Part shown: piece by piece, positions 1-64,000 of the stretch
Numbering within the stretch: the first letter of the stretch is position 1
Layout: each line of letters opens with the position of its first letter
From: Rhizobium grahamii
Lineage (GTDB): Bacteria > Pseudomonadota > Alphaproteobacteria > Rhizobiales > Rhizobiaceae
DNA: 64,000 nucleotides
Direction: 5' to 3'
NCBI RefSeq assembly: GCF_009498215.1
Contig: NZ_CP043499.1
Location: 1,872,001 to 1,936,000, forward strand
The notes under the pieces: generated by a model
Seen by the model: the letters and a program-made list of their open reading frames with translations, nothing else
Databases searched by the model: none
What the model was told of the DNA's origin: nothing
Translations under genes and position numbers: made by a program

Positions 1-819
1 GACCAGGTGAACGTACATCTCGGTGACTCGTCACTGCCGGGGGCAACCGTTGCTGGCGGCTCGATGCTGGCCGGTGCGATCACTGGCGCGGTTCATAAGG
101 CGGCATCGGCGGCGCGTGACGAGCTTGTACAGCTTGCGCTCAATGATGGCGCGTCGCCGTTTCGCGATACGGGTGCGAATACGCTCGTCGTCGCCGAAGG
201 GCGCCTCTCCATACCGCGCGATGGTGGCCTGTCACTTTCAATCGCGGAACTGATGACGGCGCTCGGTCGCGACAATCTCGAAGTACGGCGCAACACGCTG
301 CCGGAGGGGGAACAGGGTCCCGAAAGCCATCGCAAGGCATGGACGACGATGGGCAGCATCCAGGGGCCCACGGCAGGCGAGTACTCCATGTACAGCTGGT
401 GCGCGCACTTCGTTGAAGTGCAGGTGGACGAGGACTTCGGAACGGTCCGCGTTGCCCGCGTCGTTTCGGCCTTCGATTGTGGGAGGATCTACAATCCGAA
501 ACTCGCCGAAAGCCAATGGCGCGGCGGGATCATCATGGGGATCGGGCAGGCGCTGCTCGAAGAAGGGATCGTCGACCGCCGCAACGGCCGCGTCATGAAC
601 AACAATCTCGGTGACTATCTCGTCGCAACGAACGCCGATATTCCGCCAATCGAGGTGATTTCGGTTGGCATTCCCGACGCCCACGCCTCCGTGCTCGGCG
701 GAAAGGGTGTCGGTGAAGTCGGTATCGTGGGTGTCGCGCCGGCCATTGCCAACGCCGTTTTCCACGCAACCGGAAAGCGGGTTCGGGATCTGCCGATCAC
801 CCTGGAGAAGCTGCTCTAA
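1..819 (+). CDS. Xanthine dehydrogenase/aldehyde oxidase-type molybdopterin subunit, C-terminal part
   Basis: This is the last ~272 residues of a large molybdenum-cofactor hydroxylase subunit; the reading frame is open to base 1, so the gene begins outside the window. The opening residues LGDSSLP followed by VAGGS match the cofactor-binding stretch of xanthine dehydrogenase-family proteins, and GGKGVGEVG near the C terminus carries the Glu that acts as catalytic base in this family. Such enzymes hydroxylate purines, other N-heterocycles or aldehydes. The substrate cannot be read here. It faces an operon of amidohydrolases, which suggests a shared N-heterocycle route, but this is inference. 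Confidence 0.85.
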   Translation, partial: DQVNVHLGDSSLPGATVAGGSMLAGAITGAVHKAASAARDELVQLALNDGASPFRDTGANTLVVAEGRLSIPRDGGLSLSIAELMTALGRDNLEVRRNTLPEGEQGPESHRKAWTTMGSIQGPTAGEYSMYSWCAHFVEVQVDEDFGTVRVARVVSAFDCGRIYNPKLAESQWRGGIIMGIGQALLEEGIVDRRNGRVMNNNLGDYLVATNADIPPIEVISVGIPDAHASVLGGKGVGEVGIVGVAPAIANAVFHATGKRVRDLPITLEKLL

Positions 820-825
820 TGTGTT

Positions 826-852
826 GGGCGCCCGTGACCCTCGCGGGCGCCC
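826..852. terminator. GC-rich hairpin between convergent genes
   Basis: The arms GGGCGCCCG (826-834) and CGGGCGCCC (844-852) are perfect complements around a 9-base loop. The hairpin sits between the stop of the molybdoenzyme and the stop of the facing amidohydrolase, so it probably terminates both transcripts. There is no clear U-tract. Confidence 0.65.
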
Positions 853-858
853 TGCCGA

Positions 859-2094
859 TCAAGGTTTGAAGATGACAGGACGGGCGTTCTGGAACGTCGG
901 GCGGCCGCGCCGACATCCCCAGAGCGGACGTGCGTTCTGTCGGACGGCATCCTCAGGTGTATGGCAGTCGAGAAGGATAATGTCAGCGCTCTGGCCCGGC
1001 CGGATGCCATGCGGCTTGTTCATCAGGCGGGCGGCTGACGACCCGATCATGTCGAAAGCGAGCCGCAAGTCGGCTGCGCGCGAGATCTGCAGAACATTGG
1101 CGTAGAGGTTCGCCATGCGGATCAGCGAGGCGTCGCCATAAGGCGTGAACGGGTTCAGAATGTTGTTGCTGGCGATCGAGGTGACGACGCCGTGATGGGC
1201 AAGCACGTGTGCCGGTGCCACGCCGCGCGGCACCAGCCGATCATGATCTCTGCCGTTCAGGAAAAGGTCCGTCGACGGCAGAACCGTGACTGCAATTCCG
1301 GCTTCAGCCAACCGCTTGGCCAGCGCAACCACGTCGTCGGGCGCAAGCGCGGATAAGCTCGTCATATGCCCAAGAGAGATACGCCCTTGCCAACCACGAG
1401 CGATCGTCTCTTCAATGACGGCCGAAAGATTGCTTCTCTCGGGAGAAAGGTCGAAGTCGAGATGGAAGTCCACGGTGACGTCGTGCTTTTCCGCGAGATC
1501 GAAGATCATTGCGATATGCCCGCGCGGATCGCGATCGATATATGGCGCACCTCCAACGAGGTCGGCGCCATCGGATAGAGCATGATCGATCATCGCTAGC
1601 GTTTCCGGCTCGTTGGTCAGGCCGTCCTGCGCGAAGGCGCAGATCTCGATATCGATCGCAAACGCATAGTCCTGGCCGATGCGCTTGATGGCATCAAAGG
1701 ACCGCAGCCCAGCACGTGGGTCGATTTCAACGAATGTCCGCATTCGCATCGTACCGTTGGCAATCGCCTTTTCGACGACATCAGCGGCGCGATCATAGAC
1801 GTCCTGCTCCGAAAACCCCGCCTTCGCCCGTGCCGTTTCCTGCACCGCTTCCGTCAGCGTGCCGTGACAAATCGTGCAGCGGCCGAGAATGCCTGCTTTG
1901 TCGAGATGGATATGGCTCTCGACCAGCCCGCCGCAGGCAAGTGCACCTTGCGCATCCAAGGTTTCGATGGCTTCGCAGCGAAAGTTCGTCTCGACGGAGG
2001 CAATCGTGCCTTCACGGATCGCAATGTCGAAAAGCCGATCACTGCCGTCGAGGCGGGCGTTGCGGATAAGGAGGTCGACGCCGTGCTCGTTCAT
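859..2094 (-). CDS. Cytosine deaminase-like amidohydrolase
   Basis: A 411-residue metal-dependent hydrolase of the amidohydrolase superfamily. SHIHLDKAG near residue 60 gives the N-terminal His-x-His metal motif, HLDFD near residue 210 the third histidine region, and the stretch around ILNPFTPYGD the late metal/substrate region typical of cytosine deaminase (CodA)-like enzymes. It would deaminate or open an N-heterocyclic ring. It is the last gene of a three-gene operon; its ATG directly follows the TGA of the upstream GGT-family gene (TGAATG), which suggests translational coupling. A second, distinct paralogue is the first gene of the same operon. The substrate is unknown. Confidence 0.8.
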   Translation of the reverse strand: MNEHGVDLLIRNARLDGSDRLFDIAIREGTIASVETNFRCEAIETLDAQGALACGGLVESHIHLDKAGILGRCTICHGTLTEAVQETARAKAGFSEQDVYDRAADVVEKAIANGTMRMRTFVEIDPRAGLRSFDAIKRIGQDYAFAIDIEICAFAQDGLTNEPETLAMIDHALSDGADLVGGAPYIDRDPRGHIAMIFDLAEKHDVTVDFHLDFDLSPERSNLSAVIEETIARGWQGRISLGHMTSLSALAPDDVVALAKRLAEAGIAVTVLPSTDLFLNGRDHDRLVPRGVAPAHVLAHHGVVTSIASNNILNPFTPYGDASLIRMANLYANVLQISRAADLRLAFDMIGSSAARLMNKPHGIRPGQSADIILLDCHTPEDAVRQNARPLWGCRRGRPTFQNARPVIFKP

Positions 2095-3675
2095 TCAGAT
2101 GCCGATTGCTCCGCCATCACTCCGGGGGTCATGCGCGCCATCGATCATGCCATCGGCTCCGATGCGAATGATGCCGGCCTGGCCAGCCAATTGACTGAGC
2201 GCATCGATGATCGCCACTTCGTGACCAAGGGAGGCGAGACTGGCAGCAACGGCCTCTCCCACATTCTTCTCGATCTTCAGGCTGTCGCGACTGTCGGAGA
2301 ACGTTCGCCCGAGCAGGAAACGCGGATGCGACAAGGCTTCGAGCGGGTCGAAATCGTGGTCCAGCAGCAGACTGAGCAGCAGTGCCAAAGTTTGCGGTTG
2401 GCCGTCGGCGCCCTGTGTACCGTAGAGGAGATGCGGACGCCCGTCCTTGAGCGCGATGCCCGGGTTCAGCGTATAGAAGGGGCGCTTGCCGGGTTGAAGA
2501 CAGTTGGGACTTGCCGGGTCAAGGCTGAAGGCAGCACCCCGGTTCTGCCAGAGGATACCGGTGTCGCCGACAACGACGCCGCTACCCCAGTCATAGTAAA
2601 TGCTCTGCAGCATTGCCACGCTGCGGCCTTCGCGGTCCGTTGCCGCTAGGAAGGCGGTGTCGGCACGCGAAAGCGGCTGCGGCCAGGCCAGGGCGCTATC
2701 AGGATCGATGGCTCGTGCCTTGTTGTCGAGATGAGCAGCCGAGAGCAACGTTGCGACATCGATCTGCATCGAAGCGGGGTCTGCAATGGCTGGCCGGTCC
2801 ATGAAGGCCTGTTTTACAGCTTCGACCAGATGATGATAAAAATCGGCGCTGCGCGGATCGAAGTTCTTCATCCCGACGCGAGCAAGGACACCCATGATCG
2901 AGAGGGTTGTGATCCCTTGTGTCGGCGGCGGCGGCGCCAATAGCGTCACGTCTCGATAATCGAGGGCGAGTGGCTGCTCGACGTGCGTGGCGGTGGCCGC
3001 CAGATCTTCGAGCGTCAGCGGAGATCCAACGGCTGCGAACCCTTTGGCAAGGCGTCTCGCCAGATTTCCTTCATAAAATGCGCGTGCGCCCTGATCCGCT
3101 ATCTCACGGAGCGTGCGGGCGAGATCGGGTTGACGTTGTATCCCATGGCCGACGAAAGCCTCAGCAAAACCGGGCCAACTGTCACGCTCCCCGTTTCGGA
3201 ACTGATGCCAGAACGCCTGCGATGGACTGATCGGAAACCCTTCATCGGCAAGAAGGATCGCGTCCTCCAACAGCGCTGCAAGGCTCTTTTGTCCGTGCCA
3301 GTTCCGCGCGGAGTAGTTTAGCACCTCCTGCCAGCTGTCGACGAGACATGCCGTCGTTAGCATAGACTGCGGGCCGCGTGTCGGGATCGAGGCCAAGCCG
3401 GCGGTGGCGGCGCGCGCCGCCTGCCCGATCCCAAGGAAGGCCTTTGTATTGCCGGAGCGGTCGGCAACCAGCCAGACAGCGTCGCCGCCAAGGCCGCAAA
3501 AGTGCGGATAGACGACGCTTAGCGCCGCGCCCGCCGCGACGATGGCTTCAATCGCGTTGCCGCCCGCCTCAAGTACCTTGGCGCCGGCGCGCGCTGAGAG
3601 CCAATGCGGGGAGGTGACCATGCCTGACCCCGCGATTGCCGCGGAGGATGGGGTTTGTGGGCGGGCGTCCATCAT
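2095..3675 (-). CDS. Gamma-glutamyltransferase-family hydrolase (HpxW-like)
   Basis: A 526-residue Ntn-hydrolase of the gamma-glutamyltransferase family. The N-terminal stretch with LEAGGNAIEAIVAAGAALSV and the region around GGLGGDA-like CGLGGDA are typical. DTAFLAATD in the second half supplies the Thr expected to be the autocatalytic nucleophile, followed by SIYYDWGSGVV and WQNRG. That last block resembles the oxamate amidohydrolase branch (HpxW of the purine-degrading hpx cluster) more than glutathione-active enzymes. No signal peptide is seen, so it is probably cytoplasmic. Its ATG overlaps the upstream amidohydrolase stop by 4 bases. The context of a xanthine dehydrogenase-type enzyme and deaminases supports an N-heterocycle degradation role (inference). 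Confidence 0.78.
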   Translation of the reverse strand: MMDARPQTPSSAAIAGSGMVTSPHWLSARAGAKVLEAGGNAIEAIVAAGAALSVVYPHFCGLGGDAVWLVADRSGNTKAFLGIGQAARAATAGLASIPTRGPQSMLTTACLVDSWQEVLNYSARNWHGQKSLAALLEDAILLADEGFPISPSQAFWHQFRNGERDSWPGFAEAFVGHGIQRQPDLARTLREIADQGARAFYEGNLARRLAKGFAAVGSPLTLEDLAATATHVEQPLALDYRDVTLLAPPPPTQGITTLSIMGVLARVGMKNFDPRSADFYHHLVEAVKQAFMDRPAIADPASMQIDVATLLSAAHLDNKARAIDPDSALAWPQPLSRADTAFLAATDREGRSVAMLQSIYYDWGSGVVVGDTGILWQNRGAAFSLDPASPNCLQPGKRPFYTLNPGIALKDGRPHLLYGTQGADGQPQTLALLLSLLLDHDFDPLEALSHPRFLLGRTFSDSRDSLKIEKNVGEAVAASLASLGHEVAIIDALSQLAGQAGIIRIGADGMIDGAHDPRSDGGAIGI

Positions 3676-4871
3676 TGCCTGATAACCGTGGCGTTCTCAG
3701 CGACCAGCCGCCCCTCCTTGAACACCTTGCGAGGCTTCGGCACGGCGACGACGGCTTCCGGAACGTGGGCGGCCTGCAGCGTGACGAAATCCGCCTTGGC
3801 GCCGACGGCTATGCCGTATCCTTCCAGCCGAAGCGCGCGGGCGCCCGAATATGTCACTATATCGAACGCGGCTTCCAGTTCCTCATCGGTATAGAAGCCC
3901 GAGCGATATCCGATCATCATCGCACGCCCGAGCATGTCGCCGTCTCCGTACGGCCACCAGGAATCGCGAATGTTGTCGCTTCCGCTGAAGACAGTTGCGC
4001 CAGCGCTGCGAAGCAAGGCGACCGGTGGAAAATTGTGGTTTCCGGGCGCATTGGTCATGATTGCGACGCCGCTTGCGGCAATCAGTTCCGCGGCCTTGCG
4101 TGTCTGGTCTGGCGCCAGATCGCCGAGACCATAGGCATGGCTGATCGCGACGTGCCCGCCCATCCCAAGCGCCTTTGTCCGACGGCAGATTTCCTCAATC
4201 GTGAAAAGACCAAGGGTGCCGGCGTCGTGCAGATGGATGTCGATATCGACCCCATGTCTCTCGGCTACACCGAAGACCACATCGAGGTGGGCGGAGGCGT
4301 TGCGATCGAAACTCGCCGGATCGAGGCCGCCGACAAGATCGGCCCCCAGCTTGATCGCCTCGTCCAGCAGTTCCGGCGTGCCCGGGCTTTTCAGGATGCC
4401 GCTTTGCGGAAAGGCAACGAGCTGAATGTCGATCAGATCGCGATACTCCTCGCGAACGGCAAGGATCGTCTCGAGCGATTTCAAACCAACGGAGCCATCC
4501 ACCATCACGTGGCTTCGCATCTGCGTCGAACCGTTTGCGATGCACAGATCGAGCTGATTGCGGGCTCGCACGGCCATCGGCGCGGATTGGGCCATGTTCC
4601 CGGCCTGAAACGCAACGCGCTCATGTACGTCAAAGCCGTTGGTGCAGGGCTTGTGCGGTATCCAGACGTCGCCGTAGAAGCTGGTGTCGAGGTGGATGTG
4701 TCCCTCGACGAAACCCGGCACGACAAGTGCATTCCCGAGATCAACAGCCTGGCCTGACGCGGTGGCGGATCCGGAGGGCACGATCGCGGAAAAACGGCCC
4801 TCCGTGACAATCAGATCGACGTGCGACCCATCGGCCAGTTTTGCGTTGGTGAAAGTTGTCTCGCGGCTCAT
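3672..4871 (-). CDS. Cytosine deaminase-like amidohydrolase, first gene of operon
   Basis: About 399 residues, counted from the ATG at 4871, which has an AAGGAAAAGAG ribosome-binding site; an upstream in-frame start at 4898 lacks one. EGHIHLD near residue 55 is the His-x-His metal motif. IDIHLHDAG near residue 205 and SDNIRDSWWPYGDGDM near residue 310 match the cytosine deaminase/CodA-like amidohydrolase pattern, the latter containing the metal-binding Asp. It differs clearly from the paralogue two genes downstream, so the two probably act on successive intermediates. A tandem operator about 220 bases upstream suggests control by the adjacent GntR regulator. Confidence 0.8.
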   Translation of the reverse strand: MSRETTFTNAKLADGSHVDLIVTEGRFSAIVPSGSATASGQAVDLGNALVVPGFVEGHIHLDTSFYGDVWIPHKPCTNGFDVHERVAFQAGNMAQSAPMAVRARNQLDLCIANGSTQMRSHVMVDGSVGLKSLETILAVREEYRDLIDIQLVAFPQSGILKSPGTPELLDEAIKLGADLVGGLDPASFDRNASAHLDVVFGVAERHGVDIDIHLHDAGTLGLFTIEEICRRTKALGMGGHVAISHAYGLGDLAPDQTRKAAELIAASGVAIMTNAPGNHNFPPVALLRSAGATVFSGSDNIRDSWWPYGDGDMLGRAMMIGYRSGFYTDEELEAAFDIVTYSGARALRLEGYGIAVGAKADFVTLQAAHVPEAVVAVPKPRKVFKEGRLVAENATVIRQ

Positions 4872-5093
4872 CTCTTTTCCTTCATTGCCGTCGCACACGC
4901 GGAACGACGACGCATACCGCTGCTATATGCGAGCTCGATTGCTCTTCACACGGCAAGCGGTTCTGGTTTCAGCTCTGCAAGATGGATGCCAAACGCCGTA
5001 ATCGCCGAGATCGCGCTATCGGACGGCTGTAGAAGGCCTTTCTGCGCGAACAGGGCATACTTGGACGCTCATCATTGCGAGACGAAGAGATAA

Positions 5094-5133
5094 ATCATGT
5101 CCACAAGATAGGCAATATCATGTATACAAGATA
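5094..5133. promoter_or_regulatory. Tandem operator-like repeat, candidate GntR site
   Basis: Two 17-base copies starting with ATCATGT and ending with ACAAGATA lie at 5094-5110 and 5117-5133, differing at two central positions, with a 23-base period (about two helical turns). The second copy contains TGTATACA, a palindromic core like those bound by FCD-type GntR regulators. The repeat lies between the 3' end of the GntR gene and the start of the amidohydrolase-GGT operon, so it is a good candidate for that regulator's site. Confidence 0.6.
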
Positions 5134-5145
5134 AAAAGGCGGCAA

Positions 5146-5847
5146 TTAGCCGGAGCTGCCAACGCCGCTATATCGGGAAAGAACCGTCGCGAGATCCGGC
5201 GCATCCTTGCCCTTGTCGTCCAGCAATGCTCGTGCCTCCACCGAGACCAGGTGTTCGTCCATCAAATCTTCAGCCCGCGTGATATCTCCACCCCGCAATG
5301 CGTGAACAAGATTGGAATGCTCGCTGATGGCGCAGGCGCTGGAGTGGGGCCTGCCATACAGGGAAAGGATCAGGGAGCACCGGGAGACCAGTTCCAGCAG
5401 ATAGCGTTCCAGCAGGGCGTTGCCGGCGAGCGCCGCCAACTTGAGATGGAACTCACCCGCCAGCCGCATCGATAGCCTGACGTCGCCGGTTGCCTGTGCG
5501 CGTTCCTCCTGCTGGATATGGCTGCGCAAGGCATTCTCAATGTCGGGCGACCATCTGGAGGCTATGGTGTTGATGACTTCCCGCTCGAGGGCGCGTCGGA
5601 CCGCAAACACCTCACGGGCTTCGTCGAGGCTTGGCTGAGCGACGGTTGCCGTGCGCTTGTGAGATGTATCGACCAAACCCTGCGTCTGGAGCTTTGCGAG
5701 AACGGCGCGCACAAGCGTGCGGCTCATGGCGAAGTGCCGGCCAATTTCGTCTTCCGGCAGCTTTGTGCCGGCCTTCAGCGCCTGTTCGATGATGGCGCGT
5801 CGAAGGGCGAGATAGGCCGCTTCGACGCGGTCGGAATTTGAGGACAT
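5146..5847 (-). CDS. GntR-family regulator, FCD type
   Basis: A 233-residue DNA-binding repressor or activator. Residues ~10-75 form the winged helix-turn-helix with LPEDEIGRHFAMSRTLVRAVL as recognition region, and the remainder is an all-helical FCD ligand domain with conserved Arg/His positions (FHLKLAALAGN, SEHSNLVHAL). It lies upstream of, and in the same direction as, the amidohydrolase-GGT-amidohydrolase operon, with tandem operator-like repeats immediately downstream of it. It probably senses the substrate or an intermediate of that pathway; control of the neighbouring sugar transporter operon is also possible. Confidence 0.85.
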   Translation of the reverse strand: MSSNSDRVEAAYLALRRAIIEQALKAGTKLPEDEIGRHFAMSRTLVRAVLAKLQTQGLVDTSHKRTATVAQPSLDEAREVFAVRRALEREVINTIASRWSPDIENALRSHIQQEERAQATGDVRLSMRLAGEFHLKLAALAGNALLERYLLELVSRCSLILSLYGRPHSSACAISEHSNLVHALRGGDITRAEDLMDEHLVSVEARALLDDKGKDAPDLATVLSRYSGVGSSG

Positions 5848-5942
5848 GCCACCGCCTGTTTAAAGTATACGTCAGCTTGTGTTTCTGCATACCATGAAGC
5901 GGCATGGAGGCACAGGTGCTGCGCCTGGTCTGGCACCGGTGC

Positions 5943-6908
5943 TTATCGCTGCTCGAGCTTGCTCAGGCTGGACGATGCCACGGCGAGAACGATGATCGTG
6001 CCGACCAGAATTTCGCGAACATAGGAATCGACACTCATCTGGGTGAGCCCGTTATCGAGGACACCAAGGATGAGAACCCCAAAAAACGTAGCGAGTACGC
6101 GCGGCTCACCTTCTTCGCTCATTGTCATGCCGAGGAAAACGGCTGCAATTGCCGAGAGCATCAGTCCGCTGCCCTGTGTCGGATTGGCAGACGCGACGCG
6201 GCTGGCGTACATCAGCCCTGCGGCGGCGGCGCCCAGGCCGGTAAGGCCGAATGCGGAAAAGCGGAGGAAGCGAACTCTCACTCCAGCCAGGCGAGCTGCC
6301 TCGGTATTGCCGCCGATCGCGTAAAGGCGGCGCCCATAGACTGTGTGTTCGAGAAGAAGCCAGACGACCAGCAAGACGATCAGCGCGAGCAGGGTCAGAT
6401 ATGGCAGAAAGACCCATTGCTCGCCGGCGGGAAACAGCGGAACGCCGCTGCGCGCAAAGCCGCTGAAGCTTGCTGGAATATCGGTACCGAAGATCGTTTT
6501 GCCGCCGCTGATCAGGAATGCGAAGCCGGAAAATATCGTCAGCGTTCCCAGGGTCGCGACGAACGGGAGAATGCCGACGTAGCTGACAAGAGCACCATTG
6601 ATCAGGCCGCCGAGGACGCCGACGCCAAGGGCAAGGATGATTGCGGCCGGCACCGGTACGCCGGCTTTGAAGGCAAGCGCCGCGACGATCCCGGAAAGAC
6701 TGGCCATGGAGCCGACAGACAGATCGAAATCCCCCATTGCCATGACGATCGTCATGGTGAAGGCGGTAACGGCAAGCATTGAAACCTGCTGCGATATGTT
6801 CAGCCAGTTGCGCGCCGTCATGAACGTGTCGGGGATGTTTATCCAGAAGAACAGGATCACGGCGATGATGCCGATCAGGGTTCCATATCTGCGAATAGTC
6901 CGGATCAC
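5943..6908 (-). CDS. RbsC-type sugar ABC transporter permease
   Basis: A 321-residue inner-membrane protein with about eight to ten hydrophobic segments. MAMGDFDLSVGSMASLSG is the hallmark of ribose/xylose-type permeases, and EEGEPRVLATFFGVLILGVLDNGL near the C terminus is also typical. It forms the channel of a CUT2-family importer with the ATPase and binding protein encoded upstream in the same operon; the gap to the ATPase gene is 18 bases. The sugar is not identifiable by eye; a divergent FGGY kinase relic suggests a pentose, pentulose or polyol. Confidence 0.88.
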   Translation of the reverse strand: MIRTIRRYGTLIGIIAVILFFWINIPDTFMTARNWLNISQQVSMLAVTAFTMTIVMAMGDFDLSVGSMASLSGIVAALAFKAGVPVPAAIILALGVGVLGGLINGALVSYVGILPFVATLGTLTIFSGFAFLISGGKTIFGTDIPASFSGFARSGVPLFPAGEQWVFLPYLTLLALIVLLVVWLLLEHTVYGRRLYAIGGNTEAARLAGVRVRFLRFSAFGLTGLGAAAAGLMYASRVASANPTQGSGLMLSAIAAVFLGMTMSEEGEPRVLATFFGVLILGVLDNGLTQMSVDSYVREILVGTIIVLAVASSSLSKLEQR

Positions 6909-6926
6909 TTGAATGTCCTCGGGAAA

Positions 6927-8441
6927 TCAGGCGGGTTCGCCGAACGAGAGCGCCAGCAATCTCGTCTGGGTGAGGCCATCGGTTGGCACGATGGCGACCT
7001 GGCGTCCCTCGCGCATGACAAGAATACGATCGGTCATGCCGATCAGCTCCGACAGGTCGGAGGAAGCAAGAAGAATACCGACGCCGCTGGCCGCCAGTTC
7101 TCTGACGAGCGTGTGAATATCGAACTTCGCGGCGACGTCGACGCCCCGTGTCGGCTCGTCCAGCAGGAGAACCCGCGGCGCGCCGAGAATGGCGCGCGCC
7201 AGCACGACCTTTTGCTGGTTGCCACCGGAAAGCTGGAAGACGGGCTGCGTGACGCCGGTGGACTTCAGTTTCACCCGTGAGGCGATGTCCGCGGATCTCT
7301 TGAGTTCGGCGCGGCGGTTGCGAAGGATGCCTGCCCGGCTAAGCGTTCTGAGGTGGGCAAGAACGGTGTTGTCAGCGACCGAGCCGCGCGGCAGCAGACC
7401 TTCGCGCCGCCGCTCGCGCGGCACATACGCAATTCCGTCTGCCCAGCGCGTGGCCGGCGTGCCGCCCGCAAGCGTCCGGCCGTCGAGTTCGACGCCGCCG
7501 CCGGTGCGCTTGTCCGCTCCGATCACAAGGCGCAGGATGTCGCTCTGGCCGGCGCCCGACAGGCCGGTGATGCCAAGTATTTCGCCGGCATGCAGTTCGA
7601 ACGAGATATCGTGAGCAGACGACGAACTCGCGCCAGTAAGGCTGAGCGCGGTACCCGATGTCGCGGCCGCCTGGCGCGGCGGATAAGCTTCGGCGATCTG
7701 GCGGCCCGTCATCATCTCGATCATCTCGGCCTTTGAGATGCTGGAGATGGCCCGGGTAGCGACGGTTTCTCCGTCGCGCAACACGCTCACCCTGTCGGCG
7801 ATCCGCATCACTTCGTCCATCCTATGGGATACATAGACGATGCTGCGTCCTCTTGCCGTCAGCCCGGCAATCACCTTGAACAGCCGTTCCGACTCCTCGC
7901 TGGTCAGCGCGGCGGTCGGCTCATCCATGACGTAGACCCGCGCCGCTTCGCCATCCTCGTCCAGGAAGGCCGCCGCGATCTTCACGAGCATCTGATCGCC
8001 GAGCGACAGACGCGCCATCTTTCGACTAGGAATGATGTGGCCGATATCCAGGGCGTCGAGGGCCTTGGAGGCCTGCCTGTTGAGTTCTCGCCAGTTGGCA
8101 AAAATACCGAATCGGCGGGGATACGGCCTGCCCAGGAAAAGGTTCTCGGCGACTGACAGCTCGGGGATGACGCTCAGTTCCTGGTGGATGAAGCGAAGCC
8201 CGAGCCGGCGTGACTGCGACGGATGCTCGATCGAGACCTCTGCACCATCGACAAAAATCGCGCCGGCGTCGGGCTTTGTGGCGCCGGCGAGGATGCGGAT
8301 CAGCGTCGATTTGCCCGCGCCGTTCTCGCCCATCAACGCATGGACCTCGCCAGGCGCAATGGCGAGGGATCCATCCTTCAATGCGGGGACACCCGCATAG
8401 CTCTTGGAAAGCTTGCGGGTCTCGAGAATTGGAGCGTTCAT
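6927..8441 (-). CDS. RbsA-type sugar ABC transporter ATPase (two domains)
   Basis: A 504-residue cytoplasmic ATPase with two fused nucleotide-binding domains as in RbsA/XylG. The first domain has the Walker A stretch GENGAGKST near residue 40, Walker B VYVMDEPTAAL near 165, and a signature region diverged to LSLGDQ. The second has LSGGNQQKVVLARAI and VLLLDEPTRGVDV; its Walker A region (GLSGAGQSD) is degenerate, as usual in this family. The start overlaps the stop of the upstream binding-protein gene by 4 bases, so both belong to one transporter operon. Confidence 0.9.
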   Translation of the reverse strand: MNAPILETRKLSKSYAGVPALKDGSLAIAPGEVHALMGENGAGKSTLIRILAGATKPDAGAIFVDGAEVSIEHPSQSRRLGLRFIHQELSVIPELSVAENLFLGRPYPRRFGIFANWRELNRQASKALDALDIGHIIPSRKMARLSLGDQMLVKIAAAFLDEDGEAARVYVMDEPTAALTSEESERLFKVIAGLTARGRSIVYVSHRMDEVMRIADRVSVLRDGETVATRAISSISKAEMIEMMTGRQIAEAYPPRQAAATSGTALSLTGASSSSAHDISFELHAGEILGITGLSGAGQSDILRLVIGADKRTGGGVELDGRTLAGGTPATRWADGIAYVPRERRREGLLPRGSVADNTVLAHLRTLSRAGILRNRRAELKRSADIASRVKLKSTGVTQPVFQLSGGNQQKVVLARAILGAPRVLLLDEPTRGVDVAAKFDIHTLVRELAASGVGILLASSDLSELIGMTDRILVMREGRQVAIVPTDGLTQTRLLALSFGEPA

Positions 8442-9364
8442 TCCTTGGCGTTTGCCGAGGTGACAAGCTTGGTCGGCACGTAGATCACGCTCTGCTTGAT
8501 CTTCTCGCCGGCCAGATGGCGCTTCACGGCATCTGCGGTGGCGCGGCCAATACCCTTGAAATCCTGCGCCATCGACGCTTCGAAATTACTGCCCTTGGCG
8601 ATCGCGTCGCGGGCCTGCGGGTTTGCATCGATACCGGTGATCACGATACCTTCATCCTGGCGACCGGCTGCCTCGATTGCCTGCAAGGCGCCGAGCGCGG
8701 GTTGATCCCAAGCGGCCCATACCGCCGAGATCGATCCCTTTTCGGGATGGGCTGTCAGGATCGCTTCCATCTTGGCGCGCGAGTCGGCAATGCCGCCGTC
8801 AGAGACATCAGGCGTGACACGCTCGACGACCTTGATGTCAGGATTGTTCTTGAAGATCGCGTCCGCAATCACGCCGCGTGCCTGGACTGGCGGAAAGGCG
8901 TCGAAAACGAACATCACGACGTTGCCCTTGCCGTTGATACGGTTGGCCGTATAGGCGGCGGTATCGGCGGCCATCGCGTAACCGTTCGAGGTTACGTTTG
9001 TCACGAGCAGCGGGCTCGCTCCGGCGTCCATGCCGAAGACCGGTATTCCGTCAGACTTGGCGGTCTCGAGGCCGGCGGCAACCTGCGCCGGATCGACGTT
9101 GATGACGATCGCGTCAACCTTCTGCGTGCTGACATCCTCGATGCGGCTGATCGCTGCGGCGACGTCGCCTTTCGTATCGATGACGTTCACGTCCCAGCCG
9201 TTGGTCTTGGCTTCCTCCTGGAAGGCCTCGACGTAGAATTGCGTGCCTGGTTGGGAGAGGTAAGGCGTGATTACGGCGATCTTGCCGGCTGCATTGGCGG
9301 CATTAGCCATCAAGAGTGCAGCAATAGCTCCCGCCACCGCGCCGATTTTCGAAATGGAAGTCAT
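8438..9364 (-). CDS. RbsB-type periplasmic sugar-binding protein
   Basis: A 308-residue periplasmic binding protein (Peripla_BP_4 class). Residues 1-26 form a Sec signal peptide ending in ANAANA. The mature part begins KIAVITPYLSQPGTQFY and contains VDAIVINVDPAQVAAGLETA and the ISAVWAAWDQPALGALQA hinge-region motif typical of ribose/autoinducer-type binding proteins. It is the first gene of the transporter operon and is divergent from the broken FGGY kinase. The ligand is unknown. Confidence 0.88.
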   Translation of the reverse strand: MTSISKIGAVAGAIAALLMANAANAAGKIAVITPYLSQPGTQFYVEAFQEEAKTNGWDVNVIDTKGDVAAAISRIEDVSTQKVDAIVINVDPAQVAAGLETAKSDGIPVFGMDAGASPLLVTNVTSNGYAMAADTAAYTANRINGKGNVVMFVFDAFPPVQARGVIADAIFKNNPDIKVVERVTPDVSDGGIADSRAKMEAILTAHPEKGSISAVWAAWDQPALGALQAIEAAGRQDEGIVITGIDANPQARDAIAKGSNFEASMAQDFKGIGRATADAVKRHLAGEKIKQSVIYVPTKLVTSANAKE

Positions 9365-9528
9365 CTAGGTCCCCGCCCATATCTTTTGATTTCTTTAATA
9401 GGTGCGGGACGTTAGCCGAGCTCGATGTTCATTTCAATAGAGTGACACAGTCGGGTTGTCGCAGATTGTCATCGACATCTAGCGCAGCTAAGGATGGGCC
9501 CTCTCAGAGGGTGTGGACGGAGACAGTT

Positions 9529-10997
9529 GTGAGCGGGCCAATGCTGATCGGTATCGACGTGGGAACGACGGCGGTCAAAGCGGCGCGCTTTGACATGCAC
9601 GGCAATGTCGAACGCAGCTATGCCAGGCACTACCCGACGAGGCGTGAGGCGCCAAGCATCGTTGAACAGGATCCCGGTGACTGGATGGTGCACGTTCAGG
9701 CGGCGCTGCGGGAACTGAGCGACGGACTTACGCCCGGACAGGTGCAGGCGGTCGGCCTATGTTCCCATGTCAACAGCCACGTGTTCGTGGCTGCCGACGG
9801 CGAGGTCCTCATGCCTGCGATCATCTGGCAGGATGGTCGCTGTGCCGAGGTGGCAGCCGAACTCGACGCACAGGTGACCGAGCAGGACAAGATCAGGTGG
9901 TGGGGAGCGCCGTTGCCTGTTGACGCCAGCCATGTTCTTTCGCGGATGGAATGGGTGAAACGCCACCGTCCCGACGTCTGGCAAAAAACTCGCTGGGTGA
10001 TGTCGCCGAAGGATTATTGCATCCTGCAACTGACCGGAGAAGCCGTTGCCGACCCGATGACGTCCTTCGGCGTCGTTGATCAGGACCTGCGATACATCGA
10101 TAGCCTGATTAGCCTCGTCGACGGAGCAGCCGAACGTCTCGCGCCGATCCATCCGTTCACGTCGGTCGCCGGACGTATCAAACCGGGAATGCCTGCATCG
10201 GGTACCCCGCTGGCCGTCGCGACCATGGATGCGTGGTCCGGACTGTTTGGATGCGGCGCGATCCGGGAGGGAGACGGTTTCTATCTCAGCGGGACGAGCG
10301 AGGTCCTCGGCATCATTTCAGAAGAAAGGAACCCCGAACCGGGCGTTATTGCCTTTCCGCCTTGCGAAGCCATAACGCTCCATGCCGCGCCGACCCAGGC
10401 GGGCGGCGCATCGATGGCCTGGCTCTCGACCTTGCTCGGACGATCGCCAACCGAACTCTCGGCGCTCGCGGCGCAGGTGAACCGGCAGCAGCTGACGCCA
10501 GTGTTTCTTCCACACCTGCAGGGCGAGCGAGCGCCCGTATGGAATATTCACGCACGCGCGTCCTTCTCCGGCATAGATGCGGCCATGGGACCGGCCGAGT
10601 TCACCGTTTCGATGATGGAGGGGTAGCGTTTTCGGTGCGAATGGCGTTGGATAGCCTGCAGCGGTCGGCTGGTATCGCGCCTCAGGTTCTGAGTGCTGCG
10701 GGCGGTGGCATGGGATCAGATATCTGGTGCCAGATCCGGGCCGATGTTCTCGGGAAACCCCTGCATCGGCGGAGGAATCTCGATGCCGGTGTCCTTGGAG
10801 CCGCTGTCCTGGCCGGCGCAGGTGCTGCGGTGTTTCCTTCGGTGGCCGACGCCGCCGCACAACTTGTTGTGACCGAACGCGTGTTCGAGCCAAACCCGTC
10901 GCTCTGCGAACGTTATGCCTATGGCTACGAAAAGTATCGGGAACTCTATCGTCAGCTTGAGGCGTTCAACCGCGATCTGGTTTTGCGCTCGCAGTAA
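9529..10997 (+). pseudogene. FGGY-family sugar kinase with one-base frameshift
   Basis: The gene encodes a xylulokinase-like FGGY carbohydrate kinase, about 490 residues if repaired. The GTG at 9529 follows a GGAGA site; the N terminus has GIDVGTTAVKAARFD (phosphate loop) and the C-terminal half has SAAGGGMGSDIWCQIRADVLG (adenosine region). The frame stops at a TAG at 10624-10626, right after a run of four G at 10620-10623. The continuation VAFSVRMALDSLQ lies in another frame. Adding one G restores the expected family sequence EGVAFSVR. This is either a real inactivating mutation or a homopolymer sequencing error. It is divergent from the RbsABC transporter and would phosphorylate the imported sugar or its keto derivative. 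Confidence 0.82.
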
Positions 10998-11017
10998 CAA
11001 ACGCCGATCAGCAACGG

Positions 11018-11500
11018 TCAGTTCGCCGGTGCGGAAGATGCGCGACGGTTCAAGAGCGCGGCACGGATCAGTTCCGCCTTGCTTGGCGCAGCAATGACCA
11101 CAGGTGCTTCTGTTGGCTCCGGAGCTTCCTTGCCCTCCCGTTTCAGGAGCGTCAGGAAACTCTCCTGCGCGGCGAGGCGATCCTGGTCCGAAATCTCACC
11201 GACAGGCCGTCCATCAAGATCGTGGCGCATAGCATCGGGCTGGGCGCTGGCAAGATAATAGCGTTTGGAATGCAGGTAGCTGCCCATCGCCTTCCGCAAG
11301 ACTGTCGTGCCGATGCCCGGCTTCAGCAATGGCCGTATCTCGTGCCAGATGCCGACAGCAAGCGGACGAACCGGATCTCCCGGTTCCTTGGGCAGGATTT
11401 CAAGCGGACTGACGAGCAATGCATTGATCGCACCTGCACGTCGGACATCGATGTCGCTGGCCGGGATCGGCCCACGGCTGTTTGTCCAGAGTTTTGCCAT
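11018..11500 (-). CDS. ProQ/FinO-domain RNA-binding protein
   Basis: A 160-residue protein matching the ProQ/FinO RNA chaperone fold. RRAGAINALL and KPGIGTTVLRKAMGSYLHSKRYYLASAQ are followed by RHDLDGRPVGEISDQDRLAAQESF, the conserved RxDLxGxxxGxVxxxxxxxA block of the family. The C-terminal ~40 residues, rich in Ala, Pro and Glu, look like a flexible tail. FinO/ProQ proteins bind structured small RNAs and mRNA 3' ends; many are plasmid-borne and control conjugation or copy number. No antisense RNA target can be identified here. It is transcribed divergently from the exonuclease gene. Confidence 0.8.
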   Translation of the reverse strand: MAKLWTNSRGPIPASDIDVRRAGAINALLVSPLEILPKEPGDPVRPLAVGIWHEIRPLLKPGIGTTVLRKAMGSYLHSKRYYLASAQPDAMRHDLDGRPVGEISDQDRLAAQESFLTLLKREGKEAPEPTEAPVVIAAPSKAELIRAALLNRRASSAPAN

Positions 11501-11696
11501 TACAATCTCCTTGGGAGGGATCTCTTTATCGTCGTTCTATGAAGCGATTTTGACGACATCGTGTGCTGTTCCAATGGCTGCGAGAGCAGAGCGCTATAAG
11601 GCGAAGATCAAAACATGGGGATGACAGGCAGGCGTTGCCACAATCAATCTACCGATCATGTATGCTGTGGTCATCGCAGACCAGCAAGAGACTCGC

Positions 11697-12680
11697 ATGG
11701 CAGGCATGAGTTCGGCGCCGCAGCTCGATATGTTCGAAGCCGCGAATGAGGTATCCCTGAAGGTCAATCGGGCCGCTCGAGGTCGCCATGAGCGAGCCGG
11801 AAGCTTGAGCGAGGACGAGATGGTTCGTCACCTCGAGAAGACTGGTCAGTTTCGCATCCTCAGAAAGCTCGTCCCGCGTACCGTCGCGCCGGTCAGAAGA
11901 CCGGAGTTTCCACGGGTTGGCGTTATCGTCGATACGGAGACGACCGGCCTCAACCATCGACAGGATCAGGTCATCGAGATCGGTGCCGTCAGCTTCACCT
12001 ATGACGATGCCGGCCAAATCGGTGATGTCATCGGCCTTTACGGTGGGCTGCAGCAGCCGGACGGTTCTATTCCTCCTGAGATAACCCGCCTGACCGGGAT
12101 TACCGATTCGATGGTCGAGGGGCAGGCGATCGATCTCGACCTTCTAGATCAGCTCATTGCTCCAGCCGATCTCGTCATCGCGCACAACGCGCGCTTTGAT
12201 CGCCCATTCTGTGAAGCGCTTTCCCCCGTCTTCAAAGACAAGCCCTGGGCATGCTCGGTATCGGAGATCGATTGGGGCGCACGAAGCTTCGAAGGCACGA
12301 AGCTTGGCTATCTGATCGGGCAGGCAGGCTACTTCCATGATGGGCATCGTGCCGTCGATGACTGTTTTGCCTTGCTCGCCGTTCTCGATACACGGGATGG
12401 CGAAGAGGAGCTTCCCTTTGCCGAGCTTTACCAGACCAGTCAGCGATCACGGGCACGGGTTTTTGCCGAACACAGCCCCTTCGAGATGAAGGATAACCTC
12501 AAGGCGAGAGGTTACCGCTGGTCGGACGGCAGTGATGGCCGCCCGAAGTCATGGTGGATCGAGGTAGACGAGGAAAACCTCGCCGACGAGCTCGATTATC
12601 TGAGGTCGGAGATCTACCGATGGCGCGAGGCAGATCCGCCGGTAAAGCGCCTCACCGCCTTCGACCGCTTTCGGGCATAA
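11697..12680 (+). CDS. DEDDh-type 3'-5' exonuclease (DnaQ-like)
   Basis: About 327 residues from the ATG at 11697, preceded by AGCAAGAG; an in-frame ATG at 11658 is possible. The exonuclease domain spans ~residues 65-240: VIVDTETTGL (ExoI, Asp-x-Glu), VIAHNARFDRPFCE (ExoII), and GHRAVDDCFALL (ExoIII, with His and Asp). The C-terminal ~80 residues carry LKARGYRWSDGSDGRPKSWW, a small Trp-rich motif found after some exonuclease domains. This resembles stand-alone epsilon-like proofreading or repair nucleases rather than the chromosomal dnaQ. Its role beside the FinO/ProQ gene is unknown. Confidence 0.82.
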   Translation: MAGMSSAPQLDMFEAANEVSLKVNRAARGRHERAGSLSEDEMVRHLEKTGQFRILRKLVPRTVAPVRRPEFPRVGVIVDTETTGLNHRQDQVIEIGAVSFTYDDAGQIGDVIGLYGGLQQPDGSIPPEITRLTGITDSMVEGQAIDLDLLDQLIAPADLVIAHNARFDRPFCEALSPVFKDKPWACSVSEIDWGARSFEGTKLGYLIGQAGYFHDGHRAVDDCFALLAVLDTRDGEEELPFAELYQTSQRSRARVFAEHSPFEMKDNLKARGYRWSDGSDGRPKSWWIEVDEENLADELDYLRSEIYRWREADPPVKRLTAFDRFRA

Positions 12681-12689
12681 AACCGTCCG

Positions 12690-13346
12690 TCAGTTGCCGT
12701 TGGCGGACCGGATGAGCGTGATTTCTCGGGCTTCAGCGATCGCGCGGATATCCAGATAGTTCTCCACCTGAGGCTTGCTGGCCGTCAGGGGAATATGTCT
12801 CGTTTCAGTTATGGCAAGAACGGCGCATCCCGCAGCCTCTCCGGCCGAGATGCCGACATCAGCGTCCTCGAATACCAGGCAACGCGCCGGGTTTACTGAC
12901 AGCAACTTCGTTGCTGCGAGATAGCAGTCCGGTGCGGGCTTCCCGACTGAAATGTCTTCCGCCGAAATCATCAGGTGCGGGCTCGGCAGGCCAGCCGCCG
13001 CAATCCGTCGAAGCGCCAGCGCTTTGGGAGCGGAGGTTACGACCGCCCAACGCTCAGCAGGAAGCTGCGAAAGAAACTCCCGCGCGCCCGGAATGGGAAT
13101 GACGCCATCCACGTCGTCGATCTCCATGGCCGTTATCGCCGCCCCTTCGGCATCCGGATCGACGCCCGGGAGATTGAGGTCCCGGACCGTGTCGTTTGCT
13201 CTGCGGCCATGATAGTTCGGCGTCGGGATGCCGAGCTTACGTGCCCAGTTGCCCCAGACGCGCTCCGATGGAGCGGCCGAATTCAGGATGGTGCCGTCCA
13301 TATCGAACAGAAACGCTTCGAACGACGTCGCAAAAAGCCCGTCCAT
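12690..13346 (-). CDS. HAD-superfamily sugar-phosphate phosphatase
   Basis: A 218-residue HAD hydrolase, counted from the ATG at 13346, which has a GCGAGGA site; a longer start at 13409 is less likely. FLFDMDGTILNS is motif I with the nucleophile Asp, VVTSAP motif II, GKPAPDCYLAA the motif III Lys, and CLVFEDADVGISAG motif IV. The helical cap follows motif I, as in the beta-phosphoglucomutase/2-deoxyglucose-6-phosphatase (YfbT-like) group. It probably dephosphorylates sugar or polyol phosphates. It lies just before the ribitol regulator on the same strand, and may belong to polyol metabolism. Confidence 0.82.
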   Translation of the reverse strand: MDGLFATSFEAFLFDMDGTILNSAAPSERVWGNWARKLGIPTPNYHGRRANDTVRDLNLPGVDPDAEGAAITAMEIDDVDGVIPIPGAREFLSQLPAERWAVVTSAPKALALRRIAAAGLPSPHLMISAEDISVGKPAPDCYLAATKLLSVNPARCLVFEDADVGISAGEAAGCAVLAITETRHIPLTASKPQVENYLDIRAIAEAREITLIRSANGN

Positions 13347-13463
13347 TTGTCCTCGCATGATTTGGTTTGCGCTTCGTTTGGCATTGTCCTGCGGCTTATG
13401 CAACCGCACTGCCTGAAGCGATGGAAGCGTCTGCCGCCCCCGGGGAAATTAAGTTGATCACGG

Positions 13464-14480
13464 TCACGCACTCACGAACAGAGGCGCAATCTGGATGACC
13501 TTGTTTGCCGAGCGACCGGTGTCGATGATCTCGAAGACTGCATCGAGCATGCCTTGCACATCCTGCCGCACCATCTCGATGTCGCCGCCGAGCAGCGCCG
13601 CGAAAGGATCCCAGTCGAAGCAGCCGATGACGGGCGTGCGATTGTCGTAGTGATGGGACGTCTTGATCCAGCGCATGACGCCTTCCAGCGAGATGGTGGA
13701 ATTGACGAACATTCCGCGTGGCAGCTCTCCCTCCGAGGCGGCGAGGGCGGCGAGTGAACTCTCGGCTTTTTCAGGGGCATAGCCGCAGGCGAGGATGTGG
13801 CGCTCGTCGACCGCGATTCCGAGATCTTCGTGAGCTGCGCGAAATCCGCGTACACGCTCCAGCGTGTTGTGATCGCTCCCGCGACCACCGACGAAAAGCA
13901 GTGGCGAGGTTGAACCAAACTTGCGCTGGTAGCTCAACAGCACGCGCCGCGTCAGTTCGCGGGCGCCACCAAAATTATCGGATATGACGGAAACGGCCTT
14001 GGCGCCCGGCAGGTCGAGATTGAGGCTGTGTGCGCCCGCAGCGTTGCAGATGTCGGTGATGCGATCGGGATCGGTGGCGCCGGTCGAGATCAGCCATTCC
14101 ACCTGATAGGAGAGCATGGTTCTCGCTGCCTCGACTTCCAGTTCCGGATCGCGGCGTGTGCAGGTAATGATTGGAAATAGGCCGCGCGAACGTGCCATGT
14201 TCTCGAACGTCTCGACGATCGAGCCAAAATAGCGGTTGTCGTACTTCGGCACGATCATCCCGATGATCTTCGATCTGTCGCGCCGCAGCAGGCTGGCCTG
14301 CATGTTCAGCGCATAGCCCTGTTCTTCCGCAATTTTCGTGATCTTGTCGGCCAACTGGACGCTGATACGGCGCTTCTTCCAGTTGCCGTTCAGAACTGCG
14401 CTGACGGCGCTGGCGGATGTGCCGGCCAACTCCGCCAGATCGTAGATCGTCGTCTTTTTGGTCTGCCTGTCCTGATTCAC
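13464..14480 (-). CDS. LacI-family regulator of ribitol operon (RbtR-like)
   Basis: About 338 residues from the GTG at 14480, placed by an AAGGAG site; the longer in-frame start at 14513 has no such support. TTIYDLAELAGTSASAVSAVLNG near residue 10 is the LacI helix-turn-helix and ADKITKIAEEQGYALN contains the hinge region; residues ~60-335 are the sugar-binding domain. It is divergent from the ribitol uptake and oxidation operon and beside a 36-bp palindrome. A LacI-type repressor also controls ribitol genes in Klebsiella, so the assignment is well supported by context. Confidence 0.85.
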   Translation of the reverse strand: MNQDRQTKKTTIYDLAELAGTSASAVSAVLNGNWKKRRISVQLADKITKIAEEQGYALNMQASLLRRDRSKIIGMIVPKYDNRYFGSIVETFENMARSRGLFPIITCTRRDPELEVEAARTMLSYQVEWLISTGATDPDRITDICNAAGAHSLNLDLPGAKAVSVISDNFGGARELTRRVLLSYQRKFGSTSPLLFVGGRGSDHNTLERVRGFRAAHEDLGIAVDERHILACGYAPEKAESSLAALAASEGELPRGMFVNSTISLEGVMRWIKTSHHYDNRTPVIGCFDWDPFAALLGGDIEMVRQDVQGMLDAVFEIIDTGRSANKVIQIAPLFVSA

Positions 14481-14535
14481 GAATTTCTCCTTATTGCGCC
14501 AGCTTGACATCAATCGAGAGAAGTGACAATTGTTG

Positions 14536-14571
14536 CTTCATCGATTGAGCAATGTTGCGCAATCGATGAAG
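14536..14571. promoter_or_regulatory. 36-bp palindromic operator, ribitol operon
   Basis: Arms CTTCATCGATTG (14536-14547) and CAATCGATGAAG (14560-14571) are perfect 12-base inverted repeats. The 12-base centre contains GCAA and TTGC, so the whole 36 bases are palindromic except for one A/G pair and the central dinucleotide. A TTGCGCAA core, typical of LacI-family operators, lies within it at 14555-14562. It is in the divergent region between the LacI regulator and the ribitol-binding protein gene. Confidence 0.75.
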
Positions 14572-14752
14572 TTGGTTGACCGTGGAGGGTCGACCGGGGA
14601 GGCATCCAGGTGCAGGCCGCGAATCGACCATGCTGCTTACTAGGCATCGGAAGAGGTCTGTGTGCGTATCGTCTACGAAAGACGAGCGCGGACTTGGGCA
14701 TAAACCGGAGAGCATCTCTCAGCACGGGTTTGCGCTCACTAAGGAGGAGACA

Positions 14753-15799
14753 ATGAAAATTCATTCCATGCTTTTGCTCTCGGCTGCCGCAGCGGCCGTG
14801 TTTGCCGGATCGGCCCTTGCCGACGACGCAGCAACGGTCGCGTTCCTGATGCCTGACCAGGCCTCGACGCGCTACGAACAGCACGATTATCCGGGCTTCA
14901 AGGCCGAGATGGCGAAGCTGTGCGCCGGCTGCACCGTGATCTATCAGAACGCCAATGCCGATGCCGCCCTTCAGCAGCAGCAGTTCAACTCGGTCATCGC
15001 GCAGGGCGCCAAGGTAATCGTGCTCGATCCGGTCGACTCTGCTGCCGCCGCTGGTCTGGTAGAGATTGCCCATTCGCAGGACGTGAAGGTCATCGCCTAT
15101 GACCGCCCAATCCCTGACAAGGCGGCTGATTACTACGTCTCCTTCGACAACGAGGGTATCGGCTATGCCATTGCCAAGTCGCTCGTCGACCACCTGAAGG
15201 CGAACGGCGTTGCCGAAGGTGCCGGCGTTCTCGAGGTCAATGGTTCGCCGACCGATGCCGCCGCTGGGCTGATCCGCGACGGAATCCATCGTGGGCTGAA
15301 GGATTCGGGCTACAAGACGCTTGCCGAATTCGACACGCCGGAATGGGCGCCGCCGAAAGCACAGGAATGGGCTGCCGGCCAGATCACGCGATTTGGCGCC
15401 GATATCAAGGGCGTCGTTGCGGCAAACGATGGCACGGGCGGTGGCGTGATCGCTGCGTTCAAGGCCGCTGGCGTGAAGCCGGTACCCCCGGTAACCGGCA
15501 ACGATGCGACGATTGCAGCACTTCAGCTGGTGATCTCCGGCGACCAGTACAACACGATTTCGAAGCCTTCTGAAATCGTTGCTGCGGCGGCCGCCAAGGT
15601 TGCCGTGCAGCTGGCCAAGGGCGAAACGCCCGCGCCGAAGACCACGCTCTACAACACGCCCTCGGAGCTGTTTGTCCCTGCTGTCGTGACGGCTGAGAAC
15701 ATCAAGGCTGAAATCTTCGACAAGAAGATCCAGACGCCTGAGGAAATCTGCACCGGCGAATACGCGGACGGTTGCAAGAAACTCGGCATTACCAAGTAA
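14753..15799 (+). CDS. Periplasmic ribitol (polyol)-binding protein
   Basis: About 348 residues from the ATG at 14753, which follows AAGGAGGAG. Residues 1-23 form a signal peptide ending SALAD. The mature protein is XylF/RbsB-like: VAFLMPDQASTRYEQHDYPGFKAEM, NANADAALQQQQFNSVIAQGAKVIVLDPVD and a late VVAANDGTGGGVIAAF. Paired cysteines occur near residue 63 and near the C terminus (EICTGEYADGC). It delivers substrate to the transporter encoded next. The ribitol assignment rests on the downstream ribitol dehydrogenase, not on the binding-site residues. Confidence 0.85.
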   Translation: MKIHSMLLLSAAAAAVFAGSALADDAATVAFLMPDQASTRYEQHDYPGFKAEMAKLCAGCTVIYQNANADAALQQQQFNSVIAQGAKVIVLDPVDSAAAAGLVEIAHSQDVKVIAYDRPIPDKAADYYVSFDNEGIGYAIAKSLVDHLKANGVAEGAGVLEVNGSPTDAAAGLIRDGIHRGLKDSGYKTLAEFDTPEWAPPKAQEWAAGQITRFGADIKGVVAANDGTGGGVIAAFKAAGVKPVPPVTGNDATIAALQLVISGDQYNTISKPSEIVAAAAAKVAVQLAKGETPAPKTTLYNTPSELFVPAVVTAENIKAEIFDKKIQTPEEICTGEYADGCKKLGITK

Positions 15800-15810
15800 T
15801 ACCTCCCGAC

Positions 15811-15840
15811 GTACTGGGCCGGAAATCTCCGGCCCAGTAC
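15811..15840. terminator. Intercistronic hairpin after binding-protein gene
   Basis: GTACTGGGCCGG (15811-15822) and CCGGCCCAGTAC (15829-15840) form a perfect 12-bp stem with a 6-base loop between the binding-protein and ATPase genes. There is no long U-tract. Such hairpins usually reduce read-through or stabilise the upstream mRNA, so the binding protein is made in excess over the membrane components. Confidence 0.7.
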
Positions 15841-15869
15841 ACCATCCCTGCTCAGAAGAGTGCAAAGCC

Positions 15870-16691
15870 ATGGTAAGAGAACAAAGTTCACTTCCGGAGA
15901 AGGGTAGCCCGATCCTCCGGTTGCGGCATGTTTCGAAGAATTTCGGCGCCGTCTCCGCGCTCACCGATATCGAGCTCGACGTTCACGCTGGTGAAGTCGT
16001 TGCTCTCGTGGGCGACAACGGAGCTGGGAAATCCACGCTCGTGAAGGTTCTCGCTGGTGTCCATCAGCCAAGCTCCGGATCAATCGAATTCTGCGGGCGA
16101 GAAGTTTCGCTCGACAACCCGAGCCGCGCGCTTGAGCTCGGCATTGCGACGGTGTTTCAGGATCTGGCGCTTTGCGAGAACCTTGACGTTGTCGCCAATC
16201 TATTTCTCGGTCATGAGATGTCGCCATGGAACCTCGACGAGGTCGCCATGGAGGTGCGGGCATGGACCCTGCTGAGAGAGCTCGCAGCGCGTATTCCCTC
16301 CGTGCGCGAGCCCATCGCCTCGCTTTCGGGTGGCCAGCGCCAGACGGTCGCGATTGCCCGCTCGCTGCTTCTTGATCCCAAGATCATCATGCTCGACGAG
16401 CCGACCGCGGCCCTCGGCGTGGCCCAGACGGCAGAGGTCCTCAACCTCATCGAGCGCGTACGCGAACGCGGTCTCGGCGTCATCATCATCAGTCACAACA
16501 TGGAGGACGTGCGCGCCGTTGCCGACCGTATCGTCGTCCTGCGACTGGGACGCAATAACGGCGTGTTCAGCCCCGACGCGTCGAACCAGGAACTTGTGGC
16601 GTCCATCACCGGCGCGACGGAGAATTCGGTTTCCCGCCGTCTTGACCGCAAGTCGAACCAGAACAACGAGATAGGCGGGAGCCCCGCATGA
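15870..16691 (+). CDS. Single-domain sugar ABC transporter ATPase
   Basis: A 273-residue ATPase with one nucleotide-binding domain, as in FrcA-type CUT2 transporters rather than the double-domain RbsA form. GDNGAGKST near residue 50 is Walker A, LSGGQRQTVAIARSL the signature, IIMLDEPTAALG Walker B, and IIISHNME the switch His. The last ~25 residues are polar. The stop overlaps the following permease start by 4 bases. It would energise ribitol import. Confidence 0.88.
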   Translation: MVREQSSLPEKGSPILRLRHVSKNFGAVSALTDIELDVHAGEVVALVGDNGAGKSTLVKVLAGVHQPSSGSIEFCGREVSLDNPSRALELGIATVFQDLALCENLDVVANLFLGHEMSPWNLDEVAMEVRAWTLLRELAARIPSVREPIASLSGGQRQTVAIARSLLLDPKIIMLDEPTAALGVAQTAEVLNLIERVRERGLGVIIISHNMEDVRAVADRIVVLRLGRNNGVFSPDASNQELVASITGATENSVSRRLDRKSNQNNEIGGSPA

Positions 16692-17959
16692 GCCAGAAGA
16701 TGTCAAAGGATTTGGTAGGCCAAGCCAAGGCTGGCCAGGCGCTCGACCGAAGCGATGAACGCGTCAAGCACAATGACAGCATAGGCGGCGTGGTCAGCGC
16801 CTTCGTGGATCGCGTCCGTGCCGGCGATCTCGGCATGCTGCCGGTTGCGGTCGGGCTGGTCGTGATTTCGACCGTCTTCAGCATTCTGAACCCGGTCTTT
16901 CTCGCTCCGAACAATCTCGTCAACCTGCTGTTCGACTGCGCGACGGTCGGTATCATATCGCTGGGGATCGTGTGCGTTCTGCTTTTGGGCGAGATCGATC
17001 TTTCGGTGGGCTCGATGAGCGGCTTGGCATCGGCCATGATCGGGGTGCTCTGGGTGAACTCCGGTTTGCCGATTGCGGTCGCGATCATCGCCGCCCTGGC
17101 AACCGGTGCGGTCGTTGGCGCGCTCTACGCGGCCCTTTACAATCGTCTCGGCATGCCGAGCTTCGTTGCAACGCTGGCCGGTCTCCTGGCTTTGCTCGGC
17201 CTGCAGCTTTACATCCTCGGTCCGACCGGCAGTATCAATCTGCCCTACGCGTCGCCGCTTGTGCGTTTCGGCCAGATCATGGTCATGCCTGATTGGATGT
17301 CCTACGTGTTCGCGCTGCTGCCTGGCCTGCTGATGGTCACCGTCGGTGCCGTCGTTGCGCGCCGGCGCAAGGCAGTCAACCTGTCCTCGCAGCCGCTCGG
17401 CCTTCTCACTGCGAAAGCAGCAGCCCTCACCCTCGCGCTTGAATTTGCCGCCTACTACCTCAATCTCGGCCGCGGCGTGCCATGGATGTTTGGCCTCTTT
17501 GTCGCGCTGGCCGTTGTTCTTAACTACGCACTGACCAGGACGAAGTGGGGTCGCTCCATGTTCGCGGTCGGCGGAAACCGGGAAGCGGCTCGCCGTTCCG
17601 GCATCAATGTCCGCCGGATCTACATGAGCGCTTTCGTCCTCTGCTCCACGCTGGCGACGCTCGGCGGCATTCTTTCGGCCTCGCGGCTAGCCTCGTCCAG
17701 CCAGCAGGCTGGCACTGGTGACGTAAACCTCAACGCCATCGCCGCAGCCGTCATCGGCGGAACCAGCCTCTTCGGCGGCCGGGGAAGTGCCTATTCCGCT
17801 CTGCTCGGCATCATCGTTATCCAGGCTATTTCCAACGGCCTGACGCTCTTAAATCTCAGCTCGTCCCTGCGCTACATGATCACCGGTGCTGTTCTTGCGA
17901 TCGCCGTTATCGTCGACTCGTTGGCCCGCCGCTCTCGCGTCAGCCACGGCCGCGCCTGA
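16688..17959 (+). CDS. XylH/FrcC-type sugar ABC transporter permease
   Basis: A 423-residue inner-membrane protein with about ten or more hydrophobic helices after a ~50-residue polar N terminus. [23 protein letters not shown] is the conserved CUT2 permease motif, [17 protein letters not shown] the cytoplasmic loop contacting the ATPase, and [10 protein letters not shown] the late conserved loop. The length is in the XylH range rather than the shorter RbsC range. It is translationally coupled to the ATPase and followed after 22 bases by ribitol dehydrogenase. Confidence 0.88.
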
Positions 17960-17981
17960 AAAACCAATTGGAGAATTACCC

Positions 17982-18710
17982 ATGGCAGACATCATGAAGG
18001 GCAAGGTTGCCGCCATAACCGGCGCGGCATCGGGTATCGGTCTGGAGTGCGCCCGCACTCTGATCGCCGAGGGTGCGACCGTTGTTCTGATCGATCGTGC
18101 AAGAGACAAGCTCGAGGCGCTTTGCAAGGATCTCGGCGAACGCGCCAAGCCGCTGGTCGTCGATTTGCTCAACGGTTCGGAGGTCTCCAGCATGTTGCCG
18201 TCGATACTGGAGCTGGCGGGTCGCCTCGACATCTTCCACGCGAATGCGGGTGCCTATATCGGCGGTGCCGTGGCGGAAGGTGATCCGGATGCCTGGGATC
18301 GGATGCTGAACCTCAACATCAACGCTGCGTTCCGCTCCGTTCATGCGGTTCTCCCGCATATGATCGCGCAGAAGACCGGCGATATCCTTTTCACGAGCTC
18401 GATCGCCGGTGTTGTGCCGGTTGTGTGGGAGCCGATCTATACGGCGTCGAAGTTCGCGGTGCAGGCATTCGTGCATTCCACCCGTCGTCAGGTCGCTCAG
18501 CACGGTGTACGCGTCGGCGCGGTTCTCCCTGGACCGGTCGTGACGGCGCTGCTCGACGATTGGCCGAAAGCCAAGATGGAAGAGGCACTTGCCAACGGTA
18601 GCCTGATGCAGCCAAAGGAAGTCGCGGAAGCGGTTCTGTTCATGTTGTCGCGCCCGCGCAACGTCACGATCCGCGATCTCGTGATCCTTCCAAACAGCGT
18701 CGATCTCTGA
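17982..18710 (+). CDS. rbtD: Ribitol 2-dehydrogenase (SDR family)
   Basis: A 242-residue short-chain dehydrogenase that oxidises ribitol to D-ribulose with NAD+. [21 protein letters not shown] is interrupted here only by a conservative difference from the Klebsiella ribitol dehydrogenase I recall. [36 protein letters not shown] and [20 protein letters not shown] also match it closely. The Rossmann glycine motif is TGAASGIG, the catalytic set Asn/Ser/Tyr/Lys is present (S in FTSSIAG, YxxxK in YTASK). The ATG at 17982 follows a GGAGAA site. It sits between the transporter and ribulokinase genes. Confidence 0.92.
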
Positions 18711-18764
18711 TCGGCGCTTAGGCTCACAGCACCTCTGAAGACCGGAATCTATAAGGCCACGATC

Positions 18765-20399
18765 ATGACCAACGCTCAAAACACGGCGGCGGCTGCCGCG
18801 CCACGCTATGTCATCGGTGTCGATGTCGGAACCGGCAGTGCGCGGGCCGGTTTGTTTGATCTGGGCGGCAATATGCTTGCGGCCGCCAAACAGGACATCG
18901 ACCTGTTCCGCGAGGCCGGCGCCATCGTCGAGCAATCGAGCGCGCAGATCTGGGATGCCGTGTGCGCGACCGTGCGAAGCGTGGTCGAGACGGCAGCGGT
19001 CGATCCCGCCGACATTATTGGATTGGGGTTCGACGCGACGTGCTCGCTTGTCGTGATGGGCGAGGGAGGACGTCCGCTTCCCGTCGGACCGTCCGACGAA
19101 CCCAGCCGCGACATTATTGTCTGGATGGATCATCGTGCCGTCGCTCAGGCGGAACGGATAAACGAGCTGGGTCATGATGTGCTCCGCTATGTCGGCGGGC
19201 GGATCTCGCCGGAGATGGAGACGCCGAAGCTCCTCTGGCTCAAGGAGAACAGACGCCATGTCTTCGATGCGGCGTGGCAGTTCTTCGACCTTGCGGACTT
19301 CCTGACGTGGCGGGCAACGGGTGACCTCAGTCGCTCCACGTGCACCGTTACTTGCAAATGGACCTATGTTGCCCACGAGCGGCGATGGGAGCCGAGCTAC
19401 TTCGCCAAGATCGGTCTTGAGGAGCTAGCCGATGAAGGCTTCGCCCGGATCGGCACTGATATCGTCGACCCCGGTACGCCGTTGGGCAGCGGGTTGACCG
19501 AGGCCGCAGCGCAGGCGATGGGCCTGAAAGCCGGAACTGCGGTGGCTGCCGGAATGATCGACGCCCACGCCGGCGGTGTCGGTACCGTCGGGATCGGTGG
19601 CAAGCCACAGGACAATCTCGCCTATGTTTTTGGAACATCGTCGTGCACGATGACTTCCACGGCCGAACCCGTCTTCGTGCCGGGAGTATGGGGACCATAC
19701 TATTCGGCGATGGTGCCGGGCATGTGGCTGAACGAAGGTGGCCAGAGTGCGGCAGGTGCCGCGATCGACCAGTTGCTCTCCTTCCATCCTGCTGCAGCGG
19801 ACGCGGCAGCCAAGGCAAGCCAACTGAAAATTCCTCTGCCGGTCCTGATTGCCGATGCGGCCATGTCGGGTTCGGATAGCGCGTCGGCTGTCGTGCGGCT
19901 CGCGACCGGCCTCCATGTCGTCCCGGAATTTCTCGGCAATCGGGCGCCGTTTGCGGATCCGAACGCGCGCGCGGTCATCGCCGGGCTCGATATGGAGCGC
20001 GATTTCGACAGTCTGGTTGCGCTCTACATCGCAGGACTTTGCGGCATCGGCTACGGCCTACGGCAGATCATCGATACACAGGCCGCCAATGGCGCCGAGA
20101 TCCAGCAGGTCGTCATCAGTGGTGGTGCTGGCCAGCATCATCTGGTGCGCCAGCTTCTGGCGGATGCATGCGGCAAGCCTGTTGTTGGCACGGCAAGCGA
20201 GGAACCGGTCCTTCTCGGATCGGCTATTCTCGGAGCTGTCGCAGCCGGTGCGTTTCAGCATATCCCCGCTGCAATGGAAAGTCTAAGCGCGGAGGCACAG
20301 AGATATGAGCCTGCCCCGGAAACCGCAGCACTTCACGCCGACCGCTACCAGGCCTTCAAAGATCTGCAACTAATGGCTCGTCGCATACGCGACATCTGA
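18765..20399 (+). CDS. rbtK: FGGY-family D-ribulokinase
   Basis: A 544-residue kinase of the FGGY pentulose-kinase group, which phosphorylates D-ribulose to D-ribulose 5-phosphate. YVIGVDVGTGSARAGLFD opens the phosphate-binding domain, VWMDHRAVAQAERIN is the conserved sugar-site block, GTSSCTMTSTAEPVFVPGVWGPY is distinctive of the RbtK/AraB-like subgroup, and VVISGGAGQHHLVRQLLADACGKPV is the nucleotide-binding motif. It completes the ribitol pathway started by RbtD and closes the operon; the gap to RbtD is about 55 bases. Confidence 0.88.
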   Translation: MTNAQNTAAAAAPRYVIGVDVGTGSARAGLFDLGGNMLAAAKQDIDLFREAGAIVEQSSAQIWDAVCATVRSVVETAAVDPADIIGLGFDATCSLVVMGEGGRPLPVGPSDEPSRDIIVWMDHRAVAQAERINELGHDVLRYVGGRISPEMETPKLLWLKENRRHVFDAAWQFFDLADFLTWRATGDLSRSTCTVTCKWTYVAHERRWEPSYFAKIGLEELADEGFARIGTDIVDPGTPLGSGLTEAAAQAMGLKAGTAVAAGMIDAHAGGVGTVGIGGKPQDNLAYVFGTSSCTMTSTAEPVFVPGVWGPYYSAMVPGMWLNEGGQSAAGAAIDQLLSFHPAAADAAAKASQLKIPLPVLIADAAMSGSDSASAVVRLATGLHVVPEFLGNRAPFADPNARAVIAGLDMERDFDSLVALYIAGLCGIGYGLRQIIDTQAANGAEIQQVVISGGAGQHHLVRQLLADACGKPVVGTASEEPVLLGSAILGAVAAGAFQHIPAAMESLSAEAQRYEPAPETAALHADRYQAFKDLQLMARRIRDI

Positions 20400-20501
20400 T
20401 GGTTGTTGTTCTTCGTCGGATGTACGAAAGACAGAAATTATACTGCAGTATAGGCTTGAAGCCTCTCCCTTGGCGTGTATCTTGGTGCCAAGGGGGCATC
20501 T

Positions 20502-21593
20502 ATGCTCGTAAACATCGAAAGACTTGATCGAGCTCTCGATACCGTGTTGGAAGCGGCAGTCGATACAAGCTTGTGGCCTAAGATTATCGAGGATGTAAGG
20601 CAGGCAACGTCGGCTTTCGGCGTCAACATTCTCCCGATGACGGGAATATTTCCGGGCGGCATGATTTCCACCGAGAGCCTCGGCCCGGCGCTTGAGGGCT
20701 ATTTTGACGGTGGTTGGAACCACAACGAGTGGCGGGTGCGCGGGTTGCCGAGGCTTCGCCGAAGCGGATCCGTGCTTGAGCAGACATACTCGTCGCGCGA
20801 CGATTTCGAGAACCGCGATTATTATCGCGCTCAGTCTAAATACGGAATCGGCCGAACCTGCATCGTGGATTTCGGCGTCGACGACAACATCCTGTGCTTC
20901 ACCCTGCACCGCCGTCTCGACGAGGAACCGTTTGGCGAGGCCGAGGAGAAAGTCTTTCAGGCGATGCGTGAGCGTTTGACGGCTGCCAACCGCATAATGC
21001 AGGCATTGGAATGTTCACGGATCGACGGCATGGCCGACGCGTTTGAGATCGGCAGGATGCCCGCCATCTTCTTTGATCGGAAGGGAAAGGTCACTCGGGT
21101 TAACGCCGTTGCCCAACAGTTGCTCGGCTCTGATCTCCAGGTCAGCAACGGGCGGCTTGTGTGTCGATCGCCTGTTGAAACTGCTCGGCTTCAGCGGCGG
21201 ATGGAGGCTGTGACATCTGCACTATGGCTGTCGCGGCCGTCGGATCCGATCGCGGTGACCCGACAGGACAAGCATCCGCTCGGCATCCGCGTACAGCGGC
21301 TCGGTTCCGGACTGGGAGATGTCTTTGCGGATACAGTTGGTGTTTGCCTGATCGAAGACTTCAATCAGGCCGGTGACCTCGATAAGCTTGCGCTGGTAAG
21401 CAATTTCAAACTGACGAACAGGCAGGCCGAAATCGCATTGCTTTTGACCAATGGTCGCTCGTTGCAGTCGATTGCTGAGGAGAAAGGCATCTCTTACGAG
21501 ACCGCCAAGACGCATCTCCGTGCGATTTTTGACCGAACGGGAACCCGTCGGCAGAGCGAGCTTGTGGCGCTGCTGTCCCGTCGCCGCTTTTGA
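20502..21593 (+). CDS. LuxR-type HTH regulator with sensory N terminus
   Basis: About 363 residues from the ATG at 20502, which has an AAGGGGG site; the frame extends upstream to 20475. Residues ~300-360 form a LuxR/GerE helix-turn-helix (LTNRQAEIALLLTNGRSLQSIAEEKGISYETAKTHLRAIFDRTG). The N-terminal ~290 residues contain a possible PAS-like middle section (AIFFDRKGKVTRVNAVAQQLL) but no autoinducer-domain hallmark that I recognise. It is not a LuxI partner, since no synthase is nearby. The target is unknown; it follows the ribitol operon and faces a PAS protein. Confidence 0.75.
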   Translation: MLVNIERLDRALDTVLEAAVDTSLWPKIIEDVRQATSAFGVNILPMTGIFPGGMISTESLGPALEGYFDGGWNHNEWRVRGLPRLRRSGSVLEQTYSSRDDFENRDYYRAQSKYGIGRTCIVDFGVDDNILCFTLHRRLDEEPFGEAEEKVFQAMRERLTAANRIMQALECSRIDGMADAFEIGRMPAIFFDRKGKVTRVNAVAQQLLGSDLQVSNGRLVCRSPVETARLQRRMEAVTSALWLSRPSDPIAVTRQDKHPLGIRVQRLGSGLGDVFADTVGVCLIEDFNQAGDLDKLALVSNFKLTNRQAEIALLLTNGRSLQSIAEEKGISYETAKTHLRAIFDRTGTRRQSELVALLSRRRF

Positions 21594-21615
21594 GGGATCT
21601 AACTGGGGAGGTGGG

Positions 21616-21978
21616 TCAGCCGTCATCGCCGGCCGGAATGACGATCCCGGAATACAGCACGGGAATGCCGCTGCGATCGCTGAAGCTGCGTCCGAAGCAT
21701 ACCACCGCAACATAAATCCCATTCTTCTGCTGGGCGCGATAGGACTCCTGAAGCGGCAACTGCGACAGGATCGTATCACGAATGACCTTCGCAAGCCGTG
21801 GTCGGTCGTCTGGATGAACGCGCTCCAGATAATCTTCTACCGGCAGCCCATGCGCTGTTTCCTTGGCGCTCAGCCCAAAGAGCGTTGCCAGGGCGGAATC
21901 GCCATAAACGAGGTTCTTGCTAAGATCCCAAGCGAATATCCCCGCCTCAACCGGAGAGATAGAAAGTATTTCCGCCAT
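21616..21978 (-). CDS. Stand-alone PAS-domain protein
   Basis: A 120-residue protein that is essentially one PAS domain: IFAWDLSKNLVYGDSALATLFGLS, then VEDYLERVHPDDRPRLAKVI, the common PAS/PAC pattern seen in histidine kinases and light or redox sensors, and a final beta section with GRSFSDRSGIPVLYSGIVI. No kinase, cyclase or HTH domain follows, because the frame ends in GDDG. It could be a partner sensor for a kinase encoded elsewhere, or the remnant of a longer sensor gene. It is convergent with the LuxR-type gene. Confidence 0.65.
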   Translation of the reverse strand: MAEILSISPVEAGIFAWDLSKNLVYGDSALATLFGLSAKETAHGLPVEDYLERVHPDDRPRLAKVIRDTILSQLPLQESYRAQQKNGIYVAVVCFGRSFSDRSGIPVLYSGIVIPAGDDG

Positions 21979-22256
21979 GAGTTTCGAGTGATCTGCAATG
22001 AAATCACTCCTCCCGATAGAAAAATTGTTCCGTTAATTTAGTAGTGCTCGTTTTAGAGACTTCAAGAGTATTGTTTTGGTGCTCGTTCGTTTCGGTGTTA
22101 TTCACCGTCGGATTTCCCCAAATCGAGGACGGGCGGCAGAGTGGCGGCAGCCAGACCAACGTATCGGCTTACCGGTCCATGTCCCGTAACCGGAACTAAG
22201 ACGCTTAGAAATATCAGAGTGGGGCCACTAAAGGGGCCGAGGCGGGCAAGCACGCC

Positions 22257-23792
22257 TCAGCTTGTCGAGCACTCGTACAGAAGGCTGTCCGACTCCCGGT
22301 CGACACCTGCGAGGCTGACTTCGTAGCCCCAGAGATGGCGGATATGCCTCAGCGTCTCGTCACGGCTTGCCTCGTCCAACAGAATTCCGTCGGACACGGT
22401 GTGCTTCAGCCGCAACTGGCGATCGCCGAGCAGATCGACATCGACGACCTGGATATCCGGCTGGCGACTGCCGACATCATAGCTGCGGGCAAGCGCTTTG
22501 CGTACGGCCGCATAGCCTCTCTCATCGTGGATCGACGAGACCTCGCAGTATTTGTCCGTCGCGACATCCGACAATAGAAACAGCCGGAACTTGCGAATGA
22601 GGTTGGGGCTCAAATACTGCAGCACAAACGACTCGTCACGATGGTTCGCCCAGGCGTCGAGAAGCGTTTCGCGTGAGTCGCCATTGCCGGCGAAGGATGG
22701 GAACCATTCCCTGTCTTCTGATGTCGGATTCATGCAAATCCGTTCGATGTCCTGCATCATCGCAAAGCCTAGCGCGTAGGGATTGATGCCCGGAAAGCGC
22801 GGATCGTCGAAGTCGGGTTGGAAAACCACATTGGAGTGGCTCTTCAGCAACTCCAGCATGTTGCCTTCGCTCAGCCTTCCCTGGTCGAACAGCCGGTTGA
22901 TGATGGTGTAGTGCACGAACGTCGCGCAGCCTTCGTTCATCACCTTGGTTTGCCGCTGGGGATAGAAATATTGCGCGATGACGCGAACGATGCGCAGGAT
23001 CTCGCGCTGCCATGGTTCGAGAATGAGACTGTGCTTCTCGATGAAGTAGAGGAGGTTCTCTTCCGGCAGGTTGAGAACCTTCTTTCGCTCGGAAGCGTTG
23101 CGCTCAGCCTCTTCGGCGTCCCGGCTTTCGGTGGAAAGCGGCAGTGTTCGCCAGAGATCGCTGTAGGTCTGTTCCTCGTATTCCAGACGCTCGCGCGCCC
23201 TTTCCCGGACCTTCTCCGAAGATAATCTCGGCGGACGCCGATATCGGAAAACACCGTGGTCCATCAAGGCATGAGCGGAATCAAGGATGGCTTCGACCGC
23301 ATCCGTTCCATGTCGGTCTTCGCACTTGGCGATGTACTTCTTGGCGAAGTCCATATAGCCGAGGATCGCGCCGGCATCCGTCCATTGGCGGAATAGATAA
23401 TTGTTCTTGAAGAAGTGGTTATGGCCGAAGGAGGCATGGGCGGTGACGAGAGCCTGCATCGCCATCGTATTCTCTTCCATGAGATAGGTGATGCAGGGAT
23501 TGGAATTGATGACCAACTCATAAGCCAGCCCGCGTTGACCTTTCCGATAGAGGTTGTCCTCGAATATGAACCTCTTTCCGAAGGACCAGTGCTGGTACAT
23601 CAGCGGCATGCCGACGGAGGAATAGGCGTCGAGCATCTGTTCGGATGAAATGATCTCCAGCTGGTTCGGATAGACGTCGAGCCCCATTTCATCGAGCGCA
23701 ATCGTTTCGATCGCTTCATACGCGCGCGAAAGCGTGCTGAAATTCCAGTCCGATCCGGTGAACAGCAGGGATGAGGTCGCGCGTTTCGCCAT
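22257..23792 (-). CDS. ycgB: SpoVR family protein (YcgB-like)
   Basis: A 511-residue SpoVR-family protein. The N-terminal half carries LDVYPNQLEIISSEQMLDAYSS and YELVINSNPCITYLMEENTMAMQALVTAHA, and the middle NEGCATFVHYTIINRLFDQG with GINPYALGFAMMQDIERIC, all strongly conserved in YcgB/SpoVR. The biochemical function is not established. In Proteobacteria it is encoded with a PrkA kinase and a YeaH protein and is expressed in stationary phase or stress. Here it is the third gene of exactly that operon, 11 bases after yeaH. Confidence 0.93.
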   Translation of the reverse strand: MAKRATSSLLFTGSDWNFSTLSRAYEAIETIALDEMGLDVYPNQLEIISSEQMLDAYSSVGMPLMYQHWSFGKRFIFEDNLYRKGQRGLAYELVINSNPCITYLMEENTMAMQALVTAHASFGHNHFFKNNYLFRQWTDAGAILGYMDFAKKYIAKCEDRHGTDAVEAILDSAHALMDHGVFRYRRPPRLSSEKVRERARERLEYEEQTYSDLWRTLPLSTESRDAEEAERNASERKKVLNLPEENLLYFIEKHSLILEPWQREILRIVRVIAQYFYPQRQTKVMNEGCATFVHYTIINRLFDQGRLSEGNMLELLKSHSNVVFQPDFDDPRFPGINPYALGFAMMQDIERICMNPTSEDREWFPSFAGNGDSRETLLDAWANHRDESFVLQYLSPNLIRKFRLFLLSDVATDKYCEVSSIHDERGYAAVRKALARSYDVGSRQPDIQVVDVDLLGDRQLRLKHTVSDGILLDEASRDETLRHIRHLWGYEVSLAGVDRESDSLLYECSTS

Positions 23793-23803
23793 ATGCCGGT
23801 TCC

Positions 23804-25120
23804 CTAGCTGCGAGCACGTACGGCTGCTTGCCGTGTAAACAGCTTGCGAAACACCGGATAGATATTCGCGGGCCGGGCAATGCGCGCCATCTGGAAATTC
23901 GGAATTTCGCCGTCGACGGTGCGATATGCGCGCCAGAGCGAGGTCCCATTATCAGTCGATCCGAATATCTCCGTTTCGCGTTCGTCGATGATTTCGACAT
24001 AGGCATAATATTGGCATAACCGCATGACCTCCTGGCGGAGCAGGGCCGCGCAACGGTCGGAGTCGCCGCTGGTGTTGTCTCCGTCCGAGGCCTGGGCGGC
24101 GTAGATGTTCCAGAGGTCAGCAGGGTAGCGTTCTTCGATGATCCGCAGCATCTCCTCGAGTGCCGTCGAAACGACCGTGCCGCCGCTCTGCTTACTGTAG
24201 AAGAACGTCTCTTCGTCGACCTCCCGCGCTTCGTCGGTGTGGCGAATGAAGACAATGTCTATCCGCTTGTAGCGCCGCTTGAGAAAGAGGTGGAGCAGGA
24301 CGAAGAACCGCTTGGCAAGGTCCTTCTCTCGTTCACCCATCGATGCGGAAACATCCATGAGGCAAAACATGACGGCGTTGGCATTGGGCAGAGGTTGCCG
24401 CTCGAAGCGATTGAACCTGACATCAACGGGGTCGACATAGGAAATGCGCTTGCGACGCTTTTCGAGCAACGCCAGTTCGTCGCGAAGTGCCCTAAGGCGT
24501 TTGTTGGTCTGCGCTGACACAAGCTGCTCGCTCTCGAGCAGTGCTATTTCATCCGCAACGGCGCGAATCTGCTTTTCGCTCGGTCGCTGTAACGCGATGC
24601 GCCGGCCGAAGCTGTTGCGCATCGTTCGCCCGATATTGATGTTTGTCGGTGTTCCGGCCGTCGTGAAGCCAACTCGGTGAGGCTTGAAGGTTACGGTTTC
24701 CTTCAGGTTCAGCTTGATCATGTCGGGAAGTTCAAGATCCTCGAAAAACAAGTCGAGAACCTCTTCCCTGGACAGAATGAAGTGGAATTCGTCTTCGCTC
24801 TCTCCCCGACCGGCTCCCTTTCCGATTCCTCCGGCTCCAGCCTCTGGTTTGGTCAATCGATCGCCAGCGGAGTAGTCACGGTTGCCGGGCAGCACATGCT
24901 GGCGCTTTCCGCTTCCGAACGACGGGCGAAACGTCGGTTCGCCCGCGCCGCGCGTCGGAATCGGGACACCGTGCGCCGCGTCGACGTCCACTATCCTGTC
25001 AGACTTTACCTGATCCTTGATCGCACGCTTCAGTTCCTCACGCGCACGCTTTAGAAAACGCTGCCGGTTCCCGAGGCTCTTGTCCTTCGGATTGAGCCGG
25101 CGATCGATGAAATTTGGCAT
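23804..25120 (-). CDS. yeaH: YeaH-like DUF444 protein
   Basis: A 438-residue DUF444 protein. FIDRRLNPKDKSLGNRQRFLKRAR at the N terminus is a conserved basic region. The C-terminal half resembles a von Willebrand factor A domain, with FCLMDVSASMGEREKDLAKRFF giving the DxSxS metal-site motif and FYSKQSGGTVVSTALEEM downstream. It is thought to work with the YeaG/PrkA kinase in stress adaptation. It lies between prkA and spoVR, with short gaps. Confidence 0.92.
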   Translation of the reverse strand: MPNFIDRRLNPKDKSLGNRQRFLKRAREELKRAIKDQVKSDRIVDVDAAHGVPIPTRGAGEPTFRPSFGSGKRQHVLPGNRDYSAGDRLTKPEAGAGGIGKGAGRGESEDEFHFILSREEVLDLFFEDLELPDMIKLNLKETVTFKPHRVGFTTAGTPTNINIGRTMRNSFGRRIALQRPSEKQIRAVADEIALLESEQLVSAQTNKRLRALRDELALLEKRRKRISYVDPVDVRFNRFERQPLPNANAVMFCLMDVSASMGEREKDLAKRFFVLLHLFLKRRYKRIDIVFIRHTDEAREVDEETFFYSKQSGGTVVSTALEEMLRIIEERYPADLWNIYAAQASDGDNTSGDSDRCAALLRQEVMRLCQYYAYVEIIDERETEIFGSTDNGTSLWRAYRTVDGEIPNFQMARIARPANIYPVFRKLFTRQAAVRARS

Positions 25121-25145
25121 GTGCCAACCCCTCGCTTCGTCATCG

Positions 25146-27095
25146 TCAACCGGCCTTGTTTACTCGCATGTACCAGTCAACGAGTCGGCGTACCTGGCGT
25201 ACGGTGTAACCGCGCTCCGTCATACGCTGGACGAACTCGGCATGCTGCTTCTCGGTTGTGCTGTCCTTCTTCGAGCCGAAGCTGATGACGGGCAGCAGGT
25301 CTTCGACCTGCCCGAACATGCGCTTCTCGATGACCTCGCGAAGCTTCTCGTAGCTCGTCCACGAGGGGTTGCGGCCATTGTTTCGGGCGCGTGCGCGCAG
25401 GGTGAACTTGACCACCTCGTTGCGGAAGTCCTTGGGATTGGCGATGCCCGCCGGCTTTTCGATCTGGGAGAGTTCGCTGTCGAGGATTTCACGGTTGAGG
25501 ATCTGCCCGGTATCGGGATCCTTGAAATCCTGATCCTCCAGCCAGGCATCCGCGTAGGCGATATACCGATCGAACAGGTTCTGGCCGTACTCGCTGTAGG
25601 ATTCCAGATAGGCCTTCTGAATTTCATGGCCGATGAATTCCGCGTAGCGGGCGGCGATCTCGGTCTTGATGAAGTCCAGGTATGAGGCTTCCGTTTCCTT
25701 CGGGAACTGCTCTCGCTTGATCGCCTGTTCGAGAATGTACATCAGGTGCACGGGGTCGGCCGCGACCTCCTTCGTATCGTAGTTGAAGGTCTCGGAGAGC
25801 ACCTTGAAGGCAAAGCGGGTGCTGATACCCGTCATGCCCTCGTCAACACCGGCCGCGTCTCGATACTCTTGCACCGACTTCGCCTTGGGGTCGGTATCCT
25901 TGAGGTTTTCGCCGTCATAAACCCGCATTTTAGTATTCAGCGGCGAGTTCTCGTGCCGTGCCAGCCGGGTCGAAACAGTGAATCGGCTGAGGTTTTCAAG
26001 GACCTCCGGCGCACACGGGCTCTTGGAAAGCTCGCTTTCACGCAGCAGCTTTTCGTAGATGAGGCGTTCTTCCGTCACCCGAAGGCAATAGGGAACTTTC
26101 ACCACGAGAATGCGGTCAAGGAAAGCTTCGTTATTGCGGTTGTTCTTGAATTGCTGCCACTCAGATTCGTTCGAGTGAGCGACAACGATACCCTGGTAAG
26201 GGAAGGCGCCGAAATTCTCGGTGCCGTTGTAGCTGCCTTCCTGCGTGGCCGTCAGCAGCGGATGCAGCACCTTGATCGGCGCCTTGAACATTTCAACGAA
26301 TTCCAGCAGGCCTTGGGTCGTCCGGTTCAGGCCACCGCTGTAGGAATAAGCGTCGGGGTCGGCCTGGCTGTAGTTTTCGAGCTGCCTGATATCCACCTTG
26401 CCGACGAGCGCAGATATGTCCTGATTGTTTTCATCGCCAGGTTCCGTCTTGGCGATGGCAACCTGTCGCAGGCGCGAGGGCATAAGCTTGACGACGCTGA
26501 AACGGGAGATGTCACCGTCCAGCTCATCGAGCCGTTTTGTCGCCCAAGGGGAGATCAGCCCTGTCAATCGCCGCCGCGCGATGCCGTATTTGTCCTCGAG
26601 CAAATCAGCCATGCGATCGGGTTGGAAAAGACCGAGAGGCGACTCGAAGATCGGGCTGATTTGCCCGTCGATTGCGAGGGTGTAGATCGGCGAGTGCTCC
26701 ATCAGCCTCTTCAGCCGCTCCGCTAGCGACGACTTGCCACCGCCGACCGGTCCAAGCAGATAGAGGATCTGTTTCCGCTCCTCCAAGCCTTGCGCCGCAT
26801 AGCGGAAATAGCCGACGATGCGCTCAATCGTGTCCTCCATTCCGTAGAAATCGGCAAAGGAGGGATAAACTTTCACGGTTCTGTTAGAGAAGATGCGTCC
26901 CAAGCGCTCATCGGCGCTGGTATCGACCAGTCTGGGCTCACCGATCGCCTCAACCATGCGTTCTTGGGCCGTAGCGTACATTCGCTTGTCGTCACGGCAA
27001 GCAAGAAGATATTCCTGAAGGCTGAATTGTTCCTGAGCGGCGCTCGTATAGATCTCTGAGAAAAGATCGAACACGTCGCTTTCGCTTTTTGGCAT
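25146..27095 (-). CDS. prkA: PrkA/YeaG serine protein kinase
   Basis: About 649 residues from the ATG at 27095, which has a GGGAGAG site. The N-terminal AAA+ module contains LLGPVGGGKSSLAERLK (Walker A) near residue 110; the C-terminal part is the PrkA kinase-like domain. GNFGAFPYQGIVVAHSNESEWQQFKNN in the middle region belongs to the AAA+ core (GTENFGAFPYQG). In E. coli YeaG is linked to nitrogen starvation and stationary-phase survival. It is the first gene of the prkA-yeaH-spoVR operon, and AT-rich DNA of about 260 bases upstream is the likely promoter region. Confidence 0.93.
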   Translation of the reverse strand: MPKSESDVFDLFSEIYTSAAQEQFSLQEYLLACRDDKRMYATAQERMVEAIGEPRLVDTSADERLGRIFSNRTVKVYPSFADFYGMEDTIERIVGYFRYAAQGLEERKQILYLLGPVGGGKSSLAERLKRLMEHSPIYTLAIDGQISPIFESPLGLFQPDRMADLLEDKYGIARRRLTGLISPWATKRLDELDGDISRFSVVKLMPSRLRQVAIAKTEPGDENNQDISALVGKVDIRQLENYSQADPDAYSYSGGLNRTTQGLLEFVEMFKAPIKVLHPLLTATQEGSYNGTENFGAFPYQGIVVAHSNESEWQQFKNNRNNEAFLDRILVVKVPYCLRVTEERLIYEKLLRESELSKSPCAPEVLENLSRFTVSTRLARHENSPLNTKMRVYDGENLKDTDPKAKSVQEYRDAAGVDEGMTGISTRFAFKVLSETFNYDTKEVAADPVHLMYILEQAIKREQFPKETEASYLDFIKTEIAARYAEFIGHEIQKAYLESYSEYGQNLFDRYIAYADAWLEDQDFKDPDTGQILNREILDSELSQIEKPAGIANPKDFRNEVVKFTLRARARNNGRNPSWTSYEKLREVIEKRMFGQVEDLLPVISFGSKKDSTTEKQHAEFVQRMTERGYTVRQVRRLVDWYMRVNKAG

Positions 27096-27357
27096 AATAT
27101 GCTCTCCCGCGGCCGGTTGGGTTAGACGGGATCGCTGCATGTCGGCTCGCGTAATATAAACGCGTCAGACTCGCTATTGTTCCAAATGCTTACACGAAAT
27201 CCGGGACAGTCTGATGCCGATAGCCGCGACCTTCGTCAGGCACCCATTATGCAGCGCGTCGCGAAGATCGCCAAGGGCGCAAAAGGCTTTCCACGCATTT
27301 AATTGGTTGTTGGCTAATTTAGGTATGCAAAATTCGCAAGGTTAATCCCATATACAA

Positions 27358-28119
27358 CTAAGCTTGGTCGTCGGAGGGTTTTCCGCTGCGGCTCTCCAGG
27401 CGATATCGGCTTGCCGGGTAGATAAGCCGAGCGGTCGACACCACGTGCTGGCCCGACCATGTTCTGCGCCGGATTGACAGGCAGGGTTCGCTTCTCAAAA
27501 TCGTCAGCAGTTTACACTCCCACGCTTGCGGCATAACGGCTTCTACGACGTGCTCGGAGCCGCTGAGAGGTGCGGTTGACGTTAGATAGGCGTTCGGCGT
27601 CAGGGAGGAGAAGTCCTGCGCGAGGTAGTCGGGTGCGGCCGCCGGATTGACGAAGCGGTCCTCGATCTGCACCGGGACGCCGTTCTCGCTGTGCACGACA
27701 AGAGAATGGAAAACGGGCGCCGCGATTTCGAGATCAAGTGCATCGGCGACCTCCGGGGAGGCCGTTTCAGATGCCAATACGATCACGGATGCATCGTGAA
27801 CATGGCCGCGTTCGGCAATCTCGTCGGCTATATTGCGGACCTCGAAGAGCGCCGAATAGCCTTTGCGCTCCGCAACGAAGGACCCAACGCCTTGAATTCT
27901 GACCAGCTCACCTTCGTTGGCGAGTTCCCGAAGGGCGCGATTGGCGGTCATCTTGCTGACGCCGAGTTCGCTAACCAGTTCATTTTCCGAAGGAACTCGA
28001 AACTTCGGAGGCCATTCACCGCTATGGATCCGATCAAGAATCATTTGCTTGACGCCAGCATAAAGTGGTGAGGTGTCGTGCTGCACCAGCTCTTGCTTCA
28101 TCTTGCCTGAATGCTTCAT
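27358..28119 (-). CDS. HutC-type GntR regulator
   Basis: A 253-residue repressor with an N-terminal GntR winged helix (FRVPSENELVSELGVSKMTANRALRELANEGELVRIQGVGSFVA, residues ~40-85) and a C-terminal UTRA ligand domain of the HutC type (ending SIRRRTWSGQHVVSTARLIYPASRYRL). HutC regulators usually sense urocanate or related compounds. It is divergent from the amino-acid transporter/lyase operon with a palindrome between them, so it most likely senses the substrate or product of that pathway. Confidence 0.87.
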   Translation of the reverse strand: MKHSGKMKQELVQHDTSPLYAGVKQMILDRIHSGEWPPKFRVPSENELVSELGVSKMTANRALRELANEGELVRIQGVGSFVAERKGYSALFEVRNIADEIAERGHVHDASVIVLASETASPEVADALDLEIAAPVFHSLVVHSENGVPVQIEDRFVNPAAAPDYLAQDFSSLTPNAYLTSTAPLSGSEHVVEAVMPQAWECKLLTILRSEPCLSIRRRTWSGQHVVSTARLIYPASRYRLESRSGKPSDDQA

Positions 28120-28189
28120 CGCCTGTTCCTTTTGCAGCCGAAGAATCTAACCGACCACGACTTTCCTCTTGCATATCATAAAATATCTC

Positions 28190-28203
28190 ATATGGTACCA
28201 TAT
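28190..28203. promoter_or_regulatory. Palindromic operator candidate for HutC-type regulator
   Basis: ATATGGTACCATAT is a perfect 14-bp palindrome in the divergent region, about 70 bases upstream of the regulator gene and 115 bases upstream of the binding-protein gene. It is embedded in AT-rich sequence suitable for overlapping promoters. HutC-group regulators bind short palindromes of this general type. Confidence 0.55.
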
Positions 28204-28317
28204 ACAACCTCGAGATCAACGCATTTCGCATTGGGATCGAGCAAGCCGACAGAAGATCGGTCGCAAGAACAATAAGATGTGCCCCCAGGCCAGTTTTACC
28301 TCAGAGGAGAGGCTACG

Positions 28318-29160
28318 ATGAAATCCCATATGCTGTTTGTTTATGCTGCTTTGGCGCTCTCGACCGTTGCGGCGCCCGTCGCTGCCAAGGATTGGAAGAG
28401 CGCGACCATCACCCTTGAAGGTGCCTATGCGCCTTGGAACATGACCAATGCCGACGGCACGCTCGGCGGATTTGAACCGGAACTTGCCAAGGTTCTTTGC
28501 GAGCGCGCCGAGATCGAATGCAAGCTCGTCGCATCTGATTGGGACGGGATGATCCCGGCGCTGAATGCCGGTAAATTTGACGTGATCATGGATGCCCTTT
28601 CGATCACTGAGGATCGCAAGAAGGTCATCGGCTTCACGATCCCCTACGCCGCGACGCCTGCCGCCTTCGCGACCGCCAAGGATAGCCCGCTTGCCAACGC
28701 TGCCGGCACCGGCGCAACGATCAAGATGACGCCCGGCCAGACCGGCGTTAAGGAAGTCGATGCACTGAAGGAAGCTTTCAAGGGTAAGACGATCGGCATC
28801 CAGGCCGCGACTGTCTACGCCAAGTTCGTCTACGACAATTTCGGCGATATCGCTGAGATCCGTGAATACAAGACCGGCGCCGACCGCGATCTCGACCTGC
28901 AGAACGGCCGTATCGATCTTGGCTTCGACGATGCCGTCTATTTCGCCAACGCATTCCAGTCGGCCAACGACACGCTGGCCTTTACTGGCCCGGAAATCGT
29001 CGGCTCCATCTGGGGCGAGGGTGAAGGCCTCGGTGTCCGTCAGGCCGACACCGACCTTCGCGACAAGCTCAACGAGGCGATCAAGTCCGCACTCGCTGAT
29101 GGTACTGTGAAGACCCTGTCGATGAAGTGGTTCAAGGTCGACGTCAGCCCGCAAAACTGA
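28318..29160 (+). CDS. Polar amino-acid/opine-type periplasmic binding protein
   Basis: About 280 residues from the ATG at 28318, after a GAGGAGAGG site. Residues 1-22 form a signal peptide ending PVAA. ITLEGAYAPWNMTNADGTLGGFEPELAKVLCERAEIECKLVASDWDGMIPALNAGKFDVIMDALSIT is the standard family 3 pattern shared with HisJ, ArgT, NocT and OccT; the Asp in FDVIMDA-x and the Arg in TEDRKK contact the alpha-amino acid in relatives. The binding site should therefore accept an amino-acid-like ligand with a free or methylated amino group. It heads the operon that ends in the lyase and oxidase. Confidence 0.87.
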   Translation: MKSHMLFVYAALALSTVAAPVAAKDWKSATITLEGAYAPWNMTNADGTLGGFEPELAKVLCERAEIECKLVASDWDGMIPALNAGKFDVIMDALSITEDRKKVIGFTIPYAATPAAFATAKDSPLANAAGTGATIKMTPGQTGVKEVDALKEAFKGKTIGIQAATVYAKFVYDNFGDIAEIREYKTGADRDLDLQNGRIDLGFDDAVYFANAFQSANDTLAFTGPEIVGSIWGEGEGLGVRQADTDLRDKLNEAIKSALADGTVKTLSMKWFKVDVSPQN

Positions 29161-29183
29161 TTTCCGGCGGAGGCCGGATATCC

Positions 29184-29211
29184 CGGTCTCCGGCTCCAAT
29201 GCCGGAGACCG
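29184..29211. terminator. Intercistronic hairpin after amino-acid-binding protein gene
   Basis: CGGTCTCCGGC and GCCGGAGACCG form an 11-bp stem around a 6-base loop, 24 bases after the stop codon. It has no U-tract, so it is more likely an mRNA-stabilising or attenuating element than a full terminator; the transporter genes continue downstream. Confidence 0.6.
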
Positions 29212-29260
29212 CATGCTATTCTGACACTGCCGAGACAGCGGCAGGCGCGGGGAACATGAC

Positions 29261-29986
29261 ATGGCAACACTGGAACTGATTGGATTCGGCTCGAACGGAT
29301 GGGGCGCGCTACTTCTGCTCGCCGCACTGATGACGCTTTGCGTGACCGCGACCGCGCTTGCGATCGGTGCCGTGCTTGGCGCGATAATCTCTGCCGCCAA
29401 GCTCTCCGGCAAGACATGGCTCGTCGCGCTCGGCAACGTCTACACAACCGTCTTTCGCGGTGTGCCGGAACTGCTGATCATCTACCTGATCTATTTCGGA
29501 GGTTCGTCGGCGGTAACCTCGATCGGCAAGGCGATGGGCTACGAAGGCTTCCTCGGGATGCCTTCGTTTCTCGCCGGCGCGCTGGCCGTCGGGATCATTT
29601 CCGGCGCCTACCAGGCTGAAGTCTTCCGTGGAGCCTACCTTGCCATTTCCAAGGGTGAGCTCGAGGCGGCATCGGCGATCGGCATGCATCGCGGCCTTCG
29701 GTTTCGCCGGATCATCATCCCGCAGGTGCTACGTTTCGCCATCCCCGGTCTCGGTAATGTCTGGCAGCTCAGCCTGAAAGACTCCGCACTGATTTCGGTG
29801 ACAGGCCTGGCGGAGCTGATGCGCACCAGTCAGGTGGCTGCCGGCTCGACCCGACAATATTTCCTGTTCTTCATCGTCGGCGGCATCCTTTATCTGATCC
29901 TCACCAGCCTCTCCGACCGGGTGTTCAACGGCGCCGAGCGGCGCGCCAACCGCAGCATGCCGACAGCGGCCATGGGAAAGGCGTGA
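29261..29986 (+). CDS. Amino-acid ABC transporter permease (HisQ/NocQ-like)
   Basis: A 241-residue inner-membrane permease of the polar amino-acid family with about five helices. VFRGVPELLIIYLIYFGG and EVFRGAYLAISKGELEAASAIGMHRGLRFRRIIIPQVLRFAIPGLGNVW contain the conserved EAA loop that docks to the ATPase. It pairs with the next permease to form the channel. The spacing to the next gene is about 9 bases. Confidence 0.9.
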   Translation: MATLELIGFGSNGWGALLLLAALMTLCVTATALAIGAVLGAIISAAKLSGKTWLVALGNVYTTVFRGVPELLIIYLIYFGGSSAVTSIGKAMGYEGFLGMPSFLAGALAVGIISGAYQAEVFRGAYLAISKGELEAASAIGMHRGLRFRRIIIPQVLRFAIPGLGNVWQLSLKDSALISVTGLAELMRTSQVAAGSTRQYFLFFIVGGILYLILTSLSDRVFNGAERRANRSMPTAAMGKA

Positions 29987-29995
29987 GGTAGGACG

Positions 29996-30700
29996 ATGGA
30001 TTTCGCTTTTCTCGCTCAAACGATGGGCACCCTGCTGAAGGCCGTTCCGATGACCTTGGCGCTGTTTTCGCTATCGGTCTTCTTCGGCGGCCTACTGGCG
30101 CTTCTGATTGTCTGGATGCGCGTCGGCGGCAACCCCGTCCTGTCGGCAATCGCCAAGGGGTACATCTTCATCTTCCGCGGCTCGCCGCTGCTGATCCAGA
30201 TGTTCCTTGTCTTCTACGGTCTCGGTCAGTTCGGCTTCATCCGCTACTCTTTCCTGTGGCCGTTCCTGCGCGAGCCATTCGTTTGCGCGGTATTGTCGCT
30301 GGCGCTCTGCACGGCGGGTTATTCGGCAGAGATTTTCCGTGGTGGCATTCGCGCCGTCTCGCCGCGCGAGATCGAGGCTGCCCGTTCGATCGGCATGTCC
30401 GGCGCGTTGCTCGTCCGCCGTATTCTGGCGCCGATCGCCTTCAGGCACGCGCTGCCTGCCTATTCCACCGAGATCGTCCTGATGATGAAATCGACGGCGC
30501 TGGCAAGTCTGGTGACCGTATGGGAAGTGACCGGTGTGGCGCAGCGGCTGATCTCGCAGACATACCGCACCATGGAAGTGTTTCTCTGCGCGGCCATCAT
30601 CTACCTTGTTCTCAACTTCATCATTCTGCAGGTGATGTCCCTGCTCGAATACTCGCTCTCACGGCACCGCCGCGCGATTCCGCCGGCGCTGAAGGCCTGA
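29996..30700 (+). CDS. Amino-acid ABC transporter permease (HisM/NocM-like)
   Basis: A 234-residue permease, the second half of the heterodimeric channel. [23 protein letters not shown] and [61 protein letters not shown] show the characteristic HisM-type helix and EAA loop. Together with the neighbouring ATPase it would import the substrate used by the lyase and oxidase encoded downstream. Confidence 0.9.
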
Positions 30701-30728
30701 GAACCGAACAGACACGATTGGAGCTTTC

Positions 30729-31505
30729 ATGCCAGGCGTTACACGACTTTCCGTCCGCAACATCCGCAAGAGCTTCGGCACGCATGAGGTCCTTCGCGGC
30801 ATCTCGCTCGATGCGCAGGATGGCGACGTCATTTCCCTGCTTGGAGCCTCGGGCTCGGGGAAATCCACCTTCCTGCGTTGCATCAACCTGCTCGAGACGG
30901 CGACCGATGGCGAAATCTGGGTGGATGGAGAGCAGATCCGGATGATCCACAAGGGCGGCACGAGCCGTCCGGCGAGCCAGAAGCAGGTCGATCACATCCG
31001 CTCCGAACTCGGCATGGTCTTCCAGTCCTTCAATCTCTGGTCCCATATGACGATCCTGCAGAATGTCATCGAGGGGCCGGTCCATGTCCTGAAGCGTCCG
31101 CGTGCCGAGTGCATCGCGGAGGCCGAGGCACTTCTGGAAAAGGTTGGCATCGCTGCCAAGCGACACGCCTATCCGGCACATCTGTCCGGTGGCCAACAGC
31201 AGCGCGCCGCGATCGCCCGCGCGCTCGCCATGAAACCGAAGGTCATGCTGTTTGACGAACCGACTTCCGCGCTCGACCCGGAACTGGTCGGCGAGGTGCT
31301 GCGCGTCATGCGCGCGCTTGCGGAGGAGGGGATGACCATGCTGGTCGTAACCCACGAGATGAGCTTCGCACGCAACGTTTCCAACCGGGTTGTCTTCATG
31401 AAGGAAGGCCTTGTCGAAAGCACCGGTTCGCCGGACGAGATGTTCGGTGGCGGCGCCTCGCCTGCATTCCGCCAATTTATCGGTCACTTCGGAAACGGAC
31501 AATGA
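30729..31505 (+). CDS. Amino-acid ABC transporter ATPase (HisP-like)
   Basis: A 258-residue ATPase. [20 protein letters not shown] near residue 37 is Walker [18 protein letters not shown] the signature, [20 protein letters not shown] Walker B with the D-loop, and [12 protein letters not shown] the switch His; the spacing is that of HisP and GlnQ. Its stop codon overlaps the start of the lyase gene (ATGA at 31502-31505), tying the lyase to the transporter in one translational unit. Confidence 0.92.
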
Positions 31506-32995
31506 CAGTCACTATCGATGCGCGGATCGGCTGGCGCGACGTGGCGAGCGTGGCCGCCGGGGAGATGCTTGCGCTCTCTGACGGAGCTTGGGCGCGCGTG
31601 GACAATGCAGGCCGGATCGTCGAGCGGATCGTCGAAACCGGCGTGCGCGCCTATGGCATCAATACCGGCGTCGGCGCGTTGTCGGATACGGTCGTCGATC
31701 GCCCCTCGCAGAGCCGGCTTTCGCGAAACATCATCCTCAGCCATGCCTGCGGCGTCGGCGAATTGTTGGCGGCGCGCGAGGTTCGCGCGATCATCGCCGC
31801 GCAGATCGCAAATTTCGCGCATGGTCATTCCGGCGTCCGTGCCGATATCATCCGTCATCTGGCAGGGTTTCTGGAGCGGGACTGCGTACCGGATGTCCCG
31901 TCGAAAGGTTCCGCCGGTTATCTGACCCACAATGCCCATACGGCACTCGTGCTGATCGGCGAGGGAAGCGCATCCGTGGCGGGCAAGCGTATGCCGGGCC
32001 GCGAGGCACTGGCTGCGATCGGCCTTTCCCCGCTCGTTCTCGGCGCAAAGGAAGGCTTGAGCCTTGTCAATGGCACCGCTTGTGCGACGGGCTTGGCAAG
32101 TGTCGCATTGGCGCGCGCCAGCCATTTGCTCGACTGGGCAGACGCAATCGCGGCCCTGACGTTGGAGGCTGCCGGTTGTCAAATGGCAGCCTTCGACGAA
32201 GCCGTCCTGGCGCTTCGCCCATCGCGGGGCATCGCCTACGTCGGTGCTTCCCTGAGGCGCCGCCTCGACGGCAGCGGCCTGATAGGAGCGGCTCTCGGAA
32301 AACGCACACAGGATGCGCTGAGCCTGCGTTCCGTGCCGCATGCTCATGGCGCGGCGCGTGACGTCTTTGAAAACGCATCCGACGTCGTCGATCGTGAACT
32401 TGCTTCGGTAACCGACAATCCGGCGGTTTCGGGCACGCCCGAAAATCCTGTCGTGTCGTCGGAGGCTCACGCGGTTGCGCCCGCTCTTGCGGTGGCCTCT
32501 GATAGCCTGGCGATCGCGCTTGCGCAGATCTCCGCCATGAGCGAACGCCGCATGGATCGGCTGGTCAATCCGCTGGTGAGCGGCCTGCCGCCGTTCCTTG
32601 CGAGCGATGCCGGCAGCAATTCGGGCTTCATGATCGCCCAATACACAGCTGCGGCTCTCAGCAACGAGAACCGCCGTCTGGCGGCGCCCGCTTCCACCGA
32701 TGGCGGCCTGACCTCGGGCCTGCAGGAGGATTTCCTGGCCCACCCGACCGCAGCGGCAAACAAGCTTCTGTCTGTGGTCGACAACGCCGAGTATATCCTT
32801 GCGATCGAGTTGATGGCGGCGGCGCAGGCGCATGACTTCCTGGCGCCAACGGCTGCGCGCGCCCCAGGAACGGATGCCATCCACCGTGTCGTGCGCCAGG
32901 CTGTTGCGCACTACGCCGACGATCGGCCGCTTGCCGGCGACATGGAAGCGCTTCGTTCTCTGATCAGAGACGCGGCACCGCCCGCCCTGGGCTGA
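31502..32995 (+). CDS. Histidine ammonia-lyase-fold lyase lacking the MIO triad
   Basis: A 497-residue protein of the aromatic amino-acid lyase fold, about the length of histidase. Shared landmarks: the YGINTGVG loop (Tyr51), LSHACGVG (His81), NGT (Asn190), NSGFMIAQ near residue 373, and LQED (Glu409). The segment that in histidase is KGSVG-ASG-DLAPLAH reads [12 protein letters not shown] here, so the Ala-Ser-Gly that cyclises to the MIO cofactor is missing and the loop is 3 residues shorter. The catalytic Tyr of QDxYSLR is Leu273. It should therefore not be annotated as HutH. MIO-less relatives exist, notably ergothionase, which eliminates trimethylamine; a betaine or N-methyl substrate is plausible. 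Its start overlaps the ATPase gene. Confidence 0.82.
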
Positions 32996-33004
32996 GGAGT
33001 TGAA

Positions 33005-34162
33005 ATGACAGTTGAGTTCGACGTTGCCGTGATCGGCCTCGGCGCCATGGGAAGTGCAGCACTCTCTCACCTTTCGGCGCGTGGCGCCAAGGCGATCGGG
33101 ATCGACGCCTATTTCCCGGCCCATACGCTTGGTTCCTCGCATGGAGACAGCCGTCTCATCCGGCTCGGCTATTTCGAGGATCCATCCTATGTGCCGCTCT
33201 TGAAGCGTGCCTATCGTAACTGGCGGGACCTGGAGGCTCGGCTTCGCTCGGATATCCTGACGATCACCGGTGTTCTCCAGATCGGCAGCGAGAACAGCAA
33301 GATCGTCGCCGGAACGCGTGCGTCCTGCGAGATGCACGGATTGGCGCACGAAGTGTTCGACAAAAGCGAGATGGCGCTTCGGTTTCCCGCCTTCCAGCTC
33401 GACGATTGCGAAATCGCCATCCTTGACCCCCAGGGCGGCTATCTGAAGCCCGAGGCTGCCGTGATGGGTTATCTCAAGCTGGCAGCGCAAGACGGCGCAG
33501 TCCTGCATTTTGGCGAACGGGTTACCGCCATCGAACCGAGCGACAGCGGCGTGACGATCCGGTCGGCCGTTGGTCAATACCGCGCCAAGAAGGTCGTCGT
33601 CGCCACCGGTTCCTGGATCGCCGAGCTCGTTCCGCACCTGAAGGAGCATGCCGTCCCGATCCGGCAGGTCGTCGCCTGGTATCAGCCACGCGACGGCTTT
33701 GCGACCGAACCAAGACGCATGCCATGCTTCCTCCGCGACGAGGGAACAGAAGGCTCCTACTTCGGCTTTCCGGCAATTGGCGTCGATGGCGTCAAGATCG
33801 GACGGCATGCCCACTTCCGCGAGCCGATCGATCCCAATCAACCCAATCCGCCTGTCAATGAAGCGGACACCGCGCTGCTCGACGGCTTCATCGCAAAGCG
33901 TGTGCCTGCCGCTGCCGGCCTGCGGGTCAATGCGATTACCTGCCGCTATACGATGTTGCCAAGCGAGGACTTCCTGCTCGACTTTGCACCCGGCAATCCG
34001 AACGTGGTCGTCGCTTCGCCGTGCTCCGGGCACGGCTTCAAGTTCACCAGTGTCGTCGGTGAAATTCTTGCCGATCTCGCGCTCGAGGGCGGAACGAGCC
34101 TGCCGATCGGAGCCTTCTCGTTCGATGCCATGACGCGCTTTCTGGCGCAACGCCAACAGTAG
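33005..34162 (+). CDS. FAD-dependent N-methyl amino-acid oxidase (SolA/sarcosine oxidase-like)
   Basis: A 385-residue FAD oxidoreductase. FDVAVIGLGAMGSAALSHLSARG opens the Rossmann dinucleotide-binding motif, SSHGDSRLIRLGYFEDPSYVPL is the conserved His/Arg segment of monomeric sarcosine oxidase and N-methyltryptophan oxidase, and SPCSGHGFKFTSVVGEI near the C terminus includes the Cys to which FAD is covalently bound in that family. These enzymes oxidise N-methyl amino acids to formaldehyde and the amine. It is the last gene of the operon, 9 bases after the lyase. Confidence 0.84.
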   Translation: MTVEFDVAVIGLGAMGSAALSHLSARGAKAIGIDAYFPAHTLGSSHGDSRLIRLGYFEDPSYVPLLKRAYRNWRDLEARLRSDILTITGVLQIGSENSKIVAGTRASCEMHGLAHEVFDKSEMALRFPAFQLDDCEIAILDPQGGYLKPEAAVMGYLKLAAQDGAVLHFGERVTAIEPSDSGVTIRSAVGQYRAKKVVVATGSWIAELVPHLKEHAVPIRQVVAWYQPRDGFATEPRRMPCFLRDEGTEGSYFGFPAIGVDGVKIGRHAHFREPIDPNQPNPPVNEADTALLDGFIAKRVPAAAGLRVNAITCRYTMLPSEDFLLDFAPGNPNVVVASPCSGHGFKFTSVVGEILADLALEGGTSLPIGAFSFDAMTRFLAQRQQ

Positions 34163-34170
34163 CCGGACTG

Positions 34171-34196
34171 GAAAGGGGCCGAGATCAGCCCCTTTC
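34171..34196. terminator. Bidirectional terminator-like hairpin
   Basis: GAAAGGGGC (34171-34179) and GCCCCTTTC (34188-34196) form a 9-bp stem between the convergent oxidase and alpha-mannosidase genes. Confidence 0.65.
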
Positions 34197-34208
34197 GCCA
34201 CCAGGCAT

Positions 34209-37200
34209 TCAGCTCTTCGAAATCCGCCAGCTCTTGACCTCGAAGGGCATCAATCCTTCGGCGGGTATATCCATCGCTTCCTCCAGGATGCTGACGGGAC
34301 CCTCGTTGCGCCAGCCGGACGGCAGGTCGAGTGCGAGAGCGCCGCGGCGTCCAGCGGGTTCGTAGACACGCACAATCAGCCCATCCCCGTCCTCCGTCGG
34401 CTTGATCGTTGAAAGAGCAGCGTCGATGCCGCTCGTCTTCAGCGGCTGCCAGTTCCCGGTCGCGCGATCTGTCGCCGGGGCAACGAGAAGCGGCTGGTTC
34501 AGGTCCTCGGCTTCTTCGCGAACTCCCCCGTCATACCAGGCGCCCTCATGCGGCATCAGCGCGTAGGTGAACCTCTGAAAGCCTTCATCAGCGAGCGGGT
34601 CAGGATAGATCGGAGATCGCAGCAACGACAGGCCGAGAACATTGCCGCGAATGCTGTGGCCATACTTGGCGTCATTCAAAATTGCGACACCGAAGCCTGG
34701 CTCGGAAAGGTCGGCGAAACGGTGGGCCGGCGCCTCAAACATGGCCGCGTCCCACGACGTGTTGGAGTGCGTTGGCCTCTCGACGACGCCATAGGCGCAT
34801 TCGCAGGTCGCGCGGGCGTTGCTGACGGCGACGTTGGTCAGCGTGCGCAGGAACGCGCGGCGGTCACGCCAATCGAGCTCGGTCTCTATATCGACGCGTC
34901 GGGCATTGGCGCCAAGCGACAGGATTTGCGTGATCCGCGAGTGCCGCCATGTTCTGACGATCCGGATCGCCACTCGGTGCGGTCCATCGTCTAGGACTTC
35001 GAGGCTGTCGAGTGCACTTATCTCTTCCCCGCGAGCAGCGTAGTCCTCCTCGACATCCCAGGCGTCCCAGTTGCGCGGCTTATCGGCGGGATAGACGAAC
35101 AGACGATTGCCGCCATCCTGCAAAGCCTCACGACCAGTCGGCTTGTGAATGATGCTTGCGATCGAACCATCCTTCGCCAAGCTGACCTTCAGGATCGCGT
35201 TTTCGAGGTGCCTGCGACTGACCGAGAGGCCGGGCGTTGCCTGCAGCGTTTCTCGGGCGAGGACGGCAACACCAAGCGGCGGGATCATGACGTCAGATGA
35301 AACGATACTCCCTTCTGGCAGCGTCAGCCGGGCCGGGCGGGTGGACAGGGATGGATTGACGACGAGAAGGTTGTCGCCGGTGCCCTTCGGCAAGTGCGCG
35401 GCAATGCTTTCCATCGCTTCTGATTGGGCCGCCTGGCCGGTCGCGATCACCGCTTCGAGTTCCGTTTCCGCGTCGGCATAGACTTCTGCGATCGACGAGC
35501 CCGGAAGAATGTCATGGAACTCGTTCTTCAAGACGAAGCGCCATTCCGGCTCCATCGATCGCGGCTTGTTGGCGCCAAGCAGATGCGCGAGACCGAAAAG
35601 TGTCTCCGTCGTGATCAGCGTGCGTTCGGCCTTACGATGCAGGCGCTTGACGACGCTTTGACTGGTCAGCGTCGCGCGATGCAGTTCAAGATAGATCTCG
35701 CCCCGCCACGTCGCCAGGTTCTTCGCTGTGGCGCTCTGATGGGCGCCTTCGAAGAAGCCGTGGACATTCGTCCACCTTGCCTTGGGCAGTGCTGGAAATA
35801 CGCGCAGCTGCTCTTCGCGGACGATCATCTCCGGCGTGACCCCACCGCCGCCGTCGCCGTAGCCGACCGCGAGAAGGGTGGTGTCGTGCTTGTCCTTATT
35901 CTTGAAATTCCGCCACGTCGGGACGAAGCAGTCGGCGCGTACAAAGCCGTTGTAGCCCTGCATTGGATTGTCGAACGTGTGGGTAAGGACCCGGCTTCCA
36001 TCAAGCCCCTCCCACCAGAAGAGATCGGATGGGAATTTGTTTGTCTCCGACCAGTTGACCTTGATCGTGAAGAAGCTATCCATCCCTCCCTGCCTTAGCA
36101 GCTGCGGCAGGGCGCCGGAGAAGCCGAAGCAATCCGGCAGCCAGCAAACACGGTGGCGAGTGCCGAACGTCTTTTCAAAATAGCGCTGCCCATAGAGGAT
36201 TTGCCGGGCAAGGCTCTCGCCGGTCGGCATGTTCGTGTCGGGCTCGACCCACATGCCGCCGAGCGTCTCCCATTGGCCCTCACGGCTTCTTTCGACGATC
36301 CGCTCAAGCAGCGCCGGATCGTCTTCGGCGATCTGCGCATAGTAGTGGGCGGTCGATTGGTTGAAGCGGAAGTCGGATGATTGCTCCATTAGCGACAGCG
36401 CGGTGTGGAACGTGCGGCGCATCTTGCGCCGTGTCTCGTTGTAGGGCCACAACCACGCCAGATCGATGTGTGCATGTCCTGTCAGTGCGATCTCGCCCTG
36501 CGGCGGGAAACGTTCCTGGAGTCCTCGAAGTTTTTCCAGCAAGACCTGATGGGCGGAAATCACACTCGCGCGCTCGGCTTGATTGAGTCCCTCGGGCGAA
36601 GCTTCCAACGGCGGAAGCTGCCAGACTTTCTGCAGCATCGGAGATGGCGCCATGCGCGCCACATAAGCAGCTGTGGCGGAGGGCCACTCCAGTCCCCTCA
36701 TTGCGTCCTCGGCAATATCCAGAAGGTGTGGAACGACCTCATGCTGCTCCAGAATATGGACCGACTCGCAAATCTGCCGCAGCAACAGCCAGAGATCGTC
36801 GACGGCCGTGTCGAGCCAGATCAGCGCTGCATGCTCCAGTCTCGGTGCCCGAACCGGCTCGCCGAAAGGTAACCTGGCCACGCTTTCGGATGTGATCCTG
36901 ACGTTGCTCGAAGGCAGCGCAAATTCACGGTGGTAGGGATCGAGACCAAGCCGCTTTTCATTGCCGGCCTCGTCGTTCAGCGTGATCAGGCTTTCACCGC
37001 CGAGATCCAGCGCCAGGCGCGCGTCTTTGAGTGGCCAATGATCTGGGACATTCGCACGCGCCGAAAAGTGAACCGTGCCAACGCTCTCGGGCCAGAGCGC
37101 GCCAATCTCGATCGGCTCACCGTTGAACGTCCAGCCATCGACTTGAACCACTTCTCGGATGCGCCAGTAGGCAAGCTCGGTCGTGCGGACATGAAGGCGT

Positions 37201-37229
37201 TCGAGGCGTTGGGCAAGCGTGAGCGTCAT
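34209..37229 (-). CDS. GH38 alpha-mannosidase
   Basis: A 1006-residue glycoside hydrolase family 38 alpha-mannosidase without signal peptide. LTGHAHIDLAWLWPYNETRRK near residue 260 supplies the metal-binding His and Asp, WLPDCFGFSGALPQLLRQGGM near residue 375 the nucleophile Asp, and GYGDGGGG near residue 465 a further metal/substrate loop. The C-terminal ~500 residues are the usual beta-sandwich domains. It would remove alpha-mannose from imported glycosides. The neighbouring LacI regulator, GH2 enzyme and MalFGK-type transporter suggest a glycoside uptake locus. Confidence 0.9.
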   Translation of the reverse strand: MTLTLAQRLERLHVRTTELAYWRIREVVQVDGWTFNGEPIEIGALWPESVGTVHFSARANVPDHWPLKDARLALDLGGESLITLNDEAGNEKRLGLDPYHREFALPSSNVRITSESVARLPFGEPVRAPRLEHAALIWLDTAVDDLWLLLRQICESVHILEQHEVVPHLLDIAEDAMRGLEWPSATAAYVARMAPSPMLQKVWQLPPLEASPEGLNQAERASVISAHQVLLEKLRGLQERFPPQGEIALTGHAHIDLAWLWPYNETRRKMRRTFHTALSLMEQSSDFRFNQSTAHYYAQIAEDDPALLERIVERSREGQWETLGGMWVEPDTNMPTGESLARQILYGQRYFEKTFGTRHRVCWLPDCFGFSGALPQLLRQGGMDSFFTIKVNWSETNKFPSDLFWWEGLDGSRVLTHTFDNPMQGYNGFVRADCFVPTWRNFKNKDKHDTTLLAVGYGDGGGGVTPEMIVREEQLRVFPALPKARWTNVHGFFEGAHQSATAKNLATWRGEIYLELHRATLTSQSVVKRLHRKAERTLITTETLFGLAHLLGANKPRSMEPEWRFVLKNEFHDILPGSSIAEVYADAETELEAVIATGQAAQSEAMESIAAHLPKGTGDNLLVVNPSLSTRPARLTLPEGSIVSSDVMIPPLGVAVLARETLQATPGLSVSRRHLENAILKVSLAKDGSIASIIHKPTGREALQDGGNRLFVYPADKPRNWDAWDVEEDYAARGEEISALDSLEVLDDGPHRVAIRIVRTWRHSRITQILSLGANARRVDIETELDWRDRRAFLRTLTNVAVSNARATCECAYGVVERPTHSNTSWDAAMFEAPAHRFADLSEPGFGVAILNDAKYGHSIRGNVLGLSLLRSPIYPDPLADEGFQRFTYALMPHEGAWYDGGVREEAEDLNQPLLVAPATDRATGNWQPLKTSGIDAALSTIKPTEDGDGLIVRVYEPAGRRGALALDLPSGWRNEGPVSILEEAMDIPAEGLMPFEVKSWRISKS

Positions 37230-37584
37230 GAGAATTACCCTGCGATTTGAAACGAAGATTAAAAAGCGGCGGTCGCATCAGCGTGCCGGGTGAATGGATA
37301 GAGATCTGAAAATCTGTTGGTCGCCAGAATGGGCTTGCAGGCGATGGTTTCGGTGTTTCCGCACGCCATCGCATGCTCTCCGGCTGCTTTGTTCCGTGGA
37401 CGTTCAACCCAACGATTGCGAACCCTATCGCCGGAAGTTGGGCAGACGCCATGGGAAAATGTTGGATACCGACCGCTGGCAGTTCTGCCTCCAATGCCTG
37501 CCGGTTTCATCGCCGCGATCGTGATCGATGACGCTGCCGCCTTACTCAGTTCGAATGAATTGTCAGCGGGGATCATCTGTAATT
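37230..37584. other. Intergenic region of about 350 bases, no gene recognised
   Basis: Between the alpha-mannosidase start and the small secreted-protein gene. Several open frames cross it on both strands, but none has a convincing ribosome-binding site or recognisable protein motif. It presumably contains the alpha-mannosidase promoter. Confidence 0.5.
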
Positions 37585-37604
37585 TAGTATGTATTAATAT
37601 ACTA
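37585..37604. promoter_or_regulatory. AT-rich palindrome before small secreted-protein gene
   Basis: TAGTAT (37585-37590) and ATACTA (37599-37604) are inverted repeats around an AT-rich 8-base centre, just upstream of the ribosome-binding site of the small gene at 37617. It may be an operator or a promoter element; the nearby LacI-family regulator is a candidate ligand. Confidence 0.4.
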
Positions 37605-37616
37605 CAGGAGGGCGCC

Positions 37617-37826
37617 ATGCGAATACTTCTCGCTATCGTGATGTGCTGCGTTGCATTCGATGTCTCTGCGTCGAGCCGTTACATTCATGTTCCCGGTTTT
37701 GCCTTCAAGACCGACCCGAGCTGTCATCGAACCAAGCCGGCCGATCGCTTTGATCCTGTCTGCGATGAACCGGTCCTGGGCTATAAGGATTTCTCACCGT
37801 TCTTTCTGGTTCCAAGCGCAAGCTAA
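37617..37826 (+). CDS. Small secreted hypothetical protein
   Basis: A 69-residue product. The ATG at 37617 follows an AGGAGGG site. Residues 1-18 form a clear signal peptide ending FDVSA. The mature ~50 residues contain two Cys (SCHR and VCDE), suitable for a disulfide, and end SPFFLVPSAS. No family is recognised. Its stop overlaps that of the convergent LacI-type gene by 4 bases. Confidence 0.6.
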   Translation: MRILLAIVMCCVAFDVSASSRYIHVPGFAFKTDPSCHRTKPADRFDPVCDEPVLGYKDFSPFFLVPSAS

Positions 37827-38857
37827 CCACGTTCGGTGGATGGCACAGGGTGGATAGATCCGCGCTCGATCAGCGGGCACTCAATCTTCACGCGCTGCGC
37901 ACTTCGGTGCGCGGATATCCCGTCGTTCTGATCCAGCAAGGTGCCGACGGCCCAGCGAGCCATCTCGTCATGGGGGAGAAGCACCGTCGATAGAGGCGGA
38001 ACCATGTAGGAGGCGAGATCCTCGTCGTCGAAACCGACGACGGAGATATCCTCGGGCACCCTCAGTCCCCGGCTCTTGATGGCGTCGTAGGCGCCGACGG
38101 CCATGCGGTCGTTGAAACAGAAGATCGCGGTCGGCGGGTCCGCCGAATCCAGAAGTCGCGTCGTCAACGCGCGGCCGCCGTCGACCGTCCATCCGCCAGT
38201 TAGGATCAGTTCCTCGTCGATCGGCACGTCCCAGGTGGTCAGGGCCTGGCGATATCCCTTTTCCCTGTCCTGTGCCGCTTCGATCCATTCTTCACCCTTC
38301 AGATGGGCGATCCGTCGATGGCCGGCGCGCAGAAGGGCATCGGTCGCGGCATGTCCGCCGGCGACGTCACCGGGAACAACTGACGGATGGCGGCGCTGCT
38401 TTTCATAGCAGTTCATGAGCACGGTCGGCATGTCGCTCAGACGATCGGGGGCGACGACCTGCCGGGTCGTCAGTGTCGTGTAGAGGATGCCGATCACGTT
38501 CATTTCGAACAGCAGATCCAGGGCGGCATTTTCGAGCTTCGGATCCGAGCGGGTGCAGAAGGTTGCCACAATGACGTCCTGAAGCGCGGCTTCATCACGC
38601 GCCCCCTCGATGAAGGGCATGGCAAACGGCGTCGACATGACCTCGTCGATCAGCAAGCCGATCACCGGCCTGCGGTGTTCCGGGACGTTGTGCCGCGGTC
38701 CCTTTCGATAACCGAGTTCCTCGGCGGCTTCCATGACGCGAGCGCGCGTGGCCTGCGATACACGAGGATTGCTGACGCCATTCATGACGAGCGAGACCGT
38801 TGCCTGGGAGACGCCCGCCCGCTGCGCAACGTCGATCATCGTGGCACGCTTCGTCAC
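37823..38857 (-). CDS. LacI-family regulator of glycoside locus
   Basis: A 344-residue regulator. ATMIDVAQRAGVSQATVSLVMNG at residues 5-27 is the LacI helix-turn-helix and RVMEAAEELGYRKGPRH the hinge region. The C-terminal domain (VIGLLIDEVMSTPFAMPFIEGARD, IFCFNDRMAVGAYDAIKSRGLRVPEDISVVGFDDEDLA) is the periplasmic-binding-protein-like sugar sensor. It is divergent from the GH2/ABC transporter operon, with repeats between them, and is most simply its repressor. Confidence 0.9.
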   Translation of the reverse strand: MTKRATMIDVAQRAGVSQATVSLVMNGVSNPRVSQATRARVMEAAEELGYRKGPRHNVPEHRRPVIGLLIDEVMSTPFAMPFIEGARDEAALQDVIVATFCTRSDPKLENAALDLLFEMNVIGILYTTLTTRQVVAPDRLSDMPTVLMNCYEKQRRHPSVVPGDVAGGHAATDALLRAGHRRIAHLKGEEWIEAAQDREKGYRQALTTWDVPIDEELILTGGWTVDGGRALTTRLLDSADPPTAIFCFNDRMAVGAYDAIKSRGLRVPEDISVVGFDDEDLASYMVPPLSTVLLPHDEMARWAVGTLLDQNDGISAHRSAQRVKIECPLIERGSIHPVPSTERG

Positions 38858-38979
38858 TGTTTAACCCCGCTCCCTCATTCGGTCCGCCAATTGGAACTGA
38901 TTGCAAACTATAAGGAATTTGGGTTGCCCACAACGTCCCTGCAGCTTGCTGTCCACGGCGCAAAAAACCGGCTTGCCTT

Positions 38980-39024
38980 TTAGTTATAAGGCCGATAATG
39001 CTTACTAATAATATAACTAATAAT
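38980..39024. promoter_or_regulatory. AT-rich operator repeats upstream of GH2 operon
   Basis: TTAGTTAT (38980-38987) and ATAACTAA (39013-39020) are inverted repeats 33 bases apart from start to start. In addition ACTAATAAT occurs twice in tandem (39004-39012, 39016-39024) with a 12-base period. This lies 20-65 bases upstream of the GH2 start codon, the position expected for a LacI-type operator overlapping the promoter. Confidence 0.55.
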
Positions 39025-39044
39025 TTTACATGCAAGGAGGGATC

Positions 39045-41804
39045 ATGCCAACTCAGAATGCGGCTGCGGAGGCTAAGGGTCGGGAAACGATAGCGCTTGA
39101 TGGCGTCTGGGATTTCCAGTTCGGCGACAGCGATGCGTGGCGCAAGAGCGCCGTCCCCGCGGTCTGGCAGGCAGAGTTTGCGGATCTGCGGACAGCGTTC
39201 GGCCGGGCACGTCATCGGCGAACATTTTCCCTGCCGCAGGAATGGGCAGGCAAAAGGGTCATGCTGCGTTTCGGCGCCGTGAACTATTTCGCCGAGGTGC
39301 TGGTCAACGGGCGAGCCGTTGGAACGCATGAAGGTGGCTATCTCCCGTTTTCCTTCATCATCCCGCACGATTTCCTTCGTCCGGAAAATGAGCTGGAAGT
39401 CGTCGTGACACTCCCAAGCGCCGATGCCAACCAGTATCCGCAGTTCCCCTTCTCCGAGATACCGCATGGCAAGCAGAGCTGGTACGGGCCGTTGGGCGGC
39501 ATCTGGCAATCAGTTGTTCTCGAACAATGCGGCGAGTGCCATATCGAGCACGTAAAAGTCGACGCCGATCTGGCCTCGGGCGTGGTTGACTTTGATCTTG
39601 AATTGTCAGGCGATGGCGGCGGATACGAAGCGACGGTCGCGATCGTCGATCCTGATGGTGTCGAGGTCGCGCGGGTCTCGTCCTCGGGAGCGTCGCTGCG
39701 CGCAACGATCGCTAACATCAAAGCCTGGTCGCCAGACACGCCGGCGCTTTATCGCGCCGATCTCATTCTTTCCGCTGGCGGCACACCCATCGACAGAACC
39801 TCCGTCACTTTCGGCTTTCGCACGTTCGAGGCGCGTGACGGCAGGCTCTACCTCAACGGTGCGCCGTTCTACATGCGTGCGGCACTCGATCAGGACTATT
39901 ATCCAGCGGGCATCTGCACGCCGCCTTCACTCGAATTCCTGGAAGATCAGGCGCGCAAGGCCAAGGCACTCGGCTTGAATACCTTGCGTATTCACATCAA
40001 GATTCCAGACCCCCGCTACTACGAGGTTGCGGACAGGCTCGGGCTGGTGATCTGGACGGAAATTCCGAATGTGCAGATCTTCACGGAGGCATCGGCTCGG
40101 CGCATGCGGGAGACGATGGCCGGGATTCTGCGCCGCGATGGTCACCATCCGTCGATTGTCGCGTGGACGATCATCAACGAGGACTGGGGCACACGCCTCG
40201 TCGAGAACGAGGATCACCGTCGTTGGCTCGCCGATACCTATGATTGGCTGAAGGCGCTCGATCCGACGCGCCTAGTGTCCGACAATTCCGCGTGCTTCCC
40301 GAACTTTCACGTGAAGTCGGATATGAACGACTATCACTACTATCGCTCCGTGCCGGAGCGTCTTGGCGAGTGGGACGAACTCACCAAGCAGTTCGCCGGC
40401 GGCGCGTCCTGGACCTACTCCAGCCTCGGGGATGCGCAATGGCGCGGCGATGAACCGCTCATCGTTTCCGAGTTCGGCGTCTGGGGTTTGCCTGATCCTT
40501 CCAAGCTGCTGCTCGATGATGGCAGCGAGCCGTTCTGGATGGAGACGGGCGCTACCTGGGGAGATGGTGTCGCTTATCCGCATGGCATCCAGACCCGGTT
40601 CAACACCCTACATCTCGATGGTGTGTTCAAAGACTTTGGTGCCTTCATCGAAGCGGTGCAGTGGTACCAGTTCGACAATCTCAAGTACCAGATCGAGGTG
40701 ATGCGATCCTATCCGTCGATCGTCGGCTACGTGATCACGGAATTCACGGATGTTCATTGGGAGGCCAACGGTCTCCTCGACATGAACCGCAATCCGCGTG
40801 TGTTTCACGACGTGTTTCCGCAGGTCAACGCGGATCTCGTCATCATCGCAAGGCCGGCAGCCTGGGCGGTGTATGCGGGCGATGTCCTTGACGTCGATGT
40901 CAGCGTCGCCACCGGCGGCGGCGAAATTCCGGATGGGGCAATCCTGAAATGGAGCTATGCCGAGCGCGGCGAGCGTGCGTTGCCGGCTGCGGGGCCGAAC
41001 GGCCTGTCGAAAGCCGGTACGCTGAAGTTGCCGATACCAGAGTCTGCCACAAACGAGCGGCTGCGGATTGTCTTCGAAGTGATCTCGAACGGCGTTTCCA
41101 TTTCGACGAACTTCCTCGACATCTCGGTTTACGCGAAACGGCAGGCAACGCGCCTTCCGAGCGTGACGTCCAGGGACCCGGAACTGCTCGCCTTCGCGCA
41201 GGCAATCGGCTACCCGATCGCGCAGGCCGAGGCTGCCGATATCCATCTCGCTCATGCTCTTGATAGCGACGACATCGAGAAAATGCGCGAAGGCGCACGT
41301 TACCTTGTTATCGCCGACGGCTCGGTTGCCACCCATCGCAACCTTCGCACGGACGTTCCCGCAGGCGAGCGCCTTTATCGAGAAATGATCGTCAATGAGC
41401 GCAACATGCCTGTTGGCATCGATCAGCAATTGCCGGGCATTGGTCTGATCGAGCGCGAGGGAACCATGTGGCGGGGCGACTGGATTGCGAACTTCAGCTG
41501 GATCCGGCGCAAGGGCGCATTTGCATCCATACCCGGCGGTCCGCTCCTTGATCTCTCGTTCGAGAAGGTGGTTCCGCATCATGTGATGACCGGCTTCAGG
41601 ACGTTCGAGTTCGCCGGACCCGTTCATGGCGGTGTCGTCATCGGCTGGCTTCACAAACCCGCGGTCACCATTGCCGAGCGGAGTGTCGGGCGCGGTTCGT
41701 TGCTGGCAACCACCTTCCGGCTGACGAGCAGCGCTCCGGGTTCGGATCCTGTGGCCGTTGCCCTGTTCGATGCAATGACCGCGACCATCGCTCAGCGTCG
41801 TTGA
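39045..41804 (+). CDS. GH2 beta-glycosidase (beta-galactosidase/glucuronidase/mannosidase-like)
   Basis: About 919 residues from the ATG at 39045, after an AAGGAGGG site. The N-terminal ~270 residues are the jelly-roll and Ig-like GH2 domains (SWYGPLGGIWQSVVLEQ). The catalytic TIM barrel follows: AWTIINEDWG near residue 380 carries the acid/base Glu, and PLIVSEFGVWG near residue 480 the nucleophile Glu. The ~300-residue C-terminal extension is not recognised. There is no signal peptide, so it acts on imported oligosaccharides. The exact sugar is uncertain. Confidence 0.87.
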   Translation: MPTQNAAAEAKGRETIALDGVWDFQFGDSDAWRKSAVPAVWQAEFADLRTAFGRARHRRTFSLPQEWAGKRVMLRFGAVNYFAEVLVNGRAVGTHEGGYLPFSFIIPHDFLRPENELEVVVTLPSADANQYPQFPFSEIPHGKQSWYGPLGGIWQSVVLEQCGECHIEHVKVDADLASGVVDFDLELSGDGGGYEATVAIVDPDGVEVARVSSSGASLRATIANIKAWSPDTPALYRADLILSAGGTPIDRTSVTFGFRTFEARDGRLYLNGAPFYMRAALDQDYYPAGICTPPSLEFLEDQARKAKALGLNTLRIHIKIPDPRYYEVADRLGLVIWTEIPNVQIFTEASARRMRETMAGILRRDGHHPSIVAWTIINEDWGTRLVENEDHRRWLADTYDWLKALDPTRLVSDNSACFPNFHVKSDMNDYHYYRSVPERLGEWDELTKQFAGGASWTYSSLGDAQWRGDEPLIVSEFGVWGLPDPSKLLLDDGSEPFWMETGATWGDGVAYPHGIQTRFNTLHLDGVFKDFGAFIEAVQWYQFDNLKYQIEVMRSYPSIVGYVITEFTDVHWEANGLLDMNRNPRVFHDVFPQVNADLVIIARPAAWAVYAGDVLDVDVSVATGGGEIPDGAILKWSYAERGERALPAAGPNGLSKAGTLKLPIPESATNERLRIVFEVISNGVSISTNFLDISVYAKRQATRLPSVTSRDPELLAFAQAIGYPIAQAEAADIHLAHALDSDDIEKMREGARYLVIADGSVATHRNLRTDVPAGERLYREMIVNERNMPVGIDQQLPGIGLIEREGTMWRGDWIANFSWIRRKGAFASIPGGPLLDLSFEKVVPHHVMTGFRTFEFAGPVHGGVVIGWLHKPAVTIAERSVGRGSLLATTFRLTSSAPGSDPVAVALFDAMTATIAQRR

Positions 41805-41813
41805 GGTGAAGCG

Positions 41814-41835
41814 TGGGGCGCGGAGGAGCGCCCCA
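41814..41835. terminator. Hairpin between GH2 and ATPase genes
   Basis: TGGGGCGC (41814-41821) and GCGCCCCA (41828-41835) form an 8-bp stem with a 6-base loop, 10 bases after the GH2 stop. It lacks a U-tract and is followed 35 bases later by the GTG start of the ATPase gene; it may dampen read-through. Confidence 0.5.
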
Positions 41836-41870
41836 TCTCGACCGGGCGTTGGAAATATCGGAGGAAAAGT

Positions 41871-42953
41871 GTGGCGCTCATTGAACTGAAGAACATCACG
41901 AAAAGCTACGGCGCGGTAAAGGTCATCGATGACCTGACACTGACGATCGACTCCAATGAATTCATGGTGTTTCTCGGACCGTCGGGTTGCGGAAAATCCA
42001 CTCTGCTGCGGATGATTGCCGGTCTCGAGGGGATCGATGGCGGAGAAATCCTCATCGACGGACGGCGCATCGACCCACTGCCGCCCGGCGAACGCGGGAT
42101 CGCCATGGTCTTCCAGCACTACGCGCTCTACCCGCATATGAGCGTGCGCGACAACATGGCTTTCGGCCTGCGAAACATCGGCGTTCCCGAAGCCGACATC
42201 AAGGAACGGGTGACACGCGCAGCGCAGATGTTGGTCCTCGACAATCTCCTGGATCGCAAGCCAAGCCAGTTGTCCGGCGGTCAGCGTCAGCGCGTCGCCA
42301 TCGGCCGGGCGATCGTCAAGGAGCCAAAGGCATTTCTCTTCGACGAACCGCTCTCCAATCTCGATGCTGCCCTTCGCGTTCGCACGCGGGTCGAGTTGGC
42401 GCAGCTTCATAATCGCATGCGGTCGACCATGGTCTTCGTGACACATGACCAGATCGAGGCCATGACCCTCGCGCACCGGATCGTGGTCATGAACAATCGG
42501 CGGATCGAGCAAGTCGGCACGCCGATGGAAATATACTCCAGGCCGGCAACGCGCTTTGTCGCGGAGTTCGTTGGCTCGCCGGCAATGAATTTTCTGCCCG
42601 TGACGACCGAAGGCAATCAGCTAAAGCTTGCCGACGGCACTGTCGTCGGTCCGAGCCCACGCATTGGAACGGCTTCCGGCGGAGCCCCGCTCACGCTTGG
42701 CATTCGGGCGGAAGCCGTCGCGCTTGGCGCTCCCGGCGTCGGCGGTTTGGATGCCGCAGTCGAGGTTGTCGAGCGCCTTGGAGACCGAACACTCGTTTAT
42801 TCGAGGCTCAAGACCGGCGCGCTTATCGTTGCGGAAGCAAAGGGCGACAGCGCTCTCACCGCCGACACGACGGTATCTCTTGGCTTCGACAGAGCGGGAA
42901 TGCACTTCTTCGACGCTGATGGCAAAGCCTGCCGGGAGATGTCGGATGCGTAG
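41871..42953 (+). CDS. MalK/UgpC-type sugar ABC transporter ATPase
   Basis: A 360-residue ATPase with a GTG start after GGAGGAAA. LGPSGCGKSTLLRMIAGLE near residue 36 is Walker A, LSGGQRQRVAIGRAIV the signature, FLFDEPLSNLDAALRV Walker B, and VFVTHDQIEAMTLAHRI the switch His. Residues ~240-360 form the C-terminal OB-fold regulatory domain (TLGIRAEAVAL). CUT1-family ATPase that energises uptake of oligosaccharides or glycosides. The gene's stop overlaps the next gene by 8 bases. Confidence 0.9.
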   Translation: MALIELKNITKSYGAVKVIDDLTLTIDSNEFMVFLGPSGCGKSTLLRMIAGLEGIDGGEILIDGRRIDPLPPGERGIAMVFQHYALYPHMSVRDNMAFGLRNIGVPEADIKERVTRAAQMLVLDNLLDRKPSQLSGGQRQRVAIGRAIVKEPKAFLFDEPLSNLDAALRVRTRVELAQLHNRMRSTMVFVTHDQIEAMTLAHRIVVMNNRRIEQVGTPMEIYSRPATRFVAEFVGSPAMNFLPVTTEGNQLKLADGTVVGPSPRIGTASGGAPLTLGIRAEAVALGAPGVGGLDAAVEVVERLGDRTLVYSRLKTGALIVAEAKGDSALTADTTVSLGFDRAGMHFFDADGKACREMSDA

Positions 42954-43827
42954 CGCGACTGCACATCAATCCGATCTGAAGAACGGCATTTTCGTCACAC
43001 CGTTTCTACTGGTTTTCTCCTGCCTGCTTGTCATTCCGCTGCTTTGGGGTGCTTGGCTCAGCCTGACGAAGGCGGATCTGTTCGGGCCCGGCAAATTCGT
43101 CGGGCTGGCCAATTACTCGAGGCTGTTTGCCGACAAGGTTTTTCTCGGATCGATCGTCAATACCCTCTACTTCGTCTTGCTGACCGTACCGGCCTTCGCC
43201 GTTTGCGGTCTTGCGCTGGCGCTGGCACTGAACCGCCAGACGCGGTTTGCGACCGTCATGCGCGCCATATTCTTCGCCTCGTCGGTGCTGTCGGTTACGG
43301 TTGTCACGCTGATCTGGCGCATCGTCTTCATCCCCGACATCGGCTTGCTGTCCAATATTTTCGGCTGGCTCGGATTGCCGCAGGTTGCGTTCTTGAGCAG
43401 CCCGAAGCTGGCAATGCCGGCGATCGCCATCGCAACGCTCTGGTGGGGCATTGGCCTGCCGATGATGCTGTTTCTGGCGGCGCTGCAGCAGATACCCGGC
43501 GAGATCTATGAGGCTGCGGCGCTCGACAATGCGAAACGCTGGAAAACGCTGTGGCACATCACCCTGCCGGCCATACGTCGGACGTTCGTGCTCGTCCTGA
43601 TCGTTCAATGCGTGCTGCAATTCCAGCTGTTCGGTCAGGCCCAGCTGATGACGCAGGGTGGCCCGAACAACGCCTCACGACCAGTGGTTCTCTATGTCTA
43701 CGAGGTCGCGTTCCGTCGCTTTGACGTCGGCATGGGTGCCGCGACATCGCAGGTCCTCTTCGCGCTCATCTTGATGGCGGCTCTGGTCCAGTACGTCGTC
43801 GCACGCCGCAAGGAGGAGAGCCGATGA
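42946..43827 (+). CDS. MalF-type sugar ABC transporter permease
   Basis: A permease of about 293 residues from the ATG at 42946, which lies inside the end of the ATPase gene. Six hydrophobic segments are visible, starting with IFVTPFLLVFSCLLVIPLLWGAW. The EAA loop EIYEAAALDNAKRWKTLWHITLPAIRR near residue 190 is the ATPase contact. It forms the channel with the next permease, which overlaps it by 4 bases. Confidence 0.88.
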   Translation: MRSATAHQSDLKNGIFVTPFLLVFSCLLVIPLLWGAWLSLTKADLFGPGKFVGLANYSRLFADKVFLGSIVNTLYFVLLTVPAFAVCGLALALALNRQTRFATVMRAIFFASSVLSVTVVTLIWRIVFIPDIGLLSNIFGWLGLPQVAFLSSPKLAMPAIAIATLWWGIGLPMMLFLAALQQIPGEIYEAAALDNAKRWKTLWHITLPAIRRTFVLVLIVQCVLQFQLFGQAQLMTQGGPNNASRPVVLYVYEVAFRRFDVGMGAATSQVLFALILMAALVQYVVARRKEESR

Positions 43828-44672
43828 CCGGTGCGAACATTGGAATGGTCAGGCCGCGGATAGGCGATGTCCTGATCGTGCTGCTTGTCGTGCTTGCCGC
43901 TCTGATCATGATCCTGCCGATTGCCTGGGTGATCGCGCTGTCCTTCAAGCTCAATCAGGAGCTCAAGCTTGATACAAACGCCGTTTTTCACGCGCCGTAT
44001 ACGCTGAAGAACTACCTCGACGTCCTCGGCGGGTCGAACGTCTTCCGCTGGTTCCTGAACAGCGTGATCGTATCGTTTGGAATGACGGTCGGTGTCCTGA
44101 TCCTGTCGTCGCTTGCCGGATATGGATTTGCGCGTCTCCGCTTTCCAGGCCGGGATATCCTGTTCGTTCTCGTCCTGTTTGGCCTTGCGGTTCCCGAGCA
44201 GGCCGTGATCGTCGCGCGTCACCAGATCTTCAGCATGCTGAAGCTGCACAATACCTATCCCGGCCTCATTCTCCCGGGGTTGGCCGCGCCATTCGGTGTG
44301 TTTCTGATGACGCAGTACTTCCGGGAAATACCGAAGGAGCTGGATGAGGCGGCACTTCTCGACAATGCCTCGCGCTTCTCGATCTTCTGGAAGGTCCTGT
44401 TGCCGCAAACCATTCCCGCCCAGGCGACACTTGGTGTCTTCACCTTCCTCGGAGCCTGGAACGATTACCTGTGGCCGCTGATCTCGGCGACGAAGAAGGA
44501 GATGTACACGATCACGACAGGGATCGCGTCGATGCAAACCAACTTCGCGCAAACCGAGGGACTTGGCTTTCTCATGGCGCAGGCGGTTTTTGCCGGCCTG
44601 CCCACGCTTCTTGTCTACCTGTTCTTCCAGAAATACATCGTCGCTGCCGTCTCCGGCCGAGCAGCACGTTGA
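43824..44672 (+). CDS. MalG-type sugar ABC transporter permease
   Basis: A 282-residue inner-membrane protein with six helices. LIMILPIAWVIALSFK is the first segment; the EAA loop EIPKELDEAALLDNASRFSIFWKVLLPQTIPAQATLG is near residue 170. This is the standard second permease of CUT1 importers. ATGA overlap with the previous gene indicates coupling. Confidence 0.9.
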   Translation: MTGANIGMVRPRIGDVLIVLLVVLAALIMILPIAWVIALSFKLNQELKLDTNAVFHAPYTLKNYLDVLGGSNVFRWFLNSVIVSFGMTVGVLILSSLAGYGFARLRFPGRDILFVLVLFGLAVPEQAVIVARHQIFSMLKLHNTYPGLILPGLAAPFGVFLMTQYFREIPKELDEAALLDNASRFSIFWKVLLPQTIPAQATLGVFTFLGAWNDYLWPLISATKKEMYTITTGIASMQTNFAQTEGLGFLMAQAVFAGLPTLLVYLFFQKYIVAAVSGRAAR

Positions 44673-44717
44673 AGTAACCCGCAATTTGTTTTCGCACAGC
44701 AATAGGAGGAGATTGCA

Positions 44718-46034
44718 ATGAAAACTGGCATGCGAAATATTCTCTTGGCAGCGTCGCTTGCGCTGACGACAGGACCGGCACTGGCGGCCGATCCGGTCGA
44801 GATCACCGTCCAGCGTTTCTTCGGTACGTGTGATGCCGACTGGGGGACGAACACCGATATCAGCAAGGCCATTGGCGAATGCGGTATCATCACGTCCCAG
44901 ATCAACAAGTTCGCCGCCGACAATCCGGATATCAAGGTGAACGTCAACACGGTCGAATGGCCGGGCTACGATCAGCTGACCGCGCAGTTGGCGTCCGGCG
45001 AGCCGCCGGATCTCGTTACCATCCACGAGTCCGTCCTGTCCGACTACCAGTCGAAGGGGCTGCTGCAGCCGCTCGATGAGGTTCTGAAGAGTGCGGGTGT
45101 CGATCCTGCCGGCTTCACGGCGGCTGGCCGCGAGGGTGTCACGAAGGATGGCCAGATCTTCGGTCTTCCGATCGATTCCCACACGATGCTCTGGCACATC
45201 AACATGAACTATTTCCGCAAGGCCGGTCTGGTCAACGCGGACGGTACACTGATCCTGCCGAAGACCGCCGATGAGCTTCTCGCTCAGGCCAAGCAGTTCA
45301 AGGAAAAGGTGGGCAAGCCCTATCTGGTCCAGAGCATGGCCAATGAAAAAGGCGCCTTCTACCGCGCCATGTACATCTACCTGACGCAGATGAAGTCGGA
45401 TTTCTTCGCGGATCCGACCCATCTGAAACTGAACACGCCTGAAGCAAAGAAGATCGTCCAGCTGTTCAAGGACATCTACGATCAGGATCTGACGACGAAG
45501 GATCAGGACTACGCGGCATCGCTTTCCGGTTTCACCAAGGGTGACGGCGGCGTTCTCCTGAACGGAACATGGGTGGTCGGCGACTTCGACGCGCTCTCCA
45601 AGGCACAAGGCAACGCCCTGTCTGATGGTTACACCGTCTATCCTTACCCGCCCGTCTTCGGCGGCACGCCGGCCTATTGGTCGGACGGCCATTCGTGGGC
45701 GCTGACGAAGAAGGATCGCTCGCCTGAGCAAACGGCGGCCATCCAGAAGTTCCTGAAGTTCATGGCGGATACCAACTTCGAATGGGCGCGCACCGGCCAC
45801 CTGCCGGCGCAGCAGGCGGTCATCGACTCTGCCCAGTTCAAGGCGCTGCCGCATGTCACGACGATCCTCGATATCGCTGCAACCGCCAAGCCGCTCCCGG
45901 CACAGGTGCGCCATCAGTTCGCCGTCAATGACATCATCGGCGAAGAGGTCGCGGCTGCGATCATGGGGCAGAAAGAGATCGACGCCGCCTTGGCTGATGC
46001 CGAGACGCGGGTAAACGATCTGCTTGCCAACTAA
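44718..46034 (+). CDS. Extracellular sugar-binding protein, family 1
   Basis: A 438-residue periplasmic binding protein with a signal peptide ending PALAA. ITVQRFFGTCDADWG, then INKFAADNPDIKVNVNTVEWPGYDQLTAQLASGEPPDLVTIHESVL, is typical of family 1 binding proteins (UgpB/MalE-like); TCDADWGTNTD and ECGIITSQ carry a Cys pair possibly forming a disulfide. The last gene of the GH2-transporter operon rather than the first, and ended by a strong hairpin. Confidence 0.9.
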   Translation: MKTGMRNILLAASLALTTGPALAADPVEITVQRFFGTCDADWGTNTDISKAIGECGIITSQINKFAADNPDIKVNVNTVEWPGYDQLTAQLASGEPPDLVTIHESVLSDYQSKGLLQPLDEVLKSAGVDPAGFTAAGREGVTKDGQIFGLPIDSHTMLWHINMNYFRKAGLVNADGTLILPKTADELLAQAKQFKEKVGKPYLVQSMANEKGAFYRAMYIYLTQMKSDFFADPTHLKLNTPEAKKIVQLFKDIYDQDLTTKDQDYAASLSGFTKGDGGVLLNGTWVVGDFDALSKAQGNALSDGYTVYPYPPVFGGTPAYWSDGHSWALTKKDRSPEQTAAIQKFLKFMADTNFEWARTGHLPAQQAVIDSAQFKALPHVTTILDIAATAKPLPAQVRHQFAVNDIIGEEVAAAIMGQKEIDAALADAETRVNDLLAN

Positions 46035-46040
46035 AGACAA

Positions 46041-46068
46041 GAGGCTCGGCGCTGTCGCGCCGAGCCTC
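46041..46068. terminator. Strong bidirectional terminator hairpin
   Basis: GAGGCTCGGCGC (46041-46052) and GCGCCGAGCCTC (46057-46068) form a 12-bp stem with a TGTC loop between the convergent binding-protein and apnL genes. Confidence 0.8.
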
Positions 46069-46099
46069 CTCAAACGTCGTAAGCGCGACGTTCTCGCGG

Positions 46100-47977
46100 C
46101 TAGATGACCGCTGTATTTGCCAGCCGCAGAAATTTCGTTGCGAACGGCTCAAGCACAAATCCGATTCGATCTTCTGATGATGCCAGATCAAGGCCTGATG
46201 GCTCCACGTGCTGCTCGCGAGGCGTCAGGTTGACGACATGCAGGCTGGATTCCGATTGCTCGCCGGCGATGAAGGCCAGGACCTCGGATGGCGCCGATGA
46301 CGTGCATTCCGTCCAGGTTGCTCCGCTCAGCCGAGCGAGCTTCTGCACCGTATCGAAGAGCGGGCGACGTTCGCCTTCGGCAACCGGTTCCCCCGCTTCA
46401 GCAATTAGCCCGAAGGGTCCGGTCAATGCCGATAGGGTCAAGCATTCCAGATCCGCGTCCAGCACGCGAATGGCATAGCCGAGTGCGAAAGCTTCAGCGA
46501 AACGCCCGTTATGCCGCGGGTCGCGATTTGCCATCGGGATACGCTCGCCGCGCGGATTTTCCATCGTGCGGCTTCCATACGGGTTCTGGCGCATCGGAAT
46601 GGTCGACGGGCCGATCCGATAGGGCTTTTCAGCATATATCGCTCGCACGGAGCGCGTTATGAACGGCAACGCCTCAAGCGTCTGCATGACGCTGAGGTCA
46701 TCAGCGGCGTGGACGATGGGATTGGTGCAATGGCTGACGAACGCGAGCTGTTCGCCGGGCACGCGCTTGCGATTGAGTTCGGTGAAATAGCTCAGCATTC
46801 CGCCGCCGATGCGGATATCGCCAAAGGCGGCATGGGCTGCCGCATAGACATCCTCGAGCGGCGGGCATTCCGGCCACTTGCTGCCGGGAGGCGTGGATTG
46901 CCGGTCGACCGACGGTGAGATCATGATCGCGTCCGGCCTGAAGCTCGCTTCCCGCATCTGCCGCGCGATCTGGCGCGTCTCTTCCGCCGGTGATTGCCTG
47001 CATGGCAAGGCGATTTCGAGCGTCGAGCGTCCGCTGTGAACCGCGAGCAGAGCGGCGAAATCCCTCAGCGCATCGACGCCATGCCCGGCGCCCGGGTCGA
47101 AATGGAAAAGCAACTCCTGTGCGCCGGTCTCGGACAGGGTCGCCGCAGCTCTGAGAGATTTAGCAGCTTCCTCGGGCGTAATGACTAGCCCGATTATCGG
47201 CATTCTGCCGCCACGCGAACCAGGCTTAAGCTTGATCACTCCGCTGGTTTCGGAGGTCTGCACTGAATTGGCAACGCGGCGATCCGCAACGCTGAGCGTG
47301 ATCCGCTGTCGCATGGGTTCGCCAGCGGCAATCTGGTATGGCCAAGGCAGGGCCAGGGGGCGAACATAGGTCTTGTATGAGGCGTCGGACCAATTGCGCT
47401 GGTCCTCCATTTCGAAGGTGTCACCCTCCATCCGGCATTCGGCCGTTACATCAGGCGCGACCGTGTGGCTAATGGAGCGCATATCCTTGAACGGTTGCCA
47501 GGGATCGATCAGGTCTGGAAACGTGGTTGTCTCCACCGAGCCATCGACGTGCTCCACGACCGCTGCCTCACCTGCGACGCCAACGATGGGGTGCAGGATG
47601 CAGAAGCCGCAACGGTTGGTCTCGAAGCCGGTCGATGTGCGGGCGTCTGCTTCAAATTCGAGCCGATCTTTGGTGCCGGCGATACGGACGCCGATCGTGA
47701 GTTTGGTGTCCTTCGGTCCGGTAAGACCCGCCCGATAGGAGACCTCGAAGCGACCATCGCTCTCGCCAATCTTCAGGTCGCTTATCTCAGGGCTGTAGGT
47801 GCCCCAGTCGCGGTCGCGAACGAGATAGGATATCGCCCGCAGTACCTCGGTGCCGTCATAACGGATGCTGCGCAGATTGCCGCCCGCAAGATCCGCCTCG
47901 AGTTTGCCGGCGCGCAATCGTCTCGGCGCTGGTTCAGCTTCGTGGGTACCGTAAAGCTGAAACGCATCTGCCGTCAT
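46100..47977 (-). CDS. apnL: D-apionolactonase-like protein
   Basis: A 625-residue protein assigned to the ApnL family, which hydrolyses D-apionolactone to D-apionate. The N-terminal ~250 residues look like a beta-rich domain (LEADLAGGNLRSIRYDGTEVLRAISYLVRDRDWGTYSPEI), the middle resembles a TIM-barrel hydrolase region, and the end (HVVNLTPREQHVEPSGLD) a small beta domain. I do not recognise a catalytic motif with certainty; the call rests on overall resemblance and on position: it is coupled by a 4-base ATGA overlap to apsD and lies in an operon with an apiose-type transporter and apnO. Confidence 0.75.
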   Translation of the reverse strand: MTADAFQLYGTHEAEPAPRRLRAGKLEADLAGGNLRSIRYDGTEVLRAISYLVRDRDWGTYSPEISDLKIGESDGRFEVSYRAGLTGPKDTKLTIGVRIAGTKDRLEFEADARTSTGFETNRCGFCILHPIVGVAGEAAVVEHVDGSVETTTFPDLIDPWQPFKDMRSISHTVAPDVTAECRMEGDTFEMEDQRNWSDASYKTYVRPLALPWPYQIAAGEPMRQRITLSVADRRVANSVQTSETSGVIKLKPGSRGGRMPIIGLVITPEEAAKSLRAAATLSETGAQELLFHFDPGAGHGVDALRDFAALLAVHSGRSTLEIALPCRQSPAEETRQIARQMREASFRPDAIMISPSVDRQSTPPGSKWPECPPLEDVYAAAHAAFGDIRIGGGMLSYFTELNRKRVPGEQLAFVSHCTNPIVHAADDLSVMQTLEALPFITRSVRAIYAEKPYRIGPSTIPMRQNPYGSRTMENPRGERIPMANRDPRHNGRFAEAFALGYAIRVLDADLECLTLSALTGPFGLIAEAGEPVAEGERRPLFDTVQKLARLSGATWTECTSSAPSEVLAFIAGEQSESSLHVVNLTPREQHVEPSGLDLASSEDRIGFVLEPFATKFLRLANTAVI

Positions 47978-49008
47978 TGAAACATAGCTCCGATGTCCAC
48001 TGGCTCGCGTCTGGCAGCGCTGTCGTAGGCGGCCTCCACCAGAGCAAATGTCTTCAGATTATCGGCTCCCGATGTCGAATGCTCACGGCCGTGTCTGAGT
48101 TGATCGATCCAGTGTTGCTGGATCGCGTAGACGCTTTCCTGAATATTGTGCCAGGGCCGCGATGCCCACGGCAGCAGCTTGGGCGAGACGTCAAACGAGC
48201 GCGTTCCGTGCACATTCGCGATCTCGAGCTGGTAGCCTTGCGTCAGCCGAATGGTTCCTTCTGTGCCATCGAGCTCGATCAAGGTCTCGGGAAACGGCTC
48301 CTTCGAAAGCTTGGTCGCATAGCTGACATCGACGATCGACGTTACGCCGCTCTCGTGATCGAGCAGGATCGTTGCGACGTCCTCGCCCTTGATCCTTGGA
48401 TTGACCCGCTTGGTTCGGGCAGTGACGGAGAGGACATCTCCGAGGATGTAGCGGGCGATGTCGAGCGTGTGGATGCCGAGGTCTTCGATGATAAACCTGT
48501 CCTGCTCGGCGAGATAAGGCTGGCCGGAAAAGACGTCGTAACCCGAGCGAAACGTGAAGCGGCCCCAGAACGGTGTGCCGATCGCGTTCTCGTCGAGAGC
48601 CTTGCGGACAGCCTGGATGGGTGTCTGCCACCGGAAGTTCTCGTGGATCATCAGCGTAACCCCTGCATCACGGCAGGCTGCCACCATCGCCTTGGCATCG
48701 GCAAGCGTCTTGGCGAAAGGCTTCTGGCAGATGGCTGCAACCTTGTGCCGCACGGCCATCTCGACGAGCGGGCGGTGGCTCTGCACGGTCGTTGCAATAT
48801 CGACGAAATCAAAACCGCCATCCGAGAAAAGCGCCTCGGCATCGCTGTAGCGCCGCTCAATTCCGAATTGATCGCCGACGATCTTCAGACGCTCGGGATC
48901 GCGATCGCAGATCGCGACGATCTCAGCGCCGTCTACATCGTTCCAGGCATGCATCTGGTTGACCGCGAAGAAACCGCAACCGATCAATGCACCTTTCAAT
49001 TCCGTCAT
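47974..49008 (-). CDS. apsD: D-apiose dehydrogenase-like, Gfo/Idh/MocA family
   Basis: About 344 residues from the ATG at 49008, one base after the permease stop. The N terminus GALIGCGFFAVNQMHAWNDVDGAEIVAICDRDPER is the NAD(P) Rossmann motif. AICQKPFAKTLADAKAMVAAC is the signature loop with the catalytic Lys (KPFA), and FIIEDLGIHTLDIARYILGDV provides the downstream DxxxH pattern of the family. ApsD oxidises D-apiose to D-apionolactone. The assignment relies on neighbours apnL, apnO and the RuBisCO-like protein, as Gfo/Idh/MocA enzymes are substrate-diverse. Confidence 0.8.
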   Translation of the reverse strand: MTELKGALIGCGFFAVNQMHAWNDVDGAEIVAICDRDPERLKIVGDQFGIERRYSDAEALFSDGGFDFVDIATTVQSHRPLVEMAVRHKVAAICQKPFAKTLADAKAMVAACRDAGVTLMIHENFRWQTPIQAVRKALDENAIGTPFWGRFTFRSGYDVFSGQPYLAEQDRFIIEDLGIHTLDIARYILGDVLSVTARTKRVNPRIKGEDVATILLDHESGVTSIVDVSYATKLSKEPFPETLIELDGTEGTIRLTQGYQLEIANVHGTRSFDVSPKLLPWASRPWHNIQESVYAIQQHWIDQLRHGREHSTSGADNLKTFALVEAAYDSAARREPVDIGAMFQ

Positions 49009-49009
49009 T

Positions 49010-50074
49010 TCAACCTGCCTTTGCCATCTGCATGAGAGTAACGCGCTGCTGCAGGCGGCGCTGCGCCTGGTCGACGACAACCGCGATGATGATCACCAGC
49101 CCCTTGATGACCATCTGCCAGAAGGACGAGACGCCCATCATCACCAGCCCGTCCGAGAGGATGCCGATCACGAAGGCGCCGATGATCGTACCGCCGATCG
49201 TACCGCGACCGCCCGACATCGAGGTGCCGCCGAGGACGGCTGCCGCGATCGCGTTGAGTTCGAAACTTTCGCCCGTTGCCGGGTGCGCAGCCATGAGCTC
49301 CGACGAGATGATGACGCCGACGATCGCCGCGCAGAGGCCGGAAAACATATAGACGAAGATCTTCACGATATCGACGCGGATGCCGGACATGCGGGCCGCA
49401 CGCTCGTTGCCGCCAACGGCAAAGATGTGGCGTCCGATCGGCGTCGAACGTGCGACATAGGCAGCGAGAAGTGCGAGCGCGATCAGGATCCAGATCGAAA
49501 CCGGTAATCCGAGGATGCGCCCCGCGCCGAAGAAATCGAAGCCGGTCGTCGCATACTCAGGACGACCGACGAGGTTCGGAAAGGTCTGTCCGTCCGAGGA
49601 AAGCAGCGCCAGGCCACGCGCGACATAGAGCGTGCCGAGAGTGGCGATGAAAGGCGCCACGTTAAGCTTGGTGATCAAAAGCCCGTTGATCAGGCCGATG
49701 AACAGGCCGATCGCAAGCGTGATGAGCACGATCTCGAACAGATTGAAGTAGATGGTGTAGCCGACCGGCAGTTCGATCCCGTAAAGGATCAGGCCACCGG
49801 CCACCATGCCGCAAAGCCCGACGATCGAGCCAACCGAGAGGTCGATGCCGCCGGTGATGATGACGAATGTCATGCCCATCGCCAGGAAGGCATTGAGCGC
49901 CACATGCTTCGACATCAGGATCATGTTCGCCGTCGATGTGAAGTTCGGAGCGAAGATCGCGAAGAAGATGATGACGGCGAACAGCGCGATGAAGGTTCTG
50001 AGCTTCATCAGCGTTAGGAGAACAGAGCCGTTCGTGCTCGTCGGCGAAGAAGTGGTAGAGGTTGCCGCCGTCAT
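49010..50074 (-). CDS. RbsC-type ABC permease, D-apiose operon
   Basis: A 354-residue CUT2 permease with about ten hydrophobic segments. FVIITGGIDLSVGSIVGLCGMVAGG is the conserved motif, FAVGGNERAARMSGIRV the ATPase-docking loop, and GTSMSGGRGTIGGTIIGAFVIGILSDGLVMMGV the late conserved region. It overlaps the ATPase gene by 4 bases. It presumably imports D-apiose or a related branched sugar (inferred from neighbours). Confidence 0.88.
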   Translation of the reverse strand: MTAATSTTSSPTSTNGSVLLTLMKLRTFIALFAVIIFFAIFAPNFTSTANMILMSKHVALNAFLAMGMTFVIITGGIDLSVGSIVGLCGMVAGGLILYGIELPVGYTIYFNLFEIVLITLAIGLFIGLINGLLITKLNVAPFIATLGTLYVARGLALLSSDGQTFPNLVGRPEYATTGFDFFGAGRILGLPVSIWILIALALLAAYVARSTPIGRHIFAVGGNERAARMSGIRVDIVKIFVYMFSGLCAAIVGVIISSELMAAHPATGESFELNAIAAAVLGGTSMSGGRGTIGGTIIGAFVIGILSDGLVMMGVSSFWQMVIKGLVIIIAVVVDQAQRRLQQRVTLMQMAKAG

Positions 50075-51615
50075 GACGCGAGTTTCCCTTGATGTCCGTG
50101 TCCCTTGGCCGAAGCCGCGATAATAGCCTCTTCCGTCGCCTCGTCCCTGTTGAAAACAGCGACCAGCTGGCCGTTGCTCAAGACCGCGATGCGATCGGAA
50201 AGCGCCATGACCTCTTCGAGGTCTGAAGTCGAAAACAGAATGGCGAGGCCGTTTGCAGCCAGCCGCCGCATGGTGCGAAAAACGTCGGCCTTGGCGCCGA
50301 CATCGATTCCGCGGCTCGGCTCATCCATCAGCAGAACCTTCGGGTTGGTCATCAGCGCCTTTCCGATCACCACCTTCTGCTGGTTGCCGCCCGACATCGA
50401 GGTTACCTCGAAATCCGGGTTGGGTGCCTTGATCGCGAGATCCTTTATGGCGTCGCGAATGGCGACCTTCTCCGCCGCCGCGTTGATATGGAAGAACCGG
50501 GCAAAGCGGTTGAGACTTGCCAGCGACAGGTTGCTGGCGATCGAAAGAACCTGGACGAGGCCTTCGCGCTGCCGATCTTCAGGGATCAGCGCCAAGCCCC
50601 GGCGGATACGGCGCGTGACATCGCGAGCAGCGACCTCCTTGCCGTCGATGAAGATCTTGCCGGTGGAGTGCGCGTGGCGTCCCATCACGCATTCGAAGAA
50701 TTCGCTGCGTCCAGCCCCCATCAGGCCGTAGATGCCGAGGATCTCGCCTGACTTGACCGACAGGGAGACGCGATCGACCGCAAGGCCGCCCGTCGAACGA
50801 GGAAGACTGATATCCTCAGCACGAAACATTTCCTTGCCGACCGCATGGTCCACGGACTTGGCAAAGTCCTTGGCGTCGGAGCCAATCATCGAGCGCACGA
50901 TCCAGCGCGTGTCGATGTCGCGGACCAGTGCCTGGCCGGTGATCTGGCCGTCGCGCAGTACGGTGATGTAGTCGCCGATCCGCATCAGCTCTTCCAGGCG
51001 ATGCGAGATGTAGACGATGGCGACGCCTTGCGCCTTCAGCTCCGCGATGACCTTAAACAGGATCTCGACCTCCGCCGCCGAAAGCGCCGACGTCGGCTCA
51101 TCCATGATCAGGATGCGTGCGTTCAGCGACATTGCCTTGGCGATCTCGACGAGCTGCTGCTGGCCGATGGGAAGGTCTTCCACCATCGTCCCGGCGTCGA
51201 TCCCGGCATCCAGTCGCTTCAGGAATGCATTGGCTTTCTCGACCTGCGCCTTGTGGTCGATGCCGCGCAAACCGCGGGTGATCTCCCGTGTGGCGAAGAT
51301 GTTCTCGGCCACCGACATGTTGGAGAAGAGATTGAGTTCTTGGAAGATCATGCCGATGCCGTGCGCCTGCGCATCAGCCGGGCTGTCGAAGGAGACCTGC
51401 TCGCCGTCGAGAATGATCTTGCCGAGCGTTGGCCTTTCGACCCCCGCGATGATCTTCATCAGCGTCGACTTGCCGGCTCCGTTTTCGCCGACAAGCACGT
51501 TGACCGCACCGCGCCGCAATTCGAGATTGGCGCGCTTGACCGCGACGATACCCGAGTAGACCTTCGAAACATCGTCAAGGCGAAGGATGATGTCGTTGTT
51601 GGGGGCTTCGCTCAT
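50071..51615 (-). CDS. RbsA-type ABC ATPase, D-apiose operon
   Basis: A 514-residue double-domain ATPase. GENGAGKSTLMKIIAGVE near residue 41 and ILIMDEPTSALS near residue 165 belong to the first domain; SMSGGNQQKVVIGKALM and VLLMDEPSRGIDVGAKADVF to the second. LPIGQQQLVEIAKAM is the first-domain signature. It lies between the DUF2291 lipoprotein and the permease in the same operon. Confidence 0.9.
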   Translation of the reverse strand: MSEAPNNDIILRLDDVSKVYSGIVAVKRANLELRRGAVNVLVGENGAGKSTLMKIIAGVERPTLGKIILDGEQVSFDSPADAQAHGIGMIFQELNLFSNMSVAENIFATREITRGLRGIDHKAQVEKANAFLKRLDAGIDAGTMVEDLPIGQQQLVEIAKAMSLNARILIMDEPTSALSAAEVEILFKVIAELKAQGVAIVYISHRLEELMRIGDYITVLRDGQITGQALVRDIDTRWIVRSMIGSDAKDFAKSVDHAVGKEMFRAEDISLPRSTGGLAVDRVSLSVKSGEILGIYGLMGAGRSEFFECVMGRHAHSTGKIFIDGKEVAARDVTRRIRRGLALIPEDRQREGLVQVLSIASNLSLASLNRFARFFHINAAAEKVAIRDAIKDLAIKAPNPDFEVTSMSGGNQQKVVIGKALMTNPKVLLMDEPSRGIDVGAKADVFRTMRRLAANGLAILFSTSDLEEVMALSDRIAVLSNGQLVAVFNRDEATEEAIIAASAKGHGHQGKLAS

Positions 51616-51617
51616 GG

Positions 51618-52262
51618 CTATTGCCCCACCGTCAGTTCCGATGGAGTGACGAGCGGCAGCTGCCCCGCGCCTGGCACCGGGAAGGCGCCGAAGACCGTTA
51701 CGGTTTTTCCGACAAGTCCATCGCGCGGCACGGCCGAGAGGAAGGCTTTGTTTGCCTTCTCATTGAAGGCCTTGCCGAACTGGGCCCATTCGATCTGGTT
51801 CTTGAATTCGTTGAAGTTGACGAAATCAAGCGTGTCGCGCAGCGCCGTCCCGCGCAGAGCCGGACCGATCTGCACCTTGGCATCGGCCTTGCCGTCGCCA
51901 TCGGCGTCGACATCAAGCGTTGCCGCGCGCGATTGTGTATCGGCCGCGACCACCTTGCCGGAGAATTTCACGGCATAGGTCCAGGGCGAACTCGCCTGCT
52001 TCCTTGGATTCCCGTATTTTTCGCCGGCCTGGTCGGGGCTCGACGCGGCAAGTGCCGCTACGTCCTTGAGTTCCCCGGCGCGCTTTTCGAAATAGGGGAC
52101 AGCCTGCGATTGCCAGATCGCCTCGACCTTCGCATTCGGATCGAATGCGTCCTTTGCAGCCGCCTGTGCCTTTTCCTCGGCAGTCGGCGTCTTGATGATC
52201 TTGCAGCCAGGCAAAGCCGCCGCCACGAGAGCGGCGATCAGGGCGCCCCTGATCCTCAACAT
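51618..52262 (-). CDS. DUF2291 lipoprotein associated with sugar transporter
   Basis: A protein of about 214 residues from the ATG at 52262. Residues 1-20 are a lipoprotein signal with lipobox LPGC, so it is probably membrane-anchored in the periplasm. The mature part (VEAIWQSQAVPYFEKRAGELKDVAAL, then GDGKADAKVQIGPALRGTALRDTLDFVNFNEFKNQIEWAQFG) matches DUF2291, a family often encoded within RbsABC-type operons. The function is unknown; it may assist substrate capture or transporter assembly. It sits directly between the binding-protein and ATPase genes. Confidence 0.78.
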   Translation of the reverse strand: MLRIRGALIAALVAAALPGCKIIKTPTAEEKAQAAAKDAFDPNAKVEAIWQSQAVPYFEKRAGELKDVAALAASSPDQAGEKYGNPRKQASSPWTYAVKFSGKVVAADTQSRAATLDVDADGDGKADAKVQIGPALRGTALRDTLDFVNFNEFKNQIEWAQFGKAFNEKANKAFLSAVPRDGLVGKTVTVFGAFPVPGAGQLPLVTPSELTVGQ

Positions 52263-52295
52263 GCGATGAACCTCGAAGTTTAGTGAAATAGACCA

Positions 52296-52323
52296 CAGAG
52301 GGCCCGGTTTCCCGAACCCTCTG
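52296..52323. terminator. Intercistronic hairpin after apiose binding-protein gene
   Basis: CAGAGGG (52296-52302) and CCCTCTG (52317-52323) pair just downstream, on the minus strand, of the binding-protein stop. It likely protects the upstream mRNA and reduces read-through into the transporter genes. Confidence 0.5.
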
Positions 52324-52340
52324 CGGCTGTTCTCTGTCAA

Positions 52341-54186
<1,846 letters not shown>

Positions 54187-54224
54187 GTTTCCTCACCTTT
54201 TCTGTGGTCTGGATAGGAGCATAA

Positions 54225-54239
54225 ACTGGTATGATGAGT
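54225..54239. promoter_or_regulatory. Shared operator motif upstream of apnO
   Basis: ACTGGTATGATGAGT at 54225-54239, 39 bases upstream of the apnO ATG, matches 14 of 15 bases of the motif at 56941-56955 upstream of the RuBisCO-like gene. Only these two copies were noticed by eye in this cluster. GGTATA-like cores are bound by NanR-type GntR regulators, such as the one encoded at 57048. Confidence 0.65.
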
Positions 54240-54292
54240 CAATCACCATATCACTAGTGAAGTGTGCATTTTTGGGGATTTCGCGAGCCATC

Positions 54293-55633
54293 TCAGCTTC
54301 GGGCCCCATCGCGTATCTGTGAGAAATATCCGTCGGTGCCGACTTGCCCGCCCTTCAGCGCAATCTGGAGCCCATTCGTGGGCTCATGGCTGCCATGGGC
54401 GAGGCAGAGCGGCGATCCCGGGGTCTGGGGAAGCGGCAGAAGTGTGGTCAACGCATCCACTCTCAGTTCCTTGAGGGCATGGCTCGATGTGTCGCCGCCC
54501 GCTATGACCGCCCGCTTCAATCCCTCGCGTTCGATAAGGCTGCGCAATATGCGACCGAGAGACTGGCCCAGCCGGTGGCGCGCACCGGGAATCTTGTCGA
54601 TATCGACACCGCGATCCGCGCTCGGACCGAGCGCCGTGTGCAGAATGACGCTGCGGCCGTCTGTCAGCGCGGACGCCCCTGCGGCAATTGCCGCTTGCGT
54701 CGCCCGCTCGCCATTTTCCGAAACCAGCGCGACCGGATCGAGGGCGATCCCGGCGAAGCCATTGTCGAGAGCGGTGCGGATCTGCCGCTCTGTCGTGGGC
54801 GACACGCTGCCGGAAACCACGGCCAGGCGATCGACGGCGCCGACATCAGCAAAAACAGTGCTGTCGTTCGCAAGACCCTGCCGGCGCCAGGCCGCGAGAA
54901 GCGCGTATTCAACGCCCGAGGAACCGGCGACAAAGGCTCCGGCCTGCTGCGTGACACGCAGCATCTGGTGGCCGGCCGTTTCCTGGCTTTCGGCAGAGCT
55001 CACATCGATCAGAAGGATGCCCTGCTTGGCAGCCAGTTGGTCGATACGATCATCCGCATCCGGCGCAGCGGTCGCAACAAGGTCAGCAACAGCGACCGGG
55101 ATGTTGGTCTGCGCTCCAAGGTGAAGTGCGAGATCCGCCTCGTGCATCGGCGTAACCGGATGACGGCTCATGACCGGGTGGCGGTCGATGCGAAAGATCT
55201 GGCCCTGGTAGGCGGCAAACAGGTTCCCGAAGGCGGTGTAGCGCTTCAACTGCGGCGCGCCGACAATGACAGGCACGGTTGTCTGGCCGAAGGTCGTGCG
55301 GCCGATCTCGATCGCCTTCCCGATGTTGCCGACTTTGGGGCTCGAGTCGAACGTAGAGCAAACCTTGTAGTGGCATATGCTGGCATTGAGCGACTTCAGC
55401 CATTCGAACGCAGGCGTCAGATGTTCCTGCATCCAGTCCGGGGTTTCGCTCCGGCTGGTTCCGGCAACGCCGATGGCGCGGCACTCGTCGAAACGCCCAA
55501 GCATTTCGGGCGTCGGGATGTCGAGGAAAAGCACCGTTGGAACACCGTTCGATGCCAATGCTTCCATGACGTCGGTAGAGCCGGTGAAGTCGTCGCCGTA
55601 ATAGCTGAGAAGCGGATTGCTCATTGCTGTCAC
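54293..55633 (-). CDS. oiaK: 3-oxo-isoapionate kinase-like, DUF1537 family
   Basis: A 446-residue kinase of the four-carbon acid sugar kinase family. LLSYYGDDFTGSTDVMEALASNG opens the N-terminal domain with the DDxTG sugar-binding pattern; AVIAGGDTSSHALKELRVDALT near the C terminus is the nucleotide-binding block with GGDT. In the apionate pathway OiaK phosphorylates 3-oxo-isoapionate at C4. Its ATG overlaps the stop of the RuBisCO-like gene by 4 bases, which strongly supports this substrate over tartronate- or erythronate-type acids. Confidence 0.82.
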   Translation of the reverse strand: MTAMSNPLLSYYGDDFTGSTDVMEALASNGVPTVLFLDIPTPEMLGRFDECRAIGVAGTSRSETPDWMQEHLTPAFEWLKSLNASICHYKVCSTFDSSPKVGNIGKAIEIGRTTFGQTTVPVIVGAPQLKRYTAFGNLFAAYQGQIFRIDRHPVMSRHPVTPMHEADLALHLGAQTNIPVAVADLVATAAPDADDRIDQLAAKQGILLIDVSSAESQETAGHQMLRVTQQAGAFVAGSSGVEYALLAAWRRQGLANDSTVFADVGAVDRLAVVSGSVSPTTERQIRTALDNGFAGIALDPVALVSENGERATQAAIAAGASALTDGRSVILHTALGPSADRGVDIDKIPGARHRLGQSLGRILRSLIEREGLKRAVIAGGDTSSHALKELRVDALTTLLPLPQTPGSPLCLAHGSHEPTNGLQIALKGGQVGTDGYFSQIRDGARS

Positions 55634-56886
55634 GCGCCCTTGCCGTCGCTGAACTTGGCAATCGAAGCGGCAAGTTCAGGGTGGTCCTTGGCATAGGTTT
55701 CCAGGGGAATGTCGGCCACTGCGGCCTGCCACGCCTGCTGTACCGCGCGAACGCCTGCCGCCGGACCGCCGGGGTGGCTGACAATGCCGCCGCCGCAGAG
55801 ATAGAGGAGATCGGTGGTACGACCGGTTCTCTGGTAGGTCTCGGGCGCCTGGCCGCCCCATTGACCGGAGCCGGCAACCGGCAGCGGGCAGTCCGCGGCA
55901 TCGAACAGCGGCGTACTGACCGCCTTGAAGGACGACACGAAACTCTCGTCAGGCTCCCAATACTTGACCCTGATGCCGTTGATCTGAAACTGGTCGACGC
56001 CGAGCAACCGCCAGAACTGCTGGTAGACCTTGAAGTCGAGGCCAGCGCCCGGATCCCGCGTCAGCACATCCCAGCCGTTGCGATGAGCATGCAGCAGCAG
56101 GCTGGAGCGCTTGCGCAAGAAGCTCATGCCGCCGAAGCCGATCGAATTGATGTTGACGACGGCGCAGTTGCCACCGGCCTTGGCGACGATGTCATGGTTG
56201 CGCATCATCTCGTCCGGGTCGGCATGCGAGATGCCGAAGGCATACATCACCTTCTTGCCGGTCTTCTGTTCGTGATCGAGAATTCTCGGCATGATCGCGG
56301 CAACCCGGTCCTTCAGCGGCGAGTAGGCCGGGCTCATCAGCTTCTCGTCGTCCTTGATGAAGTCGACCCCGGATTCGATCAGTTCTCCGACAAGCTCTGC
56401 GGTCTCGTGCGGACGCAACCCGAGGGCCGGCTTGACGATCGTGCCGATGATCGGACGGCCCTCGACGCCGGTCAGTTGCCGGCTGCCGGGAATGCCGAAC
56501 TGCGGACCGGGATGCGCATCTCTGAAGGCATCCGGAAGCTTCATATCCACGATGCGGATGCCGGTCATGCCCTTGATGGAGAACACGCCACCGATGGCGA
56601 TGGTCATGAGGGCGGAAAGGTCGGTTCCGATCGCGTCGAGAGGAAAGGCGATGTCGGCGTCAGCGCGGTTGAGACGCGTACCGGGGGCGACTTCTGGCCA
56701 TGTCGGATAGCTCGCCCCCTCGAGCGGGCGAATATCCAGTACCCTTGCGGCGACACGCGACTTCAGTTCCTCGGTCTCACCGGGGACCGGAACAAAGGTC
56801 CCGGTCGACTGATCGCTTGCGATCTTCTCCGCCATGGCTTCGACGCTGCCCGGCGTCTCGATGCGGTAGGTCAGGGTAATCATCAT
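55630..56886 (-). CDS. oiaX: RuBisCO-like protein, 3-oxo-isoapionate-4-phosphate enzyme
   Basis: A 418-residue RuBisCO-like protein. IIGTIVKPALGLRP holds the active-site Lys of loop 1, GVDFIKDDEKLMSP the carbamylated Lys with Asp/Glu metal ligands, and VAGSGQWGGQAPETY near residue 340 the late phosphate-binding region; GGGIVSHPGG follows. It is not a carbon-fixing RuBisCO: the neighbours are the apionate genes. Two activities are known in that pathway, decarboxylase or transcarboxylase/hydrolase; the decarboxylase symbol is used because an L-erythrulose 1-phosphate sink (EryH/EryI) lies nearby, but this is not decided by the sequence. Confidence 0.8.
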   Translation of the reverse strand: MMITLTYRIETPGSVEAMAEKIASDQSTGTFVPVPGETEELKSRVAARVLDIRPLEGASYPTWPEVAPGTRLNRADADIAFPLDAIGTDLSALMTIAIGGVFSIKGMTGIRIVDMKLPDAFRDAHPGPQFGIPGSRQLTGVEGRPIIGTIVKPALGLRPHETAELVGELIESGVDFIKDDEKLMSPAYSPLKDRVAAIMPRILDHEQKTGKKVMYAFGISHADPDEMMRNHDIVAKAGGNCAVVNINSIGFGGMSFLRKRSSLLLHAHRNGWDVLTRDPGAGLDFKVYQQFWRLLGVDQFQINGIRVKYWEPDESFVSSFKAVSTPLFDAADCPLPVAGSGQWGGQAPETYQRTGRTTDLLYLCGGGIVSHPGGPAAGVRAVQQAWQAAVADIPLETYAKDHPELAASIAKFSDGKGA

Positions 56887-56932
56887 GAAATGCCGGTTGC
56901 TCCTCTCGCCAGATCAAATTGTCATGGCGTCA

Positions 56933-56955
56933 ACTCATCAACTGGTATAATGAGT
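56933..56955. promoter_or_regulatory. Operator-like inverted repeat between RuBisCO-like and GntR genes
   Basis: ACTCAT (56933-56938) and ATGAGT (56950-56955) are inverted repeats, and ACTGGTATAATGAGT (56941-56955) repeats the motif found upstream of apnO. It lies 47-69 bases upstream of the RuBisCO-like gene's ATG and about 95 bases upstream of the divergent GntR gene, so one site could control both directions. Confidence 0.65.
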
Positions 56956-57047
56956 ATTCCAATTCATGGAAAGCAAAATTTTGGTGCGGATGAATTTTCG
57001 CTCCGTTGCTTTGTCGAGCAACGGAGATGATGGTAGGGAGGTGATAT

Positions 57048-57770
57048 TTGAGCCAGCGAGATCTTATGACCCAACCCATCGAACAAATCGTCCGTCGGAA
57101 ATTGTCCGACGAGGTGTTTGATCGACTAGAACGGATGATCACTTCAGGCGAGTTGCAGCCGGGTGACGAGATGCCGTCGGAACGTGTTCTGATGGAGCGG
57201 TTTGGTGTCGGACGGCCGGCGATCCGAGAAGCGATGCAGTCGCTCGCGAACAAGGGTCTCGTCAACATCTCGCACGGGGAGCGCGCGAAGGTCCTGAAGC
57301 TCACCGCGCGGTCGATCTTTCAGCAGGTCGATCTCACCGCGAAGATCATGCTGTCGCAGTCATCGGACTCGCTTGAGCATCTGAAGAGTGCGCGTATCTT
57401 CTTTGAGCGCGGCATGGCGCGAGAAGCGGCGCAACGGGCAACCAAAGCGGACATCAGCGACCTCAAGGAGATCATCGAGCGTCAGCGCAACTCGCTGGGG
57501 CAGGCCGAGGAGTTCATTGCGGCGGACATGCATTTCCATACCCGCATCGCGCAGATTTCGGGCAACCCCATCTATGTCGCGGTCAGCGAGGCGATGCTTG
57601 CGTGGTTGAAGCAATACCACACGGAGATGCTGATCTGGACGGGCAAGGAGAAGTTCACGCTCGTCGAGCACGAGGAGATCGTCGACCGCCTGGAGGCAGG
57701 GGACGCCGAGGGCTCCGAAACGGCCATCCTGAAGCATCTCGAACGCTCGAGAGCGCTGTACTCGAAGTGA
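57048..57770 (+). CDS. GntR/FadR-type regulator of apionate regulon (NanR-like)
   Basis: A 240-residue FCD-type GntR regulator. The start is a TTG at 57048, chosen because GGGAGGTGAT lies 6 bases upstream; the ATG at 57066 is too far from it. Residues ~20-85 carry the winged helix (MPSERVLMERFGVGRPAIREAMQSLANKGLVNI); the FCD ligand domain follows with DMHFHTRIAQISGN, and EHEEIVDRLEAGD, which provides conserved metal or ligand His. It is divergent from oiaX-oiaK, whose promoter and that of apnO share the operator motif. Confidence 0.87.
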   Translation: MSQRDLMTQPIEQIVRRKLSDEVFDRLERMITSGELQPGDEMPSERVLMERFGVGRPAIREAMQSLANKGLVNISHGERAKVLKLTARSIFQQVDLTAKIMLSQSSDSLEHLKSARIFFERGMAREAAQRATKADISDLKEIIERQRNSLGQAEEFIAADMHFHTRIAQISGNPIYVAVSEAMLAWLKQYHTEMLIWTGKEKFTLVEHEEIVDRLEAGDAEGSETAILKHLERSRALYSK

Positions 57771-57798
57771 TGCGGTAATCCCGTCTCGGGGTGAGAAC

Positions 57799-57822
57799 GA
57801 CGGCCAGCCAATGGCCGCCGTC
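57799..57822. terminator. Possible terminator between GntR and ribH2 genes
   Basis: GACGGC (57799-57804) and GCCGTC (57817-57822) can pair in the short gap between the convergent stops. The stem is only 6 bp. Confidence 0.4.
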
Positions 57823-57831
57823 CCAAGGCTT

Positions 57832-58344
<513 letters not shown>

Positions 58345-58431
58345 CTATGACGATAAAGCCCCGGAGGGCCTGATCCCTTGAGCGAACAGACAGGACGCGC
58401 GTCCCCTCGCAACGAAAGGTGCGCCTGCCAT

Positions 58432-58571
58432 GTCCTCTTCCATCCGGACTATACCGTCGGCTCCGGCATCTCACCGGATCTGCTGACCTTCCGACGCTGC
58501 CGGAAGCGCTCGCGGGCTCCAGGCTTTCGCCTGATACCGCCGGTGGGGAATTTCACCCCGCCCTGAGAACG
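58432..58571 (-). ncRNA. FMN riboswitch (RFN element) controlling ribH2
   Basis: Read on the minus strand from 58571, the RNA begins GTTCTCAGGGCGGGGTGAAA, continues TTCCCCACCGGCGGT, then AGCCCGCGAG, GGTGAGATGCCGGAGCCGAC and TAGTCCGGATGGAAGAGGAC. These are the highly conserved blocks of the FMN aptamer in the correct order, and the end helix pairs GTTCTC with GAGGAC. The 3' boundary is about 58432. A downstream CAAGGG/CCCTTG pair (minus strand, about 58380 and 58324) could mask the ribosome-binding region of ribH2. FMN binding should lower ribH2 expression. Confidence 0.93.
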
Positions 58572-58690
58572 CTGGCACAATAGTTCGGAGGCCAAGAGGA
58601 ATGCAAGCTCCCGGACGTCGCCTGCTGTCGCGGGTCGATCATTTTGCAGTCCGGTTCCCACGCAGATCGGCGCACGCGGCGCAGATCTGA

Positions 58691-59329
58691 TCAAGCGTCG
58701 AAGGAGCGCGCTATTGTGTCGATCAGCACGACGGCCGATGCCGCTCCGGGGTCCATATGACCGATGACGCGATCCCCAAGCCGCGACGAACGTCCCTTGG
58801 CCGCAATCATGTCTTTGGTGGCCTCGGCGCCCTTCGTTGCAGCGTCCAACGCCGCTTCCAGGCAAGCGACAAGCGGTTTACCCTCAAGCTGTGCGGATCT
58901 TGCCGCCGCCGCCGCAGGCGCCCAGGCATCGACCATCGTCTTTTCGCCCGGCTCTGCCTTGCCACGATCCTGAATGCCCTTTGCCATAGCTTCGAAGGCG
59001 TCGATCATGTCGCCGTCGGTGAGTGAAGGCTTACCCTTCACCGCGGCGCCTGCACGCATGAATGCAGTCGCATAAAGAGGACCGGACGAGGCGCCGACTG
59101 CCGACAGAAAAGACTTGGCCGCGGTGTTGAAAACGGCGGTTGGGTCACTTGTGGCAGGATCAAGCGCCGCGACGGCCTTCGCCGCGGCAGAAAAGCCAAG
59201 CTCCATTGCAATCCCATGGTCGGCGTCTCCGATCACGCCATCGAGTTCGCACAGCCGTTCCTTCTCGCGCGCCATCGCCTGTGCGATCGCGCCGAACATC
59301 TCCTGCAGTCGAACGACATCAACCTGCAT
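58691..59329 (-). CDS. dhaL: DhaL-type kinase subunit (ADP/ATP-binding)
   Basis: A 212-residue DhaL-family protein. LCELDGVIGDADHGIAMELGFSAA holds the conserved GDxDHG Asp residues that bind Mg-nucleotide; SAVGASSGPLYATAFMRAG and KTMVDAWAPA follow in the family order. It works with the DhaK subunit encoded 20 bases upstream to phosphorylate a ketose. No PTS DhaM is nearby, so an ATP-using enzyme, probably an L-erythrulose kinase (LerK-like) in this context, is more likely than PEP-dependent dihydroxyacetone kinase; this is inference. Confidence 0.86.
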   Translation of the reverse strand: MQVDVVRLQEMFGAIAQAMAREKERLCELDGVIGDADHGIAMELGFSAAAKAVAALDPATSDPTAVFNTAAKSFLSAVGASSGPLYATAFMRAGAAVKGKPSLTDGDMIDAFEAMAKGIQDRGKAEPGEKTMVDAWAPAAAAARSAQLEGKPLVACLEAALDAATKGAEATKDMIAAKGRSSRLGDRVIGHMDPGAASAVVLIDTIARSFDA

Positions 59330-59342
59330 CGCTTCTCTCCCC

Positions 59343-60350
59343 TTAGCCCACCCTGAACATCGCGCAGTCGCACGGATGATCGATCAGGCGCTGCAGCTCG
59401 TGATCGAGATGCATCAAGGTGATCGAAGCGCCCGCCATCTCCAGCGATGTGCAGTAGTTGCCGACGAGCGAGGTGTGAATGACGAGACCCATCTGATCGA
59501 GGCGCTGCTTCACGCGTCGCATCATAATGTAAAGCTCCATCAGCGGCGTGGAGCCGAGCGAATTGATCAGGACGGCGACGCGATCGCCTGCCGAGGCCTT
59601 CATCTCTTCAAGGATCTTGTCGAGCAGCGTGTCGGTCACCGCGTCGGCGGGAGCGAGCTCGCCGCGGGCCACGCCCGGTTCGCCATGAATGCCCATGCCG
59701 ATTTCCATCTCGCTCTCGCCGATGGCAAAATTCGGCTTTAGCGTCTGTGGAAGCGAGCAGGGGGAAAGGGCAACACCCATGGTGTAGGTGCGCTCGTTCG
59801 CAAAGCGAGCGACACGTTCGACCTCATCAAGGGAATACATCAGGTCGCAGGCCGCACCGGCTGCCTTGAAAATGAATACGTTGCCGGCAACGCCTCGGCG
59901 CTTCTCGCGCTGATCTGCAGGAGCCGATGCGACATCGTCGGTTGACAGGACTGTCCTGACTTCGAGGTCGTCCATGGCAAGCATTTCGGCCGCCATGTCG
60001 AAGTTCATGACGTCGCCGGCATAGTTGCCGTACAGGAACAGAACACCGGCGCCACCGTTGACCGCGGTTGCGCAGGCGATGATCGGATCGGGCGGAGGAG
60101 ATGCGAAGACGTTGCCGACGGCAGCCGCATCGGCAAGTCCCTTGCCGACGAAGCCCAGAAAGCTTGGCTCGTGTCCGGAGCCGCCACCGATGACGAGCCC
60201 GACCTTACCCTGTCGCGGTCCATGACGGGCGACGATTGCCCGCGGCATACCGTCAACGGCATAGAGATGATCCGGATGAGCGGAAAGAATGCCCTCCAGC
60301 ATTTCGTCGACGGCGTTTTCGCCGGCATTGATAAGCTTCTTCGTCTTCAC
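59343..60350 (-). CDS. dhaK: DhaK-type kinase subunit, ketose-binding
   Basis: About 335 residues from the GTG at 60350, which follows GGAGGATTGGC; longer starts lack a ribosome-binding site. LVIGGGSGHEPSFLGFVGKGLADAA near residue 45 is the DhaK substrate loop, and EIGMGIHGEPGVARG near residue 215 supplies the His that forms a hemiaminal with the ketose. The C-terminal part retains ALINSLGSTPLMELYI (VLINSLGSTP). It pairs with DhaL. Neighbouring eryH/eryI suggest L-erythrulose rather than dihydroxyacetone as substrate. Confidence 0.87.
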   Translation of the reverse strand: MKTKKLINAGENAVDEMLEGILSAHPDHLYAVDGMPRAIVARHGPRQGKVGLVIGGGSGHEPSFLGFVGKGLADAAAVGNVFASPPPDPIIACATAVNGGAGVLFLYGNYAGDVMNFDMAAEMLAMDDLEVRTVLSTDDVASAPADQREKRRGVAGNVFIFKAAGAACDLMYSLDEVERVARFANERTYTMGVALSPCSLPQTLKPNFAIGESEMEIGMGIHGEPGVARGELAPADAVTDTLLDKILEEMKASAGDRVAVLINSLGSTPLMELYIMMRRVKQRLDQMGLVIHTSLVGNYCTSLEMAGASITLMHLDHELQRLIDHPCDCAMFRVG

Positions 60351-60478
60351 GCCAATCCTCCCATTGTCGTGCGATCGGCAGGCGGCTTCCAACTTGCCAG
60401 GCGGCTATCGACGCCGGTTAGGCAAGGTTGAAGTCCGCCGTCCGATGGCAGTCGCGTGGAGCGCGACTGCTCAGATGA

Positions 60479-60934
60479 CTAGCGGCTGTGATACTTTGTA
60501 TCAAGCTCGTTGATAGCGTTGACGTTGCTGGCGGAGCGACCCTGCTCGTCGAACGTCTGCGTCAGAAAAGCGTCCGCGATCGACTTGGCGAGTTCGCTAC
60601 CGATGACGCGGGCGCCCATGGTGATGATCTGCGCGTTGTTCGACAGGGCTGCACGTTCCGCCGAATAGGTGTCATGGGTGAGTGCAGCGCGAATACCCGG
60701 CACCTTGTTTGCCGAAATGCAGACGCCGATTCCGGTGCCGCAGACCAGGATCGCGCGATCATAGGTGCCGTCGAGGACGCCCGACGCGACGCGGTCGGAG
60801 AGGTTTGCGTAGAACGGATCCGCCCCTTCGGACGTGCGCGATACCTCATGAACGTCGAAACGGTCCTTCAGGTGATCGGCGAGAACCTTCGCCAGGCCTT
60901 CGCCCGCGCTGTCTCCTGCGATTGCAAGCTTCAT
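60479..60934 (-). CDS. eryI: RpiB-like D-erythrose-4-phosphate isomerase
   Basis: A 151-residue LacAB/RpiB-family isomerase from the ATG at 60934. [26 protein letters not shown] contains the Cys base and phosphate loop. The usual RpiB DHAG is DSAG here, and the SREHNNA-type stretch is RAALSNNA, so a conserved His of ribose-type enzymes is lost at each place. That pattern and the adjoining eryH fit the EryI (RpiB) isomerase of erythritol catabolism, which makes D-erythrose 4-phosphate, rather than a housekeeping ribose-5-phosphate isomerase. Confidence 0.85.
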
Positions 60935-60945
60935 GGTCTTTCTCC

Positions 60946-61716
60946 TCAGAGTTTGGCGGCGCATTTGGCGAGGATGTCGAGATAGCCTTCGACATTCCAG
61001 GCAGAACGGCCGATGAAAAGCCCGTCGATATGCGGGCAGGAAATGAGTTCCTCGCAGTTTTGCGGATTGACCGAACCGCCGTAGAGGCAAGGGATCTGGC
61101 GCCCGAGGACGTCTTCGGCGACGGCGATGATCTCTGCCTGGCGGGCATCCGCATAGTCGGCGCTCGCCGGAATTCCCTTCTCACCGATTGCCCAGACGGG
61201 CTCGTAGGCAAGGAGGATTTGTGCAGATTTCTGCGACGCCGATAGCTTGCCCAGCGCGCCACGAACCTGCGTCTCGAGGATTTTTGCGGCCTGTCCGCTT
61301 TCGCGGTCCGAAAGGGTCTCACCGATGCAAATCAAGGGAATGAGACCGTGGCGGACGGCAGCCTCGGTCTTCAGCCCGACCGTTTCGTCCGTTTCGCCAA
61401 AGAACTCGCGACGCTCGGAGTGGCCAAGCTCGACGATGTCGAGGTTGCAATCCTTCAGCATCAGCGGCGAGACCTCTCCGGTCCAGGCGCCCTGATCGGC
61501 CCAGTGCATGTTCTGGGCTCCGACCTTGACGGAGGTGTCGGCAAGCATTGCTTTCACTTCACGAACGGCCGTGAAGGGCGGAATGACAAAGCGTTGGATG
61601 CGCGCATCGCGGGCGGCGTCCGCAGCCTGCAGGCCACTTGCGAAGTGCTTGGCCTCCGCAAGCGTCTTGTTCATTTTCCAACTGGTTCCGATCCAGAACT
61701 GCGGGTTGTCGGTCAT
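60946..61716 (-). CDS. eryH: Triose-phosphate isomerase-like tetrulose-4-phosphate isomerase
   Basis: A 256-residue TIM-barrel isomerase of the TPI family. [12 protein letters not shown] holds the catalytic Lys (residue 13), [23 protein letters not shown] the His, and [14 protein letters not shown] the Glu; [26 protein letters not shown] carries the phosphate loop. In Brucella and Rhizobium this second TPI-like protein (TpiA2/EryH) converts the L-erythrulose 1-phosphate-type tetrulose phosphate to D-erythrulose 4-phosphate. It lies 3 bases after deoR and 12 before eryI, matching the known ery gene order. Confidence 0.87.
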
Positions 61717-61719
61717 GTT

Positions 61720-62490
61720 CTATTCCTGCGTTGCGGCGATCGTCAGGCGGATGCCTTGCCGATCGAACTCCTCCTGAACGGCAACGCCGGGGGCGCTGTC
61801 GGTGATAATGGCATCGAAGTCGGCGAGCTCGGCCATGGCATGCAGGGCCGTGTGGCCAAAACGCTGGTGGTTCACGAGTAGGCACTTGCGCGTCGCCGAC
61901 GACATCATTGCCCGCTTCGCCCGCACGACATTGTCGTCCATGTGATAGGCGAGCCTGCCGCTGACAGCAGGTGTCGAGATGAAAGCGATGTCAGCTCGCA
62001 ACCGAAACAGCGCCTCCTCAGTCACGACGCCGAGAAAGGCATTGAACTTCGGCGAATAGATACCGCCAAGGGCAATCAGCGTGATCCCGGATTCGCCCTT
62101 CAGTCTTTCCATGATCGCCGCATTGTTGGTGATCAGCGTCAGCGGTCGCTTGTGCAGCAGCATCTCGCCGAGGACAGCGGCCATCGATCCGTCATTGACC
62201 ATGACTGTCATGCCCGGTTCGACGAGCGAGAGAGCCGCGCGTGCCATGGCAATCTTAGCTTCGTTACCCTGCCGCTCACGGATGCGGAAATCGCTTTCGA
62301 ACTGGGTGCCGGCATCAATCGTCGCGCCGCCGCGGACCTTGCGAAGGACACCCGCTTGCTCGAGTTCGTCGAGATCGCGATGGATCGTCATTTTCGAGAC
62401 AGTGAAGCGATCTGCAAGATCATCGAGGTCGACGGTCTTGCTTTCGACGAGCAGGTTGATGATCGACTGCTGCCGCTCCTCGCGCTTCAT
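61720..62490 (-). CDS. DeoR-family regulator in ery cluster
   Basis: About 256 residues from the ATG at 62490, which has GGAG seven bases upstream; an in-frame ATG at 62502 is the alternative. RQQSIINLLVESKTVDLDDLADRFTVSKMTIHRDLDELEQAGVLRKVRGGATI is the DeoR helix-turn-helix. The C-terminal domain (GMTVMVNDGSMAAVLGEMLLHKRPLTLITNNAAIMERL) is the sugar-phosphate sensor of DeoR regulators. It occupies the same place between eryD and tpiB as in the Brucella and Rhizobium ery loci. Likely effector: a tetrose or tetrulose phosphate (inference). Confidence 0.87.
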   Translation of the reverse strand: MKREERQQSIINLLVESKTVDLDDLADRFTVSKMTIHRDLDELEQAGVLRKVRGGATIDAGTQFESDFRIRERQGNEAKIAMARAALSLVEPGMTVMVNDGSMAAVLGEMLLHKRPLTLITNNAAIMERLKGESGITLIALGGIYSPKFNAFLGVVTEEALFRLRADIAFISTPAVSGRLAYHMDDNVVRAKRAMMSSATRKCLLVNHQRFGHTALHAMAELADFDAIITDSAPGVAVQEEFDRQGIRLTIAATQE

Positions 62491-62516
62491 CGGATGCTCC
62501 ATAATGTTGTGTGAAA

Positions 62517-62578
62517 CATAACATGAATATCACATTATGCAACATCATCATTGTTATATTGGGATGATATCCTGTTAT
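62517..62578. promoter_or_regulatory. AT-rich ATAACA/TGTTAT repeats before deoR
   Basis: The eryD-deoR gap contains CATAACATG (62517-62525) and TGTTAT at 62552-62557 and 62573-62578, i.e. both orientations of an ATAACA-type half-site, in a strongly AT-rich stretch. DeoR-family regulators often bind such repeats. It could drive deoR-eryH-eryI-dhaKL separately from eryABCD. Confidence 0.45.
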
Positions 62579-63513
62579 TAAGTGAGCAGCGCCTTGGCGG
62601 TGCGTTCATCGGTAATCAGCCCAAACAGACGGTGGCTGTTGAGAATGGCGCGGATCGCCTCGACCTTCGACTGTCCGCCCGCAAGCGCGACCAGTCGCTC
62701 AGTTCGCTTTTGTGGAAAGGAGGCTGAGAGTGTCCGCGCCGTGAGGGCGGTATCAAGGACCTCTCCATTCGCATCGAAGAAGTGCCCGAGGATCTCTCCG
62801 ACGCCGCCCGCGGCAGCGATATCCTGAATCTCGGCGGGCTCGACCATGCCGGAAAGTACGAGCTGTGCTTCGGCATCGACGGTCCCAAGGCCGACAAGTT
62901 TCAGATCCGCCTTGTTTGCAAGGTCGAAGACCTCCTTCACGCCGCGCTGGGCACGCAGAACTTCCCGATCCTCGCCAGTATTGGCAAAGAAGGGGACCGG
63001 CATCACGAAGGCATGCGTGCCGGTTTTCTCCGCAATTCGATGCATCACATCGTAGGGATTGGCGCCGTAATTCCTCGTCAACCCGCCAAGCAGGGATACG
63101 AAGCGCACATCCTTGGCCGCGACACGCGGCATGTATTGTACGGCCGCCGCAAGCGTCCGCCCGTGCCCGAGGCCGATGACGCTGTTGTCGCCGCGCTCGA
63201 TTTCCCGTTTCAGGAAGGTCGCGCCGGCGTGACCGAGCGCTCTGAGCGGAAGGCCTTCCTCCCCGAGATCGGGGGCCACCTCACAGTAACGCAGCCCGAA
63301 CCGCTCCGAGAGCTTGTTCTCAAGCGCAACGCACTCGACGATATCGCCGTCGATCGTTACCTTGACGACACCTTCAGCCACAGCTTTCGCGATCAACCGA
63401 TGCGCTTTCACCGATGGAACGCCAAGCCGCTTGGCGACATCGGATTGAGTGAGCCCGCCGGCGTAATGCAGCCAGGCGGCACGCACGGCAAGCGTGTCAT
63501 CAGTGTCCGCCAT
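62578..63513 (-). CDS. eryD: SorC-family erythritol repressor
   Basis: A 311-residue SorC/DeoR-superfamily regulator. AAWLHYAGGLTQSDVAKRLGVPSVKAHRLIAKAVAEGVVKVTIDGDIVECVALENKL is the N-terminal HTH region, closely like the EryD I recall from Brucella. The sugar-binding part has SVIGLGHGRTLAAAVQYMPR, SLLGGLTRNYGANPYDVMHRIAEKTG and FFANTGEDREVLRAQRGV. EryD represses ery genes until erythritol is present. It follows eryC on the minus strand. Confidence 0.9.
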   Translation of the reverse strand: MADTDDTLAVRAAWLHYAGGLTQSDVAKRLGVPSVKAHRLIAKAVAEGVVKVTIDGDIVECVALENKLSERFGLRYCEVAPDLGEEGLPLRALGHAGATFLKREIERGDNSVIGLGHGRTLAAAVQYMPRVAAKDVRFVSLLGGLTRNYGANPYDVMHRIAEKTGTHAFVMPVPFFANTGEDREVLRAQRGVKEVFDLANKADLKLVGLGTVDAEAQLVLSGMVEPAEIQDIAAAGGVGEILGHFFDANGEVLDTALTARTLSASFPQKRTERLVALAGGQSKVEAIRAILNSHRLFGLITDERTAKALLT

Positions 63514-63586
63514 GAGCAGTTCCCTTCTTGTCTTGTGGCCGGATCTTCTGCCGCGCCTTAGGAGGACGACTTTGTAAATCTCCGGA

Positions 63587-64000
63587 TCAAATGTTCAAGT
63601 CGGCAACGCCAGTGTCGATGTGAGGCGCCCAGAATGCGACGCTCTCGGCGATTTGCGGAATGACCTCGCGGTCATTAGGCTCCCGCTCCTTGAACGAGAG
63701 TTCGAGGCAGATTTCGTTGTCGACGGCGCCGCCTTCGGCAAAGGCTTGAAGGAGGGGGGCGGGCTGAATGCGGCCCTTAGCGTTGAATGCAGCGGTGAAG
63801 GGACGATGACCGCCCTTGTCCATGAGGCTCTGTTTGATGTGGATGATCGGCGATACCTTGGGAACCGCGCGCGCCCACGCATAGGGATCGTAATCGTCGG
63901 GGTTGGCGGAAGTGACGTCGCCGTGATCGACGTCGGCCATCATCCACATCGGAATTGCGAGGTTTGCGGCCGTCAGGCGCTCCTGCAGAGCCAGGCAGGC
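63587..64000 (-). CDS. eryC: EryC-like tetrulose-4-phosphate racemase, C-terminal part
   Basis: The last ~137 residues of a xylose-isomerase-like TIM-barrel protein; the frame runs past the window end, so the start is outside. MADVDHGDVTS and IIHIKQSLMDKGGHRPFTAAFN carry metal-binding His/Asp candidates of the superfamily, and NEICLELSFKEREPNDREVIPQI is a conserved C-terminal block. In Brucella EryC racemises L-3-tetrulose 4-phosphate. The position just upstream of eryD fits eryC; a 3-oxo-isoapionate decarboxylase (also xylose-isomerase-like) is a less likely alternative. Confidence 0.78.
   Translation of the reverse strand, partial: ACLALQERLTAANLAIPMWMMADVDHGDVTSANPDDYDPYAWARAVPKVSPIIHIKQSLMDKGGHRPFTAAFNAKGRIQPAPLLQAFAEGGAVDNEICLELSFKEREPNDREVIPQIAESVAFWAPHIDTGVADLNI

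Follow-up and report, generated by a model that had tools for sequence, protein, structure and literature searches.

A histidase-fold lyase without the MIO triad in Rhizobium grahamii: a predicted hercynine trimethylamine-lyase

A 64,000-nucleotide stretch of Rhizobium grahamii DNA (contig NZ_CP043499.1, positions 1,872,001 to 1,936,000; hereafter the window) encodes a histidase-like lyase that lacks the Ala-Ser-Gly (ASG) triad from which the MIO cofactor is formed. Judging from its sequence, its relatives and their gene context, we consider it moderately probable that this protein is an MIO-free hercynine trimethylamine-lyase, which would convert hercynine to urocanate and trimethylamine and thereby feed the Hut pathway. 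Hercynine, N-alpha-trimethyl-L-histidine or histidine betaine, is produced by fungi and actinobacteria as a precursor of ergothioneine. The lyase gene follows those of an importer and is itself followed by a gene for an amine oxidase; a divergent repressor gene lies close by (Table 1).

Table 1. Features of the lyase locus, in positions of the window (1 is its first letter).
Feature	Positions	Strand	Basis
HutC-type GntR/UTRA repressor, divergent from the transporter genes	27358..28119	-	TIGR02018, 297.6 bits (cut-off 220); GntR and UTRA
14-bp perfect palindrome ATATGGTACCATAT, candidate operator, between repressor and transporter	28190..28203	.	conservation
ABC importer substrate-binding protein, family 3, amino-acid type	28318..29160	+	PF00497
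ABC importer permease, HisQ/ArtQ-like	29261..29986	+	PF00528
ABC importer permease, ArtM/HisM-like	29996..30700	+	PF00528
ABC importer ATPase, HisP-like; 3' end overlaps the lyase start (ATGA)	30729..31505	+	profile match
MIO-less histidase-fold lyase, predicted hercynine trimethylamine-lyase, 497 aa	31502..32995	+	PF00221, NCBIfam, AlphaFold2 model
Codons 140-142, TAT CTG ACC, Y-L-T where ASG is expected; loop three residues shorter	31919..31927	+	alignment
Leu273 codon, motif QDALSLR, in place of the catalytic Tyr of QDxYSLR	32318..32320	+	alignment
N-methyl-L-tryptophan-oxidase-type FAD amine oxidase (MTOX/SolA), 9 bp past the lyase	33005..34162	+	NF008425, 418.1 bits (cut-off 257)

The MIO loop was compared with 15 ASG-bearing rows, 14 of the HutH type and one being the Agrobacterium vitis lyase L093, which read GS(V/L)GASGDLAPL(A/S)H. 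A preliminary description of the window had reported the YLT residues in the shortened loop and the exchange of the catalytic tyrosine for Leu273, with Tyr51, His81, Asn190, Arg276 and Glu409 kept; the alignment confirms each of these points. The kept residues are presumably those that face the imidazole and the carboxylate in histidase. Between 38 rows of the family and 14 HutH rows, the diagnostic positions are S74, Y140, H143, G248, L273, A322, L412 and A443; among others, Y51, H81, N190, Q270, R276 and E409 are shared. Loss of the tyrosine accompanies loss of MIO almost throughout: leucine replaces it in 40 of 41 rows with the three-residue deletion (GY type) and in all five ergothionase-type rows, which suggests that this tyrosine serves amine-MIO chemistry.

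Neither ASG nor CSG or SSG occurs anywhere in the window protein. In the alignment its sole TSG, at residues 404-406, falls opposite the TSANQED segment of HutH, outside the MIO loop; 22 of 86 MIO-less rows read TSA, TTA or TCA at this position. The earlier statement that MIO cannot form in this enzyme is supported by the deletion, which is invariant, by the loss of the tyrosine and by the lack of a triad elsewhere.

The reading frame opens with an ATG at 31502. Its product matches the aromatic amino acid lyase family PF00221 with 478.8 bits and scores below both curated hutH models (470.5 with a cut-off of 539.15, and 467 with a cut-off of 524). An NCBIfam scan of the protein returned no dedicated model for such a lyase; several ergothioneine-pathway enzymes do have models. 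Histidases are the best matches among PDB sequences (7tqr at 319 bits, Pseudomonas putida HAL at about 255), and the Treponema denticola ergothionase 6s7j reaches 189 bits. An AlphaFold2 model, computed from the window lyase and 35 of 80 fetched orthologues, has a mean pLDDT of 86.4 and a pTM of 0.90, with pLDDT below 50 at residues 398-412. Histidases also come first in Foldseek, with TM-scores of 0.90 and 0.88 to 1eb4 and 1b8f, and the VIA-align Z-scores are 43.4 for 7tqr, 42.5 for 3kdz, 42.1 for 1b8f and 41.3 for 6s7j. On this model, the fold cannot separate the families: ergothionase is nearly tied with histidases and a tyrosine aminomutase (Z 41-43).

With P. putida HutH (1b8f), an MIO-dependent enzyme, the lyase thus has in common the predicted fold, the remaining active-site residues and, at some loci, the hut context; it differs in the missing ASG and MIO, the missing catalytic tyrosine, the shorter loop and the scores under the hutH cut-offs. 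An ordinary histidase using some other electrophile would suit the nearest solved sequences and folds, as well as the public records, which name the relatives hutH, the mis-annotation that had been anticipated. However, the site holds no cyclisable triad, the curated hutH cut-offs are missed and the same genome carries one ordinary ASG histidase elsewhere, so that we give this explanation hardly any credence.

As close relatives we took the best 80 of 552 confirmed in genome contigs; these 80 are 68-92% identical to the window lyase and are not a random sample, and some are truncated by contig ends. They come from Rhizobium, Agrobacterium, Mesorhizobium, Phyllobacterium, Shinella, Aminobacter, Jiella and allies. 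All of these best 80 are free of internal stops and carry the GYL deletion, and Y51, H81, N190, Q270, L273, R276 and E409 are invariant in them. Since all 80 loci share an intact reading frame, the deletion and the invariant residues, chance or sequencing error is excluded.

A profile built from ten MIO-less sequences was then run against 398 Pseudomonadota genomes. It returned 23 matches at 619-867 bits, all of the GY type, the next match standing at 512 bits. The same seven residues are invariant in all 23 (45-100% identity, the window's own gene included), and eight have an ASG string, always outside the loop. The 512-bit match (L140, 8491-9960, genome G062) has the three-residue GY deletion yet keeps the catalytic tyrosine (QDTYSLR); it adjoins an amino-acid-type importer like that of the window.

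This conservation bears on another possibility, namely that the paralogue is catalytically dead and may serve HutH as a regulatory or structural partner. The loss of both MIO and the catalytic tyrosine would fit it, as would a statement on hutH1 in the excerpt of a review. Yet neither the best 80 of 552 nor the 23 phylum-level relatives vary at any of six further active-site residues, conservation extends over 45-92% identity, the gene shares its operon with those of an importer and a repressor, and HutU lies in the same stretch at 12 of 17 distant loci; we judge a dead paralogue very improbable.

The importer upstream of the lyase is a four-gene system of the HisJQMP kind. Within the best-80 set, 55 loci have a close ATPase, and 39 of these show the same spacing at the ATPase-lyase junction. 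The palindrome ATATGGTACCATAT recurs, exactly or with a single mismatch, in 50 of 52 orthologous intergenic regions; a control of 20 shuffles per region never gave fewer than two mismatches. We had expected an operator shared with the hut operon and reject it: the canonical hut box ATGTATATACAT is absent near the window operon, the best match in the window region having five mismatches, and a different palindrome stands in its place. As the two palindromes differ, the repressor's inducer may not be urocanate, which counts against the hercynine reading. Two HutC-type repressor genes of this genome each have a different palindrome beside them, ATGTATATACAT in the case of the hut operon (G000:C2 near 428459) and ATATGGTACCATAT here. 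On the minus strand, an antisense reading frame of 905 aa (window 31484-34201) spans the lyase and the oxidase; it overlaps well-supported genes and looks like a by-product of high GC.

Among the best-80 loci, the amino-acid type of importer is the commoner one (55 loci). Nine others, eight of Agrobacterium and one of Rhizobium oryziradicis, combine a betaine importer of the OpuAC type with a HutC-type gene (PF04069, OpuAC, was read in L045). A HutC-type gene is found at 65 loci of this set, and hut genes lie within 11 kb at 32 of them, the window not being one. An MTOX-type oxidase stands beside the lyase in 38 loci and is absent from the nine with OpuAC importers. Twelve loci, from Mesorhizobium, Aminobacter and allies, have none of the expected neighbours. 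The lyase operon of R. etli adjoins a full hut operon, the lyase of R. johnstonii is one gene away from hutC-hutF-hutI-hutH, and the relative in Sinorhizobium RAC02 has a ProV-type ATPase beside it.

The context was extended to 17 of the 23 genomes, those other than four of the window's genus, G237 and G058. At these loci from other genera and families, the importer is of the ProX/ProW/ProV betaine type in eight and of the amino-acid type in five; four have neither. HutU lies in the same stretch at 12 of the 17. Three of them (L130, L131 and L141) share the order HutC, HutD, HutU, betaine ABC importer, GY lyase, ASG HutH, HutI, HutG, with lyases 51-52% identical to that of the window. The L141 stretch begins at HutC; L130, in which the OpuAC domain was read, has an NCS1-type permease between HutU and the importer.

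The hercynine reading is supported by the invariant MIO-less state together with the six retained histidase active-site residues, and by the betaine importers beside some relatives. The more general prediction of the preliminary description, elimination of a leaving group that is already activated, such as trimethylammonium, probably holds on the same grounds, the retained imidazole and carboxylate residues and these importers. Against hercynine count the window importer, which is of the amino-acid (HisJQMP-like) and not the betaine type; the 12 of the best-80 loci without the expected neighbours and the four of 17 others without either importer; and the hut genes, within 11 kb at just 32 of the best-80 loci and not in the window. 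The MTOX neighbour suggests an N-methyl amino acid and is left unexplained by hercynine elimination; our guess is that it demethylates monomethylhistidine.

These points could favour another activated histidine derivative as the substrate, for example ergothioneine sulfonate, or N-methylated histidines handled together with MTOX. The oxidase directly downstream at 38 of the best-80 loci and the amino-acid-type importer of the window agree with this, and ergothioneine sulfonate pathway work is cited for A. radiobacter in the excerpt of PMC13405746. On the other side, MTOX is missing from the nine OpuAC-importer loci, and the one urocanase, which stays under the two thiourocanate cut-offs, indicates urocanate itself. 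Non-quaternary amines are, moreover, poor leaving groups without MIO. We regard such a derivative as improbable.

The pathway genes point towards urocanate as well. A single urocanase was found in the window's genome, whereas the models for thiourocanate hydratase, S-methylthiourocanate hydratase and thiohydantoin desulfurase gave no match there above their cut-offs. Nor does this genome carry an EgtD-family methyltransferase, so that the substrate is probably taken up; an EgtD-family gene occurs in four of the 23 lyase-bearing genomes, which counts against the hercynine reading. In 20 of these 23 genomes there is no thiourocanate hydratase over the cut-off. All 23 have a match below it, at 662-712 bits, in the range expected of a canonical HutU (693.6). 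The context argues that the product of the window lyase is urocanate; a quaternary histidine that yields urocanate is the simplest common denominator of the contexts, which leads to hercynine.

The remaining three genomes (L154, L155 and L156), all of the window's genus, carry both thiourocanate hydratase and thiohydantoin desulfurase over the cut-off; their GY lyases lie on different contigs from these two genes. Beside those genes stands a different MIO-less lyase, 29-30% identical to the ergothionase-type query; in L154 and L155 it reads GSIGCA-DI and QDPLSLR. The Rhizobium locus L154:8705-16107 holds an ergothioneine catabolic set in which ErtD and ErtE are also over the cut-off.

Would the window lyase itself be an ergothionase, converting ergothioneine to thiourocanate and trimethylamine, with thiourocanate passed to HutU or excreted? 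The T. denticola enzyme (6s7j, 6s7q) has the same fold, no ASG and leucine for the catalytic tyrosine, and loss of trimethylamine from a histidine betaine would be a further likeness, predicted only in the case of the window lyase. The excerpt of a 2026 paper (PMC13405746) names A. radiobacter among the organisms whose ergothionase is definitively identified; the window family is present in Agrobacterium. A HutU that accepts thiourocanate might, in addition, let ergothioneine be the substrate. In contrast, the ergothionase loop, SSIGEGDITTLSH, is one residue shorter than that of HAL, with the motif QDPLSFR, whereas the window loop is three residues shorter. Identity is 29% to 6s7j and 36-42% to the 14 HutH rows, and the two groups fall in separate clades. 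Thiourocanate hydratase, the expected partner of ergothionase, and the desulfurase are not found over the cut-off in the window's genome or in the 20 of 23 with the family, and the three Rhizobium exceptions have a separate lyase, with a one-residue deletion, beside those genes. An ergothionase is thus unlikely here. The phrase "as in ergothionase" of the preliminary description stands as an analogy; membership we reject, given the loop length, the separate clade and the missing pathway genes, and the context favours hercynine over ergothioneine.

The alignment with solved histidases and ergothionase and the tree of MIO-less members, both proposed in that description, underlie this outcome. 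Trees were computed from 61 rows after dereplication at 83%, and from a set of 50 for which 16 Rhizobiaceae rows were taken out and five rows brought in. The latter tree was rooted on aminomutase and aromatic-lyase rows, with the loop and residue-273 columns excluded; the phenylalanine aminomutase of the outgroup carries a TSG triad and counts as MIO-bearing. In the 50-row tree, the main window family forms an MIO-less clade of 22 rows, apart from the seven-row MIO-less clade of 6s7j, which contains L090, L091, L092, L139 and the lyases of L154 and L155. The last two sit on a very long branch (4.44), and their placement beside ergothionase is unsure. L091 and L092, from rhizobial plasmids, also have 6s7j as their first match when used as PDB queries. 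Forcing both MIO-less groups together was not rejected (p-AU 0.128), hence an origin independent of ergothionase is a lean only. A single origin of all GY-type sequences, those of Klebsiella, Priestia and L140 included, is neither shown nor rejected (p-AU 0.704 and 0.201; in the 0.704 run the constrained tree was 12 log units better than the quick free tree).

For the hercynine trimethylamine-lyase, the substrate, product, base, pocket and regulation that we infer would combine as follows. The betaine would be imported by the ABC importer encoded just upstream, and its imidazole and carboxylate held by Tyr51, His81, Asn190, Arg276 and Glu409. As the alpha-nitrogen is already quaternary and a good leaving group, no electrophilic MIO would be needed. 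Tyr51, which unlike the other catalytic tyrosine is retained, may be the base that would take a beta-proton; trimethylamine would depart and leave urocanate, which could be degraded to glutamate by the usual Hut enzymes. Leu273 and the shortened loop may offer the three methyl groups a hydrophobic pocket. The neighbouring HutC-type repressor would govern the operon via its own palindrome.

More distant relatives, about 40% identical and of unsure tree placement, come from Klebsiella and Priestia plasmids. The Klebsiella pneumoniae cluster (OW849244 P1; L087:974-12295) resembles the window family in its GY-type loop and in leucine for tyrosine; canonical HutU, HutI and HutF and a betaine importer of the OpuBC/OsmV type adjoin the lyase, together with HutD and a HutC-like gene. 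Its HutU scores as a urocanase (1019.6 bits), below both thiourocanate cut-offs, the exact hut box occurs twice, in two intergenic regions, and there is no second hutH within the 17.4 kb read. The lyase differs by its 39% identity to that of the window and by glycine in place of Asn190, an exchange that, like the low identity and unsure placement of both plasmid relatives, counts against the hercynine reading. Its public name is 'aromatic amino acid ammonia-lyase'. Its DNA matches 203 plasmid records, 191 of them from Klebsiella, 163 over at least 80% of the gene. The Priestia plasmid has a GY-type lyase with hutU, hutI and an agmatinase-family gene.

The gene order of L130, L131 and L141 recalls Pseudomonas fluorescens SBW25, for which an insertion hutTu-hutXWV-hutH1 is described in the excerpt of PMC8871633: the GY-type lyase occupies the place of hutH1. 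The likeness lies in the gene order, and the importers differ, a betaine type (hutXWV) there and the amino-acid type in the window. The match suggests that HutH1 belongs to the family of the window lyase. Two adjacent hutH genes also appear in the transcriptome of Pseudomonas J380 (PMC8069873, excerpt), and PA5093 of P. aeruginosa is labelled hutG in the excerpt of PMC12772324. This label may be a slip or may bear on the HutH1 family; we take PA5093 to be a histidase-like gene.

Altogether, we propose, with about even confidence, that MIO-free lyases include a second family, widespread and perhaps of independent origin from ergothionase, which would turn hercynine into urocanate and trimethylamine in a single step. 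It would link the histidine betaine of fungi and actinobacteria to the Hut pathway and explain HutH1 of pseudomonads, with relatives on many Klebsiella plasmids. Within the literature covered, which was partial and excluded most subscription papers, we found no publication on a hercynine lyase or on a distinct, widespread MIO-less family of which some members are tied to canonical Hut genes. What appears to be new is the second MIO-less family and its predicted substrate; the activated leaving group, and MIO-less elimination as such, are already known from ergothionase (PMC13405746, excerpt). If the proposal is true, many genes annotated hutH are wrong, the form being present in 23 of 398 sampled Pseudomonadota genomes, and mislabelled 'second histidases' are explained. 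Bacteria would have a sink for hercynine and a further source of trimethylamine, and the role of HutH1 (hutH1 is reported dispensable for growth on histidine) would become testable. Histidase chemistry would then work without its cofactor when the substrate brings its own leaving group.

Plasmids of two strains show other combinations. Priestia megaterium KF18 has two plasmid hut clusters (L085:611-9515 and L094); an ASG histidase is accompanied by HutP in one of them, and a GY-type lyase by MFS transporters in the other. On the plasmid of Agrobacterium vitis F2/5 (L093:5111-9473), a lyase with intact ASG and tyrosine lies beside amidohydrolase and Zn-dependent hydrolase genes; by its sequence, it is predicted to be an MIO enzyme in a hydantoinase-like context.
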